DNA from: Archangium sp. | GTDB taxonomy: Bacteria; Myxococcota; Myxococcia; Myxococcales; Myxococcaceae | NCBI GenBank assembly: GCA_030695565.1 | Contig: JAUYRZ010000116.1 | Location: 1-64,000 of the forward strand | Length of the DNA stretch: 64,000 nt | Reading direction: 5' to 3' | Shown here: positions 1 to 64,000 of the stretch, one piece after another | Layout: the number at the start of each line of letters is the position of its first letter | How positions within the stretch are numbered: position 1 is the stretch's first letter | Position numbers and translations under genes: made by a program | Notes under the pieces: model-generated | What the model saw: the letters and a program-made list of their open reading frames with translations, nothing else | Databases searched by the model: none | Told to the model about the DNA's origin: nothing

Positions 1-213
1 GTCGCAGAGCCGCCACCCGTCGCCGTGCCGCCACCCGTCGCCGTGCCGCCGCCCGTCGCCGTGCCGCCACCTGTCGCAGAGCCGCCACCCGTCGCCGTGC
101 CGCCACCTGTCGCCGTGCCGCCACCTGTCGCAGTGCCGCCACCCGTCGCCGTGCCGCCACCCGTCGCAGTGCCGCCGCCCGTCGCAGTGCCGCCGCCCGT
201 CGCAGTGCCGCCG
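1..213 (-). repeat. 18-bp tandem repeat encoding GGGTAT units
   Basis: About twelve imperfect 18-bp units (type GGCGGCACTGCGACGGGC on the minus strand) lie in tandem at the window edge. Differences between units are mostly synonymous (GCG/ACG wobble changes), apart from Thr-to-Ser swaps, so the peptide repeat is conserved while the DNA drifts. The array continues beyond the window. Confidence 0.85.
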
Positions 214-452
214 CCAGAGCCGCCGCCCGAACCAGTGTTCGCGCAGAATCCGTTCGCGCAGATCTGGGTCGAAGTGCAGACGGAGCACGTCTGCGCGGCG
301 ACGCCGCACGCGTCAGGCAACGACCCCGCCTTGCACTCACCCTCTGCCGTGCAGCAGCCCTGACACGTCGTGAGAGAACACTTCGCGGGGGCGGGCGTGC
401 CGCAGGAGAACGAGAGGGTGCCGAGCAGGAGCACCAAAGAGAATGAGCGCAT
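1..452 (-). CDS. Lipoprotein with Gly-Thr repeat linker (3' end outside window)
   Basis: Reading the minus strand from ATG at 452 gives a short hydrophobic leader followed by a Cys (LSFSC, residues about 14-18), a plausible but non-ideal lipobox. A Cys-rich segment follows at about residues 24-70, with many CxxC-like spacings. After residue about 77 the protein enters a low-complexity linker of GGGTAT / GGGSAT units that runs off the window edge, so the functional C-terminal domain is not visible. Cys-rich lipoproteins with such linkers are common in myxobacteria; the linker probably spaces a domain away from the membrane. The opposite-strand reading frame (Pro-Pro-Pro-Val-Ala repeats) is a shadow. 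Function unknown. Confidence 0.75.
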   Translation of the reverse strand, partial: MRSFSLVLLLGTLSFSCGTPAPAKCSLTTCQGCCTAEGECKAGSLPDACGVAAQTCSVCTSTQICANGFCANTGSGGGSGGGTATGGGTATGGGTATGGGTATGGGTATGGGTATGGGTATGGGSATGGGTATGGGTATGGGTATGGGSA

Positions 453-488
453 GGTGCCGCCCTAGGTCAGCTCGTCGGGGCAAGGCAA

Positions 489-1301
489 TCAGAACCCGCG
501 AAGTTTCTTGAGCGCCTCGTACGCGTCTTTGAGCTGACGGAACTTCTCTCCGTTGTCCTTCGCGCGATCAGGGTGGTGCTCGGCGGCGAGTTTGCGGAAC
601 GCCGACTTCACCTCGTCATCCGTCGCAGCTGCGGTCACGCCGAGCAGTTCGTATTCCTTGTCGCCCTTGCCGAAGTATTCAGAGGTGATCTGCTGCAGTT
701 GTTCATCGCTCAAGTTGAACTGCGCGACGATGCGCTTGAGCATGTCCTGCTCGCTGCGTTGCAGTTGCCCGTCGACCAGGCCGAGATCGTAGAGGCTTCG
801 CACCACCTCCACGCGGATGGACGGCTTGACCGCCGTGCGCGCGCGGGTGGTGAGGAACTCGATGTCCTGCTCGGACGCCTCGATGGCGTCTTTGAGGGCG
901 AGACGCACCGACTCCATCGCCACCTCGTTGAACTGCAGCCGCTGCTCGAAGAACTCGCGGATCACCCGGATCTCCATCTGCACTGCAGCGCCGTCGGCCC
1001 GCGCGACCTCGACGAACAGGGGGCACAGCGCGTCGACCAGCAGCAGATCTTCCGCGCTGATCTTCTTCACCTTCGGGGCCGGCCTGGCGCGTGGCTCACG
1101 TCGCACCGGCGCAGAGGCCCGTCCGAGCAGCTCCTCCTTCGAGGGGGGCCTGAAGGTCTTCGGCGCAGCCGGTTCGCGATCGAAGGCGAAGTGACCGATG
1201 AGCGCACCGACTGCGCCCAGGATCGCCGCCAGAGGTGGTGACCAGGCCAACACCATGCCCAGGGCACCGCCGATCATCAGCCCGAGGAGCTTTCCCAACA
1301 T
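489..1301 (-). CDS. DjlA-like membrane J-domain protein with TerB-like domain
   Basis: 270 residues. Residues about 5-40 form a Gly-rich hydrophobic hairpin that could anchor the protein in the inner membrane. Residues about 85-205 are all-alpha with the acidic spacing of TerB-like domains ([26 protein letters not shown]). The C-terminus is a J domain with HPD near residue 244. This TM-TerB-J order is that of DjlA, a membrane co-chaperone for DnaK. The start ATG at 1301 is 28 nt from the divergent folD start, so the two promoters must overlap or lie within the opposite gene. No clear ribosome binding site is seen. Confidence 0.8.
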
Positions 1302-1329
1302 GCAAAGCCGAGTGTTACATGCCGCGCCT

Positions 1330-2184
1330 ATGACGGCTCAGATCATCGATGGCAAGGCGCTGTCCGCGAAGGTGAAGGCGGGTCTCAAGACCGAGGTCGA
1401 GGGGCTCCAGGCGAAGTACGGTCGCGCTCCCGGCATCGCGGTCGTTCGGGTGGGAGAGGACCCCGCGTCGAAGGTCTACGTCACCTCGAAAGAGAAGACG
1501 GCCATCGAGCTCGGCTTCGCCTCGTGGCACCACCACCTCGACGAGACGATCACCCAGGCCGAGCTGCTCGCGTTGGTGAACAAGCTCAACGCCGATGACG
1601 CGGTCGACGGGATCCTGGTGCAGCTGCCGTTGCCCAAACACATCGACTCGACGCTGGTGCTGGAGACCATCAACCCCGCGAAAGACGTCGATGGCTTTCA
1701 CGCCGTCAATGCGGGGCACTTGTTCCAGGGGCGGCCCACGCTGGTGGCGTGCACTCCGTTCGGCGTGATGCGCATGCTCGAGGAGATCGGTTGCAAGGTG
1801 GCCGGCAAGAACTGCGTGGTGATCGGCCGCAGCAACATCGTGGGCCGGCCCATGGCGATGCTGCTGCTCAACGCCAGCGCGACGGTGACCATCTGCCACT
1901 CGAAGAGCGATGTGGAGGCCGAGGTGCGGCGCGCCGACGTGGTGATCGCCGCGGTCGGTGTGTCGAAGCTGGTCAAGGGTGAATGGATCAAGCCGGGCGC
2001 GGTGGTGATCGACGTCGGCATGAACCGCGGCGCTGACGGCAAGCTGAGCGGCGATGTCGACTTCGAGTCGGCGAAGCAGAACGCCTCGTGGATCACGCCC
2101 GTGCCCGGTGGCGTGGGGCCCATGACCATCGCGATGTTGATGAACAACACGCTGCTCGCCGCGAAGGCTCGACTGGCCCGCTGA
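1330..2184 (+). CDS. folD: Methylenetetrahydrofolate dehydrogenase/cyclohydrolase FolD
   Basis: 284 residues, the usual FolD length. It interconverts 5,10-methylene-THF, 5,10-methenyl-THF and 10-formyl-THF in the cytoplasm. Visible signatures are the YVTSKEK segment with the catalytic Tyr/Lys, the QLPLPKHID substrate-site motif, the [11 protein letters not shown] nucleotide-binding motif and the C-terminal [13 protein letters not shown] at 1330 was chosen because it begins the family N-terminus ([12 protein letters not shown]); a longer in-frame extension would run into the divergent DjlA-like gene. The next gene begins directly at the stop codon, so folD heads a small coupled operon. Confidence 0.95.
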
Positions 2185-2445
2185 GTGGAACTGCTCTTCG
2201 TCGTCGAACACGCGATGTTCCTGGATGGCGTCGGGCTCGTGCTCACGCCGGGGCCGGACCGGCCGTTGCCCGTGGGCACGCCGCTGTTTCTCGTGCGTCC
2301 TCGGGGCATGCACCTGACGGCGACGGTGAAGTCGTTTTCCGGGCAAGGCACGACTCGCGCGATCGCGGTCGATCTGAATGACGGTGAGGTTCCGCCGGGC
2401 ACTCGCGTGTTCGGTAGGGTCACTGCCGTCGGCGCTGCGAACTGA
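2185..2445 (+). CDS. Small beta-barrel protein, EF-Tu domain 2-like
   Basis: 86 residues, starting with GTG immediately after the folD stop (TGA|GTG), so almost certainly translationally coupled. The sequence alternates beta strands and turns (LFVVEHAMFLDGVGLVLTPG ... GTPLFLV ... GTRVFGRVTAV). This resembles the second, OB-like barrel of translation GTPases without the GTPase part. It ends in TGATG, overlapping the next start by one base. Function unknown; the fold suggestion is inferred from strand pattern only. Confidence 0.7.
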   Translation: MELLFVVEHAMFLDGVGLVLTPGPDRPLPVGTPLFLVRPRGMHLTATVKSFSGQGTTRAIAVDLNDGEVPPGTRVFGRVTAVGAAN

Positions 2446-2732
2446 TGCCGTCGGAAGCGCGACTTCAGTGGCGTGAGGGCAGTCGGCATCTGAGCTGCAC
2501 GCTCACCGAAGCAGAGGTCGTCGTCGGTGGTCGGCACGGCACAATCCGCGTTCCGGATGCGACCGTTTCGCGGTGCCACGCGCGGATCTTCCGCGAGGGT
2601 GATGGTGTGTGGGTTCAGTCGATCGATGGAGGCCACGTGGCAGTCAATGGTGTGCGCCTCGAGCGTGCTCAGCTCTTCAACCGTGACCGCATTCAGATTG
2701 GCGAGCTGGAACTCGAGTTCTGGTTGGGCTGA
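2445..2732 (+). CDS. Single-domain FHA protein
   Basis: 95 residues made almost entirely of one forkhead-associated domain: GGRHG (start of the phospho-recognition loop), SRCHARI (the conserved Ser-x-x-His) and the later Asn-Gly (VNGVRL). FHA domains bind phosphothreonine peptides, so the protein probably reads Ser/Thr kinase signalling, which is abundant in myxobacteria. The start overlaps the upstream stop (TGATG), tying it to the folD transcript. The target is unknown. Confidence 0.85.
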   Translation: MPSEARLQWREGSRHLSCTLTEAEVVVGGRHGTIRVPDATVSRCHARIFREGDGVWVQSIDGGHVAVNGVRLERAQLFNRDRIQIGELELEFWLG

Positions 2733-2744
2733 GCAGATCTTGCG

Positions 2745-2790
2745 CCCTCACCCTGACCCTCTCCCAGAGGGCCCAGAGGGAGAGGGGAGC
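2745..2790 (+). repeat. Dispersed palindromic repeat, copy 1
   Basis: Sequence of the type CCCTCACCCTGACCCTCTCCC followed by a short loop and GGGAGAGGG. The 9-bp stem is at 2757-2765 / 2778-2786. It lies just after the FHA gene and shares its layout with five other copies in the window. Confidence 0.85.
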
Positions 2791-2836
2791 TGGAACTTCA
2801 GTTGTGCGTGGCATGAGCACTGCATTTTGAGGGCCC

Positions 2837-3502
2837 ATGCGTCCTCTCATCCTGCTTCTCGGAGTGCTTTGGGCCTCATGTTCTCACGTGAACAAGGAAG
2901 CGCTCACGGCAGACGAACACCGCACGGAAGCGCAGGTTCACCTCGAGAAGGCCCGCGAAGCTGAAGAAAAGTTCGATCCCACCGACACCACGCGCGCCGC
3001 TGCACGCCGGCCCGGTAGCCCTGTCTTCGGCGCGGTCGACGGCCACTTCGCCCCGTACAACCCGAGCGACGTGCACCTGCAGGAGGCTGATCGCGAGCTG
3101 GAAAAGGCGAACGCGCACCTCGCTGCCGCGAGGACCCTCGAGACCTTCGAAGACAAAGCCTGCGAGGGGCTGTCGGCAGGTGAGCGTTCGTCGTGTCCGC
3201 TCTTCGCGTCCAGCGTCAGGCGCGTGGAGTGGGTGAAGGATGGCTTCAAGCTCGTCATGAAGGATCCCAACCAGACAGCCCCGACCTTCGCCCGGCTCCG
3301 GTGCCATCTGGCCTATGCGGTCGCCAGCGGCTTCGACCGGCCCTCGTGCCCGCTCTTTCTCAAGGGCACCAAGCTCTCGGAGGAGGGCGGCACCAGCATC
3401 ATCTTCTCGAGCGAGTCAGCCGAGGTCGCGCAGGCGCTGCGCGCTCAGGCGAGAAGGGTGTTTCCGGCTCCGGCGGTGCCTCCGGTTTCGAGCATCAAGT
3501 GA
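2837..3502 (+). CDS. Hypothetical lipoprotein
   Basis: 221 residues. The N-terminus MRPLILLLGVLWASC ends in a lipobox-like WASC, predicting export and lipidation at Cys15. Residues about 25-110 are rich in Ala, Glu and Lys with heptad-like spacing, probably helical (ADRELEKANAHLAAARTLE). The rest is mixed, with two CPLF motifs and a third Cys that could form disulfides. No family recognised. Dispersed repeats flank it on both sides, so it may be an isolated transcription unit. Confidence 0.75.
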   Translation: MRPLILLLGVLWASCSHVNKEALTADEHRTEAQVHLEKAREAEEKFDPTDTTRAAARRPGSPVFGAVDGHFAPYNPSDVHLQEADRELEKANAHLAAARTLETFEDKACEGLSAGERSSCPLFASSVRRVEWVKDGFKLVMKDPNQTAPTFARLRCHLAYAVASGFDRPSCPLFLKGTKLSEEGGTSIIFSSESAEVAQALRAQARRVFPAPAVPPVSSIK

Positions 3503-3504
3503 GG

Positions 3505-3546
3505 CCCCTCACCCCGACCCTCTCCCCGCGTGGCAGGGAGAGGGAG
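3505..3546 (+). repeat. Dispersed palindromic repeat, copy 2
   Basis: CCCCTCACCCCGACCCTCTC, a short loop, then GGGAGAGGGAG. It lies in the 50-nt gap between two convergent genes, where its stem could serve as a two-way terminator although no T run follows. Confidence 0.85.
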
Positions 3547-3553
3547 CACAGCG

Positions 3554-5056
3554 TCAGACTCCTGAGACCTTCGCGGCGGCGCTGAGTTCCCACGAGAACT
3601 TCGCGGTCTTCGTCGCGTTGGGTCCCAGCTCCACTTCGATTCTCGCGATGCCGTCCTTCGATGCCGGCGACTCTTTGGTGAGCACGTTGATCTCGACCTC
3701 CTTCACCTCGGAGACCGGCACCCGCTCTTCGATGATCAACCGCACCGGCTGGGGACGCGTGTTCGAAACGTGCAACTGAACCTTCTTCGTCGTGGTGCGC
3801 CGCCCCGTCAGTCGCGCCTCTTCGACCTTCTCTTCCGTGTCGCGAATGACCTGAAGACCATCCTCATTGCCGAAGGACAGCTTCACCGTCTCACCCGGCG
3901 CCGCGAACTTGAGCTGCGCGCGGCCGACCAGACCCGCGTCACGGATCAGATCCACCGGGCCCGCGAGCAGCACCTGGCCACTCGAGTTGGGGAACTTCGA
4001 CAGCACGAACACCAAACTCGACAGCTCGGCCGGGCACACCCGCTCGACCACGGCCTTCGACTGGAACGAGAACAGCGCCACCCGGTGCGGCTGCCCATCA
4101 CTGCGAATCGTGGTCGCGCCCGCGGCCTGCAACATGCGCGTCTCACCGCCGTCGTCGAGGCCGGGCATCTCGGCCGTACCGGTCGTCTCGCCTGCGGTCT
4201 GAATCACCTCTTCGCGAATCGACACGTCGACCACGCGCTTCTCGATGGCCTGCTTCGGCCGCGAGGAGAGCCGGTCTTCGATCAAGCTCGGAGGCGCCGT
4301 GCCCAGCGTCGGCCGCGCCGTGGAGAACAGCAGCTCCACCTCGTTCCACTCTTCGCCGGTGCGCTGCCAGACCACCGCTTCGGCCTCGACCAGCACCTGT
4401 TCGCCCGTCAGGGTCGCCCGGTACGCCGGCCGCCACACCGCGCAGGGCACGAGGTAGCTCGCCCGAACCTGCGCCTCGCCCGTGCCTTCGAGGGTGAGCG
4501 CCAGCACGCACTCCATCCGGCGCACCGGATCTTCCGCCGCGCCCAGCGCCCCACGCGCTTCCGCATGACGGAGCTCGGTGAACGCCAGGGCCTGCCGCGC
4601 CAGCCGCCGCTCTTCATCGAGCGCGGCTTCTTTCTCCGACAACGCGCTGAGCTGCGACTTCCACTGCGCGACGTCGCTGCTCCCGAAGCCCGCGAGCTGA
4701 GAAATCGCCCGGAGCAGATCGGCCCGGGCCGCCTGATACACCTCGGCCCGCGCGTCGAGCCGGGAGACCGCGTCACCCTGGGCCCGCTTCTGCGTCTCGA
4801 GCGTCTTCACCCGGGTGCGCAGCGCGCTCGCATCGGCAGGCAGACCGCCTTTGGGCTGCTCCTTCCACCGCCGCTCGAACTTCGCGTCGATGAGCGTGCC
4901 GCCCTTCACCTCGAGCTTGAGCGACCGATCGACCGCCACCATCGGCAGGCCTTCGATCACCAGCTTGGTCACACCCGACAACACCACGGCGCCGCGGCGT
5001 TCGACCTGCGCCCGGTCTTCCATCACGACGACCTTCTTCACGGGAAGTGCGCTCAT
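3554..5056 (-). CDS. DUF4139 (MuiA-family) protein
   Basis: 500 residues from ATG at 5056, preceded 2 nt upstream by the stop of the paralogous gene, so the two are coupled. The N-terminal ~70 residues match the DUF4140-type strand pattern (VEMEDRAQVERRG-like opening, IEGLPMVAVDRSLKLEV). A coiled coil follows at about 80-180, then a beta-rich DUF4139 region with YLVPCAVWRPAYRATL and TGEEWNEVELLFSTARP. The family is annotated as mucoidy inhibitor MuiA-like; its biochemical role is not established. No signal peptide is visible. Longer upstream extension in this frame reads through the paralogue out of frame and was rejected. Confidence 0.8.
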   Translation of the reverse strand: MSALPVKKVVVMEDRAQVERRGAVVLSGVTKLVIEGLPMVAVDRSLKLEVKGGTLIDAKFERRWKEQPKGGLPADASALRTRVKTLETQKRAQGDAVSRLDARAEVYQAARADLLRAISQLAGFGSSDVAQWKSQLSALSEKEAALDEERRLARQALAFTELRHAEARGALGAAEDPVRRMECVLALTLEGTGEAQVRASYLVPCAVWRPAYRATLTGEQVLVEAEAVVWQRTGEEWNEVELLFSTARPTLGTAPPSLIEDRLSSRPKQAIEKRVVDVSIREEVIQTAGETTGTAEMPGLDDGGETRMLQAAGATTIRSDGQPHRVALFSFQSKAVVERVCPAELSSLVFVLSKFPNSSGQVLLAGPVDLIRDAGLVGRAQLKFAAPGETVKLSFGNEDGLQVIRDTEEKVEEARLTGRRTTTKKVQLHVSNTRPQPVRLIIEERVPVSEVKEVEINVLTKESPASKDGIARIEVELGPNATKTAKFSWELSAAAKVSGV

Positions 5057-5058
5057 GA

Positions 5059-7248
5059 TCAGTTTCTCCGGTTTCCGCCGACGAGCATCTTGTCGGCCGG
5101 CATGCGAATGGCGAACTGCGCGGTCAGCTTCAGGCTGCCTCCAGGCGGCACCGTCACGCGCCACCTCCGCGCGCCTTTGACGATCACTCCATCGACGGGG
5201 CCTTCGACCTTCTCCCAGGGCGGGCTCGAGGCGAGCTCCTCCACCTTGAGATCCTTCTCGTCGGAGTCGACCGTGGGCACGCGCTCGCGCACCTCGATCA
5301 ACGCAGGCGCCGCGAGCCGGTTGTTGAGCTCGATCTCCACGTCGTGCGGCAACACGGTGGATCCGCCCAGGAAGCCGCCGGTGGTCTCCTTGTAGTGCGA
5401 CTTGCGCGCGACCTTGAGCGCCTCTTCCACGCCCAGGCCCAGCCGGTGCGATTGCTCCGCGCCCGGACCGATGGCCGGAAGCGAGGTGGTCATCAGGAAC
5501 TCGTCGCCCGCCGTCACGTCGACCGGGCCCGGCAACAACGCATGCGCGCTGCGGTTGGCGATGGTGAGCGTGCGGTAGACCTTCTGCTCCACCGACGGAA
5601 CGCAGACGTACTCGGGCGTGAGGCCGACCGCGCATGACATCACCGGCACCAGCACCCACTTGCCCGTCGAAGGCACGTCGAGCCGCGCGCCGCCGTCGTA
5701 GAGGTAGTCGAACGACTTCACCGAGCTGACCGGGTTGCACAGGGAGGGCAGCGAGAGGTGCTGCACTTCGAAAGCGGCGCGCTGGGCCCGGCTCACGATC
5801 GCCATCACCACGTCGATCTGCACCGAGACGCCCGCGACGAACGCGAAGTCCCACTCGGAGGCGTTGGTGAGCTTGCCTCGGTTTCCCGGGTGGTCCGGCG
5901 CGCCCATCGCCAATCGCGAATAGTCGCCGAAGCTCGCCGCCAGGCCGGCCGCGGGCTCTTCGGGCGAAGGTTCGGGCAGGTCGAAGTCGGCCTCCGGAGC
6001 GCCGCCCTCGTCATCATCCATCGAGAGGTCGGCCGACTCCTCCATCGCGCCGTCCAGCTCCTTGCGCATCATGCCGCCGAAGGCGCCGCCGCCGCCCTTG
6101 GGAGCAGGCGCCGCAGACATGCGGGCTGCCGGCGCCATCGCGCGCGACCTCATCGGCATCGCAGGCGCGGCCGCTTCAGCCACCGCTGCAAACGAGCCGG
6201 ACGACGCCACGCTCGAAGGGGGCGGGGGAGGTGCGGGAGGCGGAGGACCACCACGCTTCTTGTCCTTCTGAAACATCACCGGCTGCGGCTGGGGAATCGA
6301 CGAAGGGGCAGGAGGCGCTCCCGGCCCCCGCGGCACCCGGTTTCCCGCCATCGCCCCGTCGTAGGCCTCGAACAACGCCTCGAGCCCCGGGGGCGGTTCG
6401 CGCCAACCCGAACGTGCCGGCGCTTCCTGCCGGCGCCCGATCTTGAGCGACTTGAGCTCCGGCATGTCAGCCCGCCGCGAAGCCGAAGCGGTGCTCAGCG
6501 ACAGCCGCACGTCATTCCAGTCTTCACCGGTGTTCTGCGCCACCGACGCCCGCATCTGCAGCGCGCCGTTGGTCAGCCCGCGCTCGAGGGTGAGCGAATA
6601 GCTGGGCACCCAGCGCGCACCCGGCACGCGGTACTCCAGCTCGAGCTCGAAGGGTTCGGCAGGGGCCTGCGCCAGGGTCACCACCGCGACGCGGGAAAGC
6701 CGGGCCCGCTCGGCACGTTTCGCCGTCGAGGCCTCCTGCATGCGGCGCTGCCGGAGCTGCTGCTCCTGGTTGGCGTCGAGGATCTCCTGATCGAGGGCCC
6801 GCCTGCGCTCGAGCCGGGTGGTCAGCTCGCCCTCGGTGAAGTCACCCAGCGCCAGCATCGACTCCACGGGGGCAGGGCGGGGCGGCTCACCCCGTTTGTG
6901 CTCGAGGAAGCTCGGCTTGAGCGACTGCAGCTCGGCGATCTCCTGGTTGAGGCGCTGGCGGGTCAGCTCGAGCTGCGCGAGCTTCGCGCCCGCCTCTTCC
7001 CAGGCCCGCTGTTCGGCCGGTACGTCGACCTCTTCGGCCAACTCGACCTCGAACTGGGGCCGCACGTCGACCACCCGGCCCGCACCCCCTTGCACCCGCG
7101 CGCGCAACGAGCCGGGCTCCAGCGACAAGGGCAGGCCGCCGAACCGGAGCTGACGCTCAGGCCCGCTGGCGATCTTCGCGAGGCGCCGGCACAGGGCGCC
7201 TTCTCGGTACACGGTCACGGAATCCAGCGTCGAAGAAAGGGCGCTCAC
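5059..7248 (-). CDS. DUF4139 (MuiA-family) protein with Pro/Gly/Ala-rich insert
   Basis: 729 residues. Order: DUF4140-like N-terminus (SVTVYREGALCRRL, residues 9-70), coiled coil (about 80-190), a DUF4139 first half with YRVPGARWVPSYSLTLERG and NTGEDWNDVRLSLSTA, then a long low-complexity insert at roughly 290-430 (Pro, Gly, Ala and an acidic DDDEGG patch), and the second half of DUF4139 to the end. The 500-residue neighbour lacks the insert, so this is the extended member of a tandem duplication. No signal peptide is visible, so localisation is uncertain. Confidence 0.8.
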   Translation of the reverse strand: MSALSSTLDSVTVYREGALCRRLAKIASGPERQLRFGGLPLSLEPGSLRARVQGGAGRVVDVRPQFEVELAEEVDVPAEQRAWEEAGAKLAQLELTRQRLNQEIAELQSLKPSFLEHKRGEPPRPAPVESMLALGDFTEGELTTRLERRRALDQEILDANQEQQLRQRRMQEASTAKRAERARLSRVAVVTLAQAPAEPFELELEYRVPGARWVPSYSLTLERGLTNGALQMRASVAQNTGEDWNDVRLSLSTASASRRADMPELKSLKIGRRQEAPARSGWREPPPGLEALFEAYDGAMAGNRVPRGPGAPPAPSSIPQPQPVMFQKDKKRGGPPPPAPPPPPSSVASSGSFAAVAEAAAPAMPMRSRAMAPAARMSAAPAPKGGGGAFGGMMRKELDGAMEESADLSMDDDEGGAPEADFDLPEPSPEEPAAGLAASFGDYSRLAMGAPDHPGNRGKLTNASEWDFAFVAGVSVQIDVVMAIVSRAQRAAFEVQHLSLPSLCNPVSSVKSFDYLYDGGARLDVPSTGKWVLVPVMSCAVGLTPEYVCVPSVEQKVYRTLTIANRSAHALLPGPVDVTAGDEFLMTTSLPAIGPGAEQSHRLGLGVEEALKVARKSHYKETTGGFLGGSTVLPHDVEIELNNRLAAPALIEVRERVPTVDSDEKDLKVEELASSPPWEKVEGPVDGVIVKGARRWRVTVPPGGSLKLTAQFAIRMPADKMLVGGNRRN

Positions 7249-7327
7249 GAGGCCTCCAGAATCGGAAATGAAATGGAAAAGGGTGGTGCTTCAGCACTTC
7301 AACGCCGGCCGGCCCGATTCAGTGACA

Positions 7328-8656
7328 TCAACAGGGCGGGGCGCAGCGGAGCTTCATGTCGGCCTGCGGAACACAGCGGCCGTCGAGGCACTCGCCGTCT
7401 TCTTTGCAGATGCTGTTCAGCCGCAGGTACGGAGCCCGGCACCGCAGGGTGACTTCTTTTTCGCAGAACCCCGAAGCACAGGGGATGGCGACGGTGCGCG
7501 AGGCATCGATGCGCACCGCGCAGGTCTCACCTTCGCTCGCGGGGCCGGTGCACACCCCCACGTCGCCCGAGCCCGACGGCTTGCAAGAGACCTGAAAGCC
7601 GGAGCAGTTCTGCTTCGAGGGCGTGCACGACTGGCCCCGCTCCGGGAGCGTGCTGCACTGGTTGGTGGTGTCTCGGCAGGTGAGGCCCGCCGCGCATTGA
7701 TCCCCCACGAAGGCGGCGTAGGCGGTCTGCGGGCAGCTGAACTGCTCTCCGTCGGGGGCGCGGCAGGAGCCGGCGGCAGGCGCGGAGGCCGGAAAGCCGA
7801 CCCAGCTCAGGTCGGCGCAGACCAGGCCGGCGCGGCAGCTCCAGTGGAACTTGCAGTCGGCCGATTCGCCGCGCGGCACGATGCAGGTGCCTTCGAGACC
7901 GTCGACGAAGGGCACCACGTCGCACGCGAGGCCCGGTTCGCAGGGGCTCAACCGATCGAGATCGACGCGGCAGCGCTCCCCGAGCTTGCGGCGGGGCCGG
8001 CAACTGCCCAGGCAGATGAGATCGGGTTCACACTCCACGCTGGTGGTGCAGGTCTCATCGAGGGTCTTCAAGTACGTGCAGCGGGTGCCGTCGCAGCGCA
8101 GGCCGGGCGCGCAGCCGATACCGCAAGGCTCATCGAGCTGGCTCAGGGTGATGCAGGTGCCCTGGCACGAGGTGGTGCCCTTCACGCAGAGAGTGCCAGC
8201 AGCACACTCGACCAGGTGAACGCACGTGTCGTTCGAGCCGAGGCTGCCCGTCACCAGCCCCGTCTGCAGCCCGCAATCATCGAAGGGCTGCGCCACGGCG
8301 AGCGGATAGTCGGGCGGGAACGAGGGCGGGCAGGCGCTCGAGGTGAGCCGCCGCTCACACGAACTGAGCTGGGCGGCGTCGAACGAGATTCGTTTCGCTT
8401 CGAAGGAGGCCGCCATGGGCTCGTACTCGGCCAGGCACGCCGCCTGCGTCTGGTCGATACACTCGCCGCGGCTCAGCCTGCTGAAGGCGGGGTAGCAGCG
8501 CAGCTTGAGCTCACACTTGGCCGCCGCGATGCGCGAGCACACCTCGAGCGCGAACAGCTCACGGCCCGAATCGAGCCCGGCGTCGACGACGGGCGTGGGG
8601 GCAGGGCATCCGAGCGTGAGGACAGCCGAGGGGATCAGCCACCAGGCGCGCGACAT
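7328..8656 (-). CDS. Cys-rich lipoprotein (Dickkopf-like cysteine pattern)
   Basis: 442 residues from ATG at 8656 (a GTG at 8674 would add six). MSRAWWLIPSAVLTLGC ends in a strong lipobox (LTLGC), so the mature protein is lipidated. Over 40 cysteines follow in repeated C-x(5-8)-G-x-x-C units (CAPGLRCDGTRC, CEPDLICLGSC, CEPGLACDV), the pattern seen in many myxobacterial surface lipoproteins and in cysteine-rich extracellular domains. Disulfide-stabilised and probably surface or periplasmic. Function unknown. Confidence 0.85.
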   Translation of the reverse strand: MSRAWWLIPSAVLTLGCPAPTPVVDAGLDSGRELFALEVCSRIAAAKCELKLRCYPAFSRLSRGECIDQTQAACLAEYEPMAASFEAKRISFDAAQLSSCERRLTSSACPPSFPPDYPLAVAQPFDDCGLQTGLVTGSLGSNDTCVHLVECAAGTLCVKGTTSCQGTCITLSQLDEPCGIGCAPGLRCDGTRCTYLKTLDETCTTSVECEPDLICLGSCRPRRKLGERCRVDLDRLSPCEPGLACDVVPFVDGLEGTCIVPRGESADCKFHWSCRAGLVCADLSWVGFPASAPAAGSCRAPDGEQFSCPQTAYAAFVGDQCAAGLTCRDTTNQCSTLPERGQSCTPSKQNCSGFQVSCKPSGSGDVGVCTGPASEGETCAVRIDASRTVAIPCASGFCEKEVTLRCRAPYLRLNSICKEDGECLDGRCVPQADMKLRCAPPC

Positions 8657-8683
8657 GCCGCCGATCTTAGTCACGGCAGAAAC

Positions 8684-9415
8684 TCAGCTGCCGCGCTTTT
8701 TCACCGCGCCCGACTTGTCGACGACGGTGCCTTCCGGGAGCTTCGCTTCGACCTTTTCGCGAAAGCCCTGCACGGTGAAGCCGGTCTCGATCAGCGTGGC
8801 GAAACACGCGGTCTGCACGCGTTTGGCCGTCTCGTCGGCGGTCAGCAGGGTGAGCAACGGCTCGCGCGCCGGCTCGTACTTCAAGCTCGCCAGCGTCTTG
8901 AGCGCCGCCATCTTCACGTCGTCCGACATGTCGTGGAGGAAGGGCACCAGCACCGGGCCCACGCGTTCGTCCTGCTTCCCCTCGAGGAAGCGGATGAGCA
9001 CCTCTTTCTTCTCGGGATCGCGGGTGTAGTTGGCGCCGAGCCGCTGAAGCTCGTCGGTGACCACCGCCATCACCTCGTCGGGGTTGAGCACCGTGTCGAG
9101 GATCTTGAGCGCCCAGCTCGACGCCGCATCGCTGCGGGTGAGGAAGGCCTTCACCGGGGGCACGGCGTCCTTCTCCAGATCGCAGATCGCCTCGAAGACG
9201 TGCTGCTTCTCTTCGGCGTCGGTGGTCTGCGGGTCGACCGCGAAGGTGAAACGGTTCATCAGCACCGGCACCGCGTCGGGGTGCTTGAGCTCGGCCAGCT
9301 GCTGGAGCGCCTTCTGCCGGGTGGCCGCGTCGCCGTATTTTTGCGTCGCCTTCGCCTTGAGGCGCTGCGCCTTGTCAGCCGGAGTACCGCCACCGAAGAA
9401 ATCGAGCAGGCCCAT
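8684..9415 (-). CDS. HEAT-repeat protein
   Basis: 243 residues, almost all helical, with repeated HEAT-like units: ALQQLAELKHPDAVPVLMNRF, a middle pair, and DDVKMAALKTLASLKYEPAREPLLTLL. The start MGLLDFFGGGTPADKAQRLKAKA is typical of soluble HEAT proteins of myxobacteria; there is no signal peptide or membrane segment. HEAT solenoids are protein-binding scaffolds; the partner is not evident from the neighbours. Confidence 0.8.
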   Translation of the reverse strand: MGLLDFFGGGTPADKAQRLKAKATQKYGDAATRQKALQQLAELKHPDAVPVLMNRFTFAVDPQTTDAEEKQHVFEAICDLEKDAVPPVKAFLTRSDAASSWALKILDTVLNPDEVMAVVTDELQRLGANYTRDPEKKEVLIRFLEGKQDERVGPVLVPFLHDMSDDVKMAALKTLASLKYEPAREPLLTLLTADETAKRVQTACFATLIETGFTVQGFREKVEAKLPEGTVVDKSGAVKKRGS

Positions 9416-9460
9416 ATCGAGGTCGCCTTACCAGTCCGTGTTTGAGTTCGGAGCTAAAGA

Positions 9461-10399
9461 TTACAGGGTCAACTTCGCCCGCACATCGCCGTGGTAGTGC
9501 TTGTCGAGCGTGTGCACGGCCTTGCGGGCGGTGTCGTCGAGGTGCTCCGGCAGCTTCACCATCACTACCAGGAAGAAGTCGCCCGCCGGTGCGCCCCTCA
9601 TGCCGGGAACACCCTTGCCCCGCAGGCGCAGCTTGGTGCCCGACTGGGTTCCGGGTTTGAGGGTGACGGTCACCGAGCCGCCGAAGACAGGCACGTGGAC
9701 TTCGCCGCCCAGCGCCGCTTCGCCCACCGTCACCGGCAGGTCGAGAAAGAGGTCTTGCCCCTCGCGGCGCACCAACGGGTGCTCGGCGACGGTCAGTTCC
9801 AGAAAGAGATCTCCCGGAGGGCCGCCGCGATCACCGGGTTCTCCCTGGCCGCTCAACCTGATCTTCGAGCCCGTCTCCACGCCCTGGGGGATCTTCACCG
9901 AGAGGCGTTTGCCGTTGAGGGAGATCTGCCGCTCGGCGCCCAGCACTGCGTCCATCAAGGTCACGTCGAGCGAGGCCTGCACGTCGCCGCCCGCGCGTGG
10001 CCCCGCAGGGCGTCTGGCACCACCGCGGCGCTGTTGCCCGAACATCTCGGAGAGGATCGACTCGAAGTCGACCCCCGCGCCCTCAGCGCTGAAGCCACCG
10101 GGGAACCCGCCGCCGGGTGTCCGGCCGCCGCTCCGGTACGCTCGGAACTGCTCGGCCTTGGCTTCATCCCAACCGAGCTTCGCGGCGTCCTCCCCGAACT
10201 CGTCGTACATCCGGCGCTTCTTCGGGTCGGACAGCACCTCGAACGCCTCGTTGAGCGCCTTGAACTTTTCCTCGGCCTGCTTGTCCCCCGGGTTGTGATC
10301 CGGGTGGTACTGCTTGGCCAACTTGCGATAGGCCTTCTTGACCTCGTCGGCTGTTGCGCCGCGAGCGACACTGAGCCGCTGGTAGAAATCCTGCACCAT
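9461..10399 (-). CDS. CbpA-like DnaJ co-chaperone (no zinc finger)
   Basis: 312 residues from ATG at 10399. The J domain is at 3-70 with HPD at 32-34 (KQYHPDHNP), followed by a Gly/Phe-rich linker (about 90-130) and two C-terminal substrate-binding barrels (DVTLMDAVLGAERQI, PQGVETGSKIRLSGQGEPG, LFLELTVAEHPLVRREG). The CxxCxGxG zinc region of true DnaJ is absent, so this is a type II / CbpA-like partner of DnaK. Its start codon overlaps that of the divergent gene at 10398. Confidence 0.9.
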   Translation of the reverse strand: MVQDFYQRLSVARGATADEVKKAYRKLAKQYHPDHNPGDKQAEEKFKALNEAFEVLSDPKKRRMYDEFGEDAAKLGWDEAKAEQFRAYRSGGRTPGGGFPGGFSAEGAGVDFESILSEMFGQQRRGGARRPAGPRAGGDVQASLDVTLMDAVLGAERQISLNGKRLSVKIPQGVETGSKIRLSGQGEPGDRGGPPGDLFLELTVAEHPLVRREGQDLFLDLPVTVGEAALGGEVHVPVFGGSVTVTLKPGTQSGTKLRLRGKGVPGMRGAPAGDFFLVVMVKLPEHLDDTARKAVHTLDKHYHGDVRAKLTL

Positions 10400-11075
10400 G
10401 ATCGTGCCGCACACTAACCATCTGTTCGGTCTGCGCCACTGGGCAATTGCCCTGTCTCTCCATGCGTTTGTGGCGGCCGCCCAACCTGCAACCCGGGTGA
10501 TCGATCGCGCCGTCGCGTCGATCGAAGGCAAGGTGATCGCGTTCTCGCAGCTGCAGTTCGAGGCGCGCGTGTTGCTGGTCTCGGCGGGTGGGGTGCAGGC
10601 CGCTTTTGCGCCGCTCGATCAAGAAGTGCTGCAGGCGAGCCTCCAGGCGGTGGTCGATCAACGCCTCGCCCTGCTGGAGGCCGACAAGCTCGAGGCCTAC
10701 CCCCTCGAGCCCGGTGAACTGGAGCGGGCCATCGCCTCATTCCGGGCCCGTTTCGAGAGCGAGCAACGGTTCGCCGAGTTCCTTGATGCCCATGAAGCCG
10801 AACTCAACGATCTGGCCGAGGTGCTGCGGCGGTCTCTGCGGGCCTCCCGCGCGCTGGAAGGCAAGCTGCGGCTGCGCGCGCAGGTCAGTGAAAGTGAAGC
10901 CAAAGCCTGGCGCACCTCACACCCGGAGCTCCAGGAGGTGCCGGTCGAGAAGGTGAGAGCGATGCTGGTGCAGCAGCGTTTTGGAGAGCTGGTGAAGAAG
11001 GAGCTCTCTGATCGACGGCGCCAGGTCGACGTGCGCCTGCTGGGGCCGTTTGCGCCGAGGCAGGGTGGGCCGTGA
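10398..11075 (+). CDS. Exported SurA-N-like protein
   Basis: 225 residues. A signal-peptide-like segment (HWAIALSLHAFVAAAQPA, about residues 13-30) leads into RVIDRAVASIEGKVIAFSQLQFEARV, which resembles the N-terminal chaperone region of SurA/parvulin-type foldases. The rest is helical (LEQ/ELERAIASFRARFES). No rotamase domain follows, so if related to SurA it keeps only the substrate-binding part. The ATG overlaps the divergent dnaJ-like start by two bases, leaving no ribosome binding site outside the neighbour. It ends in GTGA, overlapping rimI. Confidence 0.7.
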   Translation: MIVPHTNHLFGLRHWAIALSLHAFVAAAQPATRVIDRAVASIEGKVIAFSQLQFEARVLLVSAGGVQAAFAPLDQEVLQASLQAVVDQRLALLEADKLEAYPLEPGELERAIASFRARFESEQRFAEFLDAHEAELNDLAEVLRRSLRASRALEGKLRLRAQVSESEAKAWRTSHPELQEVPVEKVRAMLVQQRFGELVKKELSDRRRQVDVRLLGPFAPRQGGP

Positions 11076-11539
11076 GAGAATTGGCTCCCGACGTACGCCT
11101 GCGAAAGATGGCGTTGTCCGATCTCCCTGCCGTGATGGCCATCGAACACCAGGCGTTTTCGAACCCCTGGTCGACCGAGATGGTGCGCAAGGAGCTCAGC
11201 CAGGACTGGTCGACGGTGCTGGTGGTGGAAGAAGCGACGCCCGCCGGCTGGCAGCTGCGCGCGTTCGCCATCTTCTGGCTGGTCGCCGACGAAGTGCACG
11301 TCTTGAACGTGGCCACCGATGGCGCGGTGCGACGCCGGGGCTTCGGCCGGCAGGTGATGGAGGCGGTGTTGGCGACGGGCAAGACCCAGAAATGCCGCCT
11401 GGCCACCCTCGAGGTGCGCCGCAGCAACGAAGCGGCGCTCGCTTTGTACGGTTCGTTGGGGTTCCGAGCCGTGGGGATGCGCCCGAGCTACTACCAGGAC
11501 AACAAAGAAGACGCGGTCATCATGATTCTCGACCTCTAA
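11072..11539 (+). CDS. rimI: Ribosomal protein S18-alanine N-acetyltransferase RimI
   Basis: 155 residues, GTG start in a 4-nt overlap (GTGA) with the upstream gene. A single GNAT domain: EHQAFSNPWS near the N-terminus (typical of RimI), the acetyl-CoA loop VRRRGFGRQVM (about residues 88-98), and LEVRRSNEAALALYGSLGF at the end. RimI acetylates the N-terminal Ala of ribosomal protein S18. Its place directly upstream of rpsL suits a translation role, though an independent promoter for rpsL follows. Confidence 0.88.
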   Translation: MRELAPDVRLRKMALSDLPAVMAIEHQAFSNPWSTEMVRKELSQDWSTVLVVEEATPAGWQLRAFAIFWLVADEVHVLNVATDGAVRRRGFGRQVMEAVLATGKTQKCRLATLEVRRSNEAALALYGSLGFRAVGMRPSYYQDNKEDAVIMILDL

Positions 11540-11552
11540 ACACCGTGATCGC

Positions 11553-11581
11553 TTGACACTCTGAATTCCTGCCTGTAAGCG
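11553..11581 (+). promoter_or_regulatory. Putative sigma-70 promoter of the str operon
   Basis: TTGACA at 11553-11558 is a perfect -35 box; TAAGCG at 11576-11581 is a weak -10, with a 17-nt spacer. It lies about 40 nt before the rpsL start and after rimI. Assigned from sequence only. Confidence 0.55.
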
Positions 11582-11620
11582 GGCCGCCCTTTCCAGTCTT
11601 CCAGCAGCTTCAAGGACGCA

Positions 11621-11992
11621 ATGCCGACCATCAATCAGCTCATCCGTAAGGGCCGTGAGCAGCTCAAGTACAAGTCGAAGAGCCCCGCCCTCAAGTCGAA
11701 CCCGCAGAAGCGCGGCGTTTGCACGCGCGTGTACACCACGACCCCCAAGAAGCCGAACTCGGCTCTCCGTAAGGTCGCTCGTGTGCGCCTGACCAACGGA
11801 GTCGAGGTCACCTCGTACATCCCGGGCGTCGGTCACAACCTGCAGGAGCACTCCGTGGTGCTCATCCGCGGCGGCCGCGTCAAGGATCTCCCCGGCGTTC
11901 GCTACCACATCATCCGCGGCACTCTCGACTCCGTCGGCGTGCAGGGCCGCAAGCAGTCGCGCTCGAAGTACGGCGCGAAGCGTCCCCAGTAA
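11621..11992 (+). CDS. rpsL: 30S ribosomal protein S12
   Basis: 123 residues, normal bacterial length. The decoding-centre loop [12 protein letters not shown] keeps the Lys whose substitution gives streptomycin resistance in other bacteria, so the allele looks wild type. [18 protein letters not shown] is the second conserved loop. It opens the str operon, with an AAGGA-type ribosome binding site just upstream and rpsG 25 nt downstream. Confidence 0.98.
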
Positions 11993-12017
11993 CCAACCTT
12001 TCTAAGCGAGAACGACC

Positions 12018-12488
12018 ATGCCGCGTCGCCGAGTACCCAATAAGCGAAAGATCAACCCCGATCCGAAGTTCCAGGATCGCCTGGTTGCGAAGTTCATGAA
12101 CGACCTCATGCGGAAGGGCAAGAAGTCGACCGCTGAACAGGTCGTCTACGGCGCCTTCGCGCTGATCGAGGAGCGGGCGAAGGAAGAGCCCCTCAAGGTC
12201 TTCAAGAAGGCCCTCGACAACGTCAAGCCCACCCTCGAGGTGAAGAGCCGCCGGGTCGGTGGCGCCACCTACCAGGTGCCCGTCGAGGTCCGTCAGGATC
12301 GCCGCGTGGCGCTCGGCATGCGGTGGATCATCTCGTACGGCAAGAGCCGCGGCGAGAAGACCATGATGGAGAAGCTGGCGGGCGAGATCATGGACGCCGC
12401 CAACAACCGTGGCAACGCGGTCAAGAAGCGCGAAGACACGCACAAGATGGCCGAGGCCAACAAGGCCTTCGCTCACTATCGCTGGTAA
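12018..12488 (+). CDS. rpsG: 30S ribosomal protein S7
   Basis: 156 residues, full length. [18 protein letters not shown] is the family start, and the RNA-binding core ([17 protein letters not shown]) and C-terminus (NKAFAHYRW) are intact. It nucleates assembly of the 30S head by binding the 3' domain of 16S rRNA. A strong terminator follows within 21 nt, separating it from fusA. Confidence 0.98.
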
Positions 12489-12508
12489 TCACCTCGCGGT
12501 GATTCTCG

Positions 12509-12541
12509 AAAGGCCTCGGGCGATTCGCTCGGGGCCTTTTT
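12509..12541 (+). terminator. Rho-independent terminator after rpsG
   Basis: AAAGGCC at 12509-12515 pairs with GGCCTTT at the far end, and the intervening TCGGGCGA pairs with TCGCTCGG (including G-T wobbles), giving a long stem followed by five Ts. It divides rpsL-rpsG from fusA, so fusA needs read-through or its own promoter. Confidence 0.8.
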
Positions 12542-12581
12542 GCTTTCCGATACCCCTTCAAACCTCTTAAGGCGCGCGCCC

Positions 12582-14675
12582 ATGCCTCGCGACACATCAC
12601 TCGACCGGTACCGCAACATCGGGATCATGGCCCACATCGATGCGGGCAAGACCACCACCACCGAGCGCATTCTCTTCTACGCCGGCGCCATTCACCGCAT
12701 GGGTGACGTCGACGACGGCAACACCACCACCGACTGGATGCCGCAGGAGCGCGAACGTGGCATCACCATCACCGCGGCCGCCATCACGTGCTTCTGGGAG
12801 CGCAGCGGGCAGAAGTACCGCATCAACCTGATCGACACCCCAGGGCACGTCGACTTCACCATCGAGGTCGAACGATCGTTGCGCGTGCTCGATGGGGCCG
12901 TGGCCGTGTTCGACGGAAAGAACGGCGTCGAGCCGCAGTCCGAGACCGTCTGGCGCCAGGCCGACAAGTACAAGGTTCCCCGCATCTGCTTCATCAACAA
13001 GATGGACAGCACGGGCGCCGACTTCGACATGTCTGTCGCCTCGATCCGCGAGCGGCTGGGGGCCACCCCCCTGGTGCTGCAGCTGCCGCTGGGCCGTGAA
13101 GAATCGCTCAAGGGCGTCATCGACCTGGTGCGGATGAAGGCGATCGTCTTCACCGACAGCGACAAGGGCAGCAACTTCGAGGTCGTCGAGATCCCCGAGG
13201 ACTCCGTCGAGGCTTCGCAGAAGGCCCGCACCGCGCTGGTGGAGGCGGCCAGCGAGCTCGATGACAAGCTGATGGAGAAGTACCTGGAGAACGAGGGCAG
13301 GGACATCACGGAGGCCGAGCTGCGCGCGGTGATCCGCCGGGGCACCATCGCCCTCAAGGTGTTCCCCGTGCTCTGTGGCTCTTCCAAGCAGCACCGCGGG
13401 GTGCAGCCGCTGCTCGACGCGGTGGTCGACTACCTGCCCGCGCCGATCGACGTGCCGCCCATGGTGGCCCTCGACAAGAACGGCAAAGAAGTGACCTGCG
13501 AGACGAAAGACGACGCGCCCTTTGCCGCGCTCGCGTTCAAGATCATGAACGACTCGTTCGGCACGCTCACGTTCATCCGCGTGTATTCGGGGCGGCTCGA
13601 GTCGGGCACCGCGGTGTGGAACACGGCGAAGAAGAAGCGCGAGCGGGTCGGGCGCCTGGTGCAGATGCGCGCCGACAAACGCGACGAGATTCAAGAGTGC
13701 CTCGCCGGCGACATCTGCGCGATCGTCGGCCTCAAGCTGGCCACCACCGGCGACACGCTCTGCGTCGAGGCGAACCAGGTCTTGCTCGAGAAGATCGAGT
13801 TCCCCGAGCCGGTCATTCAACTCGCCCTCGAGCCGCGCAGCACCGAAGACGCCGACAAGCTGGTGCAGGCGCTGGCCAAGCTCGCGGTCGAAGACCCCAG
13901 CTTCAGGGTGCGCACCGACGAAGAGACCGGGCAGACCATCATCGCCGGCATGGGCGAGCTCCACCTGGAGATCATCGTCGACCGGCTCAAGCGCGAGCAC
14001 AAGGTCGAGGCCCGGGTGGGCAAGCCCCAGGTGGCCTACCGCGAGACCATCACCAAGGTGGCCGAGCAGGAGCACCGCCTCGAGCGCATCATCGGCGGCA
14101 AGAATCAGTTCGCGCACCTCAAGCTGCGGGTCAGCCCCCTCGAGAAGGGCGCCGGCTTTCAGTACAAGAACCTCGCCTCCGAACAGCAGATCCCCAAGGA
14201 GTTCTGGCCGGCCATCGAAGGCGGCGTGACCTCTGGGTTGGGGCGGGGTGTGGTGGCCAGCTACCCCATCATCGACGTGAAGGTCGAAGTCGTGGGCGGC
14301 TCGTTCAGCGAGCAGGACTCGGACGAGGTCGCCTTTCAGATCGCGGCGGCCATGGCCTTCAACGAGGCCTGTAAATCGGCCTCGCCCGTGCTTCTCGAGC
14401 CGATGATGAAGGTCGAGATCATCGTGCCCGCCGACAACCTCGGCAGCGTGATCGGTGACGTCAACGCACGCCGGGGCAACATCAAGGGCATGACCCAGCG
14501 CACGATCTACCAGGTGATCGAGGCCGAAGTGCCGCTCGCCGAGATGTTCGGCTACGTCGATTCGCTGCGCAGCCTCACCAATGGGCGTGGCAGCTACAGC
14601 ATGCAGTTCGGTAACTACGCCCACATCCCCGCGAACGTGCTCCAGCCGCTGCTGCTGCGGCTCCGCGGGTACTGA
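12582..14675 (+). CDS. fusA: Elongation factor G
   Basis: 697 residues from ATG at 12582, a typical EF-G length. The GTPase motifs are complete: [10 protein letters not shown] (G1), ERGITIT (G2 region), DTPGHVDF (G3), NKMD (G4). Domains II-V follow, with VAYRETI and the C-terminal [16 protein letters not shown]. It drives translocation on the ribosome. The switch I sequence ([16 protein letters not shown]) differs from the usual EF-G form (G-x-x-H-x-G-x-x-x-x-D) and recalls the VDDG-type switch of spd/EF-G2-like subfamilies, so the exact EF-G class is open. No tuf gene follows. Confidence 0.93.
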
Positions 14676-14732
14676 AAATAGCAGTCTGATTTCAAATGGT
14701 TGCGGCGTGTCAGGAAATTAATCAGGGAGTAC

Positions 14733-14762
14733 TTGACGTTACGAGAACTTCCGCCGTATACG
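14733..14762 (+). promoter_or_regulatory. Putative sigma-70 promoter of the S10 operon
   Basis: TTGACG (14733-14738), an 18-nt spacer, then TATACG (14757-14762), each close to consensus. It sits in the 199-nt gap between fusA and rpsJ and leaves a leader of about 105 nt. The gap is richer in A/T than its surroundings, as expected for a strong promoter region. No other gene was found in it. Confidence 0.65.
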
Positions 14763-14874
14763 CGCCGCCGTCTTCGTCTTCGCCGTAACCCAGCTCTGTG
14801 AAAACCAGGAACATCGGGTCGTAACAAGCCGTTCGGCGTTGTGTTGGTAGTCGCAAACAAAGGATCAACTGAGC

Positions 14875-15186
14875 ATGGCGACAACACAGAAAATCCGGAT
14901 TCGTCTGAAGGCGTACGACTCGAAGCTCCTGGATCAGAGCGCTACCGAGATCGTCGAAACCGCCAAGCGTACTGGCGCACGCGTCTCCGGCCCCATTCCC
15001 CTTCCCACGCGCATCAACCGTTTCACGGTGCTGCGTTCACCCCACGTCGACAAGAAGAGCCGAGAGCAGTTCGAGATCCGCACGCACAAGCGGCTCCTCG
15101 ACATTCTCGAGCCCACTCAGCAGACGCTCGACGCGCTCATGAAGCTCGACCTGTCGGCTGGTGTCGACGTCGAAATCAAGAGCTGA
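14875..15186 (+). CDS. rpsJ: 30S ribosomal protein S10
   Basis: 103 residues with the family core intact ([52 protein letters not shown]). S10 sits in the 30S head and is also NusE in antitermination. It opens the S10 operon. The following gene is rplD, not rplC: the 11-nt gap leaves no room for L3. Confidence 0.98.
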
Positions 15187-15197
15187 GGACAACGACC

Positions 15198-15845
15198 ATG
15201 GCCAAGTTCGACGTCGTTGATTTGTCCAACAAGAAGGTCTCCGAGATTGAACTCTCGGATGACGTGTTCGGCACCAAGCCCAACGCTCACCTTCTTTATG
15301 AAGCTGCGAAGATGCAGCACATCAATCGCCGCGCCGGTACGGTCGCGGTGAAGAACAGCTCCCTCGTCTCCGGCGGCGGTAAGAAGCCCTGGAAGCAGAA
15401 GGGCACCGGCCGTGCGCGCCAGGGTTCGACCCGCGCTTCGCACTGGGTCGGCGGCGGCAAGGCGATGGGCCCCAAGCAGCGTGACTACACGTACCGCCCG
15501 CCCCGTGGCGTGCGTCGTGCGGCACTCTCTTCGGCGCTGTCGCTGCGCGCTGGCGAGAAGAAGATCATCTTCATCGACGCGTTTCCCTCCGACGGCAAGT
15601 CGAAGAAGGCGTACGAGTCGCTCACCAAGGGCCTCAAGCTCGCGAACGCGCTCATCGTCGATGAGAAGAAGAACGCGAAGCTCCACCTGGCCGTCCGCAA
15701 CATGGAGAAGTTCGACGTGATCGCCCCTGAGGGTATCAACGTCGAGTCCGTGCTGCGTCGCCAGACCCTGGTGCTCACTGTCGCGGCTGCCAAGGCCATT
15801 GCCGAGGCGTTGCTCAAGCCCCGCGGCTCCAAGGCGAAGGAATAA
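15198..15845 (+). CDS. rplD: 50S ribosomal protein L4
   Basis: 215 residues from ATG at 15198. The long tentacle that lines the exit tunnel is present (KKPWKQKGTGRARQGSTRASHWVGGGKAMGPKQRDYTYRPPRGVRR, given here as positions about 60-105). L4 is the autoregulator of the S10 operon in E. coli; a comparable leader target cannot be judged here. It directly follows rpsJ, an arrangement that lacks rplC. Confidence 0.97.
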   Translation: MAKFDVVDLSNKKVSEIELSDDVFGTKPNAHLLYEAAKMQHINRRAGTVAVKNSSLVSGGGKKPWKQKGTGRARQGSTRASHWVGGGKAMGPKQRDYTYRPPRGVRRAALSSALSLRAGEKKIIFIDAFPSDGKSKKAYESLTKGLKLANALIVDEKKNAKLHLAVRNMEKFDVIAPEGINVESVLRRQTLVLTVAAAKAIAEALLKPRGSKAKE

Positions 15846-15850
15846 CGACC

Positions 15851-16144
15851 ATGGATCTCAACACTGTCATCAAAGGTCCGTTGATCACCGAGAAGCTCGA
15901 CAAGGCTCGGGAGTCACAGCGCCAGTACTCGTTCTTGGTCGACCGCAAGGCCACGAAGCACGACGTTCAGCGCGCCGTCGCCTCGCAGTTCAAGGTCACC
16001 GTGCTCGACGTTCGCACGCTGATCATGCGCGGCAAGGTCAAGCGCGTCGGCCAGTCGATGGGTAAGCGCTCGAACTTCAAGAAGGCGTTCGTCACTCTGA
16101 AAGAGGGCGACAAGATCGAGCTGTTTGAGGGAGGTACCGTCTAA
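15851..16144 (+). CDS. rplW: 50S ribosomal protein L23
   Basis: 97 residues, normal length. It begins [16 protein letters not shown] and keeps the [16 protein letters not shown] core and the flexible loop. L23 lies at the tunnel exit and docks trigger factor and SRP. Its stop overlaps the rplB start (TAATG), so the two are coupled. Confidence 0.97.
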
Positions 16145-16986
16145 TGGGTGTCAAATCTTTCAAGCCGACGTCTGCTGCACGTCGCCTGATGACGGTCTCC
16201 GACTTCGCGGAGATCACTCACGACGTCCCCGAGAAGAGCCTCACGAGCGCGATGAAGCGCTCGGGTGGCCGCAACGGTGACGGTCACATCACCCGTCGTC
16301 ACCAGGGTGGTGGTCACAAGCGCCGCTACCGCACCATCGACTTCAAGCGGAACAAGGACGGCGTTCCCGGCAAGGTCTTCTCTGTCGAGTACGACCCGAA
16401 CCGCACCGCCAACATCGCCCTCCTGCACTACGCAGACGGCGAGAAGCGCTACATCCTCGCCCCGGTGGGCCTGGCTGTCGGCGACACCCTGTTCTCGGGC
16501 GCGCAGGTCGACATCCGCCCTGGCAACACGCTCCCGCTCCAGAACATCCCGATCGGCACCGTGATCCACAACGTCGAGCTCAAGCCCGGCCGCGGTGGCC
16601 AGCTGATTCGCTCGGCGGGCAGCTGGGGCCAGCTGATGGCCAAAGAAGGGGACTACGCGCAGGTGCGTTTCCCTTCCGGCATGGTTCGCAAGATCCTGAT
16701 CGTCTGCCGCGCCACCATCGGCCAGCTCGGCAACATCGACCACGAAATCATCACCATCGGTAAGGCCGGTAAGAGCCGTTGGCTCGGTATCCGCCCGACC
16801 GTTCGTGGTCTCGCGATGAACCCCGTCGACCACCCTCACGGTGGTGGCGAAGGCAAGTCTGGCCAAGGCAACCCGCACCCTGTTTCGCCCTGGGGCAAGA
16901 AGACCAAGGGCATGACCACGCGCAAGAACAAGCGCACCGACAAATTCGTCGTCACCCCGCGCCGTCAAGGCGTGCGTAGCCAGTAA
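16144..16986 (+). CDS. rplB: 50S ribosomal protein L2
   Basis: 280 residues, full length. [12 protein letters not shown] opens it; the catalytic-site loop [20 protein letters not shown] carries the conserved His thought to matter for peptidyl transfer, and [18 protein letters not shown] closes it. It binds 23S rRNA near the peptidyl transferase centre. Confidence 0.98.
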
Positions 16987-17006
16987 CGAAAGGAGCTACT
17001 TCAAAC

Positions 17007-17300
17007 ATGGCTCGCTCAACCTGGAAGGGTCCCTTCGTCGACATCAGCCTCAGCAAGAAGCTCGATGCGATGAACAAGGGCAACAAGAAGTCGGTCATCA
17101 AGACCTGGTCGCGACGTTCGACCATCATCCCCGAGATGGTGGGACACACGTTCGCGGTTCACAACGGTCGCAAGTTCATCCCCGTGTACGTCACCGAGAA
17201 CATGGTCGGTCACAAGCTCGGTGAGTTCTCGCCGACGCGCACGTTCAGTGGGCACAGCGCCGAGAAGAAGGCCGCTCCGGCCCCTGGTAAGAAGGGTTAA
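17007..17300 (+). CDS. rpsS: 30S ribosomal protein S19
   Basis: 97 residues. The core ([48 protein letters not shown]) is standard; a short Ala/Pro/Lys tail ([11 protein letters not shown]) is added. GAAAGGAG lies upstream as a good ribosome binding site. S19 contacts S13 in the 30S head. Confidence 0.97.
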
Positions 17301-17303
17301 CCG

Positions 17304-17660
17304 ATGGAATCCTCAGCTCACCTCCGTCACCTGCGTATGGCCCCCCGGAAGATCTCGGTGGTCGTCGCCCTCGTTCGCGGCATGCCGGTGGCGAAAGCCA
17401 TCAACACGCTGCAGTTTACTCGCCGGGCCGCTGCCGCTCCGGTAAAGAAACTGATCGAGAGCGCCATGGCGAATGCGACCGACCTGTCAAAGGGTTCGGT
17501 CGACATCGACAAGCTCTGGGTCAAGACCATCTCGGTCGACCAGGGTCCTACCGGCCGTCGGTACATGCCCCGCGCAATGGGTCGCGCGACGCGCATCAAC
17601 AAGAAGACCAGCCACATCCACGTCGTGCTGTCTGACGCGTCGTTGAAGGCCAAGAAGTAA
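17304..17660 (+). CDS. rplV: 50S ribosomal protein L22
   Basis: 118 residues. LRMAPRKISVVVALVRG and the tunnel-lining hairpin (GPTGRRYMPRAMGRATRINKKTSHI, positions about 83-107) are intact. It forms part of the exit-tunnel constriction where macrolides bind in other species. It starts 3 nt after rpsS. Confidence 0.97.
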   Translation: MESSAHLRHLRMAPRKISVVVALVRGMPVAKAINTLQFTRRAAAAPVKKLIESAMANATDLSKGSVDIDKLWVKTISVDQGPTGRRYMPRAMGRATRINKKTSHIHVVLSDASLKAKK

Positions 17661-17684
17661 CCAAACTTTCGAAGGAGCTACACC

Positions 17685-18350
17685 TTGGGTCAGAAGGTTC
17701 ATCCGATTGGTTTCCGCCTTGGGGTCATCCGCACCTGGGACTCGAAGTGGTTCGAGGAGCGGAACTACGCCCAGTGGCTGCACGAGGACATCAAGATCCG
17801 CGCGCACGTCAAGAAGAGCCTCAATCACGCGGGCGTCTCGAAGGTCGAGATCGAGCGTGCAGCCAACAAGGTGAAGGTCAACGTGCACACCGCACGTCCC
17901 GGCATCGTGATCGGCAAGCGGGGCGCCGGCATCGAGACTGTGAAGAAGGAACTTCAGCGTTTCACCAAGAACGAAGTGTTCCTGAACATCGTCGAGGTCC
18001 GCAAGGCCGAGATCGACGCGCAGCTCGTGGCAGAGAACATCTGCACCCAGCTCGAGCGCCGCATCGCGTTCCGCCGCGCCATGAAGAAGGCGATTCAGAC
18101 CGCCATGAAGTTCGGCGCCAAGGGCATTCGTGTTGCCTGCTCAGGCCGCCTGGGCGGGGCTGAAATGGCCCGCTACGAGTGGTACCGCGAGGGTCGGGTG
18201 CCTCTGCACACGCTCCGCGCCGACATCGACTACGGCTACGCCATCGCACGCACGACCTACGGCACCATCGGGTGCAAGGTCTGGGTCTGCCGCGGCGAGG
18301 TCCTCCCCACCAAGGGTGGCGTCAAGCAAGACGCTCCCGCTGTTCGCTAA
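17685..18350 (+). CDS. rpsC: 30S ribosomal protein S3
   Basis: 221 residues with a TTG start, chosen because [14 protein letters not shown] is the universal S3 N-terminus and GAAGGAG lies about 9 nt upstream. The KH domain ([18 protein letters not shown]) and the C-terminal domain ([21 protein letters not shown], as positions about 150-170) are intact. S3 is part of the mRNA entry site and its helicase. Confidence 0.97.
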
Positions 18351-18368
18351 CTGTAAGGACAGGACGCC

Positions 18369-18788
18369 ATGCTTCAGCCTGCTCGCACCAAGTACCGCAA
18401 GATGCACAAGGGCCGTACGCCCGGGTCTGCCCACCGCGGCAACAAGCTCGCCTTCGGCGAGTTCGGCCTGATGACCACCCAGCCCGGGTGGATCACCTCC
18501 CGTCAGATCGAAGCGGCGCGTATCGCGATGAGCCGCGAGATCAAGCGTGGCGGCAAGATCTGGATCCGGATTTTCCCGGACAAGCCCATCACCAAGAAGC
18601 CGGCCGAGACCCGCATGGGTACCGGGAAGGGCGGCGTGGAGTACTACGTCGCCGTCGTCAAGCCGGGCCGCATCTTGTACGAGATGGACGGCATGGACCT
18701 CAAGCTCGCGACCGCAGCCTTCAAGCTCGCCGCCGCCAAGCTGCCCGTGATGACCCGTATCGTGGGTCGCGCGGAACAGACCCTGTAA
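18369..18788 (+). CDS. rplP: 50S ribosomal protein L16
   Basis: 139 residues, normal. [19 protein letters not shown] and the loop with [16 protein letters not shown] are conserved; the loop Arg is a hydroxylation site in E. coli. L16 helps position tRNA in the A and P sites. Confidence 0.97.
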
Positions 18789-18798
18789 GGAGAACGAC

Positions 18799-19008
18799 AT
18801 GGCTACCGCGAAAGAACTGAGCGATCTCTCTGTCGAAGACCTGGGCCGGCGCGCTGTCGAGCTCAAGGCGACCCTGATGCAGGACAACCTCAAGCTGCGT
18901 ACGGGTGCGCTGGACAACCCGTCGGAGCGTACCGGTCACAAGCGTGACCTGGCTCGCGTGCTCACCGTTCTGACGGCGAAGCAGGCCGCCGCCGCCAAGA
19001 AGAAGTAA
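18799..19008 (+). CDS. rpmC: 50S ribosomal protein L29
   Basis: 69 residues, small and helical (ATAKELSDLSVEDLGRRAVELKAT; NPSERTGHKRDLARVLTVL). It lies near the tunnel exit beside L23. Place between rplP and rpsQ is canonical. Confidence 0.95.
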   Translation: MATAKELSDLSVEDLGRRAVELKATLMQDNLKLRTGALDNPSERTGHKRDLARVLTVLTAKQAAAAKKK

Positions 19009-19020
19009 GGAAAGCACACC

Positions 19021-19329
19021 ATGGCTGAGACCACCGAGACCAAGAGCGCTGAGTCGACCCGCGGGCGTCCCAAGACCCGCATCGGCATCGTGACGTCGAA
19101 CAAGATGACCAAGACCGTGGTCGTCACCGTGCGCCGCCGTGCGTCGCACGCCCAGTACGGCAAGGTGATGTCGATGCGCGAGAAGTACAAGGCGCACGTC
19201 GAAGATCACGACCCGAAGAAGCCGACCATCAACGAGGGGGACAAGGTCCTCATCGCCGAGACGAAGCGTGCGTCGAAAGACAAGCGTTGGCGTGTCGTGA
19301 AGGTCCTGGAGAAGGCGTCGAACGCCTGA
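19021..19329 (+). CDS. rpsQ: 30S ribosomal protein S17
   Basis: 102 residues, about 18 more than E. coli S17 because of an N-terminal Glu/Thr/Lys-rich lead ([19 protein letters not shown]). The OB-fold core ([39 protein letters not shown]) is intact. It is the last gene before a terminator-like hairpin, matching the S10/spc boundary of E. coli. Confidence 0.96.
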
Positions 19330-19336
19330 TTCCCCT

Positions 19337-19366
19337 GGGGCCGGTTCGTCCGGCTCCACACTTTTT
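19337..19366 (+). terminator. Terminator-like hairpin between rpsQ and rplN
   Basis: GGGGCCGG (19337-19344), loop TTCGT, CCGGCTCC (19350-19357), then ACAC and five Ts. The stem pairs fully with one G-T wobble. It falls exactly where the S10 operon ends and the spc operon begins in E. coli, and only 22 nt remain before rplN. It could act as a partial terminator. Confidence 0.6.
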
Positions 19367-19388
19367 AGAAGACAAGGAAAGAACAGTC

Positions 19389-19748
19389 ATGATTCAGCTG
19401 ACCAGCGTGCTCGGAGTGGCGGACAATTCCGGCGCCAAGCGGGTGTTTTGCATTCGAGTGATGGGCGGAGAATACGCGTCGTTGGGCGACGAGATCGTCG
19501 TCTCGATCCGCGAGGCTCTTCCGAACTCCAAGGTGAAGAAGGGTGACGTCGCGAAGGCGGTCGTCGTTCGCACCAAGCGTTCGGTGCGCCGCGCCGATGG
19601 CAGCTACATCAGCTTCGACGAGAACTCGGCCGTGCTCATCAACAAGGAAAAAGAGCCGGTGGGAACGCGCATCTTCGGCCCGGTCGCTCGCGAGCTCCGC
19701 GCCATGAAGTTCATGAAGATCATCTCGCTCGCGCCTGAGGTGCTCTGA
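19389..19748 (+). CDS. rplN: 50S ribosomal protein L14
   Basis: 119 residues from ATG at 19389. [27 protein letters not shown] is the family start, so a longer in-frame extension into rpsQ is not needed. The core and C-terminus ([24 protein letters not shown]) are intact. L14 contacts L19 and forms an intersubunit bridge. Confidence 0.97.
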
Positions 19749-19751
19749 GTC

Positions 19752-20078
19752 ATGCAGAAGCTCAAAGTTGGTGACACCGTTCAAGTGATGTCCGGCGAAG
19801 AGCGCTCGCAGAAGAGCAATCGCGGGAAGATCATCGAAATCGACAAGACCAAGGGCCGAGTTCGGGTCGAGGGTCTGCGCCTGGTGAAGCGGCACATCGC
19901 CAAGGGCAAGGATCGCACGAACCCCGAAGGCGGCATCGTCGACAAGGTGGGCAGCATTCAGCTCACGAACGTCAGCCTGGTGTGCCCGAAGTGTGACAAG
20001 GCGACCCGCGTCGGCGTGCGGACCGAAGGCGACAAGAAGAAGCGCTTCTGCAAGCAGTGCGAAGCGACCATTGACTGA
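19752..20078 (+). CDS. rplX: 50S ribosomal protein L24 (zinc-ribbon form)
   Basis: 108 residues. The KOW motif lies near the N-terminus ([20 protein letters not shown]). The C-terminus has four Cys in CPKC ... CKQC arrangement, the zinc-binding form of L24. It initiates 50S assembly. Confidence 0.96.
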
Positions 20079-20137
20079 TGTTCTCGCGCTGCGCTAAGGC
20101 GCCGCTCCCTCACCTTTTCGAAGAACGGTAAAGAGTC

Positions 20138-20839
20138 ATGGCTGACGAAAAAGCTCCCCCGAAGAACGACGACGCTGCAGCGGCTGCCAAGGCCAAGAAG
20201 GCCGAGCGCGCTGAAAAGGCGAAGCGCGGCAAGAAGGAAGCGGAGCGCAAGGCGGGGTTCGCGGCGAACATCGAGGCTGGCCTCGAGGCCAAGCCGGCGC
20301 GCCTCAAGCTTCGCTACCGCAAAGAGATCGTCCCGCTCCTGATGAAGGATCTGGGCCTCAAGAACCCGATGGAAGTGCCCAAGCTCCAGAAGATCGTGGT
20401 GAACATGGGCCTGGGTGAGGCGCTGGCGAACAACAAGCTGCTCGAGTCGGCGGTCGATCAGATGATCGCCATCACCGCCCAAAAGCCGGTGATCACCCGC
20501 TCGCGCAAGGCCATCGCGAACTTCAAGCTGCGTGAAGGCCAGGCCATCGGCGCCATGGTCACCCTGCGTGGCGACCGCATGTTCGAATTCCTCGACCGCC
20601 TCATCAGCGTCGCGCTCCCCCGCGTTCGCGACTTCAAGGGCGTCTCGCCCAAGGCGTTCGACGGCCGTGGTAACTACACCATGGGTATCCGCGAGCAGAT
20701 CATCTTCCCCGAAATCAACTACGACCAAATCGAGAAGGTGAAGGGCCTCAACGTCTCGATCGTGACCTCGGCGAAGAATGACGAGCACGGCCTGGCGCTC
20801 CTCAAGGCCTTCGGCGTTCCTTTCCGCACCACAGCCTGA
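20138..20839 (+). CDS. rplE: 50S ribosomal protein L5 with basic N-terminal extension
   Basis: 233 residues against about 179 in E. coli. The extra ~50 residues are at the N-terminus, rich in Ala, Lys and Glu ([20 protein letters not shown]) and probably disordered or helical. The L5 core starts near [15 protein letters not shown] and is intact ([32 protein letters not shown]). L5 binds 5S rRNA. The gene is followed by a terminator instead of the S14 gene expected here. Confidence 0.95.
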
Positions 20840-20848
20840 GTTTTTCGA

Positions 20849-20886
20849 AGCGGCCGACAGCCTGAATTAGGCAATCGGCCGCTTTT
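20849..20886 (+). terminator. Rho-independent terminator after rplE
   Basis: AGCGGCCGA (20849-20857) pairs perfectly with TCGGCCGCT (20875-20883); CCT and AGG inside extend the structure, and four Ts follow. It stands in the middle of the spc gene order, where rpsN/rpsZ would normally follow. Confidence 0.75.
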
Positions 20887-21014
20887 GATGTAGGTGGCAC
20901 CCGTAGCAGGCAGCACGAGAAACCGTTCGCGGCGAACCACCGGGATTGGCCCGGTAGGCGTCACGAACTCCAGCGAGGGCGCGGAACAGCGTCTTCACTT
21001 GGGAAGTTGCACAG
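20887..21014 (+). other. Non-coding spacer where the S14 gene is expected
   Basis: 128 nt between the rplE terminator and rpsH. None of the three forward frames contains the CxxC pairs or the C-terminal KASW-type end of S14. A minus-strand frame across it contains CYGCH but has no recognisable family. A promoter for rpsH should lie here, given the terminator, but no clear -35/-10 pair was seen. Confidence 0.6.
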
Positions 21015-21413
21015 ATGGTCATCAATGATCCCGTGGGTGACATGCTCACCCGCATCCGCAACGCGCAGATGGTGCGTCACGACAAGCTGACGCTGCCCTC
21101 CTCGAAGTTGAAGGTCGAAGTCGCGAAAGCCCTCAAGGGCGAAGGTTTCATCGCCGACTTCATCGTCCACGAGAAGGCCCCCCAGAACGAGCTGACGGTG
21201 GTGCTGAAGTATGGCCCGAACCGCGAGCCGGTGATCACTGGCATCAAGCGCGAGAGCAAGCCTGGCCTGCGCCGCTACGTGAACGTGCGTGACATCCCCC
21301 GCGTTCGCGGCGGTATGGGCATCGCGATCCTTTCCACGTCCCGTGGCGTGATGGTCGACACCGAGGCCCGCAAGGCCAACATCGGTGGCGAGCTCATCTG
21401 CACGGTTTACTGA
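21015..21413 (+). CDS. rpsH: 30S ribosomal protein S8
   Basis: 132 residues, full length. [21 protein letters not shown] opens it and [31 protein letters not shown] closes it, here cited as positions about 100-132. S8 binds helix 21 of 16S rRNA and in E. coli represses the spc operon. It is separated from rplE by a terminator and a non-coding spacer. Confidence 0.97.
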
Positions 21414-21423
21414 GGACCCGACC

Positions 21424-21993
21424 ATGAGCCGCATTGGAAAAATGCCGATTACCCTCGACGACAAGGTGAAGGCCGTCGTCCAGGGAGACAAGGTCAACTT
21501 CGAGGGGCCCAAGGGCAAACTCTCGGTGACCCTGCCCATCAAGGACATCAAGGTCGAAGTGAAGGGCAAAGAAATGCTCTGCACGCGCCCCTCCGATCAC
21601 CGCCTGCACCGCTCGGCGCATGGCCTGACCCGCGCGATCCTCGCGAACGCGGCCAAGGGCGTCTCCACGGGCTGGGAGCGTTCGCTCGCCATCCGCGGCG
21701 TCGGCTTCCGCTGCGAAGTGAAGGGGAAGCAGATTCACTTCTCCCTGGGCTTCTCGCACCCGGTGGTCTTCAACCTGCCCGACGGCGTGACCGCCGAAGT
21801 GGGCAAGGCGCCGCGCACCGAAGACGCGCTGCCCACCCTCGATCTCACCCTGCGCGGCGTCGATCGCCACCTGCTCGGTCAGACCACCGTGCAGATCCGC
21901 GCGCTGCGCCCGCCCGAGCCGTACAAGGGCAAGGGCATCAAGCTGTCCACCGAAACCGTCCGCCGCAAGGAGGGCAAAACGGGTACGGCGTAA
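21424..21993 (+). CDS. rplF: 50S ribosomal protein L6
   Basis: 189 residues from ATG at 21424 (MSRIGKMPITL); an in-frame extension into rpsH was rejected. The second domain (RGVGFRCEVKGKQIHFSLGFSHP, positions about 95-117) and C-terminus (PPEPYKGKGIKLSTETVRRKEGKTG) are standard. L6 lies near the GTPase-associated centre. Confidence 0.97.
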   Translation: MSRIGKMPITLDDKVKAVVQGDKVNFEGPKGKLSVTLPIKDIKVEVKGKEMLCTRPSDHRLHRSAHGLTRAILANAAKGVSTGWERSLAIRGVGFRCEVKGKQIHFSLGFSHPVVFNLPDGVTAEVGKAPRTEDALPTLDLTLRGVDRHLLGQTTVQIRALRPPEPYKGKGIKLSTETVRRKEGKTGTA

Positions 21994-22010
21994 TCCGCCT
22001 CCCGTTTTCA

Positions 22011-22041
22011 TCCGCACGGGGATGTCCTCATCTCGTGCGGA
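22011..22041 (+). other. Perfect hairpin just before rplR
   Basis: TCCGCACG (22011-22018) and CGTGCGGA (22034-22041) form an 8-bp perfect stem with a 15-nt loop, directly before the AAGGAAAG ribosome binding site of rplR. No T run follows, so it is more likely an RNA processing or regulatory element than a terminator. Confidence 0.5.
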
Positions 22042-22056
22042 AGGAAAGAGAACACC

Positions 22057-22413
22057 ATGGCCAATTCAATTGCTCGAAACAATCGCAAGGAGCGAATCCG
22101 TAAGAAGGTTACGGGCTCGACCGAGCGTCCCCGCCTCACGATCTACAAGTCGCTCAAGCACCTGCACGCGCAGGTCATTGACGACGGCACCAGCCGCACG
22201 CTCGTCGCTGCCTCGACGCTCTCCAAAGAGCTCAAGGGCAAGCTCGACGAGGGTGACAAGAAGGCCGCTGCCAAGCAGGTCGGTCTGCTGATCGCAGAGA
22301 AGTGCAAGGCCGCGAAGATCGAGAAGGTCGTCTTCGACCGCAACGGTAACCCCTACCACGGGCGCATCGCGGCAGTTGCCGATGGCGCACGCGAGGGTGG
22401 TCTGCAGTTCTGA
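22057..22413 (+). CDS. rplR: 50S ribosomal protein L18
   Basis: 118 residues. [21 protein letters not shown] and the end [26 protein letters not shown] are family-typical. It binds 5S rRNA with L5. Ribosome binding site AAGGAAAGAG upstream. Confidence 0.97.
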
Positions 22414-22429
22414 CCGCAAAGGACAACCA

Positions 22430-22945
22430 ATGAGCACGACTCCTATCAACGCGAACGACCTCGATCTTCAGGATCGCGTCGTCAACATCTACCGCCCCAC
22501 GAAGGTCGTGAAGGGTGGCCGGCGTTTCAGCTTCGGCGCCATCGTCGTCGTCGGCGACGGCAACGGCCACGTCGGCATCGGCCTGGGCAAGGCGAACGAA
22601 GTTCCCGAGGCCATCCGCAAGGGCGGCGAGAACGCCAAGAAGCACCTCTTCAAGGTGCCCCTCATGGGCCACACCATCCCGCACGAAGTGCTCGGCCGTT
22701 TCGGCGCAGGGCAGGTGCTCCTCAAGCCCGCTTCCGAAGGTACTGGCGTCATCGCCGGTGGCCCGGTTCGCGCGGTGCTCGAGGCCGCGGGCATTCGCAA
22801 CATCCTCACCAAGAGCCAGCGTTCGCGCAACCCGCACAACGTCGTCAAGGCCGTGGTCGATGGTCTCAAGCAGCTCAAGTCGCCTGAGCAGGTCAGCCGA
22901 CTGCGCGGCAAAGAGGTCAAGTTCGGCCGGAAGTCGGAGAGCTAA
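22430..22945 (+). CDS. rpsE: 30S ribosomal protein S5
   Basis: 171 residues from ATG at 22430, with AAAGGA upstream; an in-frame extension overlapping rplR was rejected. [21 protein letters not shown] is the double-stranded RNA-binding domain and [21 protein letters not shown] the C-terminal one. S5 affects decoding accuracy with S4 and S12. Confidence 0.97.
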
Positions 22946-22948
22946 GTC

Positions 22949-23215
22949 ATGGGTATCAAGATCAAGCTGATCAAGAGCCCCAGCAGCGCCTCGGCCAAGC
23001 AGGTCGCGACGGTGAAGGGCCTCGGAGTGTGGAAGTTCGGTTCTGAGCGTCTGCTCAAGGACACCCCGGCAATCCGCGGGATGCTGGACAGGGTCCGCCA
23101 CCTGGTGGCGTTCGAGATCGTCAAGGACGAGCCCAAGACCCGGGTTCGTGCCAAGCCGCGGAAGATCCGCGTGCGTGACGCAGCGCGGGCGAAGCTCGCC
23201 GCACAGGATAAGTGA
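22949..23215 (+). CDS. rpmD: 50S ribosomal protein L30 with C-terminal extension
   Basis: 88 residues where about 60 is usual. The L30 core (IKLIKSPSSASAKQVATVKGLGVW, NPAI-type loop, RHLVAFEIV) ends near residue 60; the added tail is basic (TRVRAKPRKIRVRDAARAKL). It starts 3 nt after rpsE. Confidence 0.94.
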   Translation: MGIKIKLIKSPSSASAKQVATVKGLGVWKFGSERLLKDTPAIRGMLDRVRHLVAFEIVKDEPKTRVRAKPRKIRVRDAARAKLAAQDK

Positions 23216-23223
23216 GGAACACC

Positions 23224-23760
23224 ATGGTGACTCTCCATACGCTGAAGGCCCCGTACCGCTCCACCCACCGCAAGAAGCGCGTTGGTCGCGGCCAGGGTTC
23301 CGGTCTCGGCAAGACGGCAGGCCGTGGTGGTAAGGGCCAGAAGGCCCGCTCAGGCAACATGCGCTTCGAAGGTTTCGAAGGCGGCCAGTCGCCGCTGCAG
23401 CGCCGCCTGCCCAAGTTCGGCTTCAACGCGCCGAACCGCCTCGACATCGCCATCGTCAACCTGAGCGAGCTCGAGACGCACTTCAAGACGGGCGCGGTGG
23501 TCGACGAGACCACGCTGCGCGCTGCCCGGCTGATCAAGGGCGCGTACGATGCCGTGAAGGTTCTCGGCACCGGCGAGCTGACCCTGAAGCTGACGGTCAA
23601 GGTCAACAAGATCTCGGAAGGCGCGAAGGCGGCGATCATCAAGGCCGGTGGTACGGCCGAAGAGGTCTCCCGAATCGCGCACAAGCCCGAGGGCGCTGCG
23701 AAGGCGCACTCCGGTAAGGGCCTCAAGGTCCCGAAGGCTCCCCGCGTCGCGAAGGCCTGA
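23224..23760 (+). CDS. rplO: 50S ribosomal protein L15
   Basis: 178 residues from ATG at 23224 (a GTG at 23212 is in frame). MVTLHTLKAPYRSTHRKKRVGRGQGSGLGKT-type N-terminus, KGQKARSG and the FEGGQSPLQRRLPKFGF loop are standard. The C-terminal end is a basic tail. A late 50S assembly protein. Confidence 0.96.
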   Translation: MVTLHTLKAPYRSTHRKKRVGRGQGSGLGKTAGRGGKGQKARSGNMRFEGFEGGQSPLQRRLPKFGFNAPNRLDIAIVNLSELETHFKTGAVVDETTLRAARLIKGAYDAVKVLGTGELTLKLTVKVNKISEGAKAAIIKAGGTAEEVSRIAHKPEGAAKAHSGKGLKVPKAPRVAKA

Positions 23761-23797
23761 GTCGTGGTGCGCACCCGCCGATAGGGCCAGGGTGCTT

Positions 23798-23830
23798 CGC
23801 CCCTCGAACCCAGTCATGGGTCGGGGGGCG
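23798..23830 (+). other. Long GC hairpin in the rplO-secY gap
   Basis: CGCCCCTCGAACCCA (23798-23812) pairs with TGGGTCGGGGGGCG (23817-23830) with one bulged A and a T-G wobble. The 126-nt gap around it contains no gene. No immediate T run follows, so it may be a processing or attenuation element between the ribosomal genes and secY. Confidence 0.5.
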
Positions 23831-23886
23831 TTCGACGTTTCTGCAATCTCGTCTTTTCTGGCTTCACCAACCGTAAGGAAGCTGCC

Positions 23887-25254
23887 GTGGCCCTCAACGC
23901 CATTTCCAACATCTTCCGCGTCGCCGAACTCCGCGCGCGAATCGTGTACACGCTCGTGCTCCTGGCCATCTACCGGCTGGGCATCTTCATCAGCACGCCG
24001 GGCGTCGACCGCGTGGCCCTCAACGCCGTGATGGAGGCACGCCTGAAAGATGGCGGCCTGCTCGGCCTCTTCAACATGTTCTCCGGCGGCGCGCTCAACC
24101 AGGCGTCGATCTTCGCGCTCGGCATCATGCCGTACGTGTCGGCGAGCATCATCATGCAGCTGCTGGCGGTGGTGGTGCCCAGCCTCGAGCGTCTTCAGAA
24201 AGAAGGCGCGGCGGGGCGGCAGAAGATCAACCAGTACACCCGCTACGGCTCGATCCTGCTGTCCGTCGTTCAGGGCATCGGCATCTCCCGCTACCTGTAT
24301 TCCTTCGGCCGCTCGTCGCTCGACGACGGGGTGGCGTTGGACAAGATCGTGGTGCCCGACTCGGTCAACACCGTGTGGTTCTCGTTCCTCACAGTGATCA
24401 CCCTGACCGCCGGCACCGCCTTCATCATGTGGCTGGGCGAGCGCATCACCGAGAACGGCATCGGCAACGGCATCTCGCTGGTCATCTTCTCCGGCATCGT
24501 GGTGGGCATCCCCCCCGCGGCGCAGCAGCTGTGGCAGAGCGTCGAGGCCGAGTCGATCACCGGCGGCCTGGGGGGCGTGGTCGGCCTGATGTTCCTGATG
24601 GTGGTCATCATCGGGGCGGTCGTCTTCGTGGAGCGCGGCATGCGCCGCATTCCGGTGCAGTACGCCAAGCGCGTGTCGGGGCGGCAGATGTTCGCGGGCC
24701 AGGCCACGTACTTCCCCCTCAAGGTGAACGCGTCGGGCGTCATCCCGCCCATCTTTGCCGGTGCGCTCCTGTCGTTCCCCGCGACGGTGGCCACCTGGGT
24801 GCCCGGCATGGCCGGCGTGCAGCGTGCGCTGCAGAGCAACCAGTGGGTCTACAGCGGTCTCTTCGTCGCGCTGATCATCTTCTTCGCCTACTTCTACACC
24901 TCGCTGACCTTCCGCGCGGATGACGTGGCCGACAACATCAAGAAGCAGGGCGGCTACATCCCCGGCATTCGCCCGGGTCGCCAGACGGCCGACTTCATCG
25001 AGCGCGTGCTCAACCGGCTCACCTTCGGTGGTGCCCTGTACCTCGCAGCGATTTGCGTGGTGCCTACGGTGCTGGCCGGCGTGCTCCAGGTGCAGTTCTA
25101 CTTCGGTGGCACCGCGCTGCTCATCGTGGTCGGCGTGGCGCTCGACACCGTTCAGCAGATCGAGCAGCACCTCATCAGCCGTAACTACGAAGGTTTCGCT
25201 GGCCCCCGTGGCCCGCGTATCCGCGGTCGTATTCGCAGCACTGCGACGGTTTGA
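23887..25254 (+). CDS. secY: Preprotein translocase subunit SecY
   Basis: 455 residues, GTG start after TAAGGAAG. Ten hydrophobic segments can be traced; the conserved cytosolic loops are present (GIMPYVSASIIMQLLAVV, QYAKRVSGRQMFAGQATYFPLKVN as positions about 258-281, and RPGRQTADFIERVLNRLT). It forms the inner-membrane protein channel with SecE and SecG. Place after rplO and before adk is canonical. Confidence 0.98.
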   Translation: MALNAISNIFRVAELRARIVYTLVLLAIYRLGIFISTPGVDRVALNAVMEARLKDGGLLGLFNMFSGGALNQASIFALGIMPYVSASIIMQLLAVVVPSLERLQKEGAAGRQKINQYTRYGSILLSVVQGIGISRYLYSFGRSSLDDGVALDKIVVPDSVNTVWFSFLTVITLTAGTAFIMWLGERITENGIGNGISLVIFSGIVVGIPPAAQQLWQSVEAESITGGLGGVVGLMFLMVVIIGAVVFVERGMRRIPVQYAKRVSGRQMFAGQATYFPLKVNASGVIPPIFAGALLSFPATVATWVPGMAGVQRALQSNQWVYSGLFVALIIFFAYFYTSLTFRADDVADNIKKQGGYIPGIRPGRQTADFIERVLNRLTFGGALYLAAICVVPTVLAGVLQVQFYFGGTALLIVVGVALDTVQQIEQHLISRNYEGFAGPRGPRIRGRIRSTATV

Positions 25255-25262
25255 GGGAAATC

Positions 25263-25814
25263 ATGCATCTCGTCTTCTTTGGACCTCCGGGAGCGGGGAA
25301 GGGTACACAGGCGCAGAAGATCGTCGCCGACTTCGGGATCCCTCAGATCTCGACGGGTGAGATCCTCCGCGCGGCGGTCACCAGCGGCACCCCCCTGGGC
25401 AAAGAAGCAGGCCCGCTCATGGCGGCGGGCAAGCTGGTGCCCGACGAACTCGTCATCGGCATCGTGCAGGAGCGCCTGAAAGAGGCGGACTGCGCCAAGG
25501 GCTTCCTGCTCGACGGCTTCCCCCGCACCATTCCCCAGGCTGAAGCACTGGCCAAGGCGCTCGAGAAGCTGGGCAAGCGCATCGAGCACGTGGTGTCGCT
25601 CGAGGTGCCTGACGCCGTCATTCACGACCGCATGAAGGGCCGCGGCCGCGCTGACGACAGCCCCGAGACCGTGCAGAAGCGGCTCGACGTGTTCCGCCAG
25701 CAGACCGCGCCCCTCAAGGCCCACTACGAGAAGCTCGGGTTGCTCCGAACGGTCAATGGGGTGGGGACGCTCGAAGAAATCGCTGCCGGCATTCGAAAGA
25801 GCATCGGCCGCTAA
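25263..25814 (+). CDS. adk: Adenylate kinase, short form
   Basis: 183 residues from ATG at 25263; about 30 shorter than E. coli Adk. P-loop GPPGAGKGTQ (7-16), AMP-site STGEILR and DGFPRT are intact. The large LID domain is missing and replaced by a short loop (GRGRADDSPETVQKRL), so this is the short-LID type. It converts ATP + AMP to 2 ADP. It is coupled to secY by an 8-nt gap. No map gene follows. Confidence 0.95.
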   Translation: MHLVFFGPPGAGKGTQAQKIVADFGIPQISTGEILRAAVTSGTPLGKEAGPLMAAGKLVPDELVIGIVQERLKEADCAKGFLLDGFPRTIPQAEALAKALEKLGKRIEHVVSLEVPDAVIHDRMKGRGRADDSPETVQKRLDVFRQQTAPLKAHYEKLGLLRTVNGVGTLEEIAAGIRKSIGR

Positions 25815-25916
25815 GGTCGCTGACCGACTGCACTTGCATACATCGAACGGAGGTGCTACTGGCCGCCGCTCTAACGAACCCGCAAGGGATTCGTGTCGTT
25901 TTACCGAGGTTTAGAT

Positions 25917-26135
25917 TTGGCGAAGGAAGACGCGATTGAGGTTGAGGGAACGGTGAAAGAACCGCTTCCCAACGCCATGTTCAAAGTGATGCTGGAAAAC
26001 GGCCACGAGGTGCTCGCGCACATCTCCGGAAAGATGCGGATGCACTTCATCCGCATTCTCCCGGGCGACAAGGTCAAGGTGGAGCTCTCCCCCTACGATC
26101 TGACTCGCGGTCGCATCACCTACCGCGCCAAGTAA
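25917..26135 (+). CDS. infA: Translation initiation factor IF-1
   Basis: 72 residues when started at TTG 25917, exactly the usual IF-1 length ([20 protein letters not shown]...). The sequence CGAGGT lies just upstream as a ribosome binding site; a GTG at 25893 would add eight non-conserved residues. The single OB fold ([21 protein letters not shown]) is intact. It blocks the A site during initiation. The 102-nt gap before it shows no gene. Confidence 0.96.
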
Positions 26136-26175
26136 CGTTGTTTCTTTTCGAAATTCGCAGTCTACGAGGAACGCC

Positions 26176-26295
26176 ATGAAGGTCCGTCCGTCGGTCAAAA
26201 AGATTTGTGACAAGTGCAAAGTCATCCGCCGGCTTGGCGTGATCCGGGTGATCTGCCCTGCCAACCCCCGCCACAAGCAGCGCCAGGGCCGCTGA
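26176..26295 (+). CDS. rpmJ: 50S ribosomal protein L36
   Basis: 39 residues: [20 protein letters not shown] then the C-terminal part with Cys and His. The C-x2-C ... C ... H zinc site is complete. Too small for many gene finders but unmistakable in sequence and in its place between infA and rpsM. GAGGAACGCC precedes the ATG. Confidence 0.96.
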
Positions 26296-26340
26296 TTTCA
26301 GCAGCTCCAGACCAACTTCAGTCAAAGAGGAACGAAACAC

Positions 26341-26727
26341 ATGGCTCGTATTGCAGGCGTTGATCTCCCGGTTCAGAAGCGAGTCGTCATCTCGCTCCAG
26401 TACATCTACGGGATCGGTTCGAAGACGGCCCAGACCATCGTCGAGGGTGCCGGCATCGACATGACCACCCGGACCAAGGATCTCACCGAAGAGCAGACCC
26501 GGAAGATCCGTGAGATCATCGAGGCGAACCACAAGGTTGAAGGTGACCTTCGCCGCGAAGTGACCATGAACATCAAGCGCCTGATGGACCTGGGCTGCTA
26601 CCGCGGTCTCCGTCACCGCAAGGGCCTGCCCGTTCGCGGCCAGCGCACCCACACCAACGCGCGTACCCGCAAGGGCCCGAAGCGTGGCGTGCAACGCGTC
26701 AAGCCGGCAGCTCCGGCGGCGAAGTAA
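26341..26727 (+). CDS. rpsM: 30S ribosomal protein S13
   Basis: 128 residues. [25 protein letters not shown] and the basic C-terminus ([23 protein letters not shown], positions about 92-114) are typical. S13 contacts S19 and the P-site tRNA. First gene of the alpha group with infA and rpmJ upstream. Confidence 0.97.
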
Positions 26728-26748
26728 TCACCCAAACCTTCCACTAAG

Positions 26749-26764
26749 CCTCACGCGAGTGAGG
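26749..26764 (+). other. Perfect GNRA-loop hairpin between rpsM and rpsK
   Basis: CCTCAC, loop GCGA, GTGAGG: a 6-bp perfect stem closed by a GNRA tetraloop in the 65-nt gap before rpsK. No T run. A candidate RNA control or processing element. Confidence 0.5.
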
Positions 26765-26792
26765 TTGATCACCTGTAGGGCGGAAACCAACA

Positions 26793-27251
26793 ATGGCTGA
26801 AGAGACGACCACAGTACCTGCACCTGCCGCTGCCACTGCTCCCGCTGCTCCGGCGACCCCGGAAGCGGCTGGCGAGAAGAAGGCCAAGAAGAAGAACAAG
26901 AAGAACATCCTCAACGGGATCGTTCACATTCAGTCGACCTTCAACAACACGCTGATCACGTTCACCGACATCACGGGCAACGTCATCTCGTGGTCGTCGG
27001 CTGGTTCACGTGGCTTCAAGGGCTCGCGCAAGTCGACCCCGTTCGCGGCGCAGGTTGCGGCCGGCGACGCGGCGGCCAAGGCCATCGAGCACGGCATGAA
27101 GAACGTTCAGGTGCTGGTGAAGGGTCCTGGGTCAGGTCGTGAGTCGGCGCTCCGCGCGCTGGCCGCTGCCGGCCTCAAGATCTCGCTCATCCGCGACGTC
27201 ACCCCGATTCCCCACAACGGATGCCGGATGGCCAAGCGCCGTCGCGTCTGA
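26793..27251 (+). CDS. rpsK: 30S ribosomal protein S11 with Ala/Pro N-terminal extension
   Basis: 152 residues, about 23 more than usual, all at the N-terminus: an Ala/Pro/Thr stretch ([19 protein letters not shown]) followed by a Lys cluster ([10 protein letters not shown]). The core from [18 protein letters not shown] is standard, ending [15 protein letters not shown]11 forms part of the platform near the E site. Confidence 0.96.
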
Positions 27252-27289
27252 CCTGAACTCTTCTTCCAAAAGAAAACTGGAGACCGACT

Positions 27290-27916
27290 TTGGCTCGTTA
27301 CACCGCAAGCGTCTGCCGCATCTGCCGGCGTGAAAATCTCAAGATGTACCTCAAGGGCGACCGTTGCTACACGGACAAGTGCGCCATCGAGCGTCGCCCG
27401 TACCCTCCCGGCCAGCACGGCCAGGGTCGCGTGAAGTTCTCGAACTACGGCGTTCAGCTGCGCGAGAAGCAGAAGGTCAAGCGCATGTACGGCCTGCTCG
27501 AGAGCCAGTTCCGGGGCTACTTCCACCGCGCTGCGGCGGCCAAGGGCAAGACGGGCGAGACGCTCCTCCAGATGCTGGAGCTGCGCTTCGACAACGTCGT
27601 CTTCCGCATGGGCTTCGCTGACACCCGCGCTGAAGCGCGCCAGCTGGTTCGCCACGGTCACTTCACGGTGAACGGCAAGCGGGTCAACATTCCCTCGTTC
27701 TCGGTCAAGCCCGGCTCGGTGATCGAAGTGCACGAGAAGAGCAAGAAGATCCTCCGCATTCAGGAGGCCATCGAGACGGTCGATCGCCGCGGCATCCCCC
27801 AGTGGCTCGACGTCGACAAGAAGGGCCTCAAGGGCACGGTCCGCACGGTTCCGAACCGCGAAGACCTGACGATGCCCATCCAGGAGCAGCTGATCGTCGA
27901 GTTGTACTCGAAGTAA
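27290..27916 (+). CDS. rpsD: 30S ribosomal protein S4
   Basis: 208 residues, TTG start chosen because [20 protein letters not shown] is the family N-terminus, and GGAGA lies upstream. N-terminal zinc-type Cys residues (CRIC ... CYTDKC) are present, as in many S4 proteins. The S4 RNA-binding domain ([20 protein letters not shown], then [12 protein letters not shown]) is intact. S4 nucleates 30S assembly and represses the alpha operon in E. coli. Confidence 0.97.
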
Positions 27917-27941
27917 TCGGCTGGCTCTCCTGAGCTGACCT

Positions 27942-27974
27942 GGAGCAGGTCGCGCCTTCGGGCCGATCTGCTCC
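27942..27974 (+). other. Long TTCG-capped hairpin between rpsD and rpoA
   Basis: GGAGCAGGTCG pairs with CGATCTGCTCC (one G-T wobble) and an inner GCC/GGC with TTCG loop caps it. It lies in the 163-nt rpsD-rpoA gap, which has no gene. Only a broken T run follows (TTGCCGTTTC), so it is at most a weak terminator; it may tune rpoA expression relative to the ribosomal genes. Confidence 0.55.
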
Positions 27975-28079
27975 TTGCCGTTTCAAGACTTTGAAGTAAG
28001 CAGCACCACACTCTCATGAAGTCGTCCTCCCACCATCACGGTGGGTACGTTGGTGGCGGCTCGAACGAGGCAACACACA

Positions 28080-29123
28080 ATGGCTGACACGTCTCTGATT
28101 GCGAAGAACTGGCGCGACCTCATCAAGCCCCGGAAGATCGATGTCGACTCCGAGAGCACGGGCACCTACGGCAAGTTCGTCGCCGAGCCGCTCGAGCGCG
28201 GGTTTGGCACCACCATGGGCAACTCGCTTCGCCGCGTGCTGCTCTCGTCGCTGCAGGGCGCCGCGATCACCACCGTGAAGATCGAGGGCAACGGCGGGCT
28301 CGTGGAGCACGAGTTCACGACGATCCCCGAAGTGTCGGAAGACGTGACGGACATCGTGCTGAACCTCAAGGAAGTGCGTCTGCGCATGCACACCAACGAG
28401 GCCAAGACGATCCGCATCGAGGCCGAAGGCCCGAAGGACGTGAAGGCCGGCGACCTGATCACCGACGACCAGGTCGAAGTGCTCAACCCCGGTCACCACA
28501 TCTGCACGCTCGCTGAGGGCGGCAAGATTCGCATGGAGATCACCTGCCGCCGTGGCCGTGGTTACGTGCCCGCGCAGAACAACAAGGTCGCCGGTTCGCC
28601 CATCGGCGCCATCGCGATCGACTCGTTGTTCTCGCCCGTCTCGAAGGTCAACTACCTGGTGACCAACGCGCGCGTCGGTCAGCAGACCGACTACGACAAG
28701 CTCTCCCTCGAGGTGTGGACGGACGGTTCCGTCAGCCCCCAGGACGCCGTGGCCTACGCCGCGAAGATCATCAAAGAGCAGCTGACGGTGTTCGTGAACT
28801 TCGAGGAGTCGGAAGAGCCGACGGCCGTCGAGACCCCGATGCAGGAAGCGAAGCTCAACGAGAACCTCTTCCGCTCGGTCGACGAGCTGGAGCTCTCGGT
28901 GCGCAGCGCGAACTGCCTGCAGCAGGCGAACATCCGCACCATCGGTGACCTCGTTCAGAAGACGGAGGCCGAGATGCTCAAGACGAAGAACTTCGGCCGC
29001 AAGTCGCTCAAGGAGATCAAAGAGATCCTCGCCGAGATGGGTCTGTCGCTCGGCATGAAGCTCGAGAACTGGCCCCCCAAGACGGCGCCTGTCGCGCTGC
29101 CCCCGGCGGCTCCCCGCGTGTGA
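28080..29123 (+). CDS. rpoA: RNA polymerase alpha subunit
   Basis: 347 residues from ATG at 28080 ([17 protein letters not shown]); the in-frame extension upstream is not conserved. The N-terminal dimer domain ([20 protein letters not shown]) and the C-terminal domain ([35 protein letters not shown]) are both complete, with the short Pro/Ala tail common in myxobacteria. The C-terminal domain contacts UP elements and activators. Confidence 0.98.
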
Positions 29124-29160
29124 TTCACCTCGGGGGCATTTCGCTCCCGGGCTACAAAAT

Positions 29161-29220
29161 CTGATGGGGGAGGTCCTCCATCAGGTTACGTCCACCGGGT
29201 ACCTGGTACGGCCGCGGTGG
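29161..29220 (+). other. Structured leader of rplQ: two consecutive hairpins
   Basis: CTGATGG (29161-29167) pairs with CCATCAG (29178-29184), and CCACCG (29192-29197) with CGGTGG (29215-29220). Together they fill most of the rpoA-rplQ gap. No T run follows either. A candidate regulatory or processing leader. Confidence 0.45.
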
Positions 29221-29233
29221 TTGAAAGGCAGTC

Positions 29234-29647
29234 ATGGAACACAAGGTCGGCAATCGAAAGCTGCAGCGCACCACGGCTCACCGTCTTGCGATGCTCAAGA
29301 ACATGGTCACCTCGCTCATCGAGCACGAGCGCATCGTCACCACCGTCCCCAAGGCCAAAGAGGCCCGGAAGATGGCGGAGAAGGTCATCACCCTCGGTAA
29401 GAAGGGTGGGCTCAACAACGTGCGGCTCGCGCAGAAGATCGTGAACGAGCGCGTGTTGCTGCAGAAGATCTTCGGTGAGCTGAAGACCCGCTACGCGACC
29501 CGCAAGGGCGGCTACACGCGCCTGATGCGTGGTGGCTTCCGCAAGGGCGACGCGGCGGACATCGCGATCCTCGAGCTGGTGGACCGTCCTGAGAAGGCCG
29601 CTCCTGCAGACACCGCGGAAGCGAAGCCCGAAGAGAAGAAGCCGTAA
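29234..29647 (+). CDS. rplQ: 50S ribosomal protein L17
   Basis: 137 residues. The core (EHKVGNRKLQRTTAHRLAML, GGYTRLMRGGFRKGDAADIAILELV as positions about 94-118) is standard; a C-terminal Ala/Glu/Pro/Lys tail (ADTAEAKPEEKKP) is added. GAAAGGCAG precedes the ATG. Last gene of the superoperon. Confidence 0.97.
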   Translation: MEHKVGNRKLQRTTAHRLAMLKNMVTSLIEHERIVTTVPKAKEARKMAEKVITLGKKGGLNNVRLAQKIVNERVLLQKIFGELKTRYATRKGGYTRLMRGGFRKGDAADIAILELVDRPEKAAPADTAEAKPEEKKP

Positions 29648-29706
29648 GCTTCGTTTCTCCATGAGGGCGTTTGTTTTCCGCCCTCACTCGCAGCTTCAAT
29701 GAATCG

Positions 29707-29741
29707 GCCCTGGTTCCAGAAATGGAGCTGGGGCTTTTTTT
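29707..29741 (+). terminator. Rho-independent terminator closing the alpha operon
   Basis: GCCCTGGTTCCA (29707-29718), tetraloop GAAA, TGGAGCTGGGGC (29723-29734), then seven Ts. All 12 positions pair, with four G-T wobbles. A smaller hairpin (GAGGGCG 29663-29669 / CGCCCTC 29679-29685) lies just before it. It stands between convergent genes. Confidence 0.88.
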
Positions 29742-29753
29742 GTTCCGAAGGCC

Positions 29754-30407
29754 TTACTGAACGACGGCGCCGCCCCGAAGCAGGGGCACCTCGGCCTCGG
29801 GCTCCCGCACCTTCACCACGATGTCGCTGATCTGCAACGTGGCAGGCGCCCGTTTGCCGGCCTCGTCGAAGAGCACCGCGGGGGAGAGGGTGGCGTTGCC
29901 GCCTTCACCGGGCATCTGCGACATGGTCGAGCGGTAGGCGCCATTGACGAGGATCTCCACGTCGAGCCAGGTCTCGGTGCTCTCGTTCTTGATCATGTAG
30001 ACCGGCTTCACGCCGTCGCTGGCCACCACGAGCACCGCGCTGATGTCGTTGGTGGGGCCGGTGGAGGGGCAGGCCACGCCGAACGAGCCGATGGCCAGCA
30101 GGAACCACAGGCTGATCACCATCGCCTTGTATTTGAAGAACCGGTCCGAGTTCCGGAAGTCCTCGACCACTTCTCCCAGGATGGAGAAGGAGTTGAGCAG
30201 CGTGTCGGCCGCCCCTTCGCGAAGGCGCTTCGAGGTGATCTGCCGGTCTTCGGGCGCCAGCGGCTGGGCGCGCGCGGCGCTCTGAACGCTCTGCAGGCGG
30301 GGGCTGCTCACCGAAGGGCGCGGGGGCGGCGCCGAAGGGCGTGCAGGCCTGTCCAGCTCGAGCTCCGGCTCAGGGGAAGGGGGCTGCTTGCCGTCGAACT
30401 CGTTCAC
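29754..30407 (-). CDS. Single-pass membrane protein, unknown
   Basis: 217 residues from GTG at 30407, the first start after the upstream gene's stop at 30434. The N-terminal ~90 residues are Pro/Ser/Ala-rich (cytoplasmic). One membrane segment (AMVISLWFLLAIGSFGVACP) lies near residue 112, followed by an outer domain of beta strands (YMIKNESTETWLDVEILVNG). The pattern resembles an Ig-like periplasmic domain. Last gene of a four-gene minus-strand operon with two TPR proteins and PlsC. No family recognised. Confidence 0.7.
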   Translation of the reverse strand: MNEFDGKQPPSPEPELELDRPARPSAPPPRPSVSSPRLQSVQSAARAQPLAPEDRQITSKRLREGAADTLLNSFSILGEVVEDFRNSDRFFKYKAMVISLWFLLAIGSFGVACPSTGPTNDISAVLVVASDGVKPVYMIKNESTETWLDVEILVNGAYRSTMSQMPGEGGNATLSPAVLFDEAGKRAPATLQISDIVVKVREPEAEVPLLRGGAVVQ

Positions 30408-30433
30408 GCCCGGCAGTGTAGCCGAACGTCTCG

Positions 30434-31786
30434 TCAGCGGATCTTCAGTCGCGCCAGGGCGCGGGAGGCGATGGCGTTCTCGGGCTGGGCCTCGAGCACC
30501 TTGTTCAGCCACACGGTCGCCTCGGTGGAGGCCTGGTCTTTCTCGCTGTTCGACTTCGACCTGGTGAACCGTTCGGTGTGCAGCACCCCCAGGCGCAGCA
30601 TGAACTCGACGTTCTCCGGGTCTTTGTCGAGCACCACCTTGAGTTCCTTATCGGCGGCCGGCCAGTTGCCGTCGAGCTGGTACACCAGGGCGAGTTTGCC
30701 GCGGGCAGGGGCGCTCTCCGGTACCAGGCGCACGGCGATCTCGAAGTCTTTCTTCGCGGTCACGTAGTCCTGCCGGTTGAGGGCCGAGTCGCCCAGCTTG
30801 AGCCAGGCCTCGTCGAGCACGGGGTTGCGGTCGAGGGCCAGCTGGTAATGCTCCTCGGCGTTCCTGGTGCGTTGCCGGGTCTCGTAGATCTGGGCCAGGT
30901 AGAAGTGATTCTTCCCGTCGGCCGGGGCGAGTTCGATGGCCCGCTTGAGGGCCTCTACGCCACGGCCGGCGTCATCGAGGCGCGCCCAGGCCAGGCCGAG
31001 CAGGGCGTGAATGACGGCCTCGTCGGGGTGATCACGCAGCAGCTCCTCGAGCTGAACGATGGCCTGCTGGGGCACGTCGCCCACCTCGAGCCACTGAATG
31101 GCCTGCTCCAACTGGGCGCGGGCCGAGCGGGGAAGGGCGGAGAACGGATCGGCGATCTGATCCATCAAAGCGCGGGCGACCTTCACGTCAGCCGAGGTGG
31201 CGCCCTGCGTGACCACCGCGCGGATCGCTTCGACCGCGCCCGGGTTGTCGCCCGTGCGGTAACGCACCTTGGCCAGGGGGAGAAACCAGTTGGGGTGATC
31301 TCCGGCCTCTTTCACCGCGGCCTCCAGCTCGATGCGCGCAGGCTCGTACTGCTCCGACTCGAGCAGGGCGACGCCGAGGCGGTAGCGGAACTCGGGCTCA
31401 GCGGGGGCCAGGGCGGCGGCGCGTTTGAAGTTGGCGATGGCTGGGGCGCTCGCATCGGAGGCGCGGGCGAAGCGCACCAGGCCCTGCTGGTAGTGGCTCA
31501 GGGCGGTGTCTTGCGGGGCGAGGGTGGCGAGGAAGGCGTCGGCGGTGCCGCCCTTCACGTGGGCTTCGGCGACCAGGCGGGCGAGGGCGAGATCGGCAGG
31601 GGCCTTCTTCTGGAGCTCGACCAGCAGGGGCAGGGCCCTGGCGCCTTCACCTCGCTGGAGGAAGACCACCGCCTCTTCTCGCGGGGTGAGCTTTGCGCTG
31701 GCGCCGGTGGTGGTGACGCAGCCGGAGAAGAGGGCGAGGGCCAGCAGCAGCGAGGACACGGTGCTGAAGAAAAAAGGGCCCCCCAC
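30434..31786 (-). CDS. TPR-repeat lipoprotein
   Basis: About 450 residues from GTG 31786, chosen because GGPFFFSTVSSLLLALALFSGC is then a normal lipoprotein signal with lipobox FSGC. At least ten TPR-like units follow (LPLLVELQKKAPADLALARL, YRLGVALLESEQYEPARIEL, IHALLGLAWARLDDAGRGVE, KNHFYLAQIYETRQRTRNAE). The frame stays open to ATG 32068, which overlaps the plsC stop in ATGA; that start would put 94 residues before the signal peptide and across a repeat cluster, so either the gene has a long odd N-terminus or the ATG is a relic. Probably an envelope scaffold. Confidence 0.75.
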   Translation of the reverse strand: MGGPFFFSTVSSLLLALALFSGCVTTTGASAKLTPREEAVVFLQRGEGARALPLLVELQKKAPADLALARLVAEAHVKGGTADAFLATLAPQDTALSHYQQGLVRFARASDASAPAIANFKRAAALAPAEPEFRYRLGVALLESEQYEPARIELEAAVKEAGDHPNWFLPLAKVRYRTGDNPGAVEAIRAVVTQGATSADVKVARALMDQIADPFSALPRSARAQLEQAIQWLEVGDVPQQAIVQLEELLRDHPDEAVIHALLGLAWARLDDAGRGVEALKRAIELAPADGKNHFYLAQIYETRQRTRNAEEHYQLALDRNPVLDEAWLKLGDSALNRQDYVTAKKDFEIAVRLVPESAPARGKLALVYQLDGNWPAADKELKVVLDKDPENVEFMLRLGVLHTERFTRSKSNSEKDQASTEATVWLNKVLEAQPENAIASRALARLKIR

Positions 31787-31792
31787 CGTTCG

Positions 31793-31901
31793 CCTCGAGC
31801 GCACTCGAGAGGAACAGCCCGCACCCGCCCCCTCGAGCGGAGTCGAGGCACTTGCCGCACGAAGCGGAGCTGGCATCTCGACTGCGCTCGATGCGAACGG
31901 T
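31793..31901. repeat. Cluster of TCGA-core palindromic repeats
   Basis: Three short palindromes occur in a row: CTCGAGCGCACTCGAG (31795-31810 area), CTCGAGCGGAGTCGAG (about 31832-31847) and the element at 31874-31901 containing CTCGACTGCGCTCGAT. The last is an exact 28-bp inverted copy of 39386-39413. The cluster lies upstream of, or within, the 5' end of the TPR gene. Confidence 0.75.
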
Positions 31902-32064
31902 GCGCGTCTGTTCCTTCGGAGGAAATCGCCGGCGAAGCCGGTCTCTGCTCGGGAGGAACGGTCAAGGGCCCCCTCGGCTGCTCTCGGGGTGACCGGTGTG
32001 TTGAGCAGGGGGATGCCGGAGCGTCGAGACGCCACGTGTTGCGCGAGGACCGGCTGGACTGCAC

Positions 32065-32868
32065 TCATTCTTTGCTCCGCTCTTCCGCCGGTAGCGGGCC
32101 GCGTTCGGAAATACCCTCGAGGCCACGCGCCGCCACCGGGTCACTCTTGTCGCCCCCCAACCCGCCCATGGCGAGGCTCTGATCGATGATCTGATCGCGC
32201 ACCTCGCGAATCAGCAACTCGCGATCGTTCTCGAAGTGCTCCGGCGCGATGGGCTTGCCCACCCTGACCCGAATCGGCCCCGGCGTGATCTGCCACGAGT
32301 TCTTCGGCATCAACGCCCCCGAGCCCTCGATCGCCACCGGCACCACCGGCACCCGCGCCTTCATGGCCAGCGCAAACGGGCCCTTCTTGAACGGGTGCAC
32401 CTTGCAGTCATCACTGCGCGTGCCCTCGGGGAACACGATGATGCTGATGCCCCCGCGGATCTGCTCGCCGGCCTCATCGAGCGATCGCACGGCCTCGCGG
32501 TGATTGGCCCTGTCGACGAACACGAACTTCGCGGCCCACATGTACCAACCGAGCATCGGCACCCACTTGAGCTGCTTCTTCGCTACGAACCGGGTGTCGT
32601 ACGGCAGCGACATGAACAGGGTGGGGATGTCGATGGTGCTCTGGTGGTTGCTGACGAAGATGTACGACTGCTCTTTCGACAGGTTCTCCAGCCCCTGCAC
32701 CTCGAGCTTCGCGCCGCCGGCCCAGAGGAGCACGGGCGACCACCACTTCTGCACCACCACCATCGAGGCCGAGCGGTTGAAGGTGAGGATCATCGCGAGG
32801 AACGAGCAGACCCCCATCAAGAGGGTCCACACGATCGCCACCAACACACAGAAGACGTTCCGTACCAT
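32065..32868 (-). CDS. 1-acyl-sn-glycerol-3-phosphate acyltransferase, PlsC family
   Basis: 267 residues. A membrane segment at about 5-30, then NHQSTID (74-80, the HX4D catalytic motif) and FPEGTRS (146-152, glycerol-phosphate binding), followed by VPVVPVAIEGSGALMP. It adds the second acyl chain in phospholipid synthesis at the inner membrane. The C-terminal ~30 residues are not conserved. Eight nt separate it from the upstream TPR gene, and its stop overlaps an ATG downstream (ATGA). Confidence 0.92.
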   Translation of the reverse strand: MVRNVFCVLVAIVWTLLMGVCSFLAMILTFNRSASMVVVQKWWSPVLLWAGGAKLEVQGLENLSKEQSYIFVSNHQSTIDIPTLFMSLPYDTRFVAKKQLKWVPMLGWYMWAAKFVFVDRANHREAVRSLDEAGEQIRGGISIIVFPEGTRSDDCKVHPFKKGPFALAMKARVPVVPVAIEGSGALMPKNSWQITPGPIRVRVGKPIAPEHFENDRELLIREVRDQIIDQSLAMGGLGGDKSDPVAARGLEGISERGPLPAEERSKE

Positions 32869-32876
32869 TTGAGCGG

Positions 32877-33650
32877 TTACCTGATCACGAGCGCTTTGAA
32901 CTCCGGCGCGGCGCTCAAAAACGCGAACGCCGGGTCTGCTGCAACCTTCGAGGGGTTCCAGGCAGAGCCCGCGGCGGCACGAGCGGCGGAGAGGTGGAGA
33001 AGTGCATCGGTCTGCCGGCTCTGCGCGGCGGCGAGGCGGGCGAGGCCGTAGCTCCCCAGGGGAAGTTCAGGCCGTCGCCGTTGAAGACCTTCCAGCGTGC
33101 CTTGCGCGTCGCTGAAGCGGCGCAGCGCGATCTGCGCCGAGCCGACGAGGTACTCCGACTCGGGGTCGCCGGGCACCGCGGCGGCGGCTCGCTGGGCAGC
33201 GGTCAGGGCGGCAGCCGCGTCATCAGGCCCCCCCCGCGCCAACAACGCCCGGGCGAGCACCCGGTGGAAGGCCGCCGAGACGGGCGCGCGAAGCAGCAGC
33301 AACCGCTCGACCGCAGCCCCGGCATCGGCCCGCTCGAGATCGAGCTGCGCCAGGCTGCCCACCGCTTCTTCTTCAGTGGGGTCGATGGCCACCGCCGCCG
33401 ACCAGGCCGCCGCGGCTTCGTCTTGCAGGCCCAGCTCCCACAGGGCCACGCCGAGCTTGCAGTGGGCCGGGGCCGATTTCGGGTCGAGCTGGGTCGCTTC
33501 GGCCCACGCGGTGCGGGCGGCCTGCCACTTGCCGGCGCGAGCGGCCGCGTCACCGGCCTGAAGCTTCGCGTCGAGCGGCTTCTGACAAGCACACAGCGCA
33601 CACAGCGCGAAGGCGAGGAGCAGGCGGAACACGGCGGGCCGGTGTACCAC
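32877..33650 (-). CDS. TPR-repeat lipoprotein
   Basis: 257 residues, GTG start. FRLLLAFALCALCAC gives a lipobox (ALCAC) at about residue 22. TPR units follow (GDAAARAGKWQAARTAWAEATQLDP; AHCKLGVALWELGLQDEAAAAWSAAVAIDP, positions about 33-57 and 62-91), and the protein is very Ala-rich. First gene of the minus-strand operon with plsC. TPRs mediate protein binding; the partner is unknown. Confidence 0.85.
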   Translation of the reverse strand: MVHRPAVFRLLLAFALCALCACQKPLDAKLQAGDAAARAGKWQAARTAWAEATQLDPKSAPAHCKLGVALWELGLQDEAAAAWSAAVAIDPTEEEAVGSLAQLDLERADAGAAVERLLLLRAPVSAAFHRVLARALLARGGPDDAAAALTAAQRAAAAVPGDPESEYLVGSAQIALRRFSDAQGTLEGLQRRRPELPLGSYGLARLAAAQSRQTDALLHLSAARAAAGSAWNPSKVAADPAFAFLSAAPEFKALVIR

Positions 33651-33724
33651 GTCACCCCGCGGTCCACGCCGTCTGTGTCACAACGCTCGACTGCCGGTGT
33701 TTGCAGGAATAAACCCGTCGATTC

Positions 33725-34339
33725 GTGTCCGGGCAAAAGTTCATCGCCATCGCTGGAAACATCGGCGCCGGGAAGACCGAGCTGACGGCCTTCCTGTGCA
33801 GGAAGTACGGGCTCCAGCCCTTCTTCGAGCCGAACGACCAGAACCCCTATCTGGCCGATTTCTACAAGGACATGAAGACCTGGTCCTTCCGCAGCCAGAT
33901 CTTCTTCCTGACCCACAAGTTCCGGCTCCACCGGGAGCTGGAAAAACAGTCAGGGACCTCGATCCAGGACCGCACGATCTACGAAGACGCCGAGATCTTC
34001 GCGAAGAACCTCTTCCGTCAGCGGAACATCGATAAACGCGACTGGAAGACCTACTGGGAGCTGTATGAGACGGTCTCCTCGGCGCTCAAACCGCCCGATT
34101 TGATGATCTACCTGCGCTGCCCGGTGAAGACGTTGAAACAACGCATTCACCTGCGGGGCCGCAAGATGGAGAAAGACATTCCCACGGCGTACCTGAACCG
34201 CCTGAACGCCCTCTACGAAGACTGGTTCACCCGGTACAAGATGAGCCCGGTGTTGGTGCTGCCGACCGACACGCTCGACTACCTGACCAACCTCGTGGAT
34301 CGCGTCGACCTCTTTCGCCAGATCGAGAAACACCTGTGA
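33725..34339 (+). CDS. Deoxynucleoside kinase
   Basis: 204 residues, GTG start. P-loop GNIGAGKT (11-18), the substrate-site segment FFEPNDQNPYLADFYKD, and the DRT-type motif QDRTIYEDAEIF (the ERS-like motif of dGK/dAK enzymes) are present, as is the LID Arg cluster (QRIHLRGRKMEKD). It salvages deoxynucleosides, most likely purine ones, to monophosphates. Its stop overlaps the next start (GTGA). Confidence 0.88.
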   Translation: MSGQKFIAIAGNIGAGKTELTAFLCRKYGLQPFFEPNDQNPYLADFYKDMKTWSFRSQIFFLTHKFRLHRELEKQSGTSIQDRTIYEDAEIFAKNLFRQRNIDKRDWKTYWELYETVSSALKPPDLMIYLRCPVKTLKQRIHLRGRKMEKDIPTAYLNRLNALYEDWFTRYKMSPVLVLPTDTLDYLTNLVDRVDLFRQIEKHL

Positions 34340-35535
34340 CGACGGGCATGCGCGACGTCTACATCGTGGCCACCGACACGGCCGAGCCCCTGACGCCCGA
34401 GGTGCTCGTCGAGGCGTTCGAGGCCGATGCCGAAGACGTGAAGCTGGTCTTCGGGGAAGACGGCTGCCTGTTCTCGGTGCGCGCTGACGCCTCACGCGTC
34501 GACGTGAAGTTCGAGGCCCGGCTCACCTCGTTGGGGTGGACCCCCGATCTGCTCACCGGCACGCCTGAGCTGCGCGAGCGCCTCGAGCACGCCCACGGCT
34601 TCTACCGGGTGAGCTTCGAGCCCGGTTCTCCGCAGCCCAGCATCGCCGCCTTCGAAGCCTTGTGGACGGTGCGCACCATTCTGGAGCTCAGCGAGGGCCT
34701 GGCGATCGACGTCACCGCCTTCAAGCTGCACTCGGCGACCGACGTGGAAGAGATCACCGAGCTCGACTTCGACATCCGCGATCACATCACCGTGCACGCG
34801 CAGCCGATCGGCGAGGGTGAACGGAACAACTGGGTGCACACCCACGGCATGGCCAAGTTCGCCGCGCCCGACGTCGAGATGTTCCACATCCCCGAAGACG
34901 ATCTGGCCGCGGCCGAGACCTTCTTCCAGGAGCTGTGCACCGATCTCGCGTTCGGCCAGGGCCCCGCGCCGCGGCAGGTGATTTCGACCAGCGTGGGCAT
35001 GGGCTTTCAGCTGCTGCCCGCTGACGAAGCGCGCGCGAACCTCTACCAGGTCGATCAAGAGAGCTTCACCGGCCACACCCAGGGCCTGGTCACCGTGGTG
35101 AGCCCCGAAGGCCGTCACGGCATGTCGGACATCCTCAAGCACTACCGGGGGCGGTTCGAAGAAGAGACCGACGAAGAGGCCCGCACCAAGCAGGACATCG
35201 CCTCGCGGTTGTTGCCCATCTTCAAGGGCCGCTACATGCGCAAGGGGCTGATGGAGCCGCTGGCGTTCATGGTGCGCGCTCCTTTCGAAGTGCACCCGGA
35301 TGGCGAGGAGGGCGAGCCCGAGCAGGAGCTGCTCTGGGTCGAGGTCGTGCAGTGGGACGACGACAACCTGGTGGGCAAGCTGGTCGAGGGCGGCACGCGC
35401 ACGACGGAGTGGCGCAAGGGCTCGCACGTGGAAGTCGATGACTCGCAGATCAACGCTCTCGCGGTCGCTCGCGAGGGACGTCAGCTGGAACCGGAAGAGA
35501 TGGAGCAGCTGCTCCAACTCGAGAGACCGGCCTAG
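34336..35535 (+). CDS. DUF2314-type protein with DUF4026-like N-terminal region
   Basis: 399 residues, GTG start in a 4-nt overlap with the kinase gene. The N-terminal two thirds contain WVHTHGMAKFAAPDVEMFHI, a conserved-looking His-rich motif of the domain often paired with DUF2314. The C-terminal ~90 residues (EQELLWVEVVQWDDDNLVGKLVEGG, KGSHVEVDDSQINALAV) match the DUF2314 strand pattern. Acidic, cytoplasmic, function unknown. The domain naming is from memory of the pattern and should be treated as tentative. Confidence 0.65.
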   Translation: MTTGMRDVYIVATDTAEPLTPEVLVEAFEADAEDVKLVFGEDGCLFSVRADASRVDVKFEARLTSLGWTPDLLTGTPELRERLEHAHGFYRVSFEPGSPQPSIAAFEALWTVRTILELSEGLAIDVTAFKLHSATDVEEITELDFDIRDHITVHAQPIGEGERNNWVHTHGMAKFAAPDVEMFHIPEDDLAAAETFFQELCTDLAFGQGPAPRQVISTSVGMGFQLLPADEARANLYQVDQESFTGHTQGLVTVVSPEGRHGMSDILKHYRGRFEEETDEEARTKQDIASRLLPIFKGRYMRKGLMEPLAFMVRAPFEVHPDGEEGEPEQELLWVEVVQWDDDNLVGKLVEGGTRTTEWRKGSHVEVDDSQINALAVAREGRQLEPEEMEQLLQLERPA

Positions 35536-35555
35536 GGCTTTTCGGAGGCAGACAG

Positions 35556-37262
35556 ATGGCCGCGCTGTTGTTGCTCACCGGGCCCCAGGCGGGTCGCCGG
35601 CACGAAGTTCAAGGCGAGATCTTCATCGGGCGCAGCCCGTCGTGCACCATTTCGCTCGAAGACGCGAAGGTGTCGCGCAAACACGTTCGCCTGTTGATCG
35701 AAGACGGCCAGGCGCGCGTGTCCGACCTCGGGTCGCGCAACGGCACGCTGGTCAATGGCGAGAAGCTCGAGGTCGAGATCATCCTGCTGCCGGGCGATCG
35801 CCTGCAGGTGGGCGATTCGACCGTGTTGTTCGAGCCCTCGGCGCGCGCGTCGCTGTCGGATCGGGAAGCCGATGGGGAGCTGCACACCAGCCCCGTGGAA
35901 GAGCTCATCCCCGCGGTGGGCGCGGTCGCAGGGCTCTACCACGCCGGGGTGGCGCTCATCTCTGCGACGAGTGAAGCGATGGTGCTGCGCCGCGCGGCTG
36001 AAGAGCTGGGCCGGAGCGTGAACGCTGAGAAGGCAGCCGCGCTGCTGGGTGGCACCGAAGGCCTGATGACCGCGGCGGTGGTGGGCGCGGACTCCGTCGA
36101 GGTGCCGCGTTCACTCGTGCGGGGCGCCCTGGAGCGGAAAGAAGCCGGCCGGGTGAAGGGCCTGCTCTGCGCGCCTTTGATCGCCTCGGGCGGTGCGCCG
36201 TTCGGCATTCTCTACGCGGAGCGGCCGGAGCCGTTCGGTGAAGAAGAGCAGCGCACCATCGCCGCGCTGGGGCGCCTGGCGGGCGAAGCGGTGACCTCGG
36301 TGCGCAGCCGGCAAGACGCGGGCGCGGCGGTGATCTCGCTCATCGGCAGCAGCCGGCCCTTCCGCAAGACGGTCGAGTCGGCCCGGCGTGCGGCCTCGAG
36401 CCACGAGAGCGTGGTGCTCCATGGCGAGGTGGGCACCGGCCGCGCGCAGACGGCCCGTTACATTCACTCGCGTTCGTCGAAGGCGCTCGGCCCGTTCGTG
36501 GTGGTCGATTGCCGCCGTTCAGCCGTGGAGACGGAAGAGGCGCTCTTCGGCCGCACCAGCGCGCCCGGCGTGCCTCCGCAGTCATCGGCGTTGCTCAAGG
36601 CCGATGGTGGCTCGCTGCTGTTGCTGAGCATCGAATCGTTACCCCGGCACGTCTCGGAGCGGCTGGCGCGGTTGATCGCCAAGAAGGTGGCCCCGGCGCG
36701 GCAGGGTGGCGAAGAGCCGGTCGACGTGCGCGTGATGGTGACGGCGCGCGCATCACTCGAGGCCATGCAGACCCGCGGTGAGATCGACGCCGAGCTGGCG
36801 CGGGCGCTCGCGGGCGTCGAGCTGGAGACCTTGCCCCTGCGGGAGCGCAAGGCCGACGTGATGCAGCTCTTCGAGTGGTTCTGCGGCGAGCTCACCCGCA
36901 CCCGTCGGAAAGAACCGCCCAGCCTCTCGCCTGACGCGAAACGGCTGCTGGGTGATCATCACTGGCCGGGCAACGTGGAAGAGCTGCGGCTGGTCGCCGA
37001 GCGCATGTCGCTGCTGTATGGCGGTGGTGAAGTGACCGCGCTGCACCTGCCTCCTGAGATTCAAGATGGCGGCACGGCCGATACGGCGCCGCAGTCGTTG
37101 GCCGAGCGCATCTCGAGGCTCGAGCGCGACGCGATCAGCGAGGCGCTGCGCCAGGCGAACGGTAAGAAGATCCGCGCAGCGGCGGCGTTGGGCATCAGCC
37201 GGCCGACGCTCGACAAGAAGATCGACGAGTTCAACCTGGTCGTCGAAAAGAAGCGCGCATGA
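35556..37262 (+). CDS. FHA-GAF-AAA-Fis protein with degenerate sigma-54 activator core
   Basis: 568 residues. Order: FHA (about 1-95: IGRSPSC, SRKHVR, SRNGTLVNG), GAF-like region (about 110-250), an AAA domain of the NtrC type (about 265-490), and a Fis-type HTH at the end (AAAALGISRPTLDKKIDEF). The ATPase is damaged. Walker A reads GEVGTGRA instead of GESGTGKE, Walker B reads LLLLSIE instead of LFLDEI, the GAFTGA loop that contacts sigma-54 is missing, and the Arg-finger segment (DLYYRL) is ELARAL. It probably binds DNA and a phosphoprotein but cannot open sigma-54 promoters by ATP hydrolysis. Confidence 0.85.
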   Translation: MAALLLLTGPQAGRRHEVQGEIFIGRSPSCTISLEDAKVSRKHVRLLIEDGQARVSDLGSRNGTLVNGEKLEVEIILLPGDRLQVGDSTVLFEPSARASLSDREADGELHTSPVEELIPAVGAVAGLYHAGVALISATSEAMVLRRAAEELGRSVNAEKAAALLGGTEGLMTAAVVGADSVEVPRSLVRGALERKEAGRVKGLLCAPLIASGGAPFGILYAERPEPFGEEEQRTIAALGRLAGEAVTSVRSRQDAGAAVISLIGSSRPFRKTVESARRAASSHESVVLHGEVGTGRAQTARYIHSRSSKALGPFVVVDCRRSAVETEEALFGRTSAPGVPPQSSALLKADGGSLLLLSIESLPRHVSERLARLIAKKVAPARQGGEEPVDVRVMVTARASLEAMQTRGEIDAELARALAGVELETLPLRERKADVMQLFEWFCGELTRTRRKEPPSLSPDAKRLLGDHHWPGNVEELRLVAERMSLLYGGGEVTALHLPPEIQDGGTADTAPQSLAERISRLERDAISEALRQANGKKIRAAAALGISRPTLDKKIDEFNLVVEKKRA

Positions 37263-37274
37263 GTACTCACGAAA

Positions 37275-37311
37275 CTCCCTCTCCCCGAGGGGGAGAGGGT
37301 TGGGGAGAGGG
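37275..37311 (+). repeat. Dispersed palindromic repeat, copy 3 (inverted)
   Basis: CTCCCTCTCCCC, GAGG, GGGAGAGGG then TTGGGGAGAGGGA. Same element as copy 1 in the opposite orientation, in the 57-nt gap before psuG. Confidence 0.85.
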
Positions 37312-37319
37312 ATGACCGC

Positions 37320-38216
37320 TTGAAGCTCGTCTATTCCGCAGAAGTCGCCGCAGCCCGCCGCACCCTCAAGCCCCTCGTGGCGCTGGAAACTTCAGTGCTG
37401 GCGCAGGGCCTGCCGTACCCGCACAACGTGGAAGCAGCCAAACGCTGCGAAGCGGCGGTGCGAGACGAAGGCGCCATTCCCGCGCCCATGGCGGTCATCG
37501 ACGGGCAGCTCTTCGTCGGTCTCGATGCGGCCCAGACGCGGCTGCTGGTGACGGGCAAGAACCTGATGAAGATCGGCTCGCGCGATCTCTCGATCGCCGT
37601 GGCGCGCAAAGCGACCGGTGGCACCACGGTGAGCGCGACCTGCGAGATGGCGGCGGAGGCGGGCATCTTCGTGTTCGCGACCGGCGGCATCGGCGGCGTG
37701 CATCACGGCGATCAGTTCGACATCTCCCAGGACCTCGCGGCGATCGCGCGTTTCCCGGTGGCGGTCGTGTGCGCGGGCGCCAAGTCGGTGCTCGATCTCG
37801 AGCGCACGTTGGAGTTGCTGGAGACCCTGGCGGTGCCCGTGGTGGGCATCGGCACGCGCGAGCTGCCCGGCTTCTACACGCGCGAGACGGGGCTCAAGCT
37901 CGAGCACCAGGTCGACGACCCTTCCGAAGCGGCCGAGATGATCCGCGCGCGGCGTGATCTGAAGCAGGGCGGCATGGTGTTCACGCTGCCTCCGCCGCAG
38001 AAGACGGCGCTCAAGCAGGCCGAGGTCGAGAAGCACGTGAAGGCGGCGCTGGCGCTGGCGAAGAAGAAGAAGATCGAGGGCAAGGCGGTCACGCCGTTCC
38101 TGCTGAGCGAGATGGTGGAGCGCACCAAGGGCAAGACGCTCGCGGCGAACCTCGCGCTGCTGGAGAACAACGCCCGCTACGCCGCGAAGATCGCCGTCGC
38201 GTTCGGCTGGCGCTGA
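37320..38216 (+). CDS. psuG: Pseudouridine-5'-phosphate glycosidase
   Basis: 298 residues, TTG start. ALETSVLAQGLPYPHNVEAA at the N-terminus, TVSATCEMAAEAGIFVFATGGIGGVHHG (positions about 101-128) and FYTRETGLKL are hallmark PsuG motifs; the Mn-binding Asp and catalytic Lys regions look intact. It splits pseudouridine 5'-phosphate to uracil and ribose 5-phosphate. No psuK kinase or transporter is adjacent, unlike in many bacteria. The start lies 8 nt after a dispersed repeat. Confidence 0.93.
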   Translation: MKLVYSAEVAAARRTLKPLVALETSVLAQGLPYPHNVEAAKRCEAAVRDEGAIPAPMAVIDGQLFVGLDAAQTRLLVTGKNLMKIGSRDLSIAVARKATGGTTVSATCEMAAEAGIFVFATGGIGGVHHGDQFDISQDLAAIARFPVAVVCAGAKSVLDLERTLELLETLAVPVVGIGTRELPGFYTRETGLKLEHQVDDPSEAAEMIRARRDLKQGGMVFTLPPPQKTALKQAEVEKHVKAALALAKKKKIEGKAVTPFLLSEMVERTKGKTLAANLALLENNARYAAKIAVAFGWR

Positions 38217-38232
38217 GAACTGTGACTGGGAA

Positions 38233-38273
38233 CTCCCTCTCCCTTTGGGAGAGGGTCGGGGTGAGGGCCTCAC
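38233..38273 (+). repeat. Dispersed palindromic repeat, copy 4 (inverted)
   Basis: CTCCCTCTCCC, TTT, GGGAGAGGG then TCGGGGTGAGGG. It ends directly at the GTG start of the next gene, so that gene's ribosome binding site lies inside or next to the repeat. Confidence 0.85.
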
Positions 38274-39347
38274 GTGGATCGAACACTCTCAGCACCCGGC
38301 AAGCTCTTCCTCTCAGGCGAGTACGCAGTCCTCTGGGGAGGCGTCGCTCGCATCCTCGCAGTGGGCCCCCGAATCCACGCGTTGGTTCGACCGCGACAGG
38401 ATCGACAGGTCGACATCGTGCTGGCCGACGGTCGCCTCTCCGGTCCCGCGACGCCCGCGGGCGTGAACTGGGGATCACCGGTGCCCGACGCCTTCAAGTT
38501 CGTCGCGACCACCATCGACCTCGCGCTCCGCCTCCTCGGCACCGAGGGCCCGGGCTTCTCGGTCGCCTTCGAGAGCTCGCCCTCGGTGAACGGCCTCAAG
38601 CTGGGCCTGGGCAGCAGCGCGCGAGCGGCCGTGCTGGCCGCCGAAGCCGCGCGGTTCGGCCTCGAAGGCTCGTTCGACACGCTCAAGCTCGCCCTGCTGG
38701 CCCATGCCGACGCGCAAGGCGGCAAGGGCAGCGGCGGTGACGTGGCCTCGTCTTTCGCAGGCGGCGTGGTGCGCTACCGCAAGTACGACGTCGCGCCGTT
38801 GTTGATGGCGGCGAAGCGGGGCGGCCTGCTGGTCGCCATGGAGCAGTCACCCGCGGTCGATCTGGTGCGCATGGGCGAACCTGTCTTCCCGATGGTGTTC
38901 GCCTTCAGTGGGCAGAGCGCGTCGACGACCTCGTTGGTGAAAGAGGTCGAGCGGAAGTTCGACGAGGCCGGTCGCCGCCGTTTCGTGGAGCGCTCTGACG
39001 GGCTGGGTGAAGCGCTCGAGACGGGGCTGCTGCGCCGTGACTTCTCGGCGGTCGCGGGGGCGAGCGAAGAGCTTCAGGCGCTGCTGTGGGAACTGGGCGT
39101 CACCAAAGAAGAAGGCCTCGATCGCATTCTGAGGCTTGCGCAGACGTTCGGCTGCGCGGGCAAGCAGAGCGGGGCAGGGGGCGGCGACGGAGCGGTGCTC
39201 TTCGCACCCGACTCGGCGGCGCAGCGCTCGTTGCTCGATGCGCTGTCGAATCGCGGCATTCACGCATTCGCGATCACGCCTGATCGGGGCCTGCAAGGTG
39301 AAGTGGTTCGTCACCCCGTGCTCAGCAGCTGGCTCGACGCGCTCTAG
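38274..39347 (+). CDS. GHMP kinase, probable phosphomevalonate kinase
   Basis: 357 residues, GTG start. SAPGKLFLSGEYAVL (6-20), the phosphate-binding LKLGLGSSARAAVL (about 105-118), SGGDVASSFAGGVV and the C-terminal GAGGGDGAVLF are the GHMP motifs in the form found in phosphomevalonate kinases. It would convert mevalonate 5-phosphate to the diphosphate in isoprenoid synthesis; myxobacteria are known to use the mevalonate route. No other pathway gene is adjacent, so substrate is inferred. Confidence 0.7.
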   Translation: MDRTLSAPGKLFLSGEYAVLWGGVARILAVGPRIHALVRPRQDRQVDIVLADGRLSGPATPAGVNWGSPVPDAFKFVATTIDLALRLLGTEGPGFSVAFESSPSVNGLKLGLGSSARAAVLAAEAARFGLEGSFDTLKLALLAHADAQGGKGSGGDVASSFAGGVVRYRKYDVAPLLMAAKRGGLLVAMEQSPAVDLVRMGEPVFPMVFAFSGQSASTTSLVKEVERKFDEAGRRRFVERSDGLGEALETGLLRRDFSAVAGASEELQALLWELGVTKEEGLDRILRLAQTFGCAGKQSGAGGGDGAVLFAPDSAAQRSLLDALSNRGIHAFAITPDRGLQGEVVRHPVLSSWLDAL

Positions 39348-39385
39348 TTCTTCGCCACAGTGTTTTGACCGATCCAGAACCGCTC

Positions 39386-39471
39386 ACCGTTCGCATCGAG
39401 CGCAGTCGAGATGGGTCACTGCAGCCCGATGCGGAAGTGCTCCCTCGACTTCGCTCGGGAGGACCGGTGTA
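39386..39471. repeat. TCGA-core palindromic repeats between convergent genes
   Basis: The 28-bp element at 39386-39413 (containing CATCGAGCGCAGTCGAGATG) is the exact reverse complement of 31874-31901. A second unit, TCCCTCGACTTCGCTCGGGA, lies at 39441-39460, followed by GGACCGGTGT. Together they fill most of the 145-nt gap. Confidence 0.8.
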
Positions 39472-39492
39472 GACGCGGTCAATCGATCATCT

Positions 39493-41946
39493 TCACTGTG
39501 GCGAGGTACTGGTTGGCTTGGGCTGTTCGATGATTCCGTTCTTCGTCATCCACTCGATGGCGGTGGGCATGCTCTTCGGCCCGAACGACGCGTTGAACGT
39601 GCGCGCCTGCCGCACGTTGTCGGTGCCGTAGATGTCGAACTTCTTCTTCGTCGCGTACTTCCAATTCTTGTCGGCCGGCATCTCGAGGACCATGCGCGTG
39701 AACGCGTCGAGCTTCGCCTTGGGCAAGGCGTCGAGCTTCTTGAGCAGCGCCGCCGGGCTCATCCCCAGATAAGCGGCGGCCTGATCGACGAACGTGCCGA
39801 TGTTGCGGCGATCTGACTGGCGTACGTTCGAGAGCGCTCCAGCCGTCTCGGTCTTGAGGCCCGCTGCCTCGAGGAACGCCTTGGCGTCTTTCTCATCGGC
39901 CTTCTCGGCGTCGGCCGCAGGGTCTTCGCCCCAGATGTGCTTGGCGATCAGGCTCGCCGCGATGATGGCCGCGCCCGCGAGCTGACCGCCGGGAATGAGC
40001 ATGAGGCCGGCGCCCACGCCCGAGGCGATGTCTGCCGAGCCGTTGACCGTCTCGCCATCGAGGATCTTCCCGACGCCGCCTGCCACGTCGAGCACCGCGC
40101 CCGCCACGCCGAGGCCCTTGCCGAGCACCTTCATGAAGGCGGTCTCCTTCATCATCAGGCCGGCGATCTCGTTGGTGAGATCGGCGCCCTTCACGATGGT
40201 GGAGAGCTGATCGACCGTCTTGGCGTTCGAGAAGTTCGAGATGCCGGACACCAGGTCGGGCAGCGCCAACGCCACGCCGATGATCTTCACCTTCGGCGGC
40301 CACTCGCCGGTCTTCACCTGCTCGAGCGCTGCGTTGCGAAGAGCCGGGTCGAGCTTCTTGTCGGCCAGCGTCCTGGCGATGCTCGCGAAGCTCTCGGCGC
40401 CCTCCTGCGTGAGCCCCAGCAGCTTGTGGTTCCGCACCAGGGATTCGGTGATCTCCTTCGTGGCGGTGCCGCGCAGCGCCATGCGCCCCAGGCCCTGCGA
40501 GACGATGGTGGGCAGGGTCTTCGAGAGCGTGCCGTGAAGGTCCTTCGAGACGCCGTGGAGATCCTTGAGCGAGTCGACCCAGTTCGGGATGCCAGCCGAC
40601 TGCTGCGTGAAAGCCTTCTGGAGCGCCTCCTGGCCCCGCGGGGTGTCGGTGAGCGCCGCGAGGTTCTTCTTCGCGAGGGCTTGCAGCTCGTCCTGGAACC
40701 CGACGAGGGCCTTGTCTGCCTCGCTCGCGAACATGGAGTTCTTGAGCGGCATGCCGGGCGCGCCCTTCACGCGCATTGTCATCGCCTGGTCCGGCACGGG
40801 CATGTCGCCGGCGGCCGACAACAGCGTGAGCGCCTTCGCGTACTCGTTGCTCGCGCTCTCGAAGGCGTCGTACTGCTTCGTGTGACCCTGCTTGAAGGCC
40901 TCGACGCCCTTCGCCAGCTGGTTCTTGTCGAGCGACTTGCCGAAGCCGACCACCAGCCGGGCGAGATCGCCGTTCAGCTCGTCGGTGACCTTCTTGGTCT
41001 TCTCGAACTGGCCGCGCAGCTCCCTGAGCTCTCCGGCCACGGCGCCCGTGAGCTCGACCACCGCGTCGGTTTTTCCGGCGGCCTTGAGCTCCCTGATCAA
41101 CGCGGCGGAGACCTCGAAAGACTCGCCCTTCTTGATCAGCTCCTTCGCGGCAGCGGCGGCGTTCGTGCCGCCGTGTTTGGCGAGCGCCGAGAGGAGCTGC
41201 TGCCTCGCCGGTCCCGTCGCGTTCGCCGCTGCGTCGAGCAATGCCCCGGCGACCGCCTTCGACGAGCCGGCGTGCTGCATGAGCAGCTCGAGGTGGTTGC
41301 GCTTCGGGTCTGACAGCTTCTTGAGCAGCGCGGCCTGCACCTCGGGCGGCGAGTTCTTGAGCTGCAGCGCGAGCATGGCGGCGCCGTTCTCGGGTTTCAC
41401 GGCGATCGACATCGACACCTGGCGCCGATCGGCCGACGTCGCCTCGTCGACGGACACCTCGACGGGGCGCCCGAGAATGCGCACCTGTTCGTTGCGCGTG
41501 AGGCTGCCTGCGTCGGTGACGTCGACCGCGCTCACGTCGAACTCGCGCATGCGGCCATTCTTCTGAAGGGTCGCGTCGCTGGCGCTCTCGTGCCCGAGCA
41601 CGAGGTTCTGCAGCATCTCGACGTTCTTCTTCGAGATGCCCAGAGCCGTCACCGCCCCCTCGTTCTCAGCGAGAGCTGTCTTGAGCTCGCTCTGCACCGC
41701 GGCGAGCTCATCCTTGAGCGCCTCGGGCGGCTTGCCCTGCGCCATCTGAACGTTGAGGGACAGCGCCTTGCTGCTGAGCTCGAGCAGCTTCGACTGGCTC
41801 TTCTTGACCTTCGCCTCGTCGCTCGTGAGGTTCTTTTCGGCCGTCTGAAGGCCTTTCCTCAATTGATCCGAAGAGTTGCGGAGGCTCTCGCGGCTGGGGC
41901 CGAGGTTGCGATTCAGGGGGTGATCGAAGCCGCGAACTTTGGTCAT
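39493..41946 (-). CDS. 817-residue protein with effector-like hydrophobic core, unknown
   Basis: No signal peptide. Residues about 20-120 form a coiled coil (SDQLRKGLQTAEKNLTSDEA and onwards). A long helical middle follows (repeated LLKKLSDPKRNHLELLMQHA-type segments at about 200-300). A Gly/Ala-rich hydrophobic region lies at about 603-671 (GLGVAGAVLDVAGGVGKILD, SGVGAGLMLIPGG, LAGAAIIAASLIAKHIWG), then a charged C-terminal ~145-residue part with an Asp/Lys patch. The hydrophobic core resembles membrane-inserting regions of secreted effectors, translocators and polymorphic toxins. Function unknown. It stands alone between repeats and a toxin-antitoxin pair. Confidence 0.75.
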   Translation of the reverse strand: MTKVRGFDHPLNRNLGPSRESLRNSSDQLRKGLQTAEKNLTSDEAKVKKSQSKLLELSSKALSLNVQMAQGKPPEALKDELAAVQSELKTALAENEGAVTALGISKKNVEMLQNLVLGHESASDATLQKNGRMREFDVSAVDVTDAGSLTRNEQVRILGRPVEVSVDEATSADRRQVSMSIAVKPENGAAMLALQLKNSPPEVQAALLKKLSDPKRNHLELLMQHAGSSKAVAGALLDAAANATGPARQQLLSALAKHGGTNAAAAAKELIKKGESFEVSAALIRELKAAGKTDAVVELTGAVAGELRELRGQFEKTKKVTDELNGDLARLVVGFGKSLDKNQLAKGVEAFKQGHTKQYDAFESASNEYAKALTLLSAAGDMPVPDQAMTMRVKGAPGMPLKNSMFASEADKALVGFQDELQALAKKNLAALTDTPRGQEALQKAFTQQSAGIPNWVDSLKDLHGVSKDLHGTLSKTLPTIVSQGLGRMALRGTATKEITESLVRNHKLLGLTQEGAESFASIARTLADKKLDPALRNAALEQVKTGEWPPKVKIIGVALALPDLVSGISNFSNAKTVDQLSTIVKGADLTNEIAGLMMKETAFMKVLGKGLGVAGAVLDVAGGVGKILDGETVNGSADIASGVGAGLMLIPGGQLAGAAIIAASLIAKHIWGEDPAADAEKADEKDAKAFLEAAGLKTETAGALSNVRQSDRRNIGTFVDQAAAYLGMSPAALLKKLDALPKAKLDAFTRMVLEMPADKNWKYATKKKFDIYGTDNVRQARTFNASFGPKSMPTAIEWMTKNGIIEQPKPTSTSPQ

Positions 41947-42041
41947 GCCCCCTCCTCGAAATCACCCTCGACGACCGGACATCACAGGCACGGTGGACCT
42001 CAACCGGCCGAGGTACTACATTTGTCATACGGAGGTTGCGC

Positions 42042-42320
42042 ATGCCCGTATCACTCAGGCTTCCAGACGAGATGGCGGAACGAATCGCGAAGCTGGTTGA
42101 GTCCACCGAGACGAGCGCTCACGCCTTCATGCTGCAGGCGATCAAGGAGAAGCTCGATGCCGAGGAAGCACAGACGGCGTTTCGCGCAGAGGCTGAGCGC
42201 AGACTCGAGGGCATGAAGAAGACGGGGAAGGCCATCCCTGCGGACGAGGTGTTCTCGTACCTGCGCGCCCGGGTTCGAGGTGCGAAGACGAAGAGACCCA
42301 AAGCGCGCCGCCTCTCGTGA
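42042..42320 (+). CDS. Ribbon-helix-helix antitoxin
   Basis: 92 residues from ATG at 42042, with GGAGG 6 nt upstream deciding the start over a TTG at 42036. The N-terminal MPVSLRLPDEMAERIAKLVESTETSAHAFMLQ (residues 1-32) is a ribbon-helix-helix DNA-binding fold; the basic C-terminal half would wrap the toxin. It should repress its own promoter. Its stop overlaps the toxin start (GTGA). The upstream 95 nt are locally A/T-richer (ACTACATTTGTCATAC), the likely operator-promoter. Confidence 0.88.
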   Translation: MPVSLRLPDEMAERIAKLVESTETSAHAFMLQAIKEKLDAEEAQTAFRAEAERRLEGMKKTGKAIPADEVFSYLRARVRGAKTKRPKARRLS

Positions 42321-42610
42321 TCCACTTCGACGACGGAGCGCTGAGTGACCTCGAGCGCATCTTTGGCTTCAATCTCGAGCGAGATGCCGAGTGGGCTGAG
42401 CGGCAGATCGAGTCGATCCGAACTGCGGTGATGATTCTCGAGCAGCATCCGCATATCGGACGGCCGGTGCCGAGCAGTGCACTGCGCGAGCTGGTGATCT
42501 CTGTCGCGAAGACCGGGTTCATCGCGCTGTATCAATACGAAGAGCTCGACGACCTGGTGCGGATTCTCGGAATTCGACACCAACTCGAAGCCGGCTATCG
42601 CGATCGTTAA
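42317..42610 (+). CDS. ParE/RelE-family toxin
   Basis: 97 residues, GTG start in a 4-nt overlap with the antitoxin. WAERQIESIRTAVMILEQHPHIGRPV, the RELVISVAKTGFIALYQYEE strands and VRILGIRHQLEAGYR end match the RelE/ParE fold and its usual length. Whether it targets gyrase (ParE) or mRNA (RelE) cannot be told from sequence; the IGRPV and ILGIRHQ motifs favour ParE. Confidence 0.88.
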   Translation: MIHFDDGALSDLERIFGFNLERDAEWAERQIESIRTAVMILEQHPHIGRPVPSSALRELVISVAKTGFIALYQYEELDDLVRILGIRHQLEAGYRDR

Positions 42611-43107
42611 CGTGTCGAGCGGAACAGCCACGCCAGCATCGCGATGAGCGCGACGATCAGCGGCGGGCCCACCCAGAACACGAACCACAACCGCGCCACG
42701 AAGGTGACCCAGCGCGGGCGTTCACGCGGTTTGTCCTGCCGCACCACGCAGTCTTCGCACAGCGGCGGAACGCCCAACGATCCGCACCGCGCGCACAAGA
42801 ACGTGCCGCACCGATCACACGCTGCCACGGCCGGCTGCTCGTGCACCGGGCACACCGAGCCTTCGACGATCTCGCCGCTCGCCTCGGTGCCTTCGAGCTT
42901 GAGCCGCGACTCGCTCAAGAACTCCACTGCGTCTTCGTGCTCCGACTCAGGCACGGCGACTTCGCTCTCCACCTCCATCAGCATCGGCATCAAGCTGTTG
43001 TGGAGCGCCGCGCCGGTGATGGCGGGGTGAAAGCCGGCCCCTTCCAATCGCGACCGGATGAGCTCGGCCTCGGCACGAATGGGGCTCTTGAAGACGGTCT
43101 TGAGCAC
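42607..43107 (-). CDS. DUF2007-like, Cys-rich, C-terminally anchored membrane protein
   Basis: 166 residues from GTG at 43107; the stop of the upstream gene overlaps it (TAGTG). Residues 1-70 (FKSPIRAEAELIRSRLEGAG ... VAVPESEHEDAVEFL) match the small DUF2007 fold. Residues about 85-125 hold a His/Cys zinc-binding module (CPVHEQPAVAACDRCGTFLC then CGSLG, CEDC) similar to a B-box. A membrane segment (LWFVFWVGPPLIVALIAMLAWLF, about 139-161) ends it, so the domains face the cytoplasm. Function unknown. Confidence 0.78.
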   Translation of the reverse strand: MLKTVFKSPIRAEAELIRSRLEGAGFHPAITGAALHNSLMPMLMEVESEVAVPESEHEDAVEFLSESRLKLEGTEASGEIVEGSVCPVHEQPAVAACDRCGTFLCARCGSLGVPPLCEDCVVRQDKPRERPRWVTFVARLWFVFWVGPPLIVALIAMLAWLFRSTR

Positions 43108-43622
43108 TAGCAGGAGCAGTCGACTTCGCCGCTGGTGGAGATCCGCACGCAGCGCAGCTGACAGGTCCCCACCTCGGTGAAGGTGTAGAGCCGGGTGCTG
43201 GTGCAGGCCTTCGAAGGCAGCCAGATCGGGCCCGAGGGGCATGTGTTGGCGCCGGGCCAGGTCTGGCTCAGGCTGACGCCGTCGCCGCTTCGTTCCCAGG
43301 CTGAGAACGAGCCCTCGCAGCCGACGCCTGCGCCGACCGTGGCGCCGCCGTCGTTGGGGGAGGGCACCAGCTGGCGCTGCACGCTCTCAAGTGCGCCCCC
43401 GTCGATGATCGGGCCGTACTGAACGTTCTGGCCCATGGTGAAGACCAGGCCGCCGTCTGCGCGTTCGCCCACGAATTGAACGCCGGCGTCGCCACTGAAG
43501 CGGGCGGGGATGCAGTCGGTCGCTTGCGTGGTGACCTCGACCCGCACCAGCTTGCCGGGGAGATCCTCTTCGACCGCGTCACAGCTGAGGAGGAGAAGGC
43601 CGACCGCGAGGAGAATTCGCAT
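43107..43622 (-). CDS. Hypothetical lipoprotein
   Basis: 171 residues. MRILLAVGLLLLSCDA gives a lipobox (LLSC) at Cys14. The mature part is beta-rich with several Cys near the C-terminus (CEGSF, ACTST, CQLRCVR, DCSC). No family recognised. It is translationally coupled to the DUF2007-like gene. Confidence 0.78.
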   Translation of the reverse strand: MRILLAVGLLLLSCDAVEEDLPGKLVRVEVTTQATDCIPARFSGDAGVQFVGERADGGLVFTMGQNVQYGPIIDGGALESVQRQLVPSPNDGGATVGAGVGCEGSFSAWERSGDGVSLSQTWPGANTCPSGPIWLPSKACTSTRLYTFTEVGTCQLRCVRISTSGEVDCSC

Positions 43623-43637
43623 CTGGCCTCTTAGAAC

Positions 43638-43673
43638 AAAAAAAAGAGGGAATCGGCTTTCACCGATTCCCTC
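43638..43673 (-). terminator. Terminator of tRNA-Leu
   Basis: On the minus strand GAGGGAATCGG, a 6-nt loop, CCGATTCCCTC and eight Ts: an 11-bp perfect stem. It starts 2-3 nt after the tRNA 3' end. Confidence 0.93.
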
Positions 43674-43675
43674 TG

Positions 43676-43759
43676 TGCCCGGGAGAGGACTCGAACCTCC
43701 ACACTGTTGCCAGTACTAGACCCTGAATCTAGCGCGTCTACCAATTCCGCCACCCGGGC
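43676..43759 (-). tRNA. tRNA-Leu(CAG)
   Basis: 84 nt on the minus strand. Acceptor GCCCGGG pairs with CCCGGGC, then discriminator A. The anticodon stem CTAGA/TCTAG encloses the loop TTCAGGG, giving anticodon CAG (reads CUG). A long variable arm (TACTGGCAACAGT) marks a class II tRNA, and the T loop GGTTCGAGTCC is standard. CCA is not encoded. A strong terminator follows. Confidence 0.96.
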
Positions 43760-43819
43760 GAAGGCCGTCGCTCAATACATTTGGGCGGACGGTGAAGTCA
43801 ACGAGAGCCTGACGCCCGC

Positions 43820-44203
43820 TCAGGAAAACTTTTTCGGCGGCCACTTTCCTTCGGCTTCGAGCGCGTGGCGGACGTTCGGGTTCTCATCCATGAAGGCCTT
43901 GAGCGACTCTTCGGTGATCCAGACCTCGATGTCGTCGGTGCCCACCTTCGCCTGGCAGCCCAGCCGCGACTGCGGCTTCACGTCGTAGGCGAGGTCGAGG
44001 CGGTCCAACTCCATGTCGTCCTGCTCGGAGAGGCTCTCGAGGCCCTTCCGCACCCAGACGTGGCAGGTGCTGCAGGCGCAGACCCCGCCACACGAGTGCC
44101 CGACCTGGCCGCCCACCGTCTCCGCGGCCTCCAGCAAGGACGTGCCCGTCGGCACCTCGGCCACCACCTCCTGGAGCGCGCTGCGAAAGGTCACCCGGGG
44201 CAT
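43820..44203 (-). CDS. fdx: 2Fe-2S ferredoxin of the isc operon
   Basis: 127 residues. The cluster ligands are in CGGVCACSTC plus a later Cys (SRLGCQAKV), the adrenodoxin-like arrangement. The C-terminus is some 15 residues longer than E. coli Fdx and ends EGKWPPKKFS. It supplies electrons to Fe-S assembly on IscU. ATG overlaps the hscA stop (TGATG). Last gene of the operon. Confidence 0.92.
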   Translation of the reverse strand: MPRVTFRSALQEVVAEVPTGTSLLEAAETVGGQVGHSCGGVCACSTCHVWVRKGLESLSEQDDMELDRLDLAYDVKPQSRLGCQAKVGTDDIEVWITEESLKAFMDENPNVRHALEAEGKWPPKKFS

Positions 44204-46044
44204 CAGAAGTCCTCCATGCGGTGACCGACGGCGGCTTTGCCGATCGCGCGGTCCATGATGCGCTCCACGAAGGGCCGGGCGAGGCCATCGACCTCGGTGA
44301 TGGCCGCCTTGAGCGCCTCGTGATCGGTCTCGGTCCTGGTGATCTGAGCCAACCGGGTCAGCTGCTGCTCGAACGACTTGCGCTCGTCTGCCGAGAGCAG
44401 GTCGCCGTTCTCCTTGAGCTGCTTGGCGCCGTCCATCAGCAGCCGTTCGGCCTCGACCCGCTGCTCGGCCAGCATGCGCCGCTGCATGTCGTCTTCGGCG
44501 TGATCGATCGAGTCGAGCAGCATCTGCTCGATTTCTTCATCGGTCAGGCCATGCGACGGCTTGACGGTGATCTTCTGCTCGAGGCCGGTGGTCTCTTCTT
44601 TCGCGGCCACCGAGAGGATGCCGTCGGCATCGACGCGGAAGATCACCTGCACCCGGCCCATGCCCGCGGCCATCGGAGGAATCCCGGCCAGCCGGAAACG
44701 CGCCAGGGATCGGTTGTCGGCCACCAGCTCGCGTTCGCCCTGCACCACGTGGATGTCCATGCCGGTCTGGCCATCCTGGAAGGTGGTGAACACCTGCGCC
44801 TGCGCGATGGGGATCGCCGAGTTGCGGGGAATCAGCTTCTCCGCCACGCCGCCCATGGTCTCCAGGCCCAGCGAGAGCGGAATCACGTCGAGCAGCAGCA
44901 CCTCGTCTTTGCGCGCTTCGTTGGTGAGCAGGTCGGCCTGAATCGCCGCACCCAGCGCCACGACCTGATCGGGATCGATGTCGGCCAGCGCGGGCTTGCC
45001 GAACAGCTCCGCCACGTACGAACGCACCGCGGGGACCCGGGTCGAACCACCGACCAGCACCACGCCCTTGACCTGCTCCACGGTCAGCCCGGCGTCCTTG
45101 ATGGCCCGGCGAACCGAAGCGCCCGTCTTGGCGAGCAGTGACGAGATCCACTCGTTGAAGTCCGCCCGCGAGACGGGGAAGGGCGTGCCTTCGAAGTCGA
45201 GCGTGGTGGTCTCCGAGTCGGTGAGGCGCTCCTTCGCGCCCTGGGCCAGCTGGAGCATCGACGCGACCTGCTGCGGCGTGGGCTCACTGATCCCGCGAGC
45301 GGTCATCAGCTTCTGCACGATCGCCCGATCGAAGTCGTCGCCACCCAACGCCGAATCACCGCCCACCGACTTCACCTGGAAGACGCCGTCGATGAGCTCG
45401 AGAATCGAGATGTCGAAGGTGCCGCCGCCCAGATCGTAGACCGCGTAGACCCCTTGCACGCCCTTATCGAGGCCGTAGGCCAGGGCCGCCGCGGTGGGCT
45501 CGTTGAGCAGCCGCAACACCTCGAGGCCCGCCAGCCGCCCCGCATCGCGCGTGGCCTGCCGCTGAGCGTCGTCGAAGTACGCAGGCACGGTGATCACCGC
45601 CTGCTCGACCTTGCCGGCGAAGTACGACTCTGCCTTGCGCTTGAGCTGCCGGAGGATCTCGCCCGACACCTCGATCGGCGTGACCGGTTGGCCGCCCTTC
45701 ACCTGAAAGCGCACCACGCCCTTGCCGGTGGCGAACTGGTACGCGCCGAGCTTCTTCGTCTCGACGTCACCCAACGACTTGCCCATGAACCGCTTCACCG
45801 ACTTGATGGTGTCGTGCGGAAACTGGGGGAGCAGCTGCGCGGCGTACTTGCCGACCACCACGCTGCCGTTGTCGGCGTAGTGCACCACCGAAGGGAGCAA
45901 CAGCCCGTCACCTTCGTCGGCCGGCAGGCAGCGCGCCTTGCCGTCGATCACCGCCGCCACCAGCGAGTTCGTCGTCCCCAAATCGATGCCCACCACGCTG
46001 CCCTTCGGCTTGAGCGGATCGTGGATCTGCAGGTAGCCCTTCAC
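44203..46044 (-). CDS. hscA: Fe-S assembly chaperone HscA
   Basis: 613 residues, GTG start with GAGGAG upstream and a GTGA overlap with hsc[29 protein letters not shown] and [15 protein letters not shown] are the Hsp70 ATPase motifs; the substrate-binding domain follows from [17 protein letters not shown]. HscA rather than DnaK is favoured by length and by place in the isc operon. It releases the cluster from IscU with HscB. Confidence 0.95.
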
Positions 46045-46559
46045 GACAGTAACTCCTCTTCGAACGCGTCGACCTCTTCGAGGAAGCGCGTGTAGTAACG
46101 AACTCGTCCGAGCGCCGTGGTGGCGGCCGGCACGTCATCGCGCCGCAGCGCTCGCTGGGCCTGCTCGAGCGTCTTGTCGCGCGCGTCGCGGATCTTCACC
46201 GCCATCACGTGCGCCACGTCGAGCTTGCGGGTGGCCTTCACCGCATCGAGGGCCTCGCGCTGCTCCATGATCTCCTCGAGGAAATCCATGGGCATCTTCA
46301 CCCTGGCGGCAGACTGATCGGAGTCGAGCTTCACGCCCTTGAGCTCCAACACGTAGAACGCGCGGCGCACGGGGTCTTTGAGCACCTTGATCGCGTCATT
46401 CAGCGCAGCCGACTTCTCGGCCGCCAGCCTGCGCGCGTGGTGATCGGAGCCGGCGCGATCAGGGTGCCACTCCATCGCCAGCTTGCGGTGCTGCGTCTCC
46501 AGCGCGGCGACGTCGAGGTCGACGCTGGGAGCCAGATTGAACAGGTCGAAGTGCGTCAC
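46041..46559 (-). CDS. hscB: Fe-S co-chaperone HscB
   Basis: 172 residues. An N-terminal J domain with HPD ([12 protein letters not shown], about 27-38) and a C-terminal three-helix IscU-binding domain ([20 protein letters not shown]). It brings IscU to HscA. The start lies 3 nt after iscA. Confidence 0.95.
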
Positions 46560-46562
46560 GGT

Positions 46563-46955
46563 TCACACCGTGAACGAATCGCCGCAGCCGCAAGAACCCT
46601 TCACGTTCGGGTTCTGCAACTTGAAGCCAGACGCCAGCAGGCCTTCCTCGAACACCAGCTCGGTGCCCATGAGGTAGAGGTAGCTCTTCGGGTCGATGAA
46701 CACGCGCACCCCTTCGCGCTCGAAGGTCTTGTCGCGCTCACGGGCCTTCTCGGCCCACTCCATGTGGTAGGCGAGGCCGCTGCAGCCGCCGCCCTTCACC
46801 GCGATGCGCAGGCCCGCGTCGGGGGTCTTGCGCTCGGCGAGCAGGCGCTGAAGACGGGCCACGGCGCTGTCCGTCAAACCGATGCCCTTGCCCATGGGCT
46901 TGCCACCGGGCACGGCCGCGGGTGCTGAAACGGGCTGGGTTTCGACGGCCGTCAT
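46563..46955 (-). CDS. iscA: Iron-sulfur carrier, IscA family
   Basis: 130 residues from ATG at 46955, with GGAGG 7 nt upstream (a TTG at 46961 would add two residues). The three conserved Cys are present (GGGCSGLAYHM and the C-terminal GSCGCGDSF). An N-terminal lead of about 25 Ala/Pro/Gly-rich residues is additional to the normal ~107. It carries or delivers Fe-S clusters. Confidence 0.94.
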   Translation of the reverse strand: MTAVETQPVSAPAAVPGGKPMGKGIGLTDSAVARLQRLLAERKTPDAGLRIAVKGGGCSGLAYHMEWAEKARERDKTFEREGVRVFIDPKSYLYLMGTELVFEEGLLASGFKLQNPNVKGSCGCGDSFTV

Positions 46956-46957
46956 GG

Positions 46958-47383
46958 TCAAGCCTCCTTGGCCACTTCAGCGGCCACGGCAGGCGTGACC
47001 CGCGCGGCGCGCTTGGCGCGGAAGTCTTCGATGGCCGCCTTGATGGCGTCTTCGGCGAGCACGGAGCAGTGGATCTTCACCGGGGGGAGCGAGAGCTCCA
47101 GGGCGATGTCCTTGTTCGTGATCTTCATCGCGTCGTCCATCGACTTGCCCTTCACCCACTCGGTGACGAGCGAGCTGCTGGCGATGGCCGAGCCGCACCC
47201 GAAGGTCTTGAACTTGGCGTCTTGAATCACGCCGTCGTCGCTGATCTTCAGCTGCAGGCGCATCACGTCGCCGCAGGCAGGAGCACCGACCAGACCGGTG
47301 CCCACGTTGGGATCATTCTTGTCGAGCGTCCCGACGTTGCCGGGGTTCTCGAAGTGCTCAATCACTTTGTCGCTGTACGCCAT
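46958..47383 (-). CDS. iscU: Fe-S scaffold protein IscU
   Basis: 141 residues. The three Cys ligands (GAPACGDVM, TFGCGSAIASS, KIHCSVLAEDAI), the Asp after the first Cys, and the LPPVK motif recognised by HscA are all present. A C-terminal Ala-rich tail is extra. It is the assembly scaffold fed by IscS. Confidence 0.96.
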   Translation of the reverse strand: MAYSDKVIEHFENPGNVGTLDKNDPNVGTGLVGAPACGDVMRLQLKISDDGVIQDAKFKTFGCGSAIASSSLVTEWVKGKSMDDAMKITNKDIALELSLPPVKIHCSVLAEDAIKAAIEDFRAKRAARVTPAVAAEVAKEA

Positions 47384-47399
47384 GGTGTCTCCTTGAAAC

Positions 47400-48761
47400 T
47401 CAGTGGGCTTTCCACTCGATCTTCTTGAGGTCGATGCCTTCTTTGGCCATCTCGTAGAGAGGGCTCATGTCGCGCAACTTGGTCACTGCCTTCACGACGA
47501 GGGCGATGACGTAGTCGACTTCTTCTTCGGTGCTGAAGCGGCCCAGCCCGAACCGAATCGAGCTGTGCGCCATCTCTTCTTCCACGCCCAGCGCGCGCAG
47601 CACGTACGACGGCTCGAGCGACGCCGAAGTGCAGGCCGACCCCGACGAGACCGCCACGTCCTTGATGGCCATCATCAGCCCTTCACCTTCAGCGAAGGAG
47701 AAGGACACGTTCAGGTTGCCCGGCAGACGCGCGCGCTCCGAACCGTTGACGGTGAGGTAGTCGAGCTTCGCCGAGATGCCCTTGAAGAGCCGATCACGCA
47801 GGGCGGAAACGCGAGCGGCTTCCGACGTCATCTCCTGCTGAGCGAGCTCCGCGGCCGCGCCGAAACCCACGATGCCGGCGACGTTCAGGGTGCCCGAGCG
47901 CATGCCACGCTCGTGACCACCGCCGTCGATCTGCTCACGCACGCGCACCCTGGGCTTGCGGCGCACGTACAACGCGCCCACGCCCTTGGGGCCGTACATC
48001 TTGTGTGCGGTGATGGAGACCAGGTCTGCCTTCGCCGCGTCGACGCTGAAGGGGATCTTGCCCACGCCTTGCACGGCGTCGGTGTGGAAGAGCACGCCCT
48101 TCTCACGGCAGAGGGCGCCGATCTCGTTGACCGGCTGCACCACGCCGATCTCATTATTCGCCAACATCACGCTCACGAGGATCGTGCGATCGGTGATCGC
48201 CTCGCGCAGTTGCTCGAGATCGACCAGGCCGTCCTTCTTGGGCGTCAGGTAGGTCACCCGCGCGCCGACGCGAACCTTGTCGATCCAGCGCTTGAGCACG
48301 GTGTCGTTCTCGAGCGAGTACTTGATCTCCAACGAGGCGAGCTCTTCCGGGTCGACGTCTTTTTCGGTCAGCTCCATCAGGCGCTGAAGCTTGAGCTCGT
48401 CGATGCGCTCGGCCCGCTGACGCTCGAGGCGCTTGCAGGTGTCGAGCACCGCCTTGTGCTCGGTGGAGACCGTGATGATGTGGTCGCCCTTGTCTTTGTA
48501 GAAATCGACCACGCCCTTGATGGCGAGGTTGTTCGACTCGGTGGCGCCGGAGGTGAAGACGATCTCCTTGTCGGAGGCGCCGATCAGCGCACCGATCTGC
48601 TTGCGCGCTTTCTCGACCGCGGCTTCCGCTTTCCAGCCGAAGGCGTGGTTGCGCGAGGCGGCGTTTCCGAAGTCCTCCACGAAGTAAGGCTTCATCGCGT
48701 CCAGGACCCTCGGGTCCATGGGCGTGGTGGCGTGGTAGTCCATGTAGATGGGGAGCTTCAT
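47400..48761 (-). CDS. iscS: Cysteine desulfurase IscS with ~50-residue insertion
   Basis: 453 residues from ATG at 48761 ([19 protein letters not shown]); family length is about 404. The PLP Lys ([14 protein letters not shown]) and catalytic Cys ([17 protein letters not shown]) are intact. The extra length is one insertion at about residues 115-165, after [15 protein letters not shown] and before GARVTYL: a charged, helical stretch ([20 protein letters not shown]). IscS takes sulfur from cysteine and passes it to IscU. First gene of the operon; no iscR precedes it. Confidence 0.95.
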
Positions 48762-48835
48762 GGCTGTTTCTTCCCTCTGTTCCATCCGCCCGAGGGCGTC
48801 GGCTCGAATGTGGACCAGCGCGGTCCGGTATCTCT

Positions 48836-48871
48836 GCTCTAACGAAGGGAAGGTGGACCAGTCAAGTCCAC
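48836..48871 (-). promoter_or_regulatory. Promoter and operator-like palindrome of the isc operon
   Basis: On the minus strand TTGACT (48865-48860) and TAGAGC (48841-48836) are 18 nt apart. The -35 lies inside the inverted repeat GTGGAC-7 nt-GTCCAC (48853-48871). A related GGACC-5 nt-GGTCC lies at 48812-48826, and both share GTGGACCAG on the plus strand. The arrangement suggests repression by a dimeric regulator. Confidence 0.55.
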
Positions 48872-48899
48872 GATCAGTAGTTCCGGGGTGTTGCATTCA

Positions 48900-48918
48900 C
48901 TTGCGAGCGACTCGCAAG
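48900..48918 (+). promoter_or_regulatory. Perfect palindrome upstream of the vapBC-like genes
   Basis: CTTGCGAG-CGA-CTCGCAAG, an 8-bp perfect inverted repeat. It lies between a TTGCAT (48891-48896) and a CAAGAT (48914-48919) with 17-nt spacing, a weak promoter match. This is the place expected for the autorepressor site of a toxin-antitoxin pair. The gap 48762-49006 has no gene. Confidence 0.45.
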
Positions 48919-49006
48919 ATCTGCGCGCAGCGGATGTCAGATCGAGCAGTTACAGTGGCCTGAGATGAACCAGTGCACCTCTTCACCACTTCACCAAGGC
49001 TAAGCC

Positions 49007-49270
49007 ATGAGACTTACAATTTCGCTCGATGAGGATCTCTACGGGTTCGTGAAGTCACTCTCCCGCAGCGAAGACCTGTCGATGAGCCAGGTGGTGAACA
49101 CGCTGCTGCGGCGGGTGGCCGAAGCGCCCGCCAGCCCGATCCAGGTGCCTTCCGCGGCGGCGCCCTGGGCGACCTTCGAAGCGAGAAAGGGTGTGATCGT
49201 GCACCCCGACGAGGCTCAACGCCTGGAAGCCGAAGAAGATGAAGCGCGGCTCGAGGCGTTCAAGAAATGA
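49007..49270 (+). CDS. Ribbon-helix-helix antitoxin (VapB-like)
   Basis: 87 residues. MRLTISLDEDLYGFVKSLSR and SMSQVVNTLLRRVAE form a ribbon-helix-helix fold; the rest (FEARKGVIVHPDEAQRLEAE) would bind the toxin. Its stop overlaps the toxin start (ATGA). Likely represses its own promoter. Confidence 0.85.
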   Translation: MRLTISLDEDLYGFVKSLSRSEDLSMSQVVNTLLRRVAEAPASPIQVPSAAAPWATFEARKGVIVHPDEAQRLEAEEDEARLEAFKK

Positions 49271-49680
49271 CGTCTCCCACCTGGCTGCTCGATGGCAACG
49301 TGCTGCTCGCCCTCTCCGTGCCGGGCGCTTCCCAGCACGCCGGAGCGCGCGCGTGGTTCGAGGCGAACGTCAGCAAGTTCGCCACGTGCCCGATCACCCA
49401 GGGCACGCTGCTTCGCCTCCATCCGCGCACGGCCCAGGATCCCAGCCTCGAGGCCGCCTGGCGCACGCTCGAGTCGATGCTCGCGCACCCGGCCCACGTG
49501 TTCTGGCCAGACACGCTCAGCTACGCCGAGGTCTCACCGAAGCGGTTGCAGGGCGGGGCCCAGGTGACCGACGCCTACCTCGCCGCGCTCGCCCGCCATC
49601 ACGGAGGCAAGGTGGTCACCTTCGACAAGGCGTTCGCGCTCCTGCACCCCGACGTGGTGATCAAGATCGCTGCGATCTGA
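49267..49680 (+). CDS. PIN-domain toxin (VapC-like)
   Basis: 137 residues in a 4-nt overlap with the antitoxin. Conserved acidic residues are seen at D9 (WLLDGNVLLAL), near the middle (WPDTLSY), and at VTDAYLAALARHHGGKVVTFDKAF, the PIN nuclease pattern. VapC toxins cut specific RNAs. Ending with VVIKIAAI is typical of this subgroup. Confidence 0.88.
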   Translation: MTSPTWLLDGNVLLALSVPGASQHAGARAWFEANVSKFATCPITQGTLLRLHPRTAQDPSLEAAWRTLESMLAHPAHVFWPDTLSYAEVSPKRLQGGAQVTDAYLAALARHHGGKVVTFDKAFALLHPDVVIKIAAI

Positions 49681-49753
49681 TCCATCTCGGATCACCCTCA
49701 GACGGAGTTTCAGGCACCTGCCTCCCGGCACGCCGCTCGCTTTGAGAGCAGCC

Positions 49754-51238
49754 ATGACCAAACACGCTCCGGTTCAGCTCTCCGCTTCGTTGCAGAGTGA
49801 TGGTGCTCGGTACGCCGACGGTTGGCGCCGCGGAAAGCCCGAAGAGGATCCGGAGAAGACGAAGAAGTGGGGCTGGATCTCGGCCAAGCCCAGCGAGTTC
49901 TTGATTCGCATGCGCGGCGGCAAGGTGGTCTCGGCCGGTCAGGGCGCCACCGTCTTCAAGTGGCCGTGGGACTCGATGGCCATCGTGCCCACGACTGTTC
50001 AACGGCTCCACTTCGTGGCTGATCAGATCACCCAGGAAAAAGTGGGCGTGAAGGTGACCGGCATCGCGGTGTACCGGATCGCCGAGCCGCTGATCGCCTC
50101 GCGCATGCTCAACTTCAGCTTCCCCGAGCGCGCGCAGGAGAAGCTCGCCGAGATGATGGAGGAGATGTGCGTGGGCGCCTCTCGCCGGCTGATCGCGAAC
50201 CTCACCGTCGAGCAGTGCCTCACCCGGCGCAAAGACGCCCTGTCGACCGAGCTGGTGCGCGAGATCGCGCCCGTGGTGAGCGGTGAAGGCCGCATGGAAG
50301 ACGTGACTGATCGGGGCTGGGGCGTGGTGGTCGACACCATCGAGATCCAGGACGTGCGGGTGCTCTCGGGCCAGGTGTTCTCGAACATGCAGGCGCGTTT
50401 CCGCCTCTCGCAGGAGCAGGTCGCGCGGGAAGCTGAGCTCGCCAAAGAGCGCGCGATTCGCACCGATGAGACCGCGACCGAGCGTGAGGTCGAGCTGATC
50501 AAGGTCTCCGCCACCACCGAGATCCGCCGGCAGAAGCAGGCCGCCGATGAGTCAGCCCGTCTCGAGAAGCTCGCTTCAGACGCGAAGGTGGAAGAGGCCA
50601 AGCTCTCCCAGGAACGTGCCACTCGCGCTGCGCAGATCGCCTCGGAGCGGGAGTTTCAACTTCAGAAGATCAACGCCGAGCAGGAGGTTCGCCAGCGGCG
50701 CCAGCTCGCTGAAGAGGCCGCCTTGCTCGAGAAGGCCCAGGCCGATCAACGCCACGCGCTGCAGAAGCTGAACGCCGAGGTGCAGCTGCAGCAGGAGAAG
50801 CTGCGCGCCGAGCTCGAAGCGGTGCAGCTGGAAGCGCAGGCTGAACAGGCGCGGCACCAGGCGCGGCTCCAGCAGGAGGCGCAGTCGGGTGAGCTGCTGC
50901 GCACGGCGGCCGACGTGGCCGAAGCCAAACGGGCGCTGACGGAGATCGAGACGCGCACCGTGGAGCTCGAGGTGCAGAAGCAGCAGCTGCTGGGATCGTT
51001 CGAGCTCGATCGCGCCGCCAAGCTGCGGCAGATCGAAAACAACCTCTCGCCCGAAGCGATCCAGCTGGTGGTGGCCAACCGGCTTCCGGAGCTCGCCGCC
51101 GCCTTCCAGCAGAAGATGGGCGAGGTGCACATCACCGCGGTCGATGGCGCGAACCCCTTCGGGTACATCGCCGCCGCCGTGGAAGGCGTGATGGGCCTCG
51201 CCCGAAGTGCGGGGCTCGAGGTGAAGAAACCCCAGTGA
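49754..51238 (+). CDS. SPFH/band-7 (flotillin-like) protein
   Basis: 494 residues from ATG at 49754 (a TTG at 49742 is also in frame). An SPFH domain lies at about 45-210 (VGVKVTGIAVYRIAEP, LIANLTVEQCLTRRKD, GWGVVVDTIEIQDVRVLS). A long charged coiled coil rich in Glu, Ala and Gln follows at about 215-430, and a C-terminal NPFGYIAAAVEGVMGLARSAG. No clear membrane segment is present, so it may be a peripheral or cytosolic ring-former. Role unknown; such proteins organise membrane domains. Confidence 0.85.
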   Translation: MTKHAPVQLSASLQSDGARYADGWRRGKPEEDPEKTKKWGWISAKPSEFLIRMRGGKVVSAGQGATVFKWPWDSMAIVPTTVQRLHFVADQITQEKVGVKVTGIAVYRIAEPLIASRMLNFSFPERAQEKLAEMMEEMCVGASRRLIANLTVEQCLTRRKDALSTELVREIAPVVSGEGRMEDVTDRGWGVVVDTIEIQDVRVLSGQVFSNMQARFRLSQEQVAREAELAKERAIRTDETATEREVELIKVSATTEIRRQKQAADESARLEKLASDAKVEEAKLSQERATRAAQIASEREFQLQKINAEQEVRQRRQLAEEAALLEKAQADQRHALQKLNAEVQLQQEKLRAELEAVQLEAQAEQARHQARLQQEAQSGELLRTAADVAEAKRALTEIETRTVELEVQKQQLLGSFELDRAAKLRQIENNLSPEAIQLVVANRLPELAAAFQQKMGEVHITAVDGANPFGYIAAAVEGVMGLARSAGLEVKKPQ

Positions 51239-51311
51239 ATTCAATCGGCTGACTGCGGGAGCGAATTCTCTTGGAAACGCGCTGCCCGCTGACTGCATAT
51301 TGAACTCACAC

Positions 51312-52718
51312 ATGAAGCGTTCGACCGTTCTCGCCCTGGCTTCCCTCTCCGCCATCGGGCTGGTGTTCATTCCCTCGCTCATTCCCGCGGGGCCCACTTC
51401 ATCGTTGGACGCGTCGTCGCTGCTCGCTTCCGGCCGGCTCTTCATCGCGGCCGGGGTGATCTTCCTGGGCGGCTTGCTCACCTCGCTCACCCCCTGCGTG
51501 TACCCGCTCATTCCGATCACGGTCGGCGTCTTCGGCGCGCGCCAGGCAGAGTCGAAGGGCAGGGCGCTCATCCTCACCACCGCCTACGTGGTGGGCATGG
51601 GCATCGTCTTCGCGTCGCTCGGCGTGTTCGCGGCGTTGTCCGGCCGGGCCTTCGGCTCGGTGTTGGGGAACACCTGGGTGCTGGTGGGCCTGGCGATCTT
51701 CATGGCGGTGTTGGCGAGCTCCATGTTCGGGGCCTTCGAGCTGGCGCTGCCGTCGGGCCTGGCCACCAGGCTCAACGGCGTGGGCGGTGGCGGCATCATC
51801 GGCGCCCTCTTGATGGGCAGCGTGGCCGGTTTCCTCGCAGCGCCCTGCACGGGGCCGGTGCTGACCGGCGTGCTCACCTGGGTGGCGCAGACGCGTGATC
51901 CGGTGATCGGCGGCGGTCTGCTGTTCATCTACGCGATGGGCATCGGCGTTCCGTTCTTCCTCATCGGCGTCTTCACCATGCGTCTGCCCAAGAGCGGCGT
52001 GTGGATGGAGTGGGTCAAGAGCGTGTTCGGGATCGCGCTGCTGGCGATGGCCCTCGGTTACCTGCGCGATGCGTCGCCGGCCCTTCGGGAGCTGATCGGC
52101 TCGTCGACCGAGTTGATGGGCCGCAGCGTGGCCATCACCGTCGGCGCGGCGCTCGCGTTCATCGGCGTGCTCGTCGGCGCGATTCACCTGTCCTTCAAAG
52201 AAGGCACGCAGTGGTTGCCCAAGAGCATCGGCGTGACGGCGGTGCTGGTCGCGTTCATGGTGCGCATGGCAGCCCCTGAAATGGCCCCGAAGCTCATCGA
52301 AGGCGGCGGCCCGCCCGCGGAGTTCACCTGGGCGCTCACCTTCAAGCCGGAAGAGTCGCTGGCGCCTTTCGAACAGGTGCTGGCGAAGGCGAAGGCCGAC
52401 TGCAAGCCGGTGATGATCGACTTCTTCGCCGACTGGTGTGCGGCCTGTAAGGAGCTCGATCATCTGACCTACGTCGCGCCCACCGTGGTGGCCGAAGCGG
52501 GCCGCTTCGTGACCATCAAGGTCGATGGCACCAACGAGAACGACGTGACGGCCGCGTTGTACGAGCGCTTCGGGGTGAAGGGCCTGCCCACCGTGGCCTT
52601 CATCGACCCGATGGGTGAAGTGCTGCAGAACCCGCGCATGACCGGCTTCCTGCCCCCTGAGCAGTTCCTCCCCGAGATGCGGAAGATCGGCCTCGCCACG
52701 TGCTCGCGTACGCCCTGA
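51312..52718 (+). CDS. DsbD-type thiol transporter lacking the N-terminal domain
   Basis: 468 residues from ATG at 51312 (TTG 51300 also possible). One signal-anchor-like helix, then the DsbD membrane domain with its two reactive Cys (LTSLTPCVYPLIPITVG and GFLAAPCTGPVLTG) over about eight segments, and a thioredoxin domain with FADWCAACKELD near residue 376. The periplasmic DsbD-alpha domain of E. coli is missing, as in shorter ScsB/DsbD-like proteins. It moves electrons from cytoplasmic thioredoxin to periplasmic proteins. It overlaps the next gene by 19 nt. Confidence 0.9.
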   Translation: MKRSTVLALASLSAIGLVFIPSLIPAGPTSSLDASSLLASGRLFIAAGVIFLGGLLTSLTPCVYPLIPITVGVFGARQAESKGRALILTTAYVVGMGIVFASLGVFAALSGRAFGSVLGNTWVLVGLAIFMAVLASSMFGAFELALPSGLATRLNGVGGGGIIGALLMGSVAGFLAAPCTGPVLTGVLTWVAQTRDPVIGGGLLFIYAMGIGVPFFLIGVFTMRLPKSGVWMEWVKSVFGIALLAMALGYLRDASPALRELIGSSTELMGRSVAITVGAALAFIGVLVGAIHLSFKEGTQWLPKSIGVTAVLVAFMVRMAAPEMAPKLIEGGGPPAEFTWALTFKPEESLAPFEQVLAKAKADCKPVMIDFFADWCAACKELDHLTYVAPTVVAEAGRFVTIKVDGTNENDVTAALYERFGVKGLPTVAFIDPMGEVLQNPRMTGFLPPEQFLPEMRKIGLATCSRTP

Positions 52719-53095
52719 CTTTGTCGATGGCCGCTGCAGATGGAGGTCACGAGGTGCTCGCGTTGCTCGAGCGCCAGGCGGCCGCGTGGAGCAAAGGCGA
52801 CCTCGACGCGTTCTGTTCGATCTACGCGGACGACGCGGTCTTCGTCTCACCCAGTGGTGTCACGCGCGGCAGGGCCGAGGTGCTCGCGCGGTACAAGAAG
52901 AAGTACCCGACCGCTGCTGCGATGGGGAAGCTGACCTTGAGCCCCGTCGACGTGCGGGAGACCGCCGAGGCCGTCTCGGTCGCCGCGAAGTGGACGCTGG
53001 AATACCCCGACAAACCCGCGGCCATGGGTCACACGGTGGTGGTGTTCCGCCGCACTCAAAACCAGTGGCGCATCGTCCACGACGCCTCGATGTGA
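52700..53095 (+). CDS. SnoaL/DUF4440-like protein
   Basis: 131 residues, GTG start inside the 3' end of the DsbD-like gene; an ATG at 52727 is possible. EVLALLERQAAAWSKGDLDAF, YADDAVFVSPSG and VVVFRRTQNQWRIVHDASM match the NTF2-like SnoaL/DUF4440 fold (cone-shaped alpha+beta barrel). The first ~13 residues could be a short signal peptide. Ligand unknown. Confidence 0.8.
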   Translation: MLAYALTLSMAAADGGHEVLALLERQAAAWSKGDLDAFCSIYADDAVFVSPSGVTRGRAEVLARYKKKYPTAAAMGKLTLSPVDVRETAEAVSVAAKWTLEYPDKPAAMGHTVVVFRRTQNQWRIVHDASM

Positions 53096-53148
53096 ATACT
53101 CTTTCTGTTCGCTGGAACCCGAACGCACCCTTCGTGCACGATGACCGA

Positions 53149-54087
53149 GTGAAGCACCTCGTCCTCCTTCTCCTGCTCCTCGCCTGCACCCCCAAGCCAG
53201 CCGCCACGCTGGTGCCTGATGTCGACGCCTCCACCCCCGACGCCTCCGCGACAGTCGACGCCGGCGTGTCTTGCGACTGCCAACAATGGGGCAATCCCCG
53301 AAACCGCGGCCTCGTCGCCGACCCGCTGGTCGAGCTCTCCGGCCTGGTGGCCAGCCGTGCCCAGCCCGGCGTCTTCTACGCGCACAACGACTCAGGTGAC
53401 TCAGCGCGCTTCTTCGCGATGGCCACCACCGGAGCGATCGCTCAGACCTTCACGCTCGACGCGGCGACCGCGACCGACTGGGAAGACATCGCGCTGGGCC
53501 CATGCCCCACCGGCACCTGCGTGTACCTGGGAGACATCGGCGACAACCTGCGCCTGCGCAGCGACTACGCCATCTACCGCGTGCCCGAGCCGACGGTGAC
53601 CTCGGGCACCACCAGCGTTCCCTGGGAGCGCTTCCGCTACGAATATCCGCAAGGAGGCCGGCACAACTCGGAGGCGATCTTCATGCACCCCTCCACGGGC
53701 CGGCTCTACCTGGTGACCAAAGAAGACAGCGCCCCGAGCGAGGTCTACCGGTTTCCGCTCCCCTTCGATTCGGGGAAGGTGGCGGTGCTCGAGCGGGTGG
53801 CCACGCTCACGGTGCCCGGCTCGACTGATCGTCCGTTGACCGGCGCCGACGTCAACGGGTGCGGCACCGCGGTGTTGTTGCGCATGTACAACCGCATGGT
53901 CGAGCTGCGCTTGCCGGCGGAGGAGACCGACTTCGAGAAGCTCTTCACGGTCGATCCGGTGACGGTGCCCACGGCGAGTGAAGGGCAGGGCGAGGCGGTG
54001 GCCTATGGCTCCGACGGGCAGTCGTACTTCACGGCCAGTGAGAAGCTGGTCGATCCGCCTCCGCTCTACGAGCACCGCTGCAGATGA
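53149..54087 (+). CDS. Lipoprotein, beta-propeller-like
   Basis: 312 residues from GTG at 53149: VKHLVLLLLLLAC ends in lipobox LLAC. An Asp/Ala/Thr-rich linker follows, then a strand-rich domain (SGLVASRAQPGVFYAHNDSG, ATDWEDIALGPC, CVYLGDIGDNLRLRSDYAIY, RLYLVTKEDSAPSEVYRFPL) whose repeats suggest a beta-propeller as in SMP-30-like or phytase-like lipoproteins. Function unknown. Confidence 0.75.
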   Translation: MKHLVLLLLLLACTPKPAATLVPDVDASTPDASATVDAGVSCDCQQWGNPRNRGLVADPLVELSGLVASRAQPGVFYAHNDSGDSARFFAMATTGAIAQTFTLDAATATDWEDIALGPCPTGTCVYLGDIGDNLRLRSDYAIYRVPEPTVTSGTTSVPWERFRYEYPQGGRHNSEAIFMHPSTGRLYLVTKEDSAPSEVYRFPLPFDSGKVAVLERVATLTVPGSTDRPLTGADVNGCGTAVLLRMYNRMVELRLPAEETDFEKLFTVDPVTVPTASEGQGEAVAYGSDGQSYFTASEKLVDPPPLYEHRCR

Positions 54088-54101
54088 TCTGGGTCGCTCC
54101 C

Positions 54102-54195
54102 GTCTGTCTCGCGCAGCGTTCCGCTGCTGGCGGTTCCGCTCGATGATCCGGGTCTGTCTCGCGCAGCGTTCCGCTGCTGGCGGTTCCGCTCGATG
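54102..54195 (+). repeat. 44-bp direct repeat, period 50
   Basis: The 44-bp unit starting GTCTGTCTCGCGCAGCGTTC and ending CCGCTCGATGA occurs at 54102-54145 and again at 54152-54195, apparently identical. The unit contains the inner mirror-like CGTTCCGCTGCTGGCGGTTC. The ATG of the next gene lies in the second copy. Confidence 0.85.
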
Positions 54196-54756
54196 AGCTG
54201 GAAGGCCGCCTTCGGTCACCTCACCGCGCGCGTGGTGCAGGCAGTGGCCCTGGTCAGCCGGGCACCTTCTCGATCGCTCACGCAGACCGAGCGCGAGCTG
54301 ATCGCGCCCATCTACGAAAGCAGCGTCGACCTCTCGAAGATCCGCATCCGAGAGAACGTGCGCGGGTTGCTCAACGCCAGCCGGCGCGCCTTCGTGATCG
54401 AAGAGACGATGTTCCTGCCCAGCGGGTACCTGCCGCTGCGCAGCCACATCCTGGTGCACGAGGTGTGTCACGTCTGGCAGTTCCAGAACGGTGGGCACGC
54501 GTACATCGGCGACTCGGTGCACGCGCAGTTGCTGGGTGATGGCTACGAGTTGGAGAAAGGCCTGCTCCAGGGCCGCGGGTGGGCCGAGCTGAACGCGGAG
54601 CAACAGGCCACGTTGATCGAGGCCTCGTTCACGCAAGGCTGTTTCGAGGGGAAGCCCTTCCTGGTGCGTGGACGCGACTGGACTGAGTACTGGCGCACCG
54701 CGGTGACCGAGCTGAGAGCAGGTCGAGGCGCGGCTTTCACCCGGAACGCAAAGTAA
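54193..54756 (+). CDS. DUF4157-like HExxH putative metallopeptidase
   Basis: 187 residues. After a basic start, LTQTERELIAPIYESSVDLS and RRAFVIEETMFLPSGYLPLRSHILVHEVCHVWQFQNGG (the HEVCH motif near residue 96) match the vgr-related/DUF4157 pattern, in which an HELTHVxQ zinc motif follows a GNTI-type strand. The rest is helical. Such domains accompany secretion systems or extracellular contractile systems, but none is nearby here. The ATG falls in a duplicated repeat; an earlier start is not available in frame without crossing it. Confidence 0.7.
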   Translation: MSWKAAFGHLTARVVQAVALVSRAPSRSLTQTERELIAPIYESSVDLSKIRIRENVRGLLNASRRAFVIEETMFLPSGYLPLRSHILVHEVCHVWQFQNGGHAYIGDSVHAQLLGDGYELEKGLLQGRGWAELNAEQQATLIEASFTQGCFEGKPFLVRGRDWTEYWRTAVTELRAGRGAAFTRNAK

Positions 54757-54789
54757 ACCCCTCGCCCTGCGAAGCGGGGTGACGGGTCG

Positions 54790-55281
54790 CTACTTCCGCT
54801 TGAAGACCCGCTTCAGCTCGAGGGGCTTCTCGCCCGACGGTGTGACGATGATCCGCAACGTCATCGCCCCGTCCTCTTCCACCCGGCGGCGCAGCTCGAG
54901 CGGCACCTTGCCTTCCTTCTCCAGCATGAGGTGACCGCGCCCCACGATGGTGTCCCCCTCGAGGGTCACCACGTACGAGAGCACGTTGCCGAAGAAGTCA
55001 TCGACGGTGGGCGTGACGCCATCGAACACGAGGGTGTGCCGCTTGCTCGGCAGCACGCCTGACTTCACCTCGATGGTCGCGCGTTCAGCCGTGGTGACGA
55101 TGACGTTGATAGGCCGAACGGTGGGCGCCAGCTTGCGAAGCACCCACGCGACCTTGAGCCGCTCGAGCACCGGAGCAGTGTCACTCGACCGTTCGCTGTC
55201 GAGAATCCACGTTCCGTCGAGGGCCGACACCCCACCATCACTCGCCGTCAGCAGCAGCGTGAGGGCGAGCGCAGAAATCAG
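54790..55281 (-). CDS. Small secreted protein, probable CTG start
   Basis: 163 residues if started at CTG 55281-55279, which overlaps the upstream stop as CTGA, the 4-nt coupling used elsewhere in this window. That start gives a clean signal peptide (ISALALTLLLTASDGG) before VSALDGTWILDSERSSD. The only ATG/GTG/TTG in frame is GTG 55230, which removes the signal. The mature part is a beta-rich lipocalin/THAP4-like barrel by strand pattern (GTWILDSERS, HTLVFDGVTPTVDDFFGN, MTLRIIVTPSGEKPLELKR). Function unknown. Confidence 0.7.
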   Translation of the reverse strand: MISALALTLLLTASDGGVSALDGTWILDSERSSDTAPVLERLKVAWVLRKLAPTVRPINVIVTTAERATIEVKSGVLPSKRHTLVFDGVTPTVDDFFGNVLSYVVTLEGDTIVGRGHLMLEKEGKVPLELRRRVEEDGAMTLRIIVTPSGEKPLELKRVFKRK

Positions 55282-56462
55282 AAGCTGCCGCCGAAGTTGA
55301 TCATCGCGCCGGTCGGAGTGGGGTTGGTCTCGATGGGCTCACCCGTGCCGGTCTTGGGAACCGGAGCGGCCGCGGGAGCACCGGGAGTGGGGGTGAGCAC
55401 GATCCACGTCACGCCGCCCACCACCGCCGCCGCACCTGCACCGACCAGGATGTTGGCCAGCAGCGCGCTGGTCGGCGCCGCTTTCGCTTCTGCGCGGGTC
55501 ACACCGACGGGATCACCACCGGCCTCGAGCTTCGTGCGAACGCCCTGCGCACCCTGGCCGAAGCCCACGCCGACCGCGACCGCCGCCGCGCCCACGATGG
55601 CCAGATAGAGGCCGGGCTTGGTGAAGATGCCGCCTTTCGGCTCTTCGACGCGCTTGGCCACCACCACCTCCGCCAGGGGGATCGCGACCAGGGAGACCTT
55701 CACCTCGACCGCCTTGTTCGATTCCACGGTGACGGTCTGCTCGAACGGCTTGTAGCCAGGCGAGGTGACCTTCACGGTGCGGGTACCGCGCTGCGCGATC
55801 ACCTCGACCGAGCCCATGCCATTCTCGACGCCATCGACCGTCACCACGCCCGACGGATCGTTGTCGATCACGATCTTGCCGTTGGGGATCGAGAGGGTCT
55901 TCTGCACCTGCACCACGAACCCGGCGAGCTTCTTGATGAACTCGCGATCCTTCTGCGACTGGCTCTTGCCGGCGACGCCGAGGAAGGTCTTCTCTGCCTT
56001 CTCGCCGCTCTCCTGCGAGACGACGAGCACCTCGTTGAAGCCGGGATCCCAGCCGTACATGGTGACCAGCGAGCCGACGTTGTGCTTCTGCACGGTCAGG
56101 CGCACCAGACGGTTCACCTTGAGCTTCTTCGCCGCTGCTTCCATGCACGCGTAGTCGGTGCAGGCGTCGGCCTTCGCGAACTCCGCGCCCAGCTGGCTGC
56201 GCGCCGATGACGGCTCGACCACGGTCTGAAAGAGATCGCCCTGACCGAGCTGCTTGAGCAGCTCCGCTTCGAGCTGGCGGGCCCGCGAGGCGCTCACCTC
56301 TTCAGTGTCGGCGGCCTTCACCGAGAGCACACCCAGGGTCGGGCGGAACTCGACCGGGATGACCGGCTTTTCTTCCGTCAGGTCGAGCTCGAAGTCCTGC
56401 GCCATCGCCGAAGTGGCGAGGAGGATCATCGGAAGGGCGCTGCGAAGGAAGCTGAGGGTCAC
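55278..56462 (-). CDS. PEGA-domain exported protein
   Basis: 394 residues, GTG start in a GTGA overlap with plsB. Signal peptide LRSALPMILLATSAMA. Then a region resembling the putative DUF4384/caspase-associated sensors of myxobacteria (LGVLSVKAADTEEVSASRAR), and a PEGA domain at about 200-265 (GKIVIDNDPSGVVTVDGVEN, TRTVKVTSPGYKPFEQTV). Two membrane segments follow (GLYLAIVGAAAVAVGVGFG and ALLANILVGAGAAAVVGGVTWIVL), then a Pro/Ala-rich end. PEGA domains bind cell-surface layers. Function unknown. Confidence 0.8.
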   Translation of the reverse strand: MTLSFLRSALPMILLATSAMAQDFELDLTEEKPVIPVEFRPTLGVLSVKAADTEEVSASRARQLEAELLKQLGQGDLFQTVVEPSSARSQLGAEFAKADACTDYACMEAAAKKLKVNRLVRLTVQKHNVGSLVTMYGWDPGFNEVLVVSQESGEKAEKTFLGVAGKSQSQKDREFIKKLAGFVVQVQKTLSIPNGKIVIDNDPSGVVTVDGVENGMGSVEVIAQRGTRTVKVTSPGYKPFEQTVTVESNKAVEVKVSLVAIPLAEVVVAKRVEEPKGGIFTKPGLYLAIVGAAAVAVGVGFGQGAQGVRTKLEAGGDPVGVTRAEAKAAPTSALLANILVGAGAAAVVGGVTWIVLTPTPGAPAAAPVPKTGTGEPIETNPTPTGAMINFGGSF

Positions 56463-59011
56463 GTGTTCTCCGGAACAAAACGGCGGATCTGCTCGACCAG
56501 CTCAGAGGCGCTCGCGGTGCCGCGCACGAGCTTCTTGTCTTTCTCGGTGACGAAGTGCTGCTCGATGAGGAACTGCAAGGCGTTCTCCAGGCTGGTCTTC
56601 GACAGCGCTTCGGCGGCGGTGATCGTACCCGCGAGGAAGTCGGCCCGGCCAGCTTCCAGCGCGCGCTTGAGGTACTCCTTGCGATCACATCCCCCCGCGG
56701 GGAGGTCCACGGCGGTGCGGGCGGCCAGCAGGTAGGACTCCAACGAGTCGCGCAGCAGGTCGGCGAGGAAGTGCACCATCGGCCGGGCGTGCGCTTCGGG
56801 CGCGATGTGAATGCCGTCCACCGGGTGGTGGCCCCCTTGCGACAGGAGCCCCAATTTTCCCAGGTGCTCCAGGGTCTCGTCGAAGATGTGCTCGAACGTC
56901 TTGCCCACCGGGTAGAGGAACTCGAGCTTGAAGAGGCGCGAGAGGAAGAGCGCGTGCTCCTTGATGGTGGCGCGATCGGCCTTCGGGTCGTTCGCCATCA
57001 CGGCCGCACACACGATGGTGCGCCCGGCGACCAGGTTCATCAGGGTGTTCTTGTAGAAGCTGAGCTCGGCGCGGCGATCGTCTTCAACCTGGAAGATGGG
57101 TTCGCCCCGGGCCTCGATGCTGCGCACCATGCCTTCGCTGCAGAACATGCGCATGGCGTCGGAGATGGCGCCGATCACGGTGGGATCAGACGGCGAGGTC
57201 ATCAGCAGCCGCGAGAGCGGGGCGCCCAGATCGGTGGCCAGCCCGCGCAAGAACACGATGCGATCGGTCAGCTCACGCACCGAGATGCCCCGGCGGCGAT
57301 GCGCCAGCAGGGCCGAAGCGAGCAGCGCGTGCGGCGTGACGGTGGAGACCTTGCTGATCCCGTACATCACCCGGTGACCCAGCGCGCGCACCAGCGCCTT
57401 CTTCTGATCGTCGGTGGCGGTCTCGCGCACCACGCCGCGTTCCTTCATCAACTTCGCCAGGGACACCGGTTCATCGAAGGTCAGGTAGATGCGCCCGTAG
57501 TTCTGGGTGAGCACCGCGGGGGCCGAGAGCAGCGCCTTGAGGTCTTCGGGCTTCTTTTCGCCGCCCTGGAGCTCCTGCTTGTAGCTCGCGCCTTCGACGA
57601 CCTTCTCGTAGTCGATGGCGATCGGCACGAAGACCAGATCGTTGCGCGCGCCTTCCATCACCGCGTCGACGAGCCAGGTGAACAGGCCCAGCTTGGGCTG
57701 CAGCAGCTTGCCCGTGCGAGAGCGACCGCCTTCGGGAAAGAACTCGTGGTGCAGGCCGTCGTGCACGAGCTTCTTGAGGTAGGCCTTGAAGGACGCCGTG
57801 TAGAGCTTGTCGCCCTTGAAGCTGCGCCGCAGGAAGAACGCGCCCGAGCGCCGCAGGAAGGGCCCCAGCGGCCAGAACGAGAGGTTGGCGCCAGCGGCGA
57901 TCAGCGGTGAGCTGTAGCCGCGCGTCCACAGCACGTACGACATCACCAGGTAGTCGATGTGGCTCTTGTGGCTGGGCGTGAAGACCAGCGGCGCATCAGA
58001 GGCGGCCTTCATGGTGCGATCGAGCCCTGCCTCGTCGACCTCGATGCCGTCGTAGATGCGGTTGAACACCAGGTTCAGGATCGACGCGAAGAGCCCGACG
58101 TAGCTGGGGCTTTGCCGGGCGGCGATGGCGTCGAAGTTCTTCTTCGCTTCCTTCATCACCACCGGCAGCGGCTTGTTCTTCTCCGTCGCCACCTCCTGCG
58201 CGGCCTGCTGGAAGACCCGGTCGCGCATCGCTTCGTCGATGAGGCGCTCGGTCTCCTTGGCGGGAGGGCCGAAGACGGCGCGGGTCTCCTTGGCGAGGTG
58301 GTGATGGAGCGCGCCGCGCACCTTGCGGGCGATCACCGCGGTCGGGCTGTCGCCTTCGGTCTTGATCACCTCTCGCAGATCGATCGGCGTGCCCACGCGC
58401 AGCTGCGCGCGCTCGTAGTTGCGAATGAACGAGACCACGGAGTGCACGAAGCCAGGCGCTTCCGGGCTGCCGAAGATGCGATCGGAGATGCTCGGCTTGA
58501 CCTTCTGCTGCCACTTCTCCCAGACGAGCAGCTCGGGCACGAGGAAGATGGGCCGATCGCTCTTGCGGGCGAGCTCGACCAGCGCAGGGAAGGGGTCTTC
58601 ACGGCCTTCGCGGCCACGCGCGGTGTTGAAGCCGCTCTCGCGCATGAAGATGAGGCCCGAGCCGCCTTGCGCCCGAGCCCAGTCGAATCGTGCTGCGTGA
58701 TCGCCATCCATCTTCGCCTTGATGAACGGCTTGGTGAACCAGCGCCGCAGGTTCACCACGGCGCGGATCGGCGGCAGGCCACGGCGAATCAGCGCCCAGT
58801 GCAGGAAGAGGAAGTTGACCCACGCGGTGGTGCGCATGACGTGCACCACCAGGCCGCGTTTCGAGAGCTCGTGGAGCTCTTCGATGCCGGTCTGCGGGAA
58901 ACGCACGGCTTCGAAGAACCGCTGCCCGAGCTCGCGCCCCACCGGGCCGAACTCTTCCTTGAGAACAGGGTCGTTCTTGATCGGTCTGGCTTGAATCGCT
59001 TCTTCGGACAA
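56459..59011 (-). CDS. Glycerol-3-phosphate acyltransferase, PlsB family
   Basis: 850 residues from TTG at 59011. Further in-frame extension would cross a dispersed repeat and reach 59437, so TTG is preferred. HKSHID (348-353, HX4D) and EGGRSRTGK (about 427-435) are PlsB catalytic and substrate motifs, and the large C-terminal region agrees in length with PlsB (about 807 in E. coli). It transfers the first acyl chain to glycerol 3-phosphate at the inner membrane. First gene of an operon with the PEGA and small secreted proteins. Confidence 0.9.
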   Translation of the reverse strand: MSEEAIQARPIKNDPVLKEEFGPVGRELGQRFFEAVRFPQTGIEELHELSKRGLVVHVMRTTAWVNFLFLHWALIRRGLPPIRAVVNLRRWFTKPFIKAKMDGDHAARFDWARAQGGSGLIFMRESGFNTARGREGREDPFPALVELARKSDRPIFLVPELLVWEKWQQKVKPSISDRIFGSPEAPGFVHSVVSFIRNYERAQLRVGTPIDLREVIKTEGDSPTAVIARKVRGALHHHLAKETRAVFGPPAKETERLIDEAMRDRVFQQAAQEVATEKNKPLPVVMKEAKKNFDAIAARQSPSYVGLFASILNLVFNRIYDGIEVDEAGLDRTMKAASDAPLVFTPSHKSHIDYLVMSYVLWTRGYSSPLIAAGANLSFWPLGPFLRRSGAFFLRRSFKGDKLYTASFKAYLKKLVHDGLHHEFFPEGGRSRTGKLLQPKLGLFTWLVDAVMEGARNDLVFVPIAIDYEKVVEGASYKQELQGGEKKPEDLKALLSAPAVLTQNYGRIYLTFDEPVSLAKLMKERGVVRETATDDQKKALVRALGHRVMYGISKVSTVTPHALLASALLAHRRRGISVRELTDRIVFLRGLATDLGAPLSRLLMTSPSDPTVIGAISDAMRMFCSEGMVRSIEARGEPIFQVEDDRRAELSFYKNTLMNLVAGRTIVCAAVMANDPKADRATIKEHALFLSRLFKLEFLYPVGKTFEHIFDETLEHLGKLGLLSQGGHHPVDGIHIAPEAHARPMVHFLADLLRDSLESYLLAARTAVDLPAGGCDRKEYLKRALEAGRADFLAGTITAAEALSKTSLENALQFLIEQHFVTEKDKKLVRGTASASELVEQIRRFVPENT

Positions 59012-59060
59012 GGGGCGCGAAACATAGGCGAATCCGCCCAGACGGAGCCGTGGAAATTGG

Positions 59061-59094
59061 CTCCCTCTCCCTCTGGGAGAGGGGTGAGGGCCTC
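59061..59094 (+). repeat. Dispersed palindromic repeat, copy 5 (inverted)
   Basis: CTCCCTCTCCC, TCT, GGGAGAGGGGTGAGGG. It lies in the 190-nt gap between divergent plsB and the CreD-like gene, where both promoters must be. Confidence 0.85.
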
Positions 59095-59201
59095 GAGCCA
59101 CGCAACGAGGCCCAAAACACACAACGCGGGCCGGCGAACGGGCCCATTCGGACCGTGAACGGTCGAAACCACCCGGCACGCCCATTGAACAAGGGCCCGG
59201 C

Positions 59202-60443
59202 ATGGAACCCACCACGCCACCGCCGACCGCATCCCGCCTCCGTTGGGTCTGGAACCAGCACTGGGCCGGAGGAATCTTCATCATCACCTTCGCGGTCTGG
59301 GTGATCGCCGGCCAGGTCTCGCACCGCACCGACTTCGCCTCGACCGAGCTCGCCGACGACGTGGAGTCGCGCTGGGGCGCCCCGGTCGAACAAGCCGCGC
59401 CCTCGTTGCGCGCGGTGCAGAGCGGCACCGTCTTCACCGAGCTCGCGCCGCTCTCGCTTTCCCAACAACGCGTGAAGGTCGACGCGACGATGAACTACCG
59501 CAAGCGAGGCCTCGCCTACTTCTCCGGCTTCGACTTCACCTTCGACGGCACCTACCTCGCCGAGAACCCCGAGCCGCACGACATCGACGTGGCCTTCGTC
59601 TTCCCGATCGAAGTCGACAAGTCGCAGGTGCTGCTGTCCGAGCTGGCCTTCTCGGTCGACGGCGCGCCGTCATCGATGGATCTCGGTGAACGCGGTGATC
59701 GCCTGGTGTGGACCGGCCGCCTGCCAGTCGGAGGCAAGACCGAGTTCCACATCCGCTACCGCGCACGCGGCCTGGAATCGTTCGTCTACCGGCTCGACCC
59801 GGCGCTGCAGGCCCGCAACGTGACGCTGAACATCGACGTGACGGGCGGAGAGAACATCGACTACCCGCCGTTCGTGCTCGCGGCGAGCGCGAACACCACC
59901 GGTGACGGCAAGGCCTCGCTCGAGTGGAAGTACCCCTCGCTCGAGTCGGGCGTGGCGATGGGCGTGATCCTCCCGTCGGTGAAGAAGTACGACGAGCTGA
60001 TGGCCACGATGGCCTTCCGCGCCGTGGTGCCGGGCATCGTCTTCCTGATCGGCCTCTCGCTGCTCTCCCTGCGCCATCGCCGCAAGCTGCACGTCTGGGA
60101 GACGTACGTGGCCGCCGCCGCCTTCGGCTTCACCTCGGTGTTGTTGGCGTACCTCGGCGCGTTCCTCCACTTCCTCGCGGCGTGGGGCGTGACGATGGTG
60201 GGTATGGGCGCGGCGGTGGTGCTCTACGTCTCCCGGCTCTTCCCGCACGAACGCCTGCATTGGCTGGCCGGTGCGTGGGTCGCCACGCAGGTGCTCCCGA
60301 CGCTGGCGGTGCTGCTGCCCGGCTACACCGGGCTCATCTACACGCTCGAATTGCTCGCCGGCCTGCTGGCGGTGATGACGCTGATCACCCGAAAAGAGGT
60401 GCGCGCCTTCCTCTCCGACCGCCCGGTGGAGGTGATGTCATGA
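59202..60443 (+). CDS. CreD-like inner-membrane protein
   Basis: 413 residues. One membrane helix at about 24-42 (GGIFIITFAVWVIAGQV), a periplasmic beta-rich domain of about 210 residues, and six helices from about 266 to the end (VVPGIVFLIGLSLLSL, VTMVGMGAAVVLYVSRLF, LAVLLPGYTGLIYTLELLAG). This plan and the TLE-type final helix resemble CreD, though CreD is known only as a gene of the CreBC regulon with unclear activity. It overlaps the next gene (ATGA). Confidence 0.7.
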   Translation: MEPTTPPPTASRLRWVWNQHWAGGIFIITFAVWVIAGQVSHRTDFASTELADDVESRWGAPVEQAAPSLRAVQSGTVFTELAPLSLSQQRVKVDATMNYRKRGLAYFSGFDFTFDGTYLAENPEPHDIDVAFVFPIEVDKSQVLLSELAFSVDGAPSSMDLGERGDRLVWTGRLPVGGKTEFHIRYRARGLESFVYRLDPALQARNVTLNIDVTGGENIDYPPFVLAASANTTGDGKASLEWKYPSLESGVAMGVILPSVKKYDELMATMAFRAVVPGIVFLIGLSLLSLRHRRKLHVWETYVAAAAFGFTSVLLAYLGAFLHFLAAWGVTMVGMGAAVVLYVSRLFPHERLHWLAGAWVATQVLPTLAVLLPGYTGLIYTLELLAGLLAVMTLITRKEVRAFLSDRPVEVMS

Positions 60444-61549
60444 CGCCCGCGCTGTGGATGTTGCTGCTCGCCGCCACGCCCAGCACGGGTACGGTGACGT
60501 TGCCGATCGAGGAAGCCCGATCGTTCTTGTCCACCCCATTCGAAGCAGTGGCGCCGATTTCGGCGGCGGTGATCAGCCAACGCCTGGCAGGCCAGGTGAC
60601 CGGAGACTCGCTCGAAGTGACCGCCACCTTCCAGGTCACGGTGCTCGAAGCGACCCGCTGGAGCCGGCTCTCGCTCATCAAGCTCGATCCCCACGTGACG
60701 CTGGTCGATGCGACGAGTGGTGAAGGCATGTTGGTCACCACGCACCAGAACGAAGTGGCCTTCGTCTCGAAGGTGCCAGGTACGTACACGCTCGAACTGC
60801 GGCTCTCCGTGCGCGGTGAAGGTAGCCCGGTGCACGTGGCGCAGCTCAAGCGCGGGGCCGACGCACGTGAAGGCGCGATGCACGTCGAGACGGCCGCCCC
60901 GGAGCAATCACTGGAGCAGGGCGCTGAAGTGCAGTCGAGCGGCGGCACCTGGCTCGTTCGTTGGAAGGGCCGCACCCAGGCCTCGGTCGCTGCGGCACGG
61001 CCCCCGATGGAGCCAGTGGTCTCGACGGCTCACGTGCAGGTGGTGAGCACGGTCGAAGGGCGCGCACGAATGACGGTGGAGTACCGGCTCGGTCTCGATC
61101 GCGAACAGACCCTCGCCCTGCGCCTGCCTCCGGATTGGACGCTGACCCGGGTGAGCGCGAACGGAGCACCCCGCGCCGTGCCGCCCGGCAAAGAGATCGC
61201 GCTGACGGTGACTCCGCAAACCGCCGGTGGCCGCGAAGGGGTGGTGGAAGTCACCCTCGAGCGCGACTTCGGCGTCTTCCATCTCTCGGGGCGGCTCAAC
61301 CTGTCGTTGCCCGGCGCGTCGTGGCCCACCTCGGTGATGGACGCGAGCGTGCACCTGCCGAACGTCTTCGAGTACCGCCGCCTGGGTGGCAGCCTCGAAC
61401 CGTCAGACGCCGCGGTGTCGACGAATCAAGCGTTGCCCGGCAAAGCGCTGCATTTCCGCCAGCACCTCGTGGCGTCAGCGGGCCCCACGCTCGAGCTGAG
61501 CTACTCGGTGGATCTCACGAACCGCTACTTCCGGGCGCGAACTCAGTGA
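60440..61549 (+). CDS. Secreted partner of the CreD-like protein, unknown
   Basis: 369 residues from ATG at 60440, overlapping the upstream stop by 4 nt. Signal peptide MTPALWMLLLAATPSTG, then an all-beta protein with repeated strands (SLEVTATFQVTVLEATRW, YTLELRLSVRGEG, ARMTVEYRLGLDREQTLALR, EGVVEVTLERDFGVF) resembling stacked Ig-like domains. It ends in a 35-nt convergent overlap with the ChaN-like gene. No family recognised; pairing with the CreD-like gene suggests joint action at the envelope. Confidence 0.72.
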   Translation: MTPALWMLLLAATPSTGTVTLPIEEARSFLSTPFEAVAPISAAVISQRLAGQVTGDSLEVTATFQVTVLEATRWSRLSLIKLDPHVTLVDATSGEGMLVTTHQNEVAFVSKVPGTYTLELRLSVRGEGSPVHVAQLKRGADAREGAMHVETAAPEQSLEQGAEVQSSGGTWLVRWKGRTQASVAAARPPMEPVVSTAHVQVVSTVEGRARMTVEYRLGLDREQTLALRLPPDWTLTRVSANGAPRAVPPGKEIALTVTPQTAGGREGVVEVTLERDFGVFHLSGRLNLSLPGASWPTSVMDASVHLPNVFEYRRLGGSLEPSDAAVSTNQALPGKALHFRQHLVASAGPTLELSYSVDLTNRYFRARTQ

Positions 61550-63128
61550 GAGGGGTGGGGCGAGGGGCGGTCCCAAACACACCCAATCGCCTGGTCAGCG
61601 CAGCAAAAGTCACCGCCGGCGCCTCGAACGGATCCCGAAACAGAGCCCGAACATCAGCAGCCGAGATCACCTTCCGTGCAAAAGCCTGAGCCAGCGCATC
61701 ACCCAACAAATACCCAAGCGAGTGGCTCACGCCATTCATCAAACTCAAGCTCGAGACCGGGACCATCTTCTGCGCCGCCGCTAGGTCATCTCCAAGCGCC
61801 GTCGAGATCGCCAACGTAAACGCCGCGACCCGCTTCATCTCGCCGCGGCCCGACTCGAAGTGCCACGTCCACTCATCCAACTGCGTGCACCGTCGCTTGG
61901 GGTTGACCAACCGGCTGCCGAAGAACCCGAGCGCCTCCTCGAGACACCGGGCCCAGAAATGATCCGAGCGTGATCGCGGGCGCTCCATCGCATCACCGAC
62001 ACACAGATGACGAACGAAGTGCGCCGCTTCCTCCGCCGCATGATTGAGCGAGAACGAAGCGATCCACACGGCGCGCGCCCGGGGAATCCACGCGCTCTCC
62101 AGCGACAGCACGTGCCGCTCGAGATGCCGCAGCTCGGCCGCCGTGAATCGAGCCCGCTTCGCCAGCCGCTCGAGCGCATTGAAGTCACCCGCGCTCAGCA
62201 CCAGCACCTGGTCGACCGCGTTGCCGACCTTGAGGCCGGTGAACCGCCCGATGTCGCGCGCGAGATGACGGAAGGTGAGGGCGATGCCCGACTCATCGAT
62301 CGGCGCGTCGCCCGCTTCGGCCTCCACGTAGTCGAGGAAGCTGCGCTGGCACACCACCGGAGACGTGTTCACCAGGCACACTTCACGCGCTGACAGCTCG
62401 ACCGCGCGGGTCGTCTCCACCTTGCCGGTGCGCGCGAGCGACCAATAGACGCCCTCGGCATTTTGATAGACCACCAACGATTCGCGTCGGGTCTCGCCGA
62501 GCAGCGCCTCGACCCTGGCGGGCAGGTGACCCGGCGCCACGTGAAACTGGCCCACCAACGCGAGCACGAGGGGGCGATCGGGGGCCTTCGACGCCTTCAC
62601 GATGGGCCTTGCCGCCGCTGCGTCACGCAGCTCGAGCGAACGGGGGCCCGTCGCGCGGCGATCGATGGCGATCACCTCGAGCTTCTTCTTCCGGGCCAGC
62701 TCGAGAATCGGCGCAAAGCCCGGCCAGATGTCGAACGGCCCGCGGTACGGGTGGCCGATGCGCGAGAGAAAGACCTTCTCCGACAGCTTGCCGGCGACGA
62801 ATGCGGCGAGCGTGGCCTGGTGCCGGGTCTCCACGAACTCCAGGGCCAGCACCACCCGCCGGCCGCTCGACAACGCGCTCCTGAGCAGGGCCAGGTACGC
62901 CTGCTGAGCCATGCGCAGCGTGTGGTAGTCGCCCACGTAGACGAGGTCGGCTTTGGCCACCCGCGCGTCGACCTCGGCCAGGGTGATCACCTTGCGAAAG
63001 CCGCTCGTCGCGCTCTCATACCGCCGCTGATACGCCCGGAAACGAGGCGACGCGCCCTGCACCTGTTGCGCAATCTGCCGTGCCTGGTGCTTGAAGAGCG
63101 AACGCTGCAGGGACAACGACGAGCGCAT
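61515..63128 (-). CDS. ChaN-like (DUF399) protein
   Basis: 537 residues. The N-terminal ~230 residues carry DLVYVGDYHTLRMAQQAYLALL, VVLALEFVETRHQATLAAF and VLALVGQFHVAPGHLPARV, the Gly/His/Glu pattern of ChaN, a haem-binding or iron-linked fold. The C-terminal ~300 residues are helical and unassigned, with a repeated-looking NHAAEEAAHFVRHL motif. No signal peptide is clear. Its 3' end overlaps the convergent upstream gene by 35 nt. Confidence 0.8.
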   Translation of the reverse strand: MRSSLSLQRSLFKHQARQIAQQVQGASPRFRAYQRRYESATSGFRKVITLAEVDARVAKADLVYVGDYHTLRMAQQAYLALLRSALSSGRRVVLALEFVETRHQATLAAFVAGKLSEKVFLSRIGHPYRGPFDIWPGFAPILELARKKKLEVIAIDRRATGPRSLELRDAAAARPIVKASKAPDRPLVLALVGQFHVAPGHLPARVEALLGETRRESLVVYQNAEGVYWSLARTGKVETTRAVELSAREVCLVNTSPVVCQRSFLDYVEAEAGDAPIDESGIALTFRHLARDIGRFTGLKVGNAVDQVLVLSAGDFNALERLAKRARFTAAELRHLERHVLSLESAWIPRARAVWIASFSLNHAAEEAAHFVRHLCVGDAMERPRSRSDHFWARCLEEALGFFGSRLVNPKRRCTQLDEWTWHFESGRGEMKRVAAFTLAISTALGDDLAAAQKMVPVSSLSLMNGVSHSLGYLLGDALAQAFARKVISAADVRALFRDPFEAPAVTFAALTRRLGVFGTAPRPTPLTEFAPGSSGS

Positions 63129-63205
63129 GGACGACCGGACGGTCCCACGCCGGTTTCACCACTGCAAATTTCCACCCTTGCGTTGAGGGGAGGCACCGTC
63201 GAGCA

Positions 63206-64000
63206 TTGCGGCACGTGCGTTCGGTTTGCCTGGGCCTCATCAGTCTGGCGGTGTTGTCCGCGACGGCCGCTGCCGAGACACGGGCGACCTTTCTGCATGA
63301 CGCGCCGAGTGAAGCGGCGGCGAGCAAGCCGCTGGTGCTCGAAGGTTCGCTGGCTGGAGGCGTCAACTTCGCCAGGGTGATCGCGCGCGTGCGCGGGCCC
63401 GGCGAGCCGTACGAAGATTTTCCCCTCGAGCTTCAATACGGCGATCTCTACCGGGGCACTTTGCCGGCCTCGCGCATGGTCTCGCCGGGCATCGAGTACT
63501 ACTTCGAGGGTGTCAGTGTTGAGGGTGATCGCACGGCGATCTTCGCCAGCGCTGGCCAGCCGGTGCGGGTGATCATCATCGGCGACGATGCGCCGGAGCC
63601 TGTTGCCGTGGCGGCTCCGGCTCCGGTGAAGCCCAGGTGCAAGAAGGGCAAGAAGTGCAGGGAAGAGGCTGCGCCCCCTGAGCCGAAGGAGCAGCCGGCC
63701 AAGCGCCCCGCGGAATGGGTGGACACCACTGAGAAGCCGGTTGAGAGGCCGGTTGAGAGGCCGGTTGAGAAGCCGGCTCCGGCTCCTGCGAAGAAGGAGG
63801 AGCCCGTTGCCGTCGCGGCCCCTCACCCCAACCCTCTCCCCGCTTCGCAGGGAGAGGGGGCTCCTCGGCGGCCGACTCGCCGTCAGAGTGAGCTCGAGGA
63901 AGAGTTGGCTCTCTACGGTGCTGAAGCCACGGCCGGCGTCGCCCAGCGCATCGACGAGAGCGCCCGCGTGGTGCCGCAGATGCCCACGGTGCTCACCTCC
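63206..64000 (+). CDS. Probable TonB-dependent receptor, N-terminal part (3' end outside window)
   Basis: 265 codons visible, from TTG 63206 (GTG 63215 also possible; GGGGAGG lies 13-22 nt upstream). Signal peptide RSVCLGLISLAVLSATAAAE, a beta domain (residues about 25-120: LVLEGSLAGGVNFARVIARV, PGIEYYFEGVSVEG), a Lys/Pro-rich linker with EKPVERPVERPVEKP repeats, then ALYGAEATAGVAQRIDESARVVPQMPTVLTS (final 31 residues). The last part is like the plug start of TonB-dependent outer-membrane receptors. The receptor identity is inferred from about 20 residues at the edge. Confidence 0.6.
   Translation, partial: MRHVRSVCLGLISLAVLSATAAAETRATFLHDAPSEAAASKPLVLEGSLAGGVNFARVIARVRGPGEPYEDFPLELQYGDLYRGTLPASRMVSPGIEYYFEGVSVEGDRTAIFASAGQPVRVIIIGDDAPEPVAVAAPAPVKPRCKKGKKCREEAAPPEPKEQPAKRPAEWVDTTEKPVERPVERPVEKPAPAPAKKEEPVAVAAPHPNPLPASQGEGAPRRPTRRQSELEEELALYGAEATAGVAQRIDESARVVPQMPTVLTS
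63819..63863 (+). repeat. Dispersed palindromic repeat, copy 6, inside a coding sequence
   Basis: CCCCTCACCCCAACCCTCTC, a short loop with GCTTCGCA, then GGGAGAGGGGG. It is read in frame as APHPNPLPASQGEGAP, in the flexible linker of the receptor-like protein. Confidence 0.85.

Follow-up and report, generated by a model that had tools for sequence, protein, structure and literature searches.

A candidate rpsH leader RNA in the spc operon of Myxococcaceae and the exchange of ribosomal protein S14 for a zinc-free copy

We consider it likely that the gap between rplE and rpsH in the window (the whole stretch of 64,000 nucleotides analysed here) holds a leader RNA of rpsH, which lies inside the spc operon, is built in order of two hairpins (P1 and P2) and the Shine-Dalgarno sequence, and is shared across the family Myxococcaceae, and that the S14 gene missing from this gap has been swapped for a zinc-free (C-) copy elsewhere in the genome. 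The status of the RNA as a leader is drawn from its covariation, its single copy and its fixed position. Judging from sequence, it is a candidate ribosomal protein (r-protein) leader that probably controls the amount of the r-proteins encoded downstream. The junction comprises the following features:

20138-20839, + strand: rplE (uL5), 233 aa, the upstream neighbour (NCBIfam PRK00010, 284 bits)
20848-20884, + strand: terminator-like hairpin with perfect 10-bp arms and an inner GCCT/AGGC stem, then a short T tract (inverted repeat, fold)
20925-20968, + strand: P1 hairpin of the rpsH leader (alignments A2 and A3, covariation; 70 bits with model R1)
20975-20996, + strand: P2, the second and likewise covarying hairpin of the leader, immediately 5' of the Shine-Dalgarno sequence
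21001-21006, + strand: Shine-Dalgarno sequence GGGAAG of rpsH (sequence)
21015-21413, + strand: rpsH (uS8), 132 aa, directly behind the leader (NCBIfam PRK00136, 174.5 bits)

The rplE-rpsH gap and its conserved RNA

The identities of rplE and rpsH rest on NCBIfam equivalog models, and none of the open reading frames of the gap between the rplE stop (20839) and the rpsH start (21015) is an S14 frame, so that S14 is truly missing from the spc order, as the original prediction had it. That prediction also counted L3 and tuf among the missing members of the cluster, and both are indeed absent from their usual places: rplC (L3) is a complete solo gene of 233 aa on contig C84, and no tuf lies between fusA and rpsJ. 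At the str/S10 junction itself (window 14675-15250), neither tuf nor rplC is present. The 128 nucleotides that had been described as non-coding do lack coding sequence, but they hold a conserved RNA, and the 175-nt gap, taken as a whole, folds far better than shuffled sequence (z = -4.0).

The outer stem of P1, in which 20925-20934 pairs with 20959-20968, is variable in sequence and strongly covarying. Inward of this stem come an AA bulge, two C-G pairs and an N / YA internal loop, followed by an apical hairpin (20940-20954) that reads CCGGG-AUUGG-CCCGG here and has the loop AUKGG in the family. Among 22 genomes, the GAACC and AGGC strands of P1 vary little or not at all, and the same holds for the C-G pairs next to them. 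In the ungapped alignment A2 of these 22 genomes, compensatory changes occur in 10 of the 17 P1 pairs and 92.8% of the cells are paired, versus 78.9% after shuffling and 27-43% when the partners are slid. An alignment of 53 distinct sequences gives 11 compensatory pairs, 94.5% of cells paired and 110 compensatory cells against 33 in shuffles; this larger alignment was fitted to the model, and it is A2 that carries the weight. P2 has compensatory changes in seven of its nine pairs, with 86% of cells paired versus 68% shuffled; its length varies between genera and it is weak in the termite-gut genomes. The relatives have a purine-rich GGAAGGT or GGAAGTT at the position of the Shine-Dalgarno sequence. 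In the window's genus and its close relatives only, the base of P2 (UCCAG, 20969-20973) can pair with the Shine-Dalgarno GGG. Conserved structure with covariation, one criterion by which r-protein leaders are recognised, is displayed by both P1 and P2.

A covariance model built for the leader (R1) has one strong match in the 8.5-Mb genome, at 70 bits, the next lying at 20 bits. Across 195 Myxococcota genomes it matches 83, all of them Myxococcaceae and almost always with one copy each. Placement consistently upstream of r-protein genes, a second criterion for such leaders, is likewise observed: rpsH begins 44-71 nt behind the leader core in all 30 model matches that were fetched. Nearly all S8-upstream spacers of the family contain the leader, which has diverged in three genomes (G103, G140 and G109), and the spacer measures about 95-195 nt even in family members that keep S14. 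Wherever its position was checked, the leader stands directly before rpsH, with or without S14 and in Myxococcus xanthus too; it is therefore no by-product of the loss of S14, which it predates.

A sequence-pattern scan of 84,980 species returned 43 contigs. Forty of these bear a myxobacterial name or group with myxobacteria, and one, with a full model match before rpsH, carries the label Comamonas; the other two, a Phycisphaerales contig and an Akkermansia contig, are chance matches with no model match and no rpsH behind. The contig labelled Comamonas sp. KCTC 72670 (BNCN01000021.1) carries a Myxococcaceae leader with rpsH and probably comes from a mislabelled myxobacterium. Outside the family but within the order, look-alikes of the form GGACC...CGAGG stand at the corresponding position in f7 and f9, but at 12.7-14.1 bits (loci L102 and L101) they are not significant alone and were not accepted as leaders. 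A further family of the order (f2, five loci) has a different small conserved hairpin before rpsH, GCGCC...GGGTACGGC, which may be a distantly related version of the leader. Compared with Rfam 15, the leader has no match above or near the gathering score.

Another conserved stretch was observed in the L24-L5 spacer (window 20079-20137; rplX-rplE, loci L083-L089), just before rplE and near the position of the E. coli uS8 operator. It reads GGTTCGGGCATGTATGCGCGCCCTTTG in cultured Myxococcaceae and forms a GCGC-TAAG-GCGC hairpin in the window's genus; RNAalifold returned no consensus structure for this spacer, whose alignment is poor.

Exchange of the zinc-binding S14

A search of the genome for S14 outside the spc cluster, including its zinc-binding (C+) and C- paralogues, returned a single match, on a different contig (C6, 10629-10790). 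This sole S14 is rpsN, a protein of 101 aa of the long, zinc-free type without the CxxC...CxxC ribbon, which scores 128 bits with NCBIfam PRK08881 versus 59.8 bits with the type Z model, below the type Z cut-off. Directly 3' of it lies rpmB, the only L28 gene of the genome, so that the rpsN-rpmB pair (C6, 10491-11056; locus L001, 1363-1928) is the sole source of S14 and L28; a DUF1636 gene stands behind the pair. By these assignments, the work of S14 is done by the 101-aa C- copy, and the gene has not been lost from the genome. The zinc-type L36 is still present in the window, 3' of infA, and hence not all zinc-binding r-proteins have been swapped.

Two further observations concern the surroundings of rpsN. 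Upstream of the pair stands a perfect palindrome, GTTGA-N4-TCAAC, and divergent from rpsN runs a lysine-rich open reading frame of 129 aa with no Pfam match (L001, 856-1242, minus strand). Such a divergent lysine-rich frame accompanies rpsN in those C-only genera that were examined (g1, g15, g16, g23 and g26); beside the C- copies of Myxococcus or Archangium none was observed.

To place the exchange among relatives, S14 and S8 were located in the 195 Myxococcota genomes and 40 rpsH-upstream regions were read. In cultured Myxococcaceae, with contig matches bearing the names Myxococcus, Corallococcus, Archangium, Hyalangium, Pyxidicoccus and Citreicoccus, the position between L5 and S8 is still occupied by a C+ S14 of 61 aa that contains two CxxC pairs, and several of these bacteria have in addition a C- copy close to an L28 gene. 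The S14-less junction recurs in the window's genus and in g12, g15, g18, g25 and g26, which form one clade with 100% support in a tree of L14-L24-L5-S8; two more genera, g16 and g23 (the latter from termite guts), are without the spc copy too, and their position in the tree is uncertain. This distribution indicates that the zinc-binding S14 was deleted in the ancestor of the window's genus and five related genera, and that the loss is old. In the C-only genera the C- S14 proteins cluster together with 90% support, and the C- paralogues from Myxococcus and Archangium adjoin this cluster, a grouping that fits one C- copy that is old in the family and a later loss of the zinc-type gene.

The assembly comprises 134 contigs and is possibly a draft genome or a bin from a metagenome, which might suggest that the S14 gap is an artefact of assembly or binning. 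We regard this as having a negligible chance of being right, given that an identical junction is found in independently assembled relatives, that the genome contains a complete C- S14 and that the S14-less genera form the fully supported clade.

The terminator-like hairpin behind rplE

According to the original prediction, S14 had been replaced by a terminator and a spacer, the operon being split by an intrinsic terminator gained behind rplE and a new promoter driving rpsH and all that follows. What had been called a perfect 9-bp hairpin with a T run is a perfect repeat, of 10 bp, with arms AAGCGGCCGA...TCGGCCGCTT (20848-20884), but its T tract is short. The repeat occurs once in the genome, with none expected from shuffles, and the hairpin folds with z = -5.3. 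The tract is TTTT only, with two of the four inside the stem, which makes for a weak-looking terminator. Strong hairpins also stand behind S14 in cultured relatives, a point in favour of a split. The replacement as such did not hold up: the spacer and its RNA are also present in relatives that keep S14, M. xanthus included, and of the four genomes of the genus that were read only this one has the hairpin, the three others (G067, G069 and G070) lacking it.

Nor does the arrangement demand a new promoter. In six genomes of four genera, the window's included (G069, G070, G105, G147, G144 and G145), the leader starts 4-29 nt past the rplE stop, too close for a terminator and a promoter to fit in between, so that neither a split of the operon nor a new promoter has to be assumed. 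A consensus scan found no sigma-70-like promoter in the region against 0.4 expected, a result of little weight in a GC-rich genome; in such sequence the promoter and terminator scan is uninformative, and it missed the 20848-20884 hairpin because of the long loop. Taken together, a split of the operon by S14 loss and terminator gain is improbable as an account of the junction, and a terminator effect or split operon in this one genome is possible.

Proposed function and comparison with known systems

For the leader itself, we lean slightly towards the view that it represents an undescribed RNA family, with one member per genome, that autoregulates the latter half of the spc operon across the Myxococcaceae, M. 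xanthus included, through a core that has no relation to the uS8 operator of E. coli. In the mechanism we propose, a downstream-encoded protein in excess (uS8, or uL6, uL18, uS5, uL30 or uL15) would bind the P1 core, the bound protein would lower translation initiation at rpsH, and translational coupling would extend the repression to rplF-rplR-rpsE-rpmD-rplO. In the window's genus, P2 might also hide the Shine-Dalgarno GGG, possibly as a local addition.

A long covarying hairpin between cistrons could instead be a site of processing or mRNA stability (e.g., an RNase III-type hairpin) or of antitermination between the parts of the operon, and such a role is in keeping with the strong, variable hairpins that cultured species have upstream and with the few nucleotides that may separate the leader from the upstream gene. 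We judge it unlikely, as the letters of the unpaired and internal-loop positions (GAA, YA and AUKGG) are invariant, the distance to the rpsH start is rather fixed while that to the upstream stop is variable, and P2 abuts the Shine-Dalgarno sequence; the invariant loops, the rather fixed distance and the placement of P2 point to control of rpsH initiation. Riboswitches, too, may have a small conserved core with strict internal-loop letters, as here, but usually occur before several genes. The leader occurs once per genome and solely before an r-protein operon, and a small-molecule riboswitch or other effector sensor is a very remote prospect.

Within the autoregulatory reading, uS8 is the obvious candidate to consider first, being the repressor of spc in E. 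coli (PMC10931766), and as the ligand here it is a possible but rather doubtful choice. Mimicry of the 16S uS8 site was considered and rejected: helix 21 (h21) of this genome (GUGAAAGCC / GGAAGUGC) shares no core with P1, and the leader model scores 4 bits on it, at noise level. A covariance search for mimicry of the P1 core in 23S likewise gave noise only. If autoregulation is correct, either uS8 recognises another shape or another r-protein (uL6, uL18, uS5, uL30 or uL15) has taken over the operon.

The replacement of C+ by C- r-proteins (S14, L28, L33 and others) has reportedly been described by Brochier and Makarova; PMC3087516 gives a summary. The present case resembles it in that the zinc-ribbon S14 is gone and the zinc-free paralogue is kept. 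Replacement of the zinc-ribbon S14 by a zinc-free paralogue is a known general pattern, and in M. xanthus the duplicates of S14, L28 and L33 lie together (PMC3087516). Unlike those duplicates, the C- copy here is the only S14, adjoins the only L28 and belongs to an old clade within a single family, whereas the C+-only and dual states are still seen in sister genera. One bacterial family thus offers a series for S14 from C+ only through both to C- only, a natural record of the swap of a core r-protein.

The spc operon is the longest r-protein operon of E. coli. Its operator is bound by uS8 at the start of rplE, and spc regulation in Bacillus subtilis and other species has been stated to be unknown (PMC10931766). 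The leader is like this operator in being a structured RNA between cistrons of the spc operon, for which we propose translational repression with coupling, and unlike it in standing before rpsH and in having a P1 core that differs from the uS8 site of 16S h21. It also resembles the r-leader candidates that Eckert and Weinberg described in 2020 (PMC7247131), which are covarying, lineage-restricted and upstream of r-protein genes, but none of their 20 motifs lies before rpsH or in spc, and the main text of that paper names neither Myxococcota nor rpsH. With no counterpart there or in Rfam 15, the leader is apparently unreported, an earlier report being possible in subscription papers and supplements, which lay outside the literature search. 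As a compact, single-copy, covarying element in the tractable M. xanthus, it makes spc regulation outside the γ-proteobacteria directly testable.
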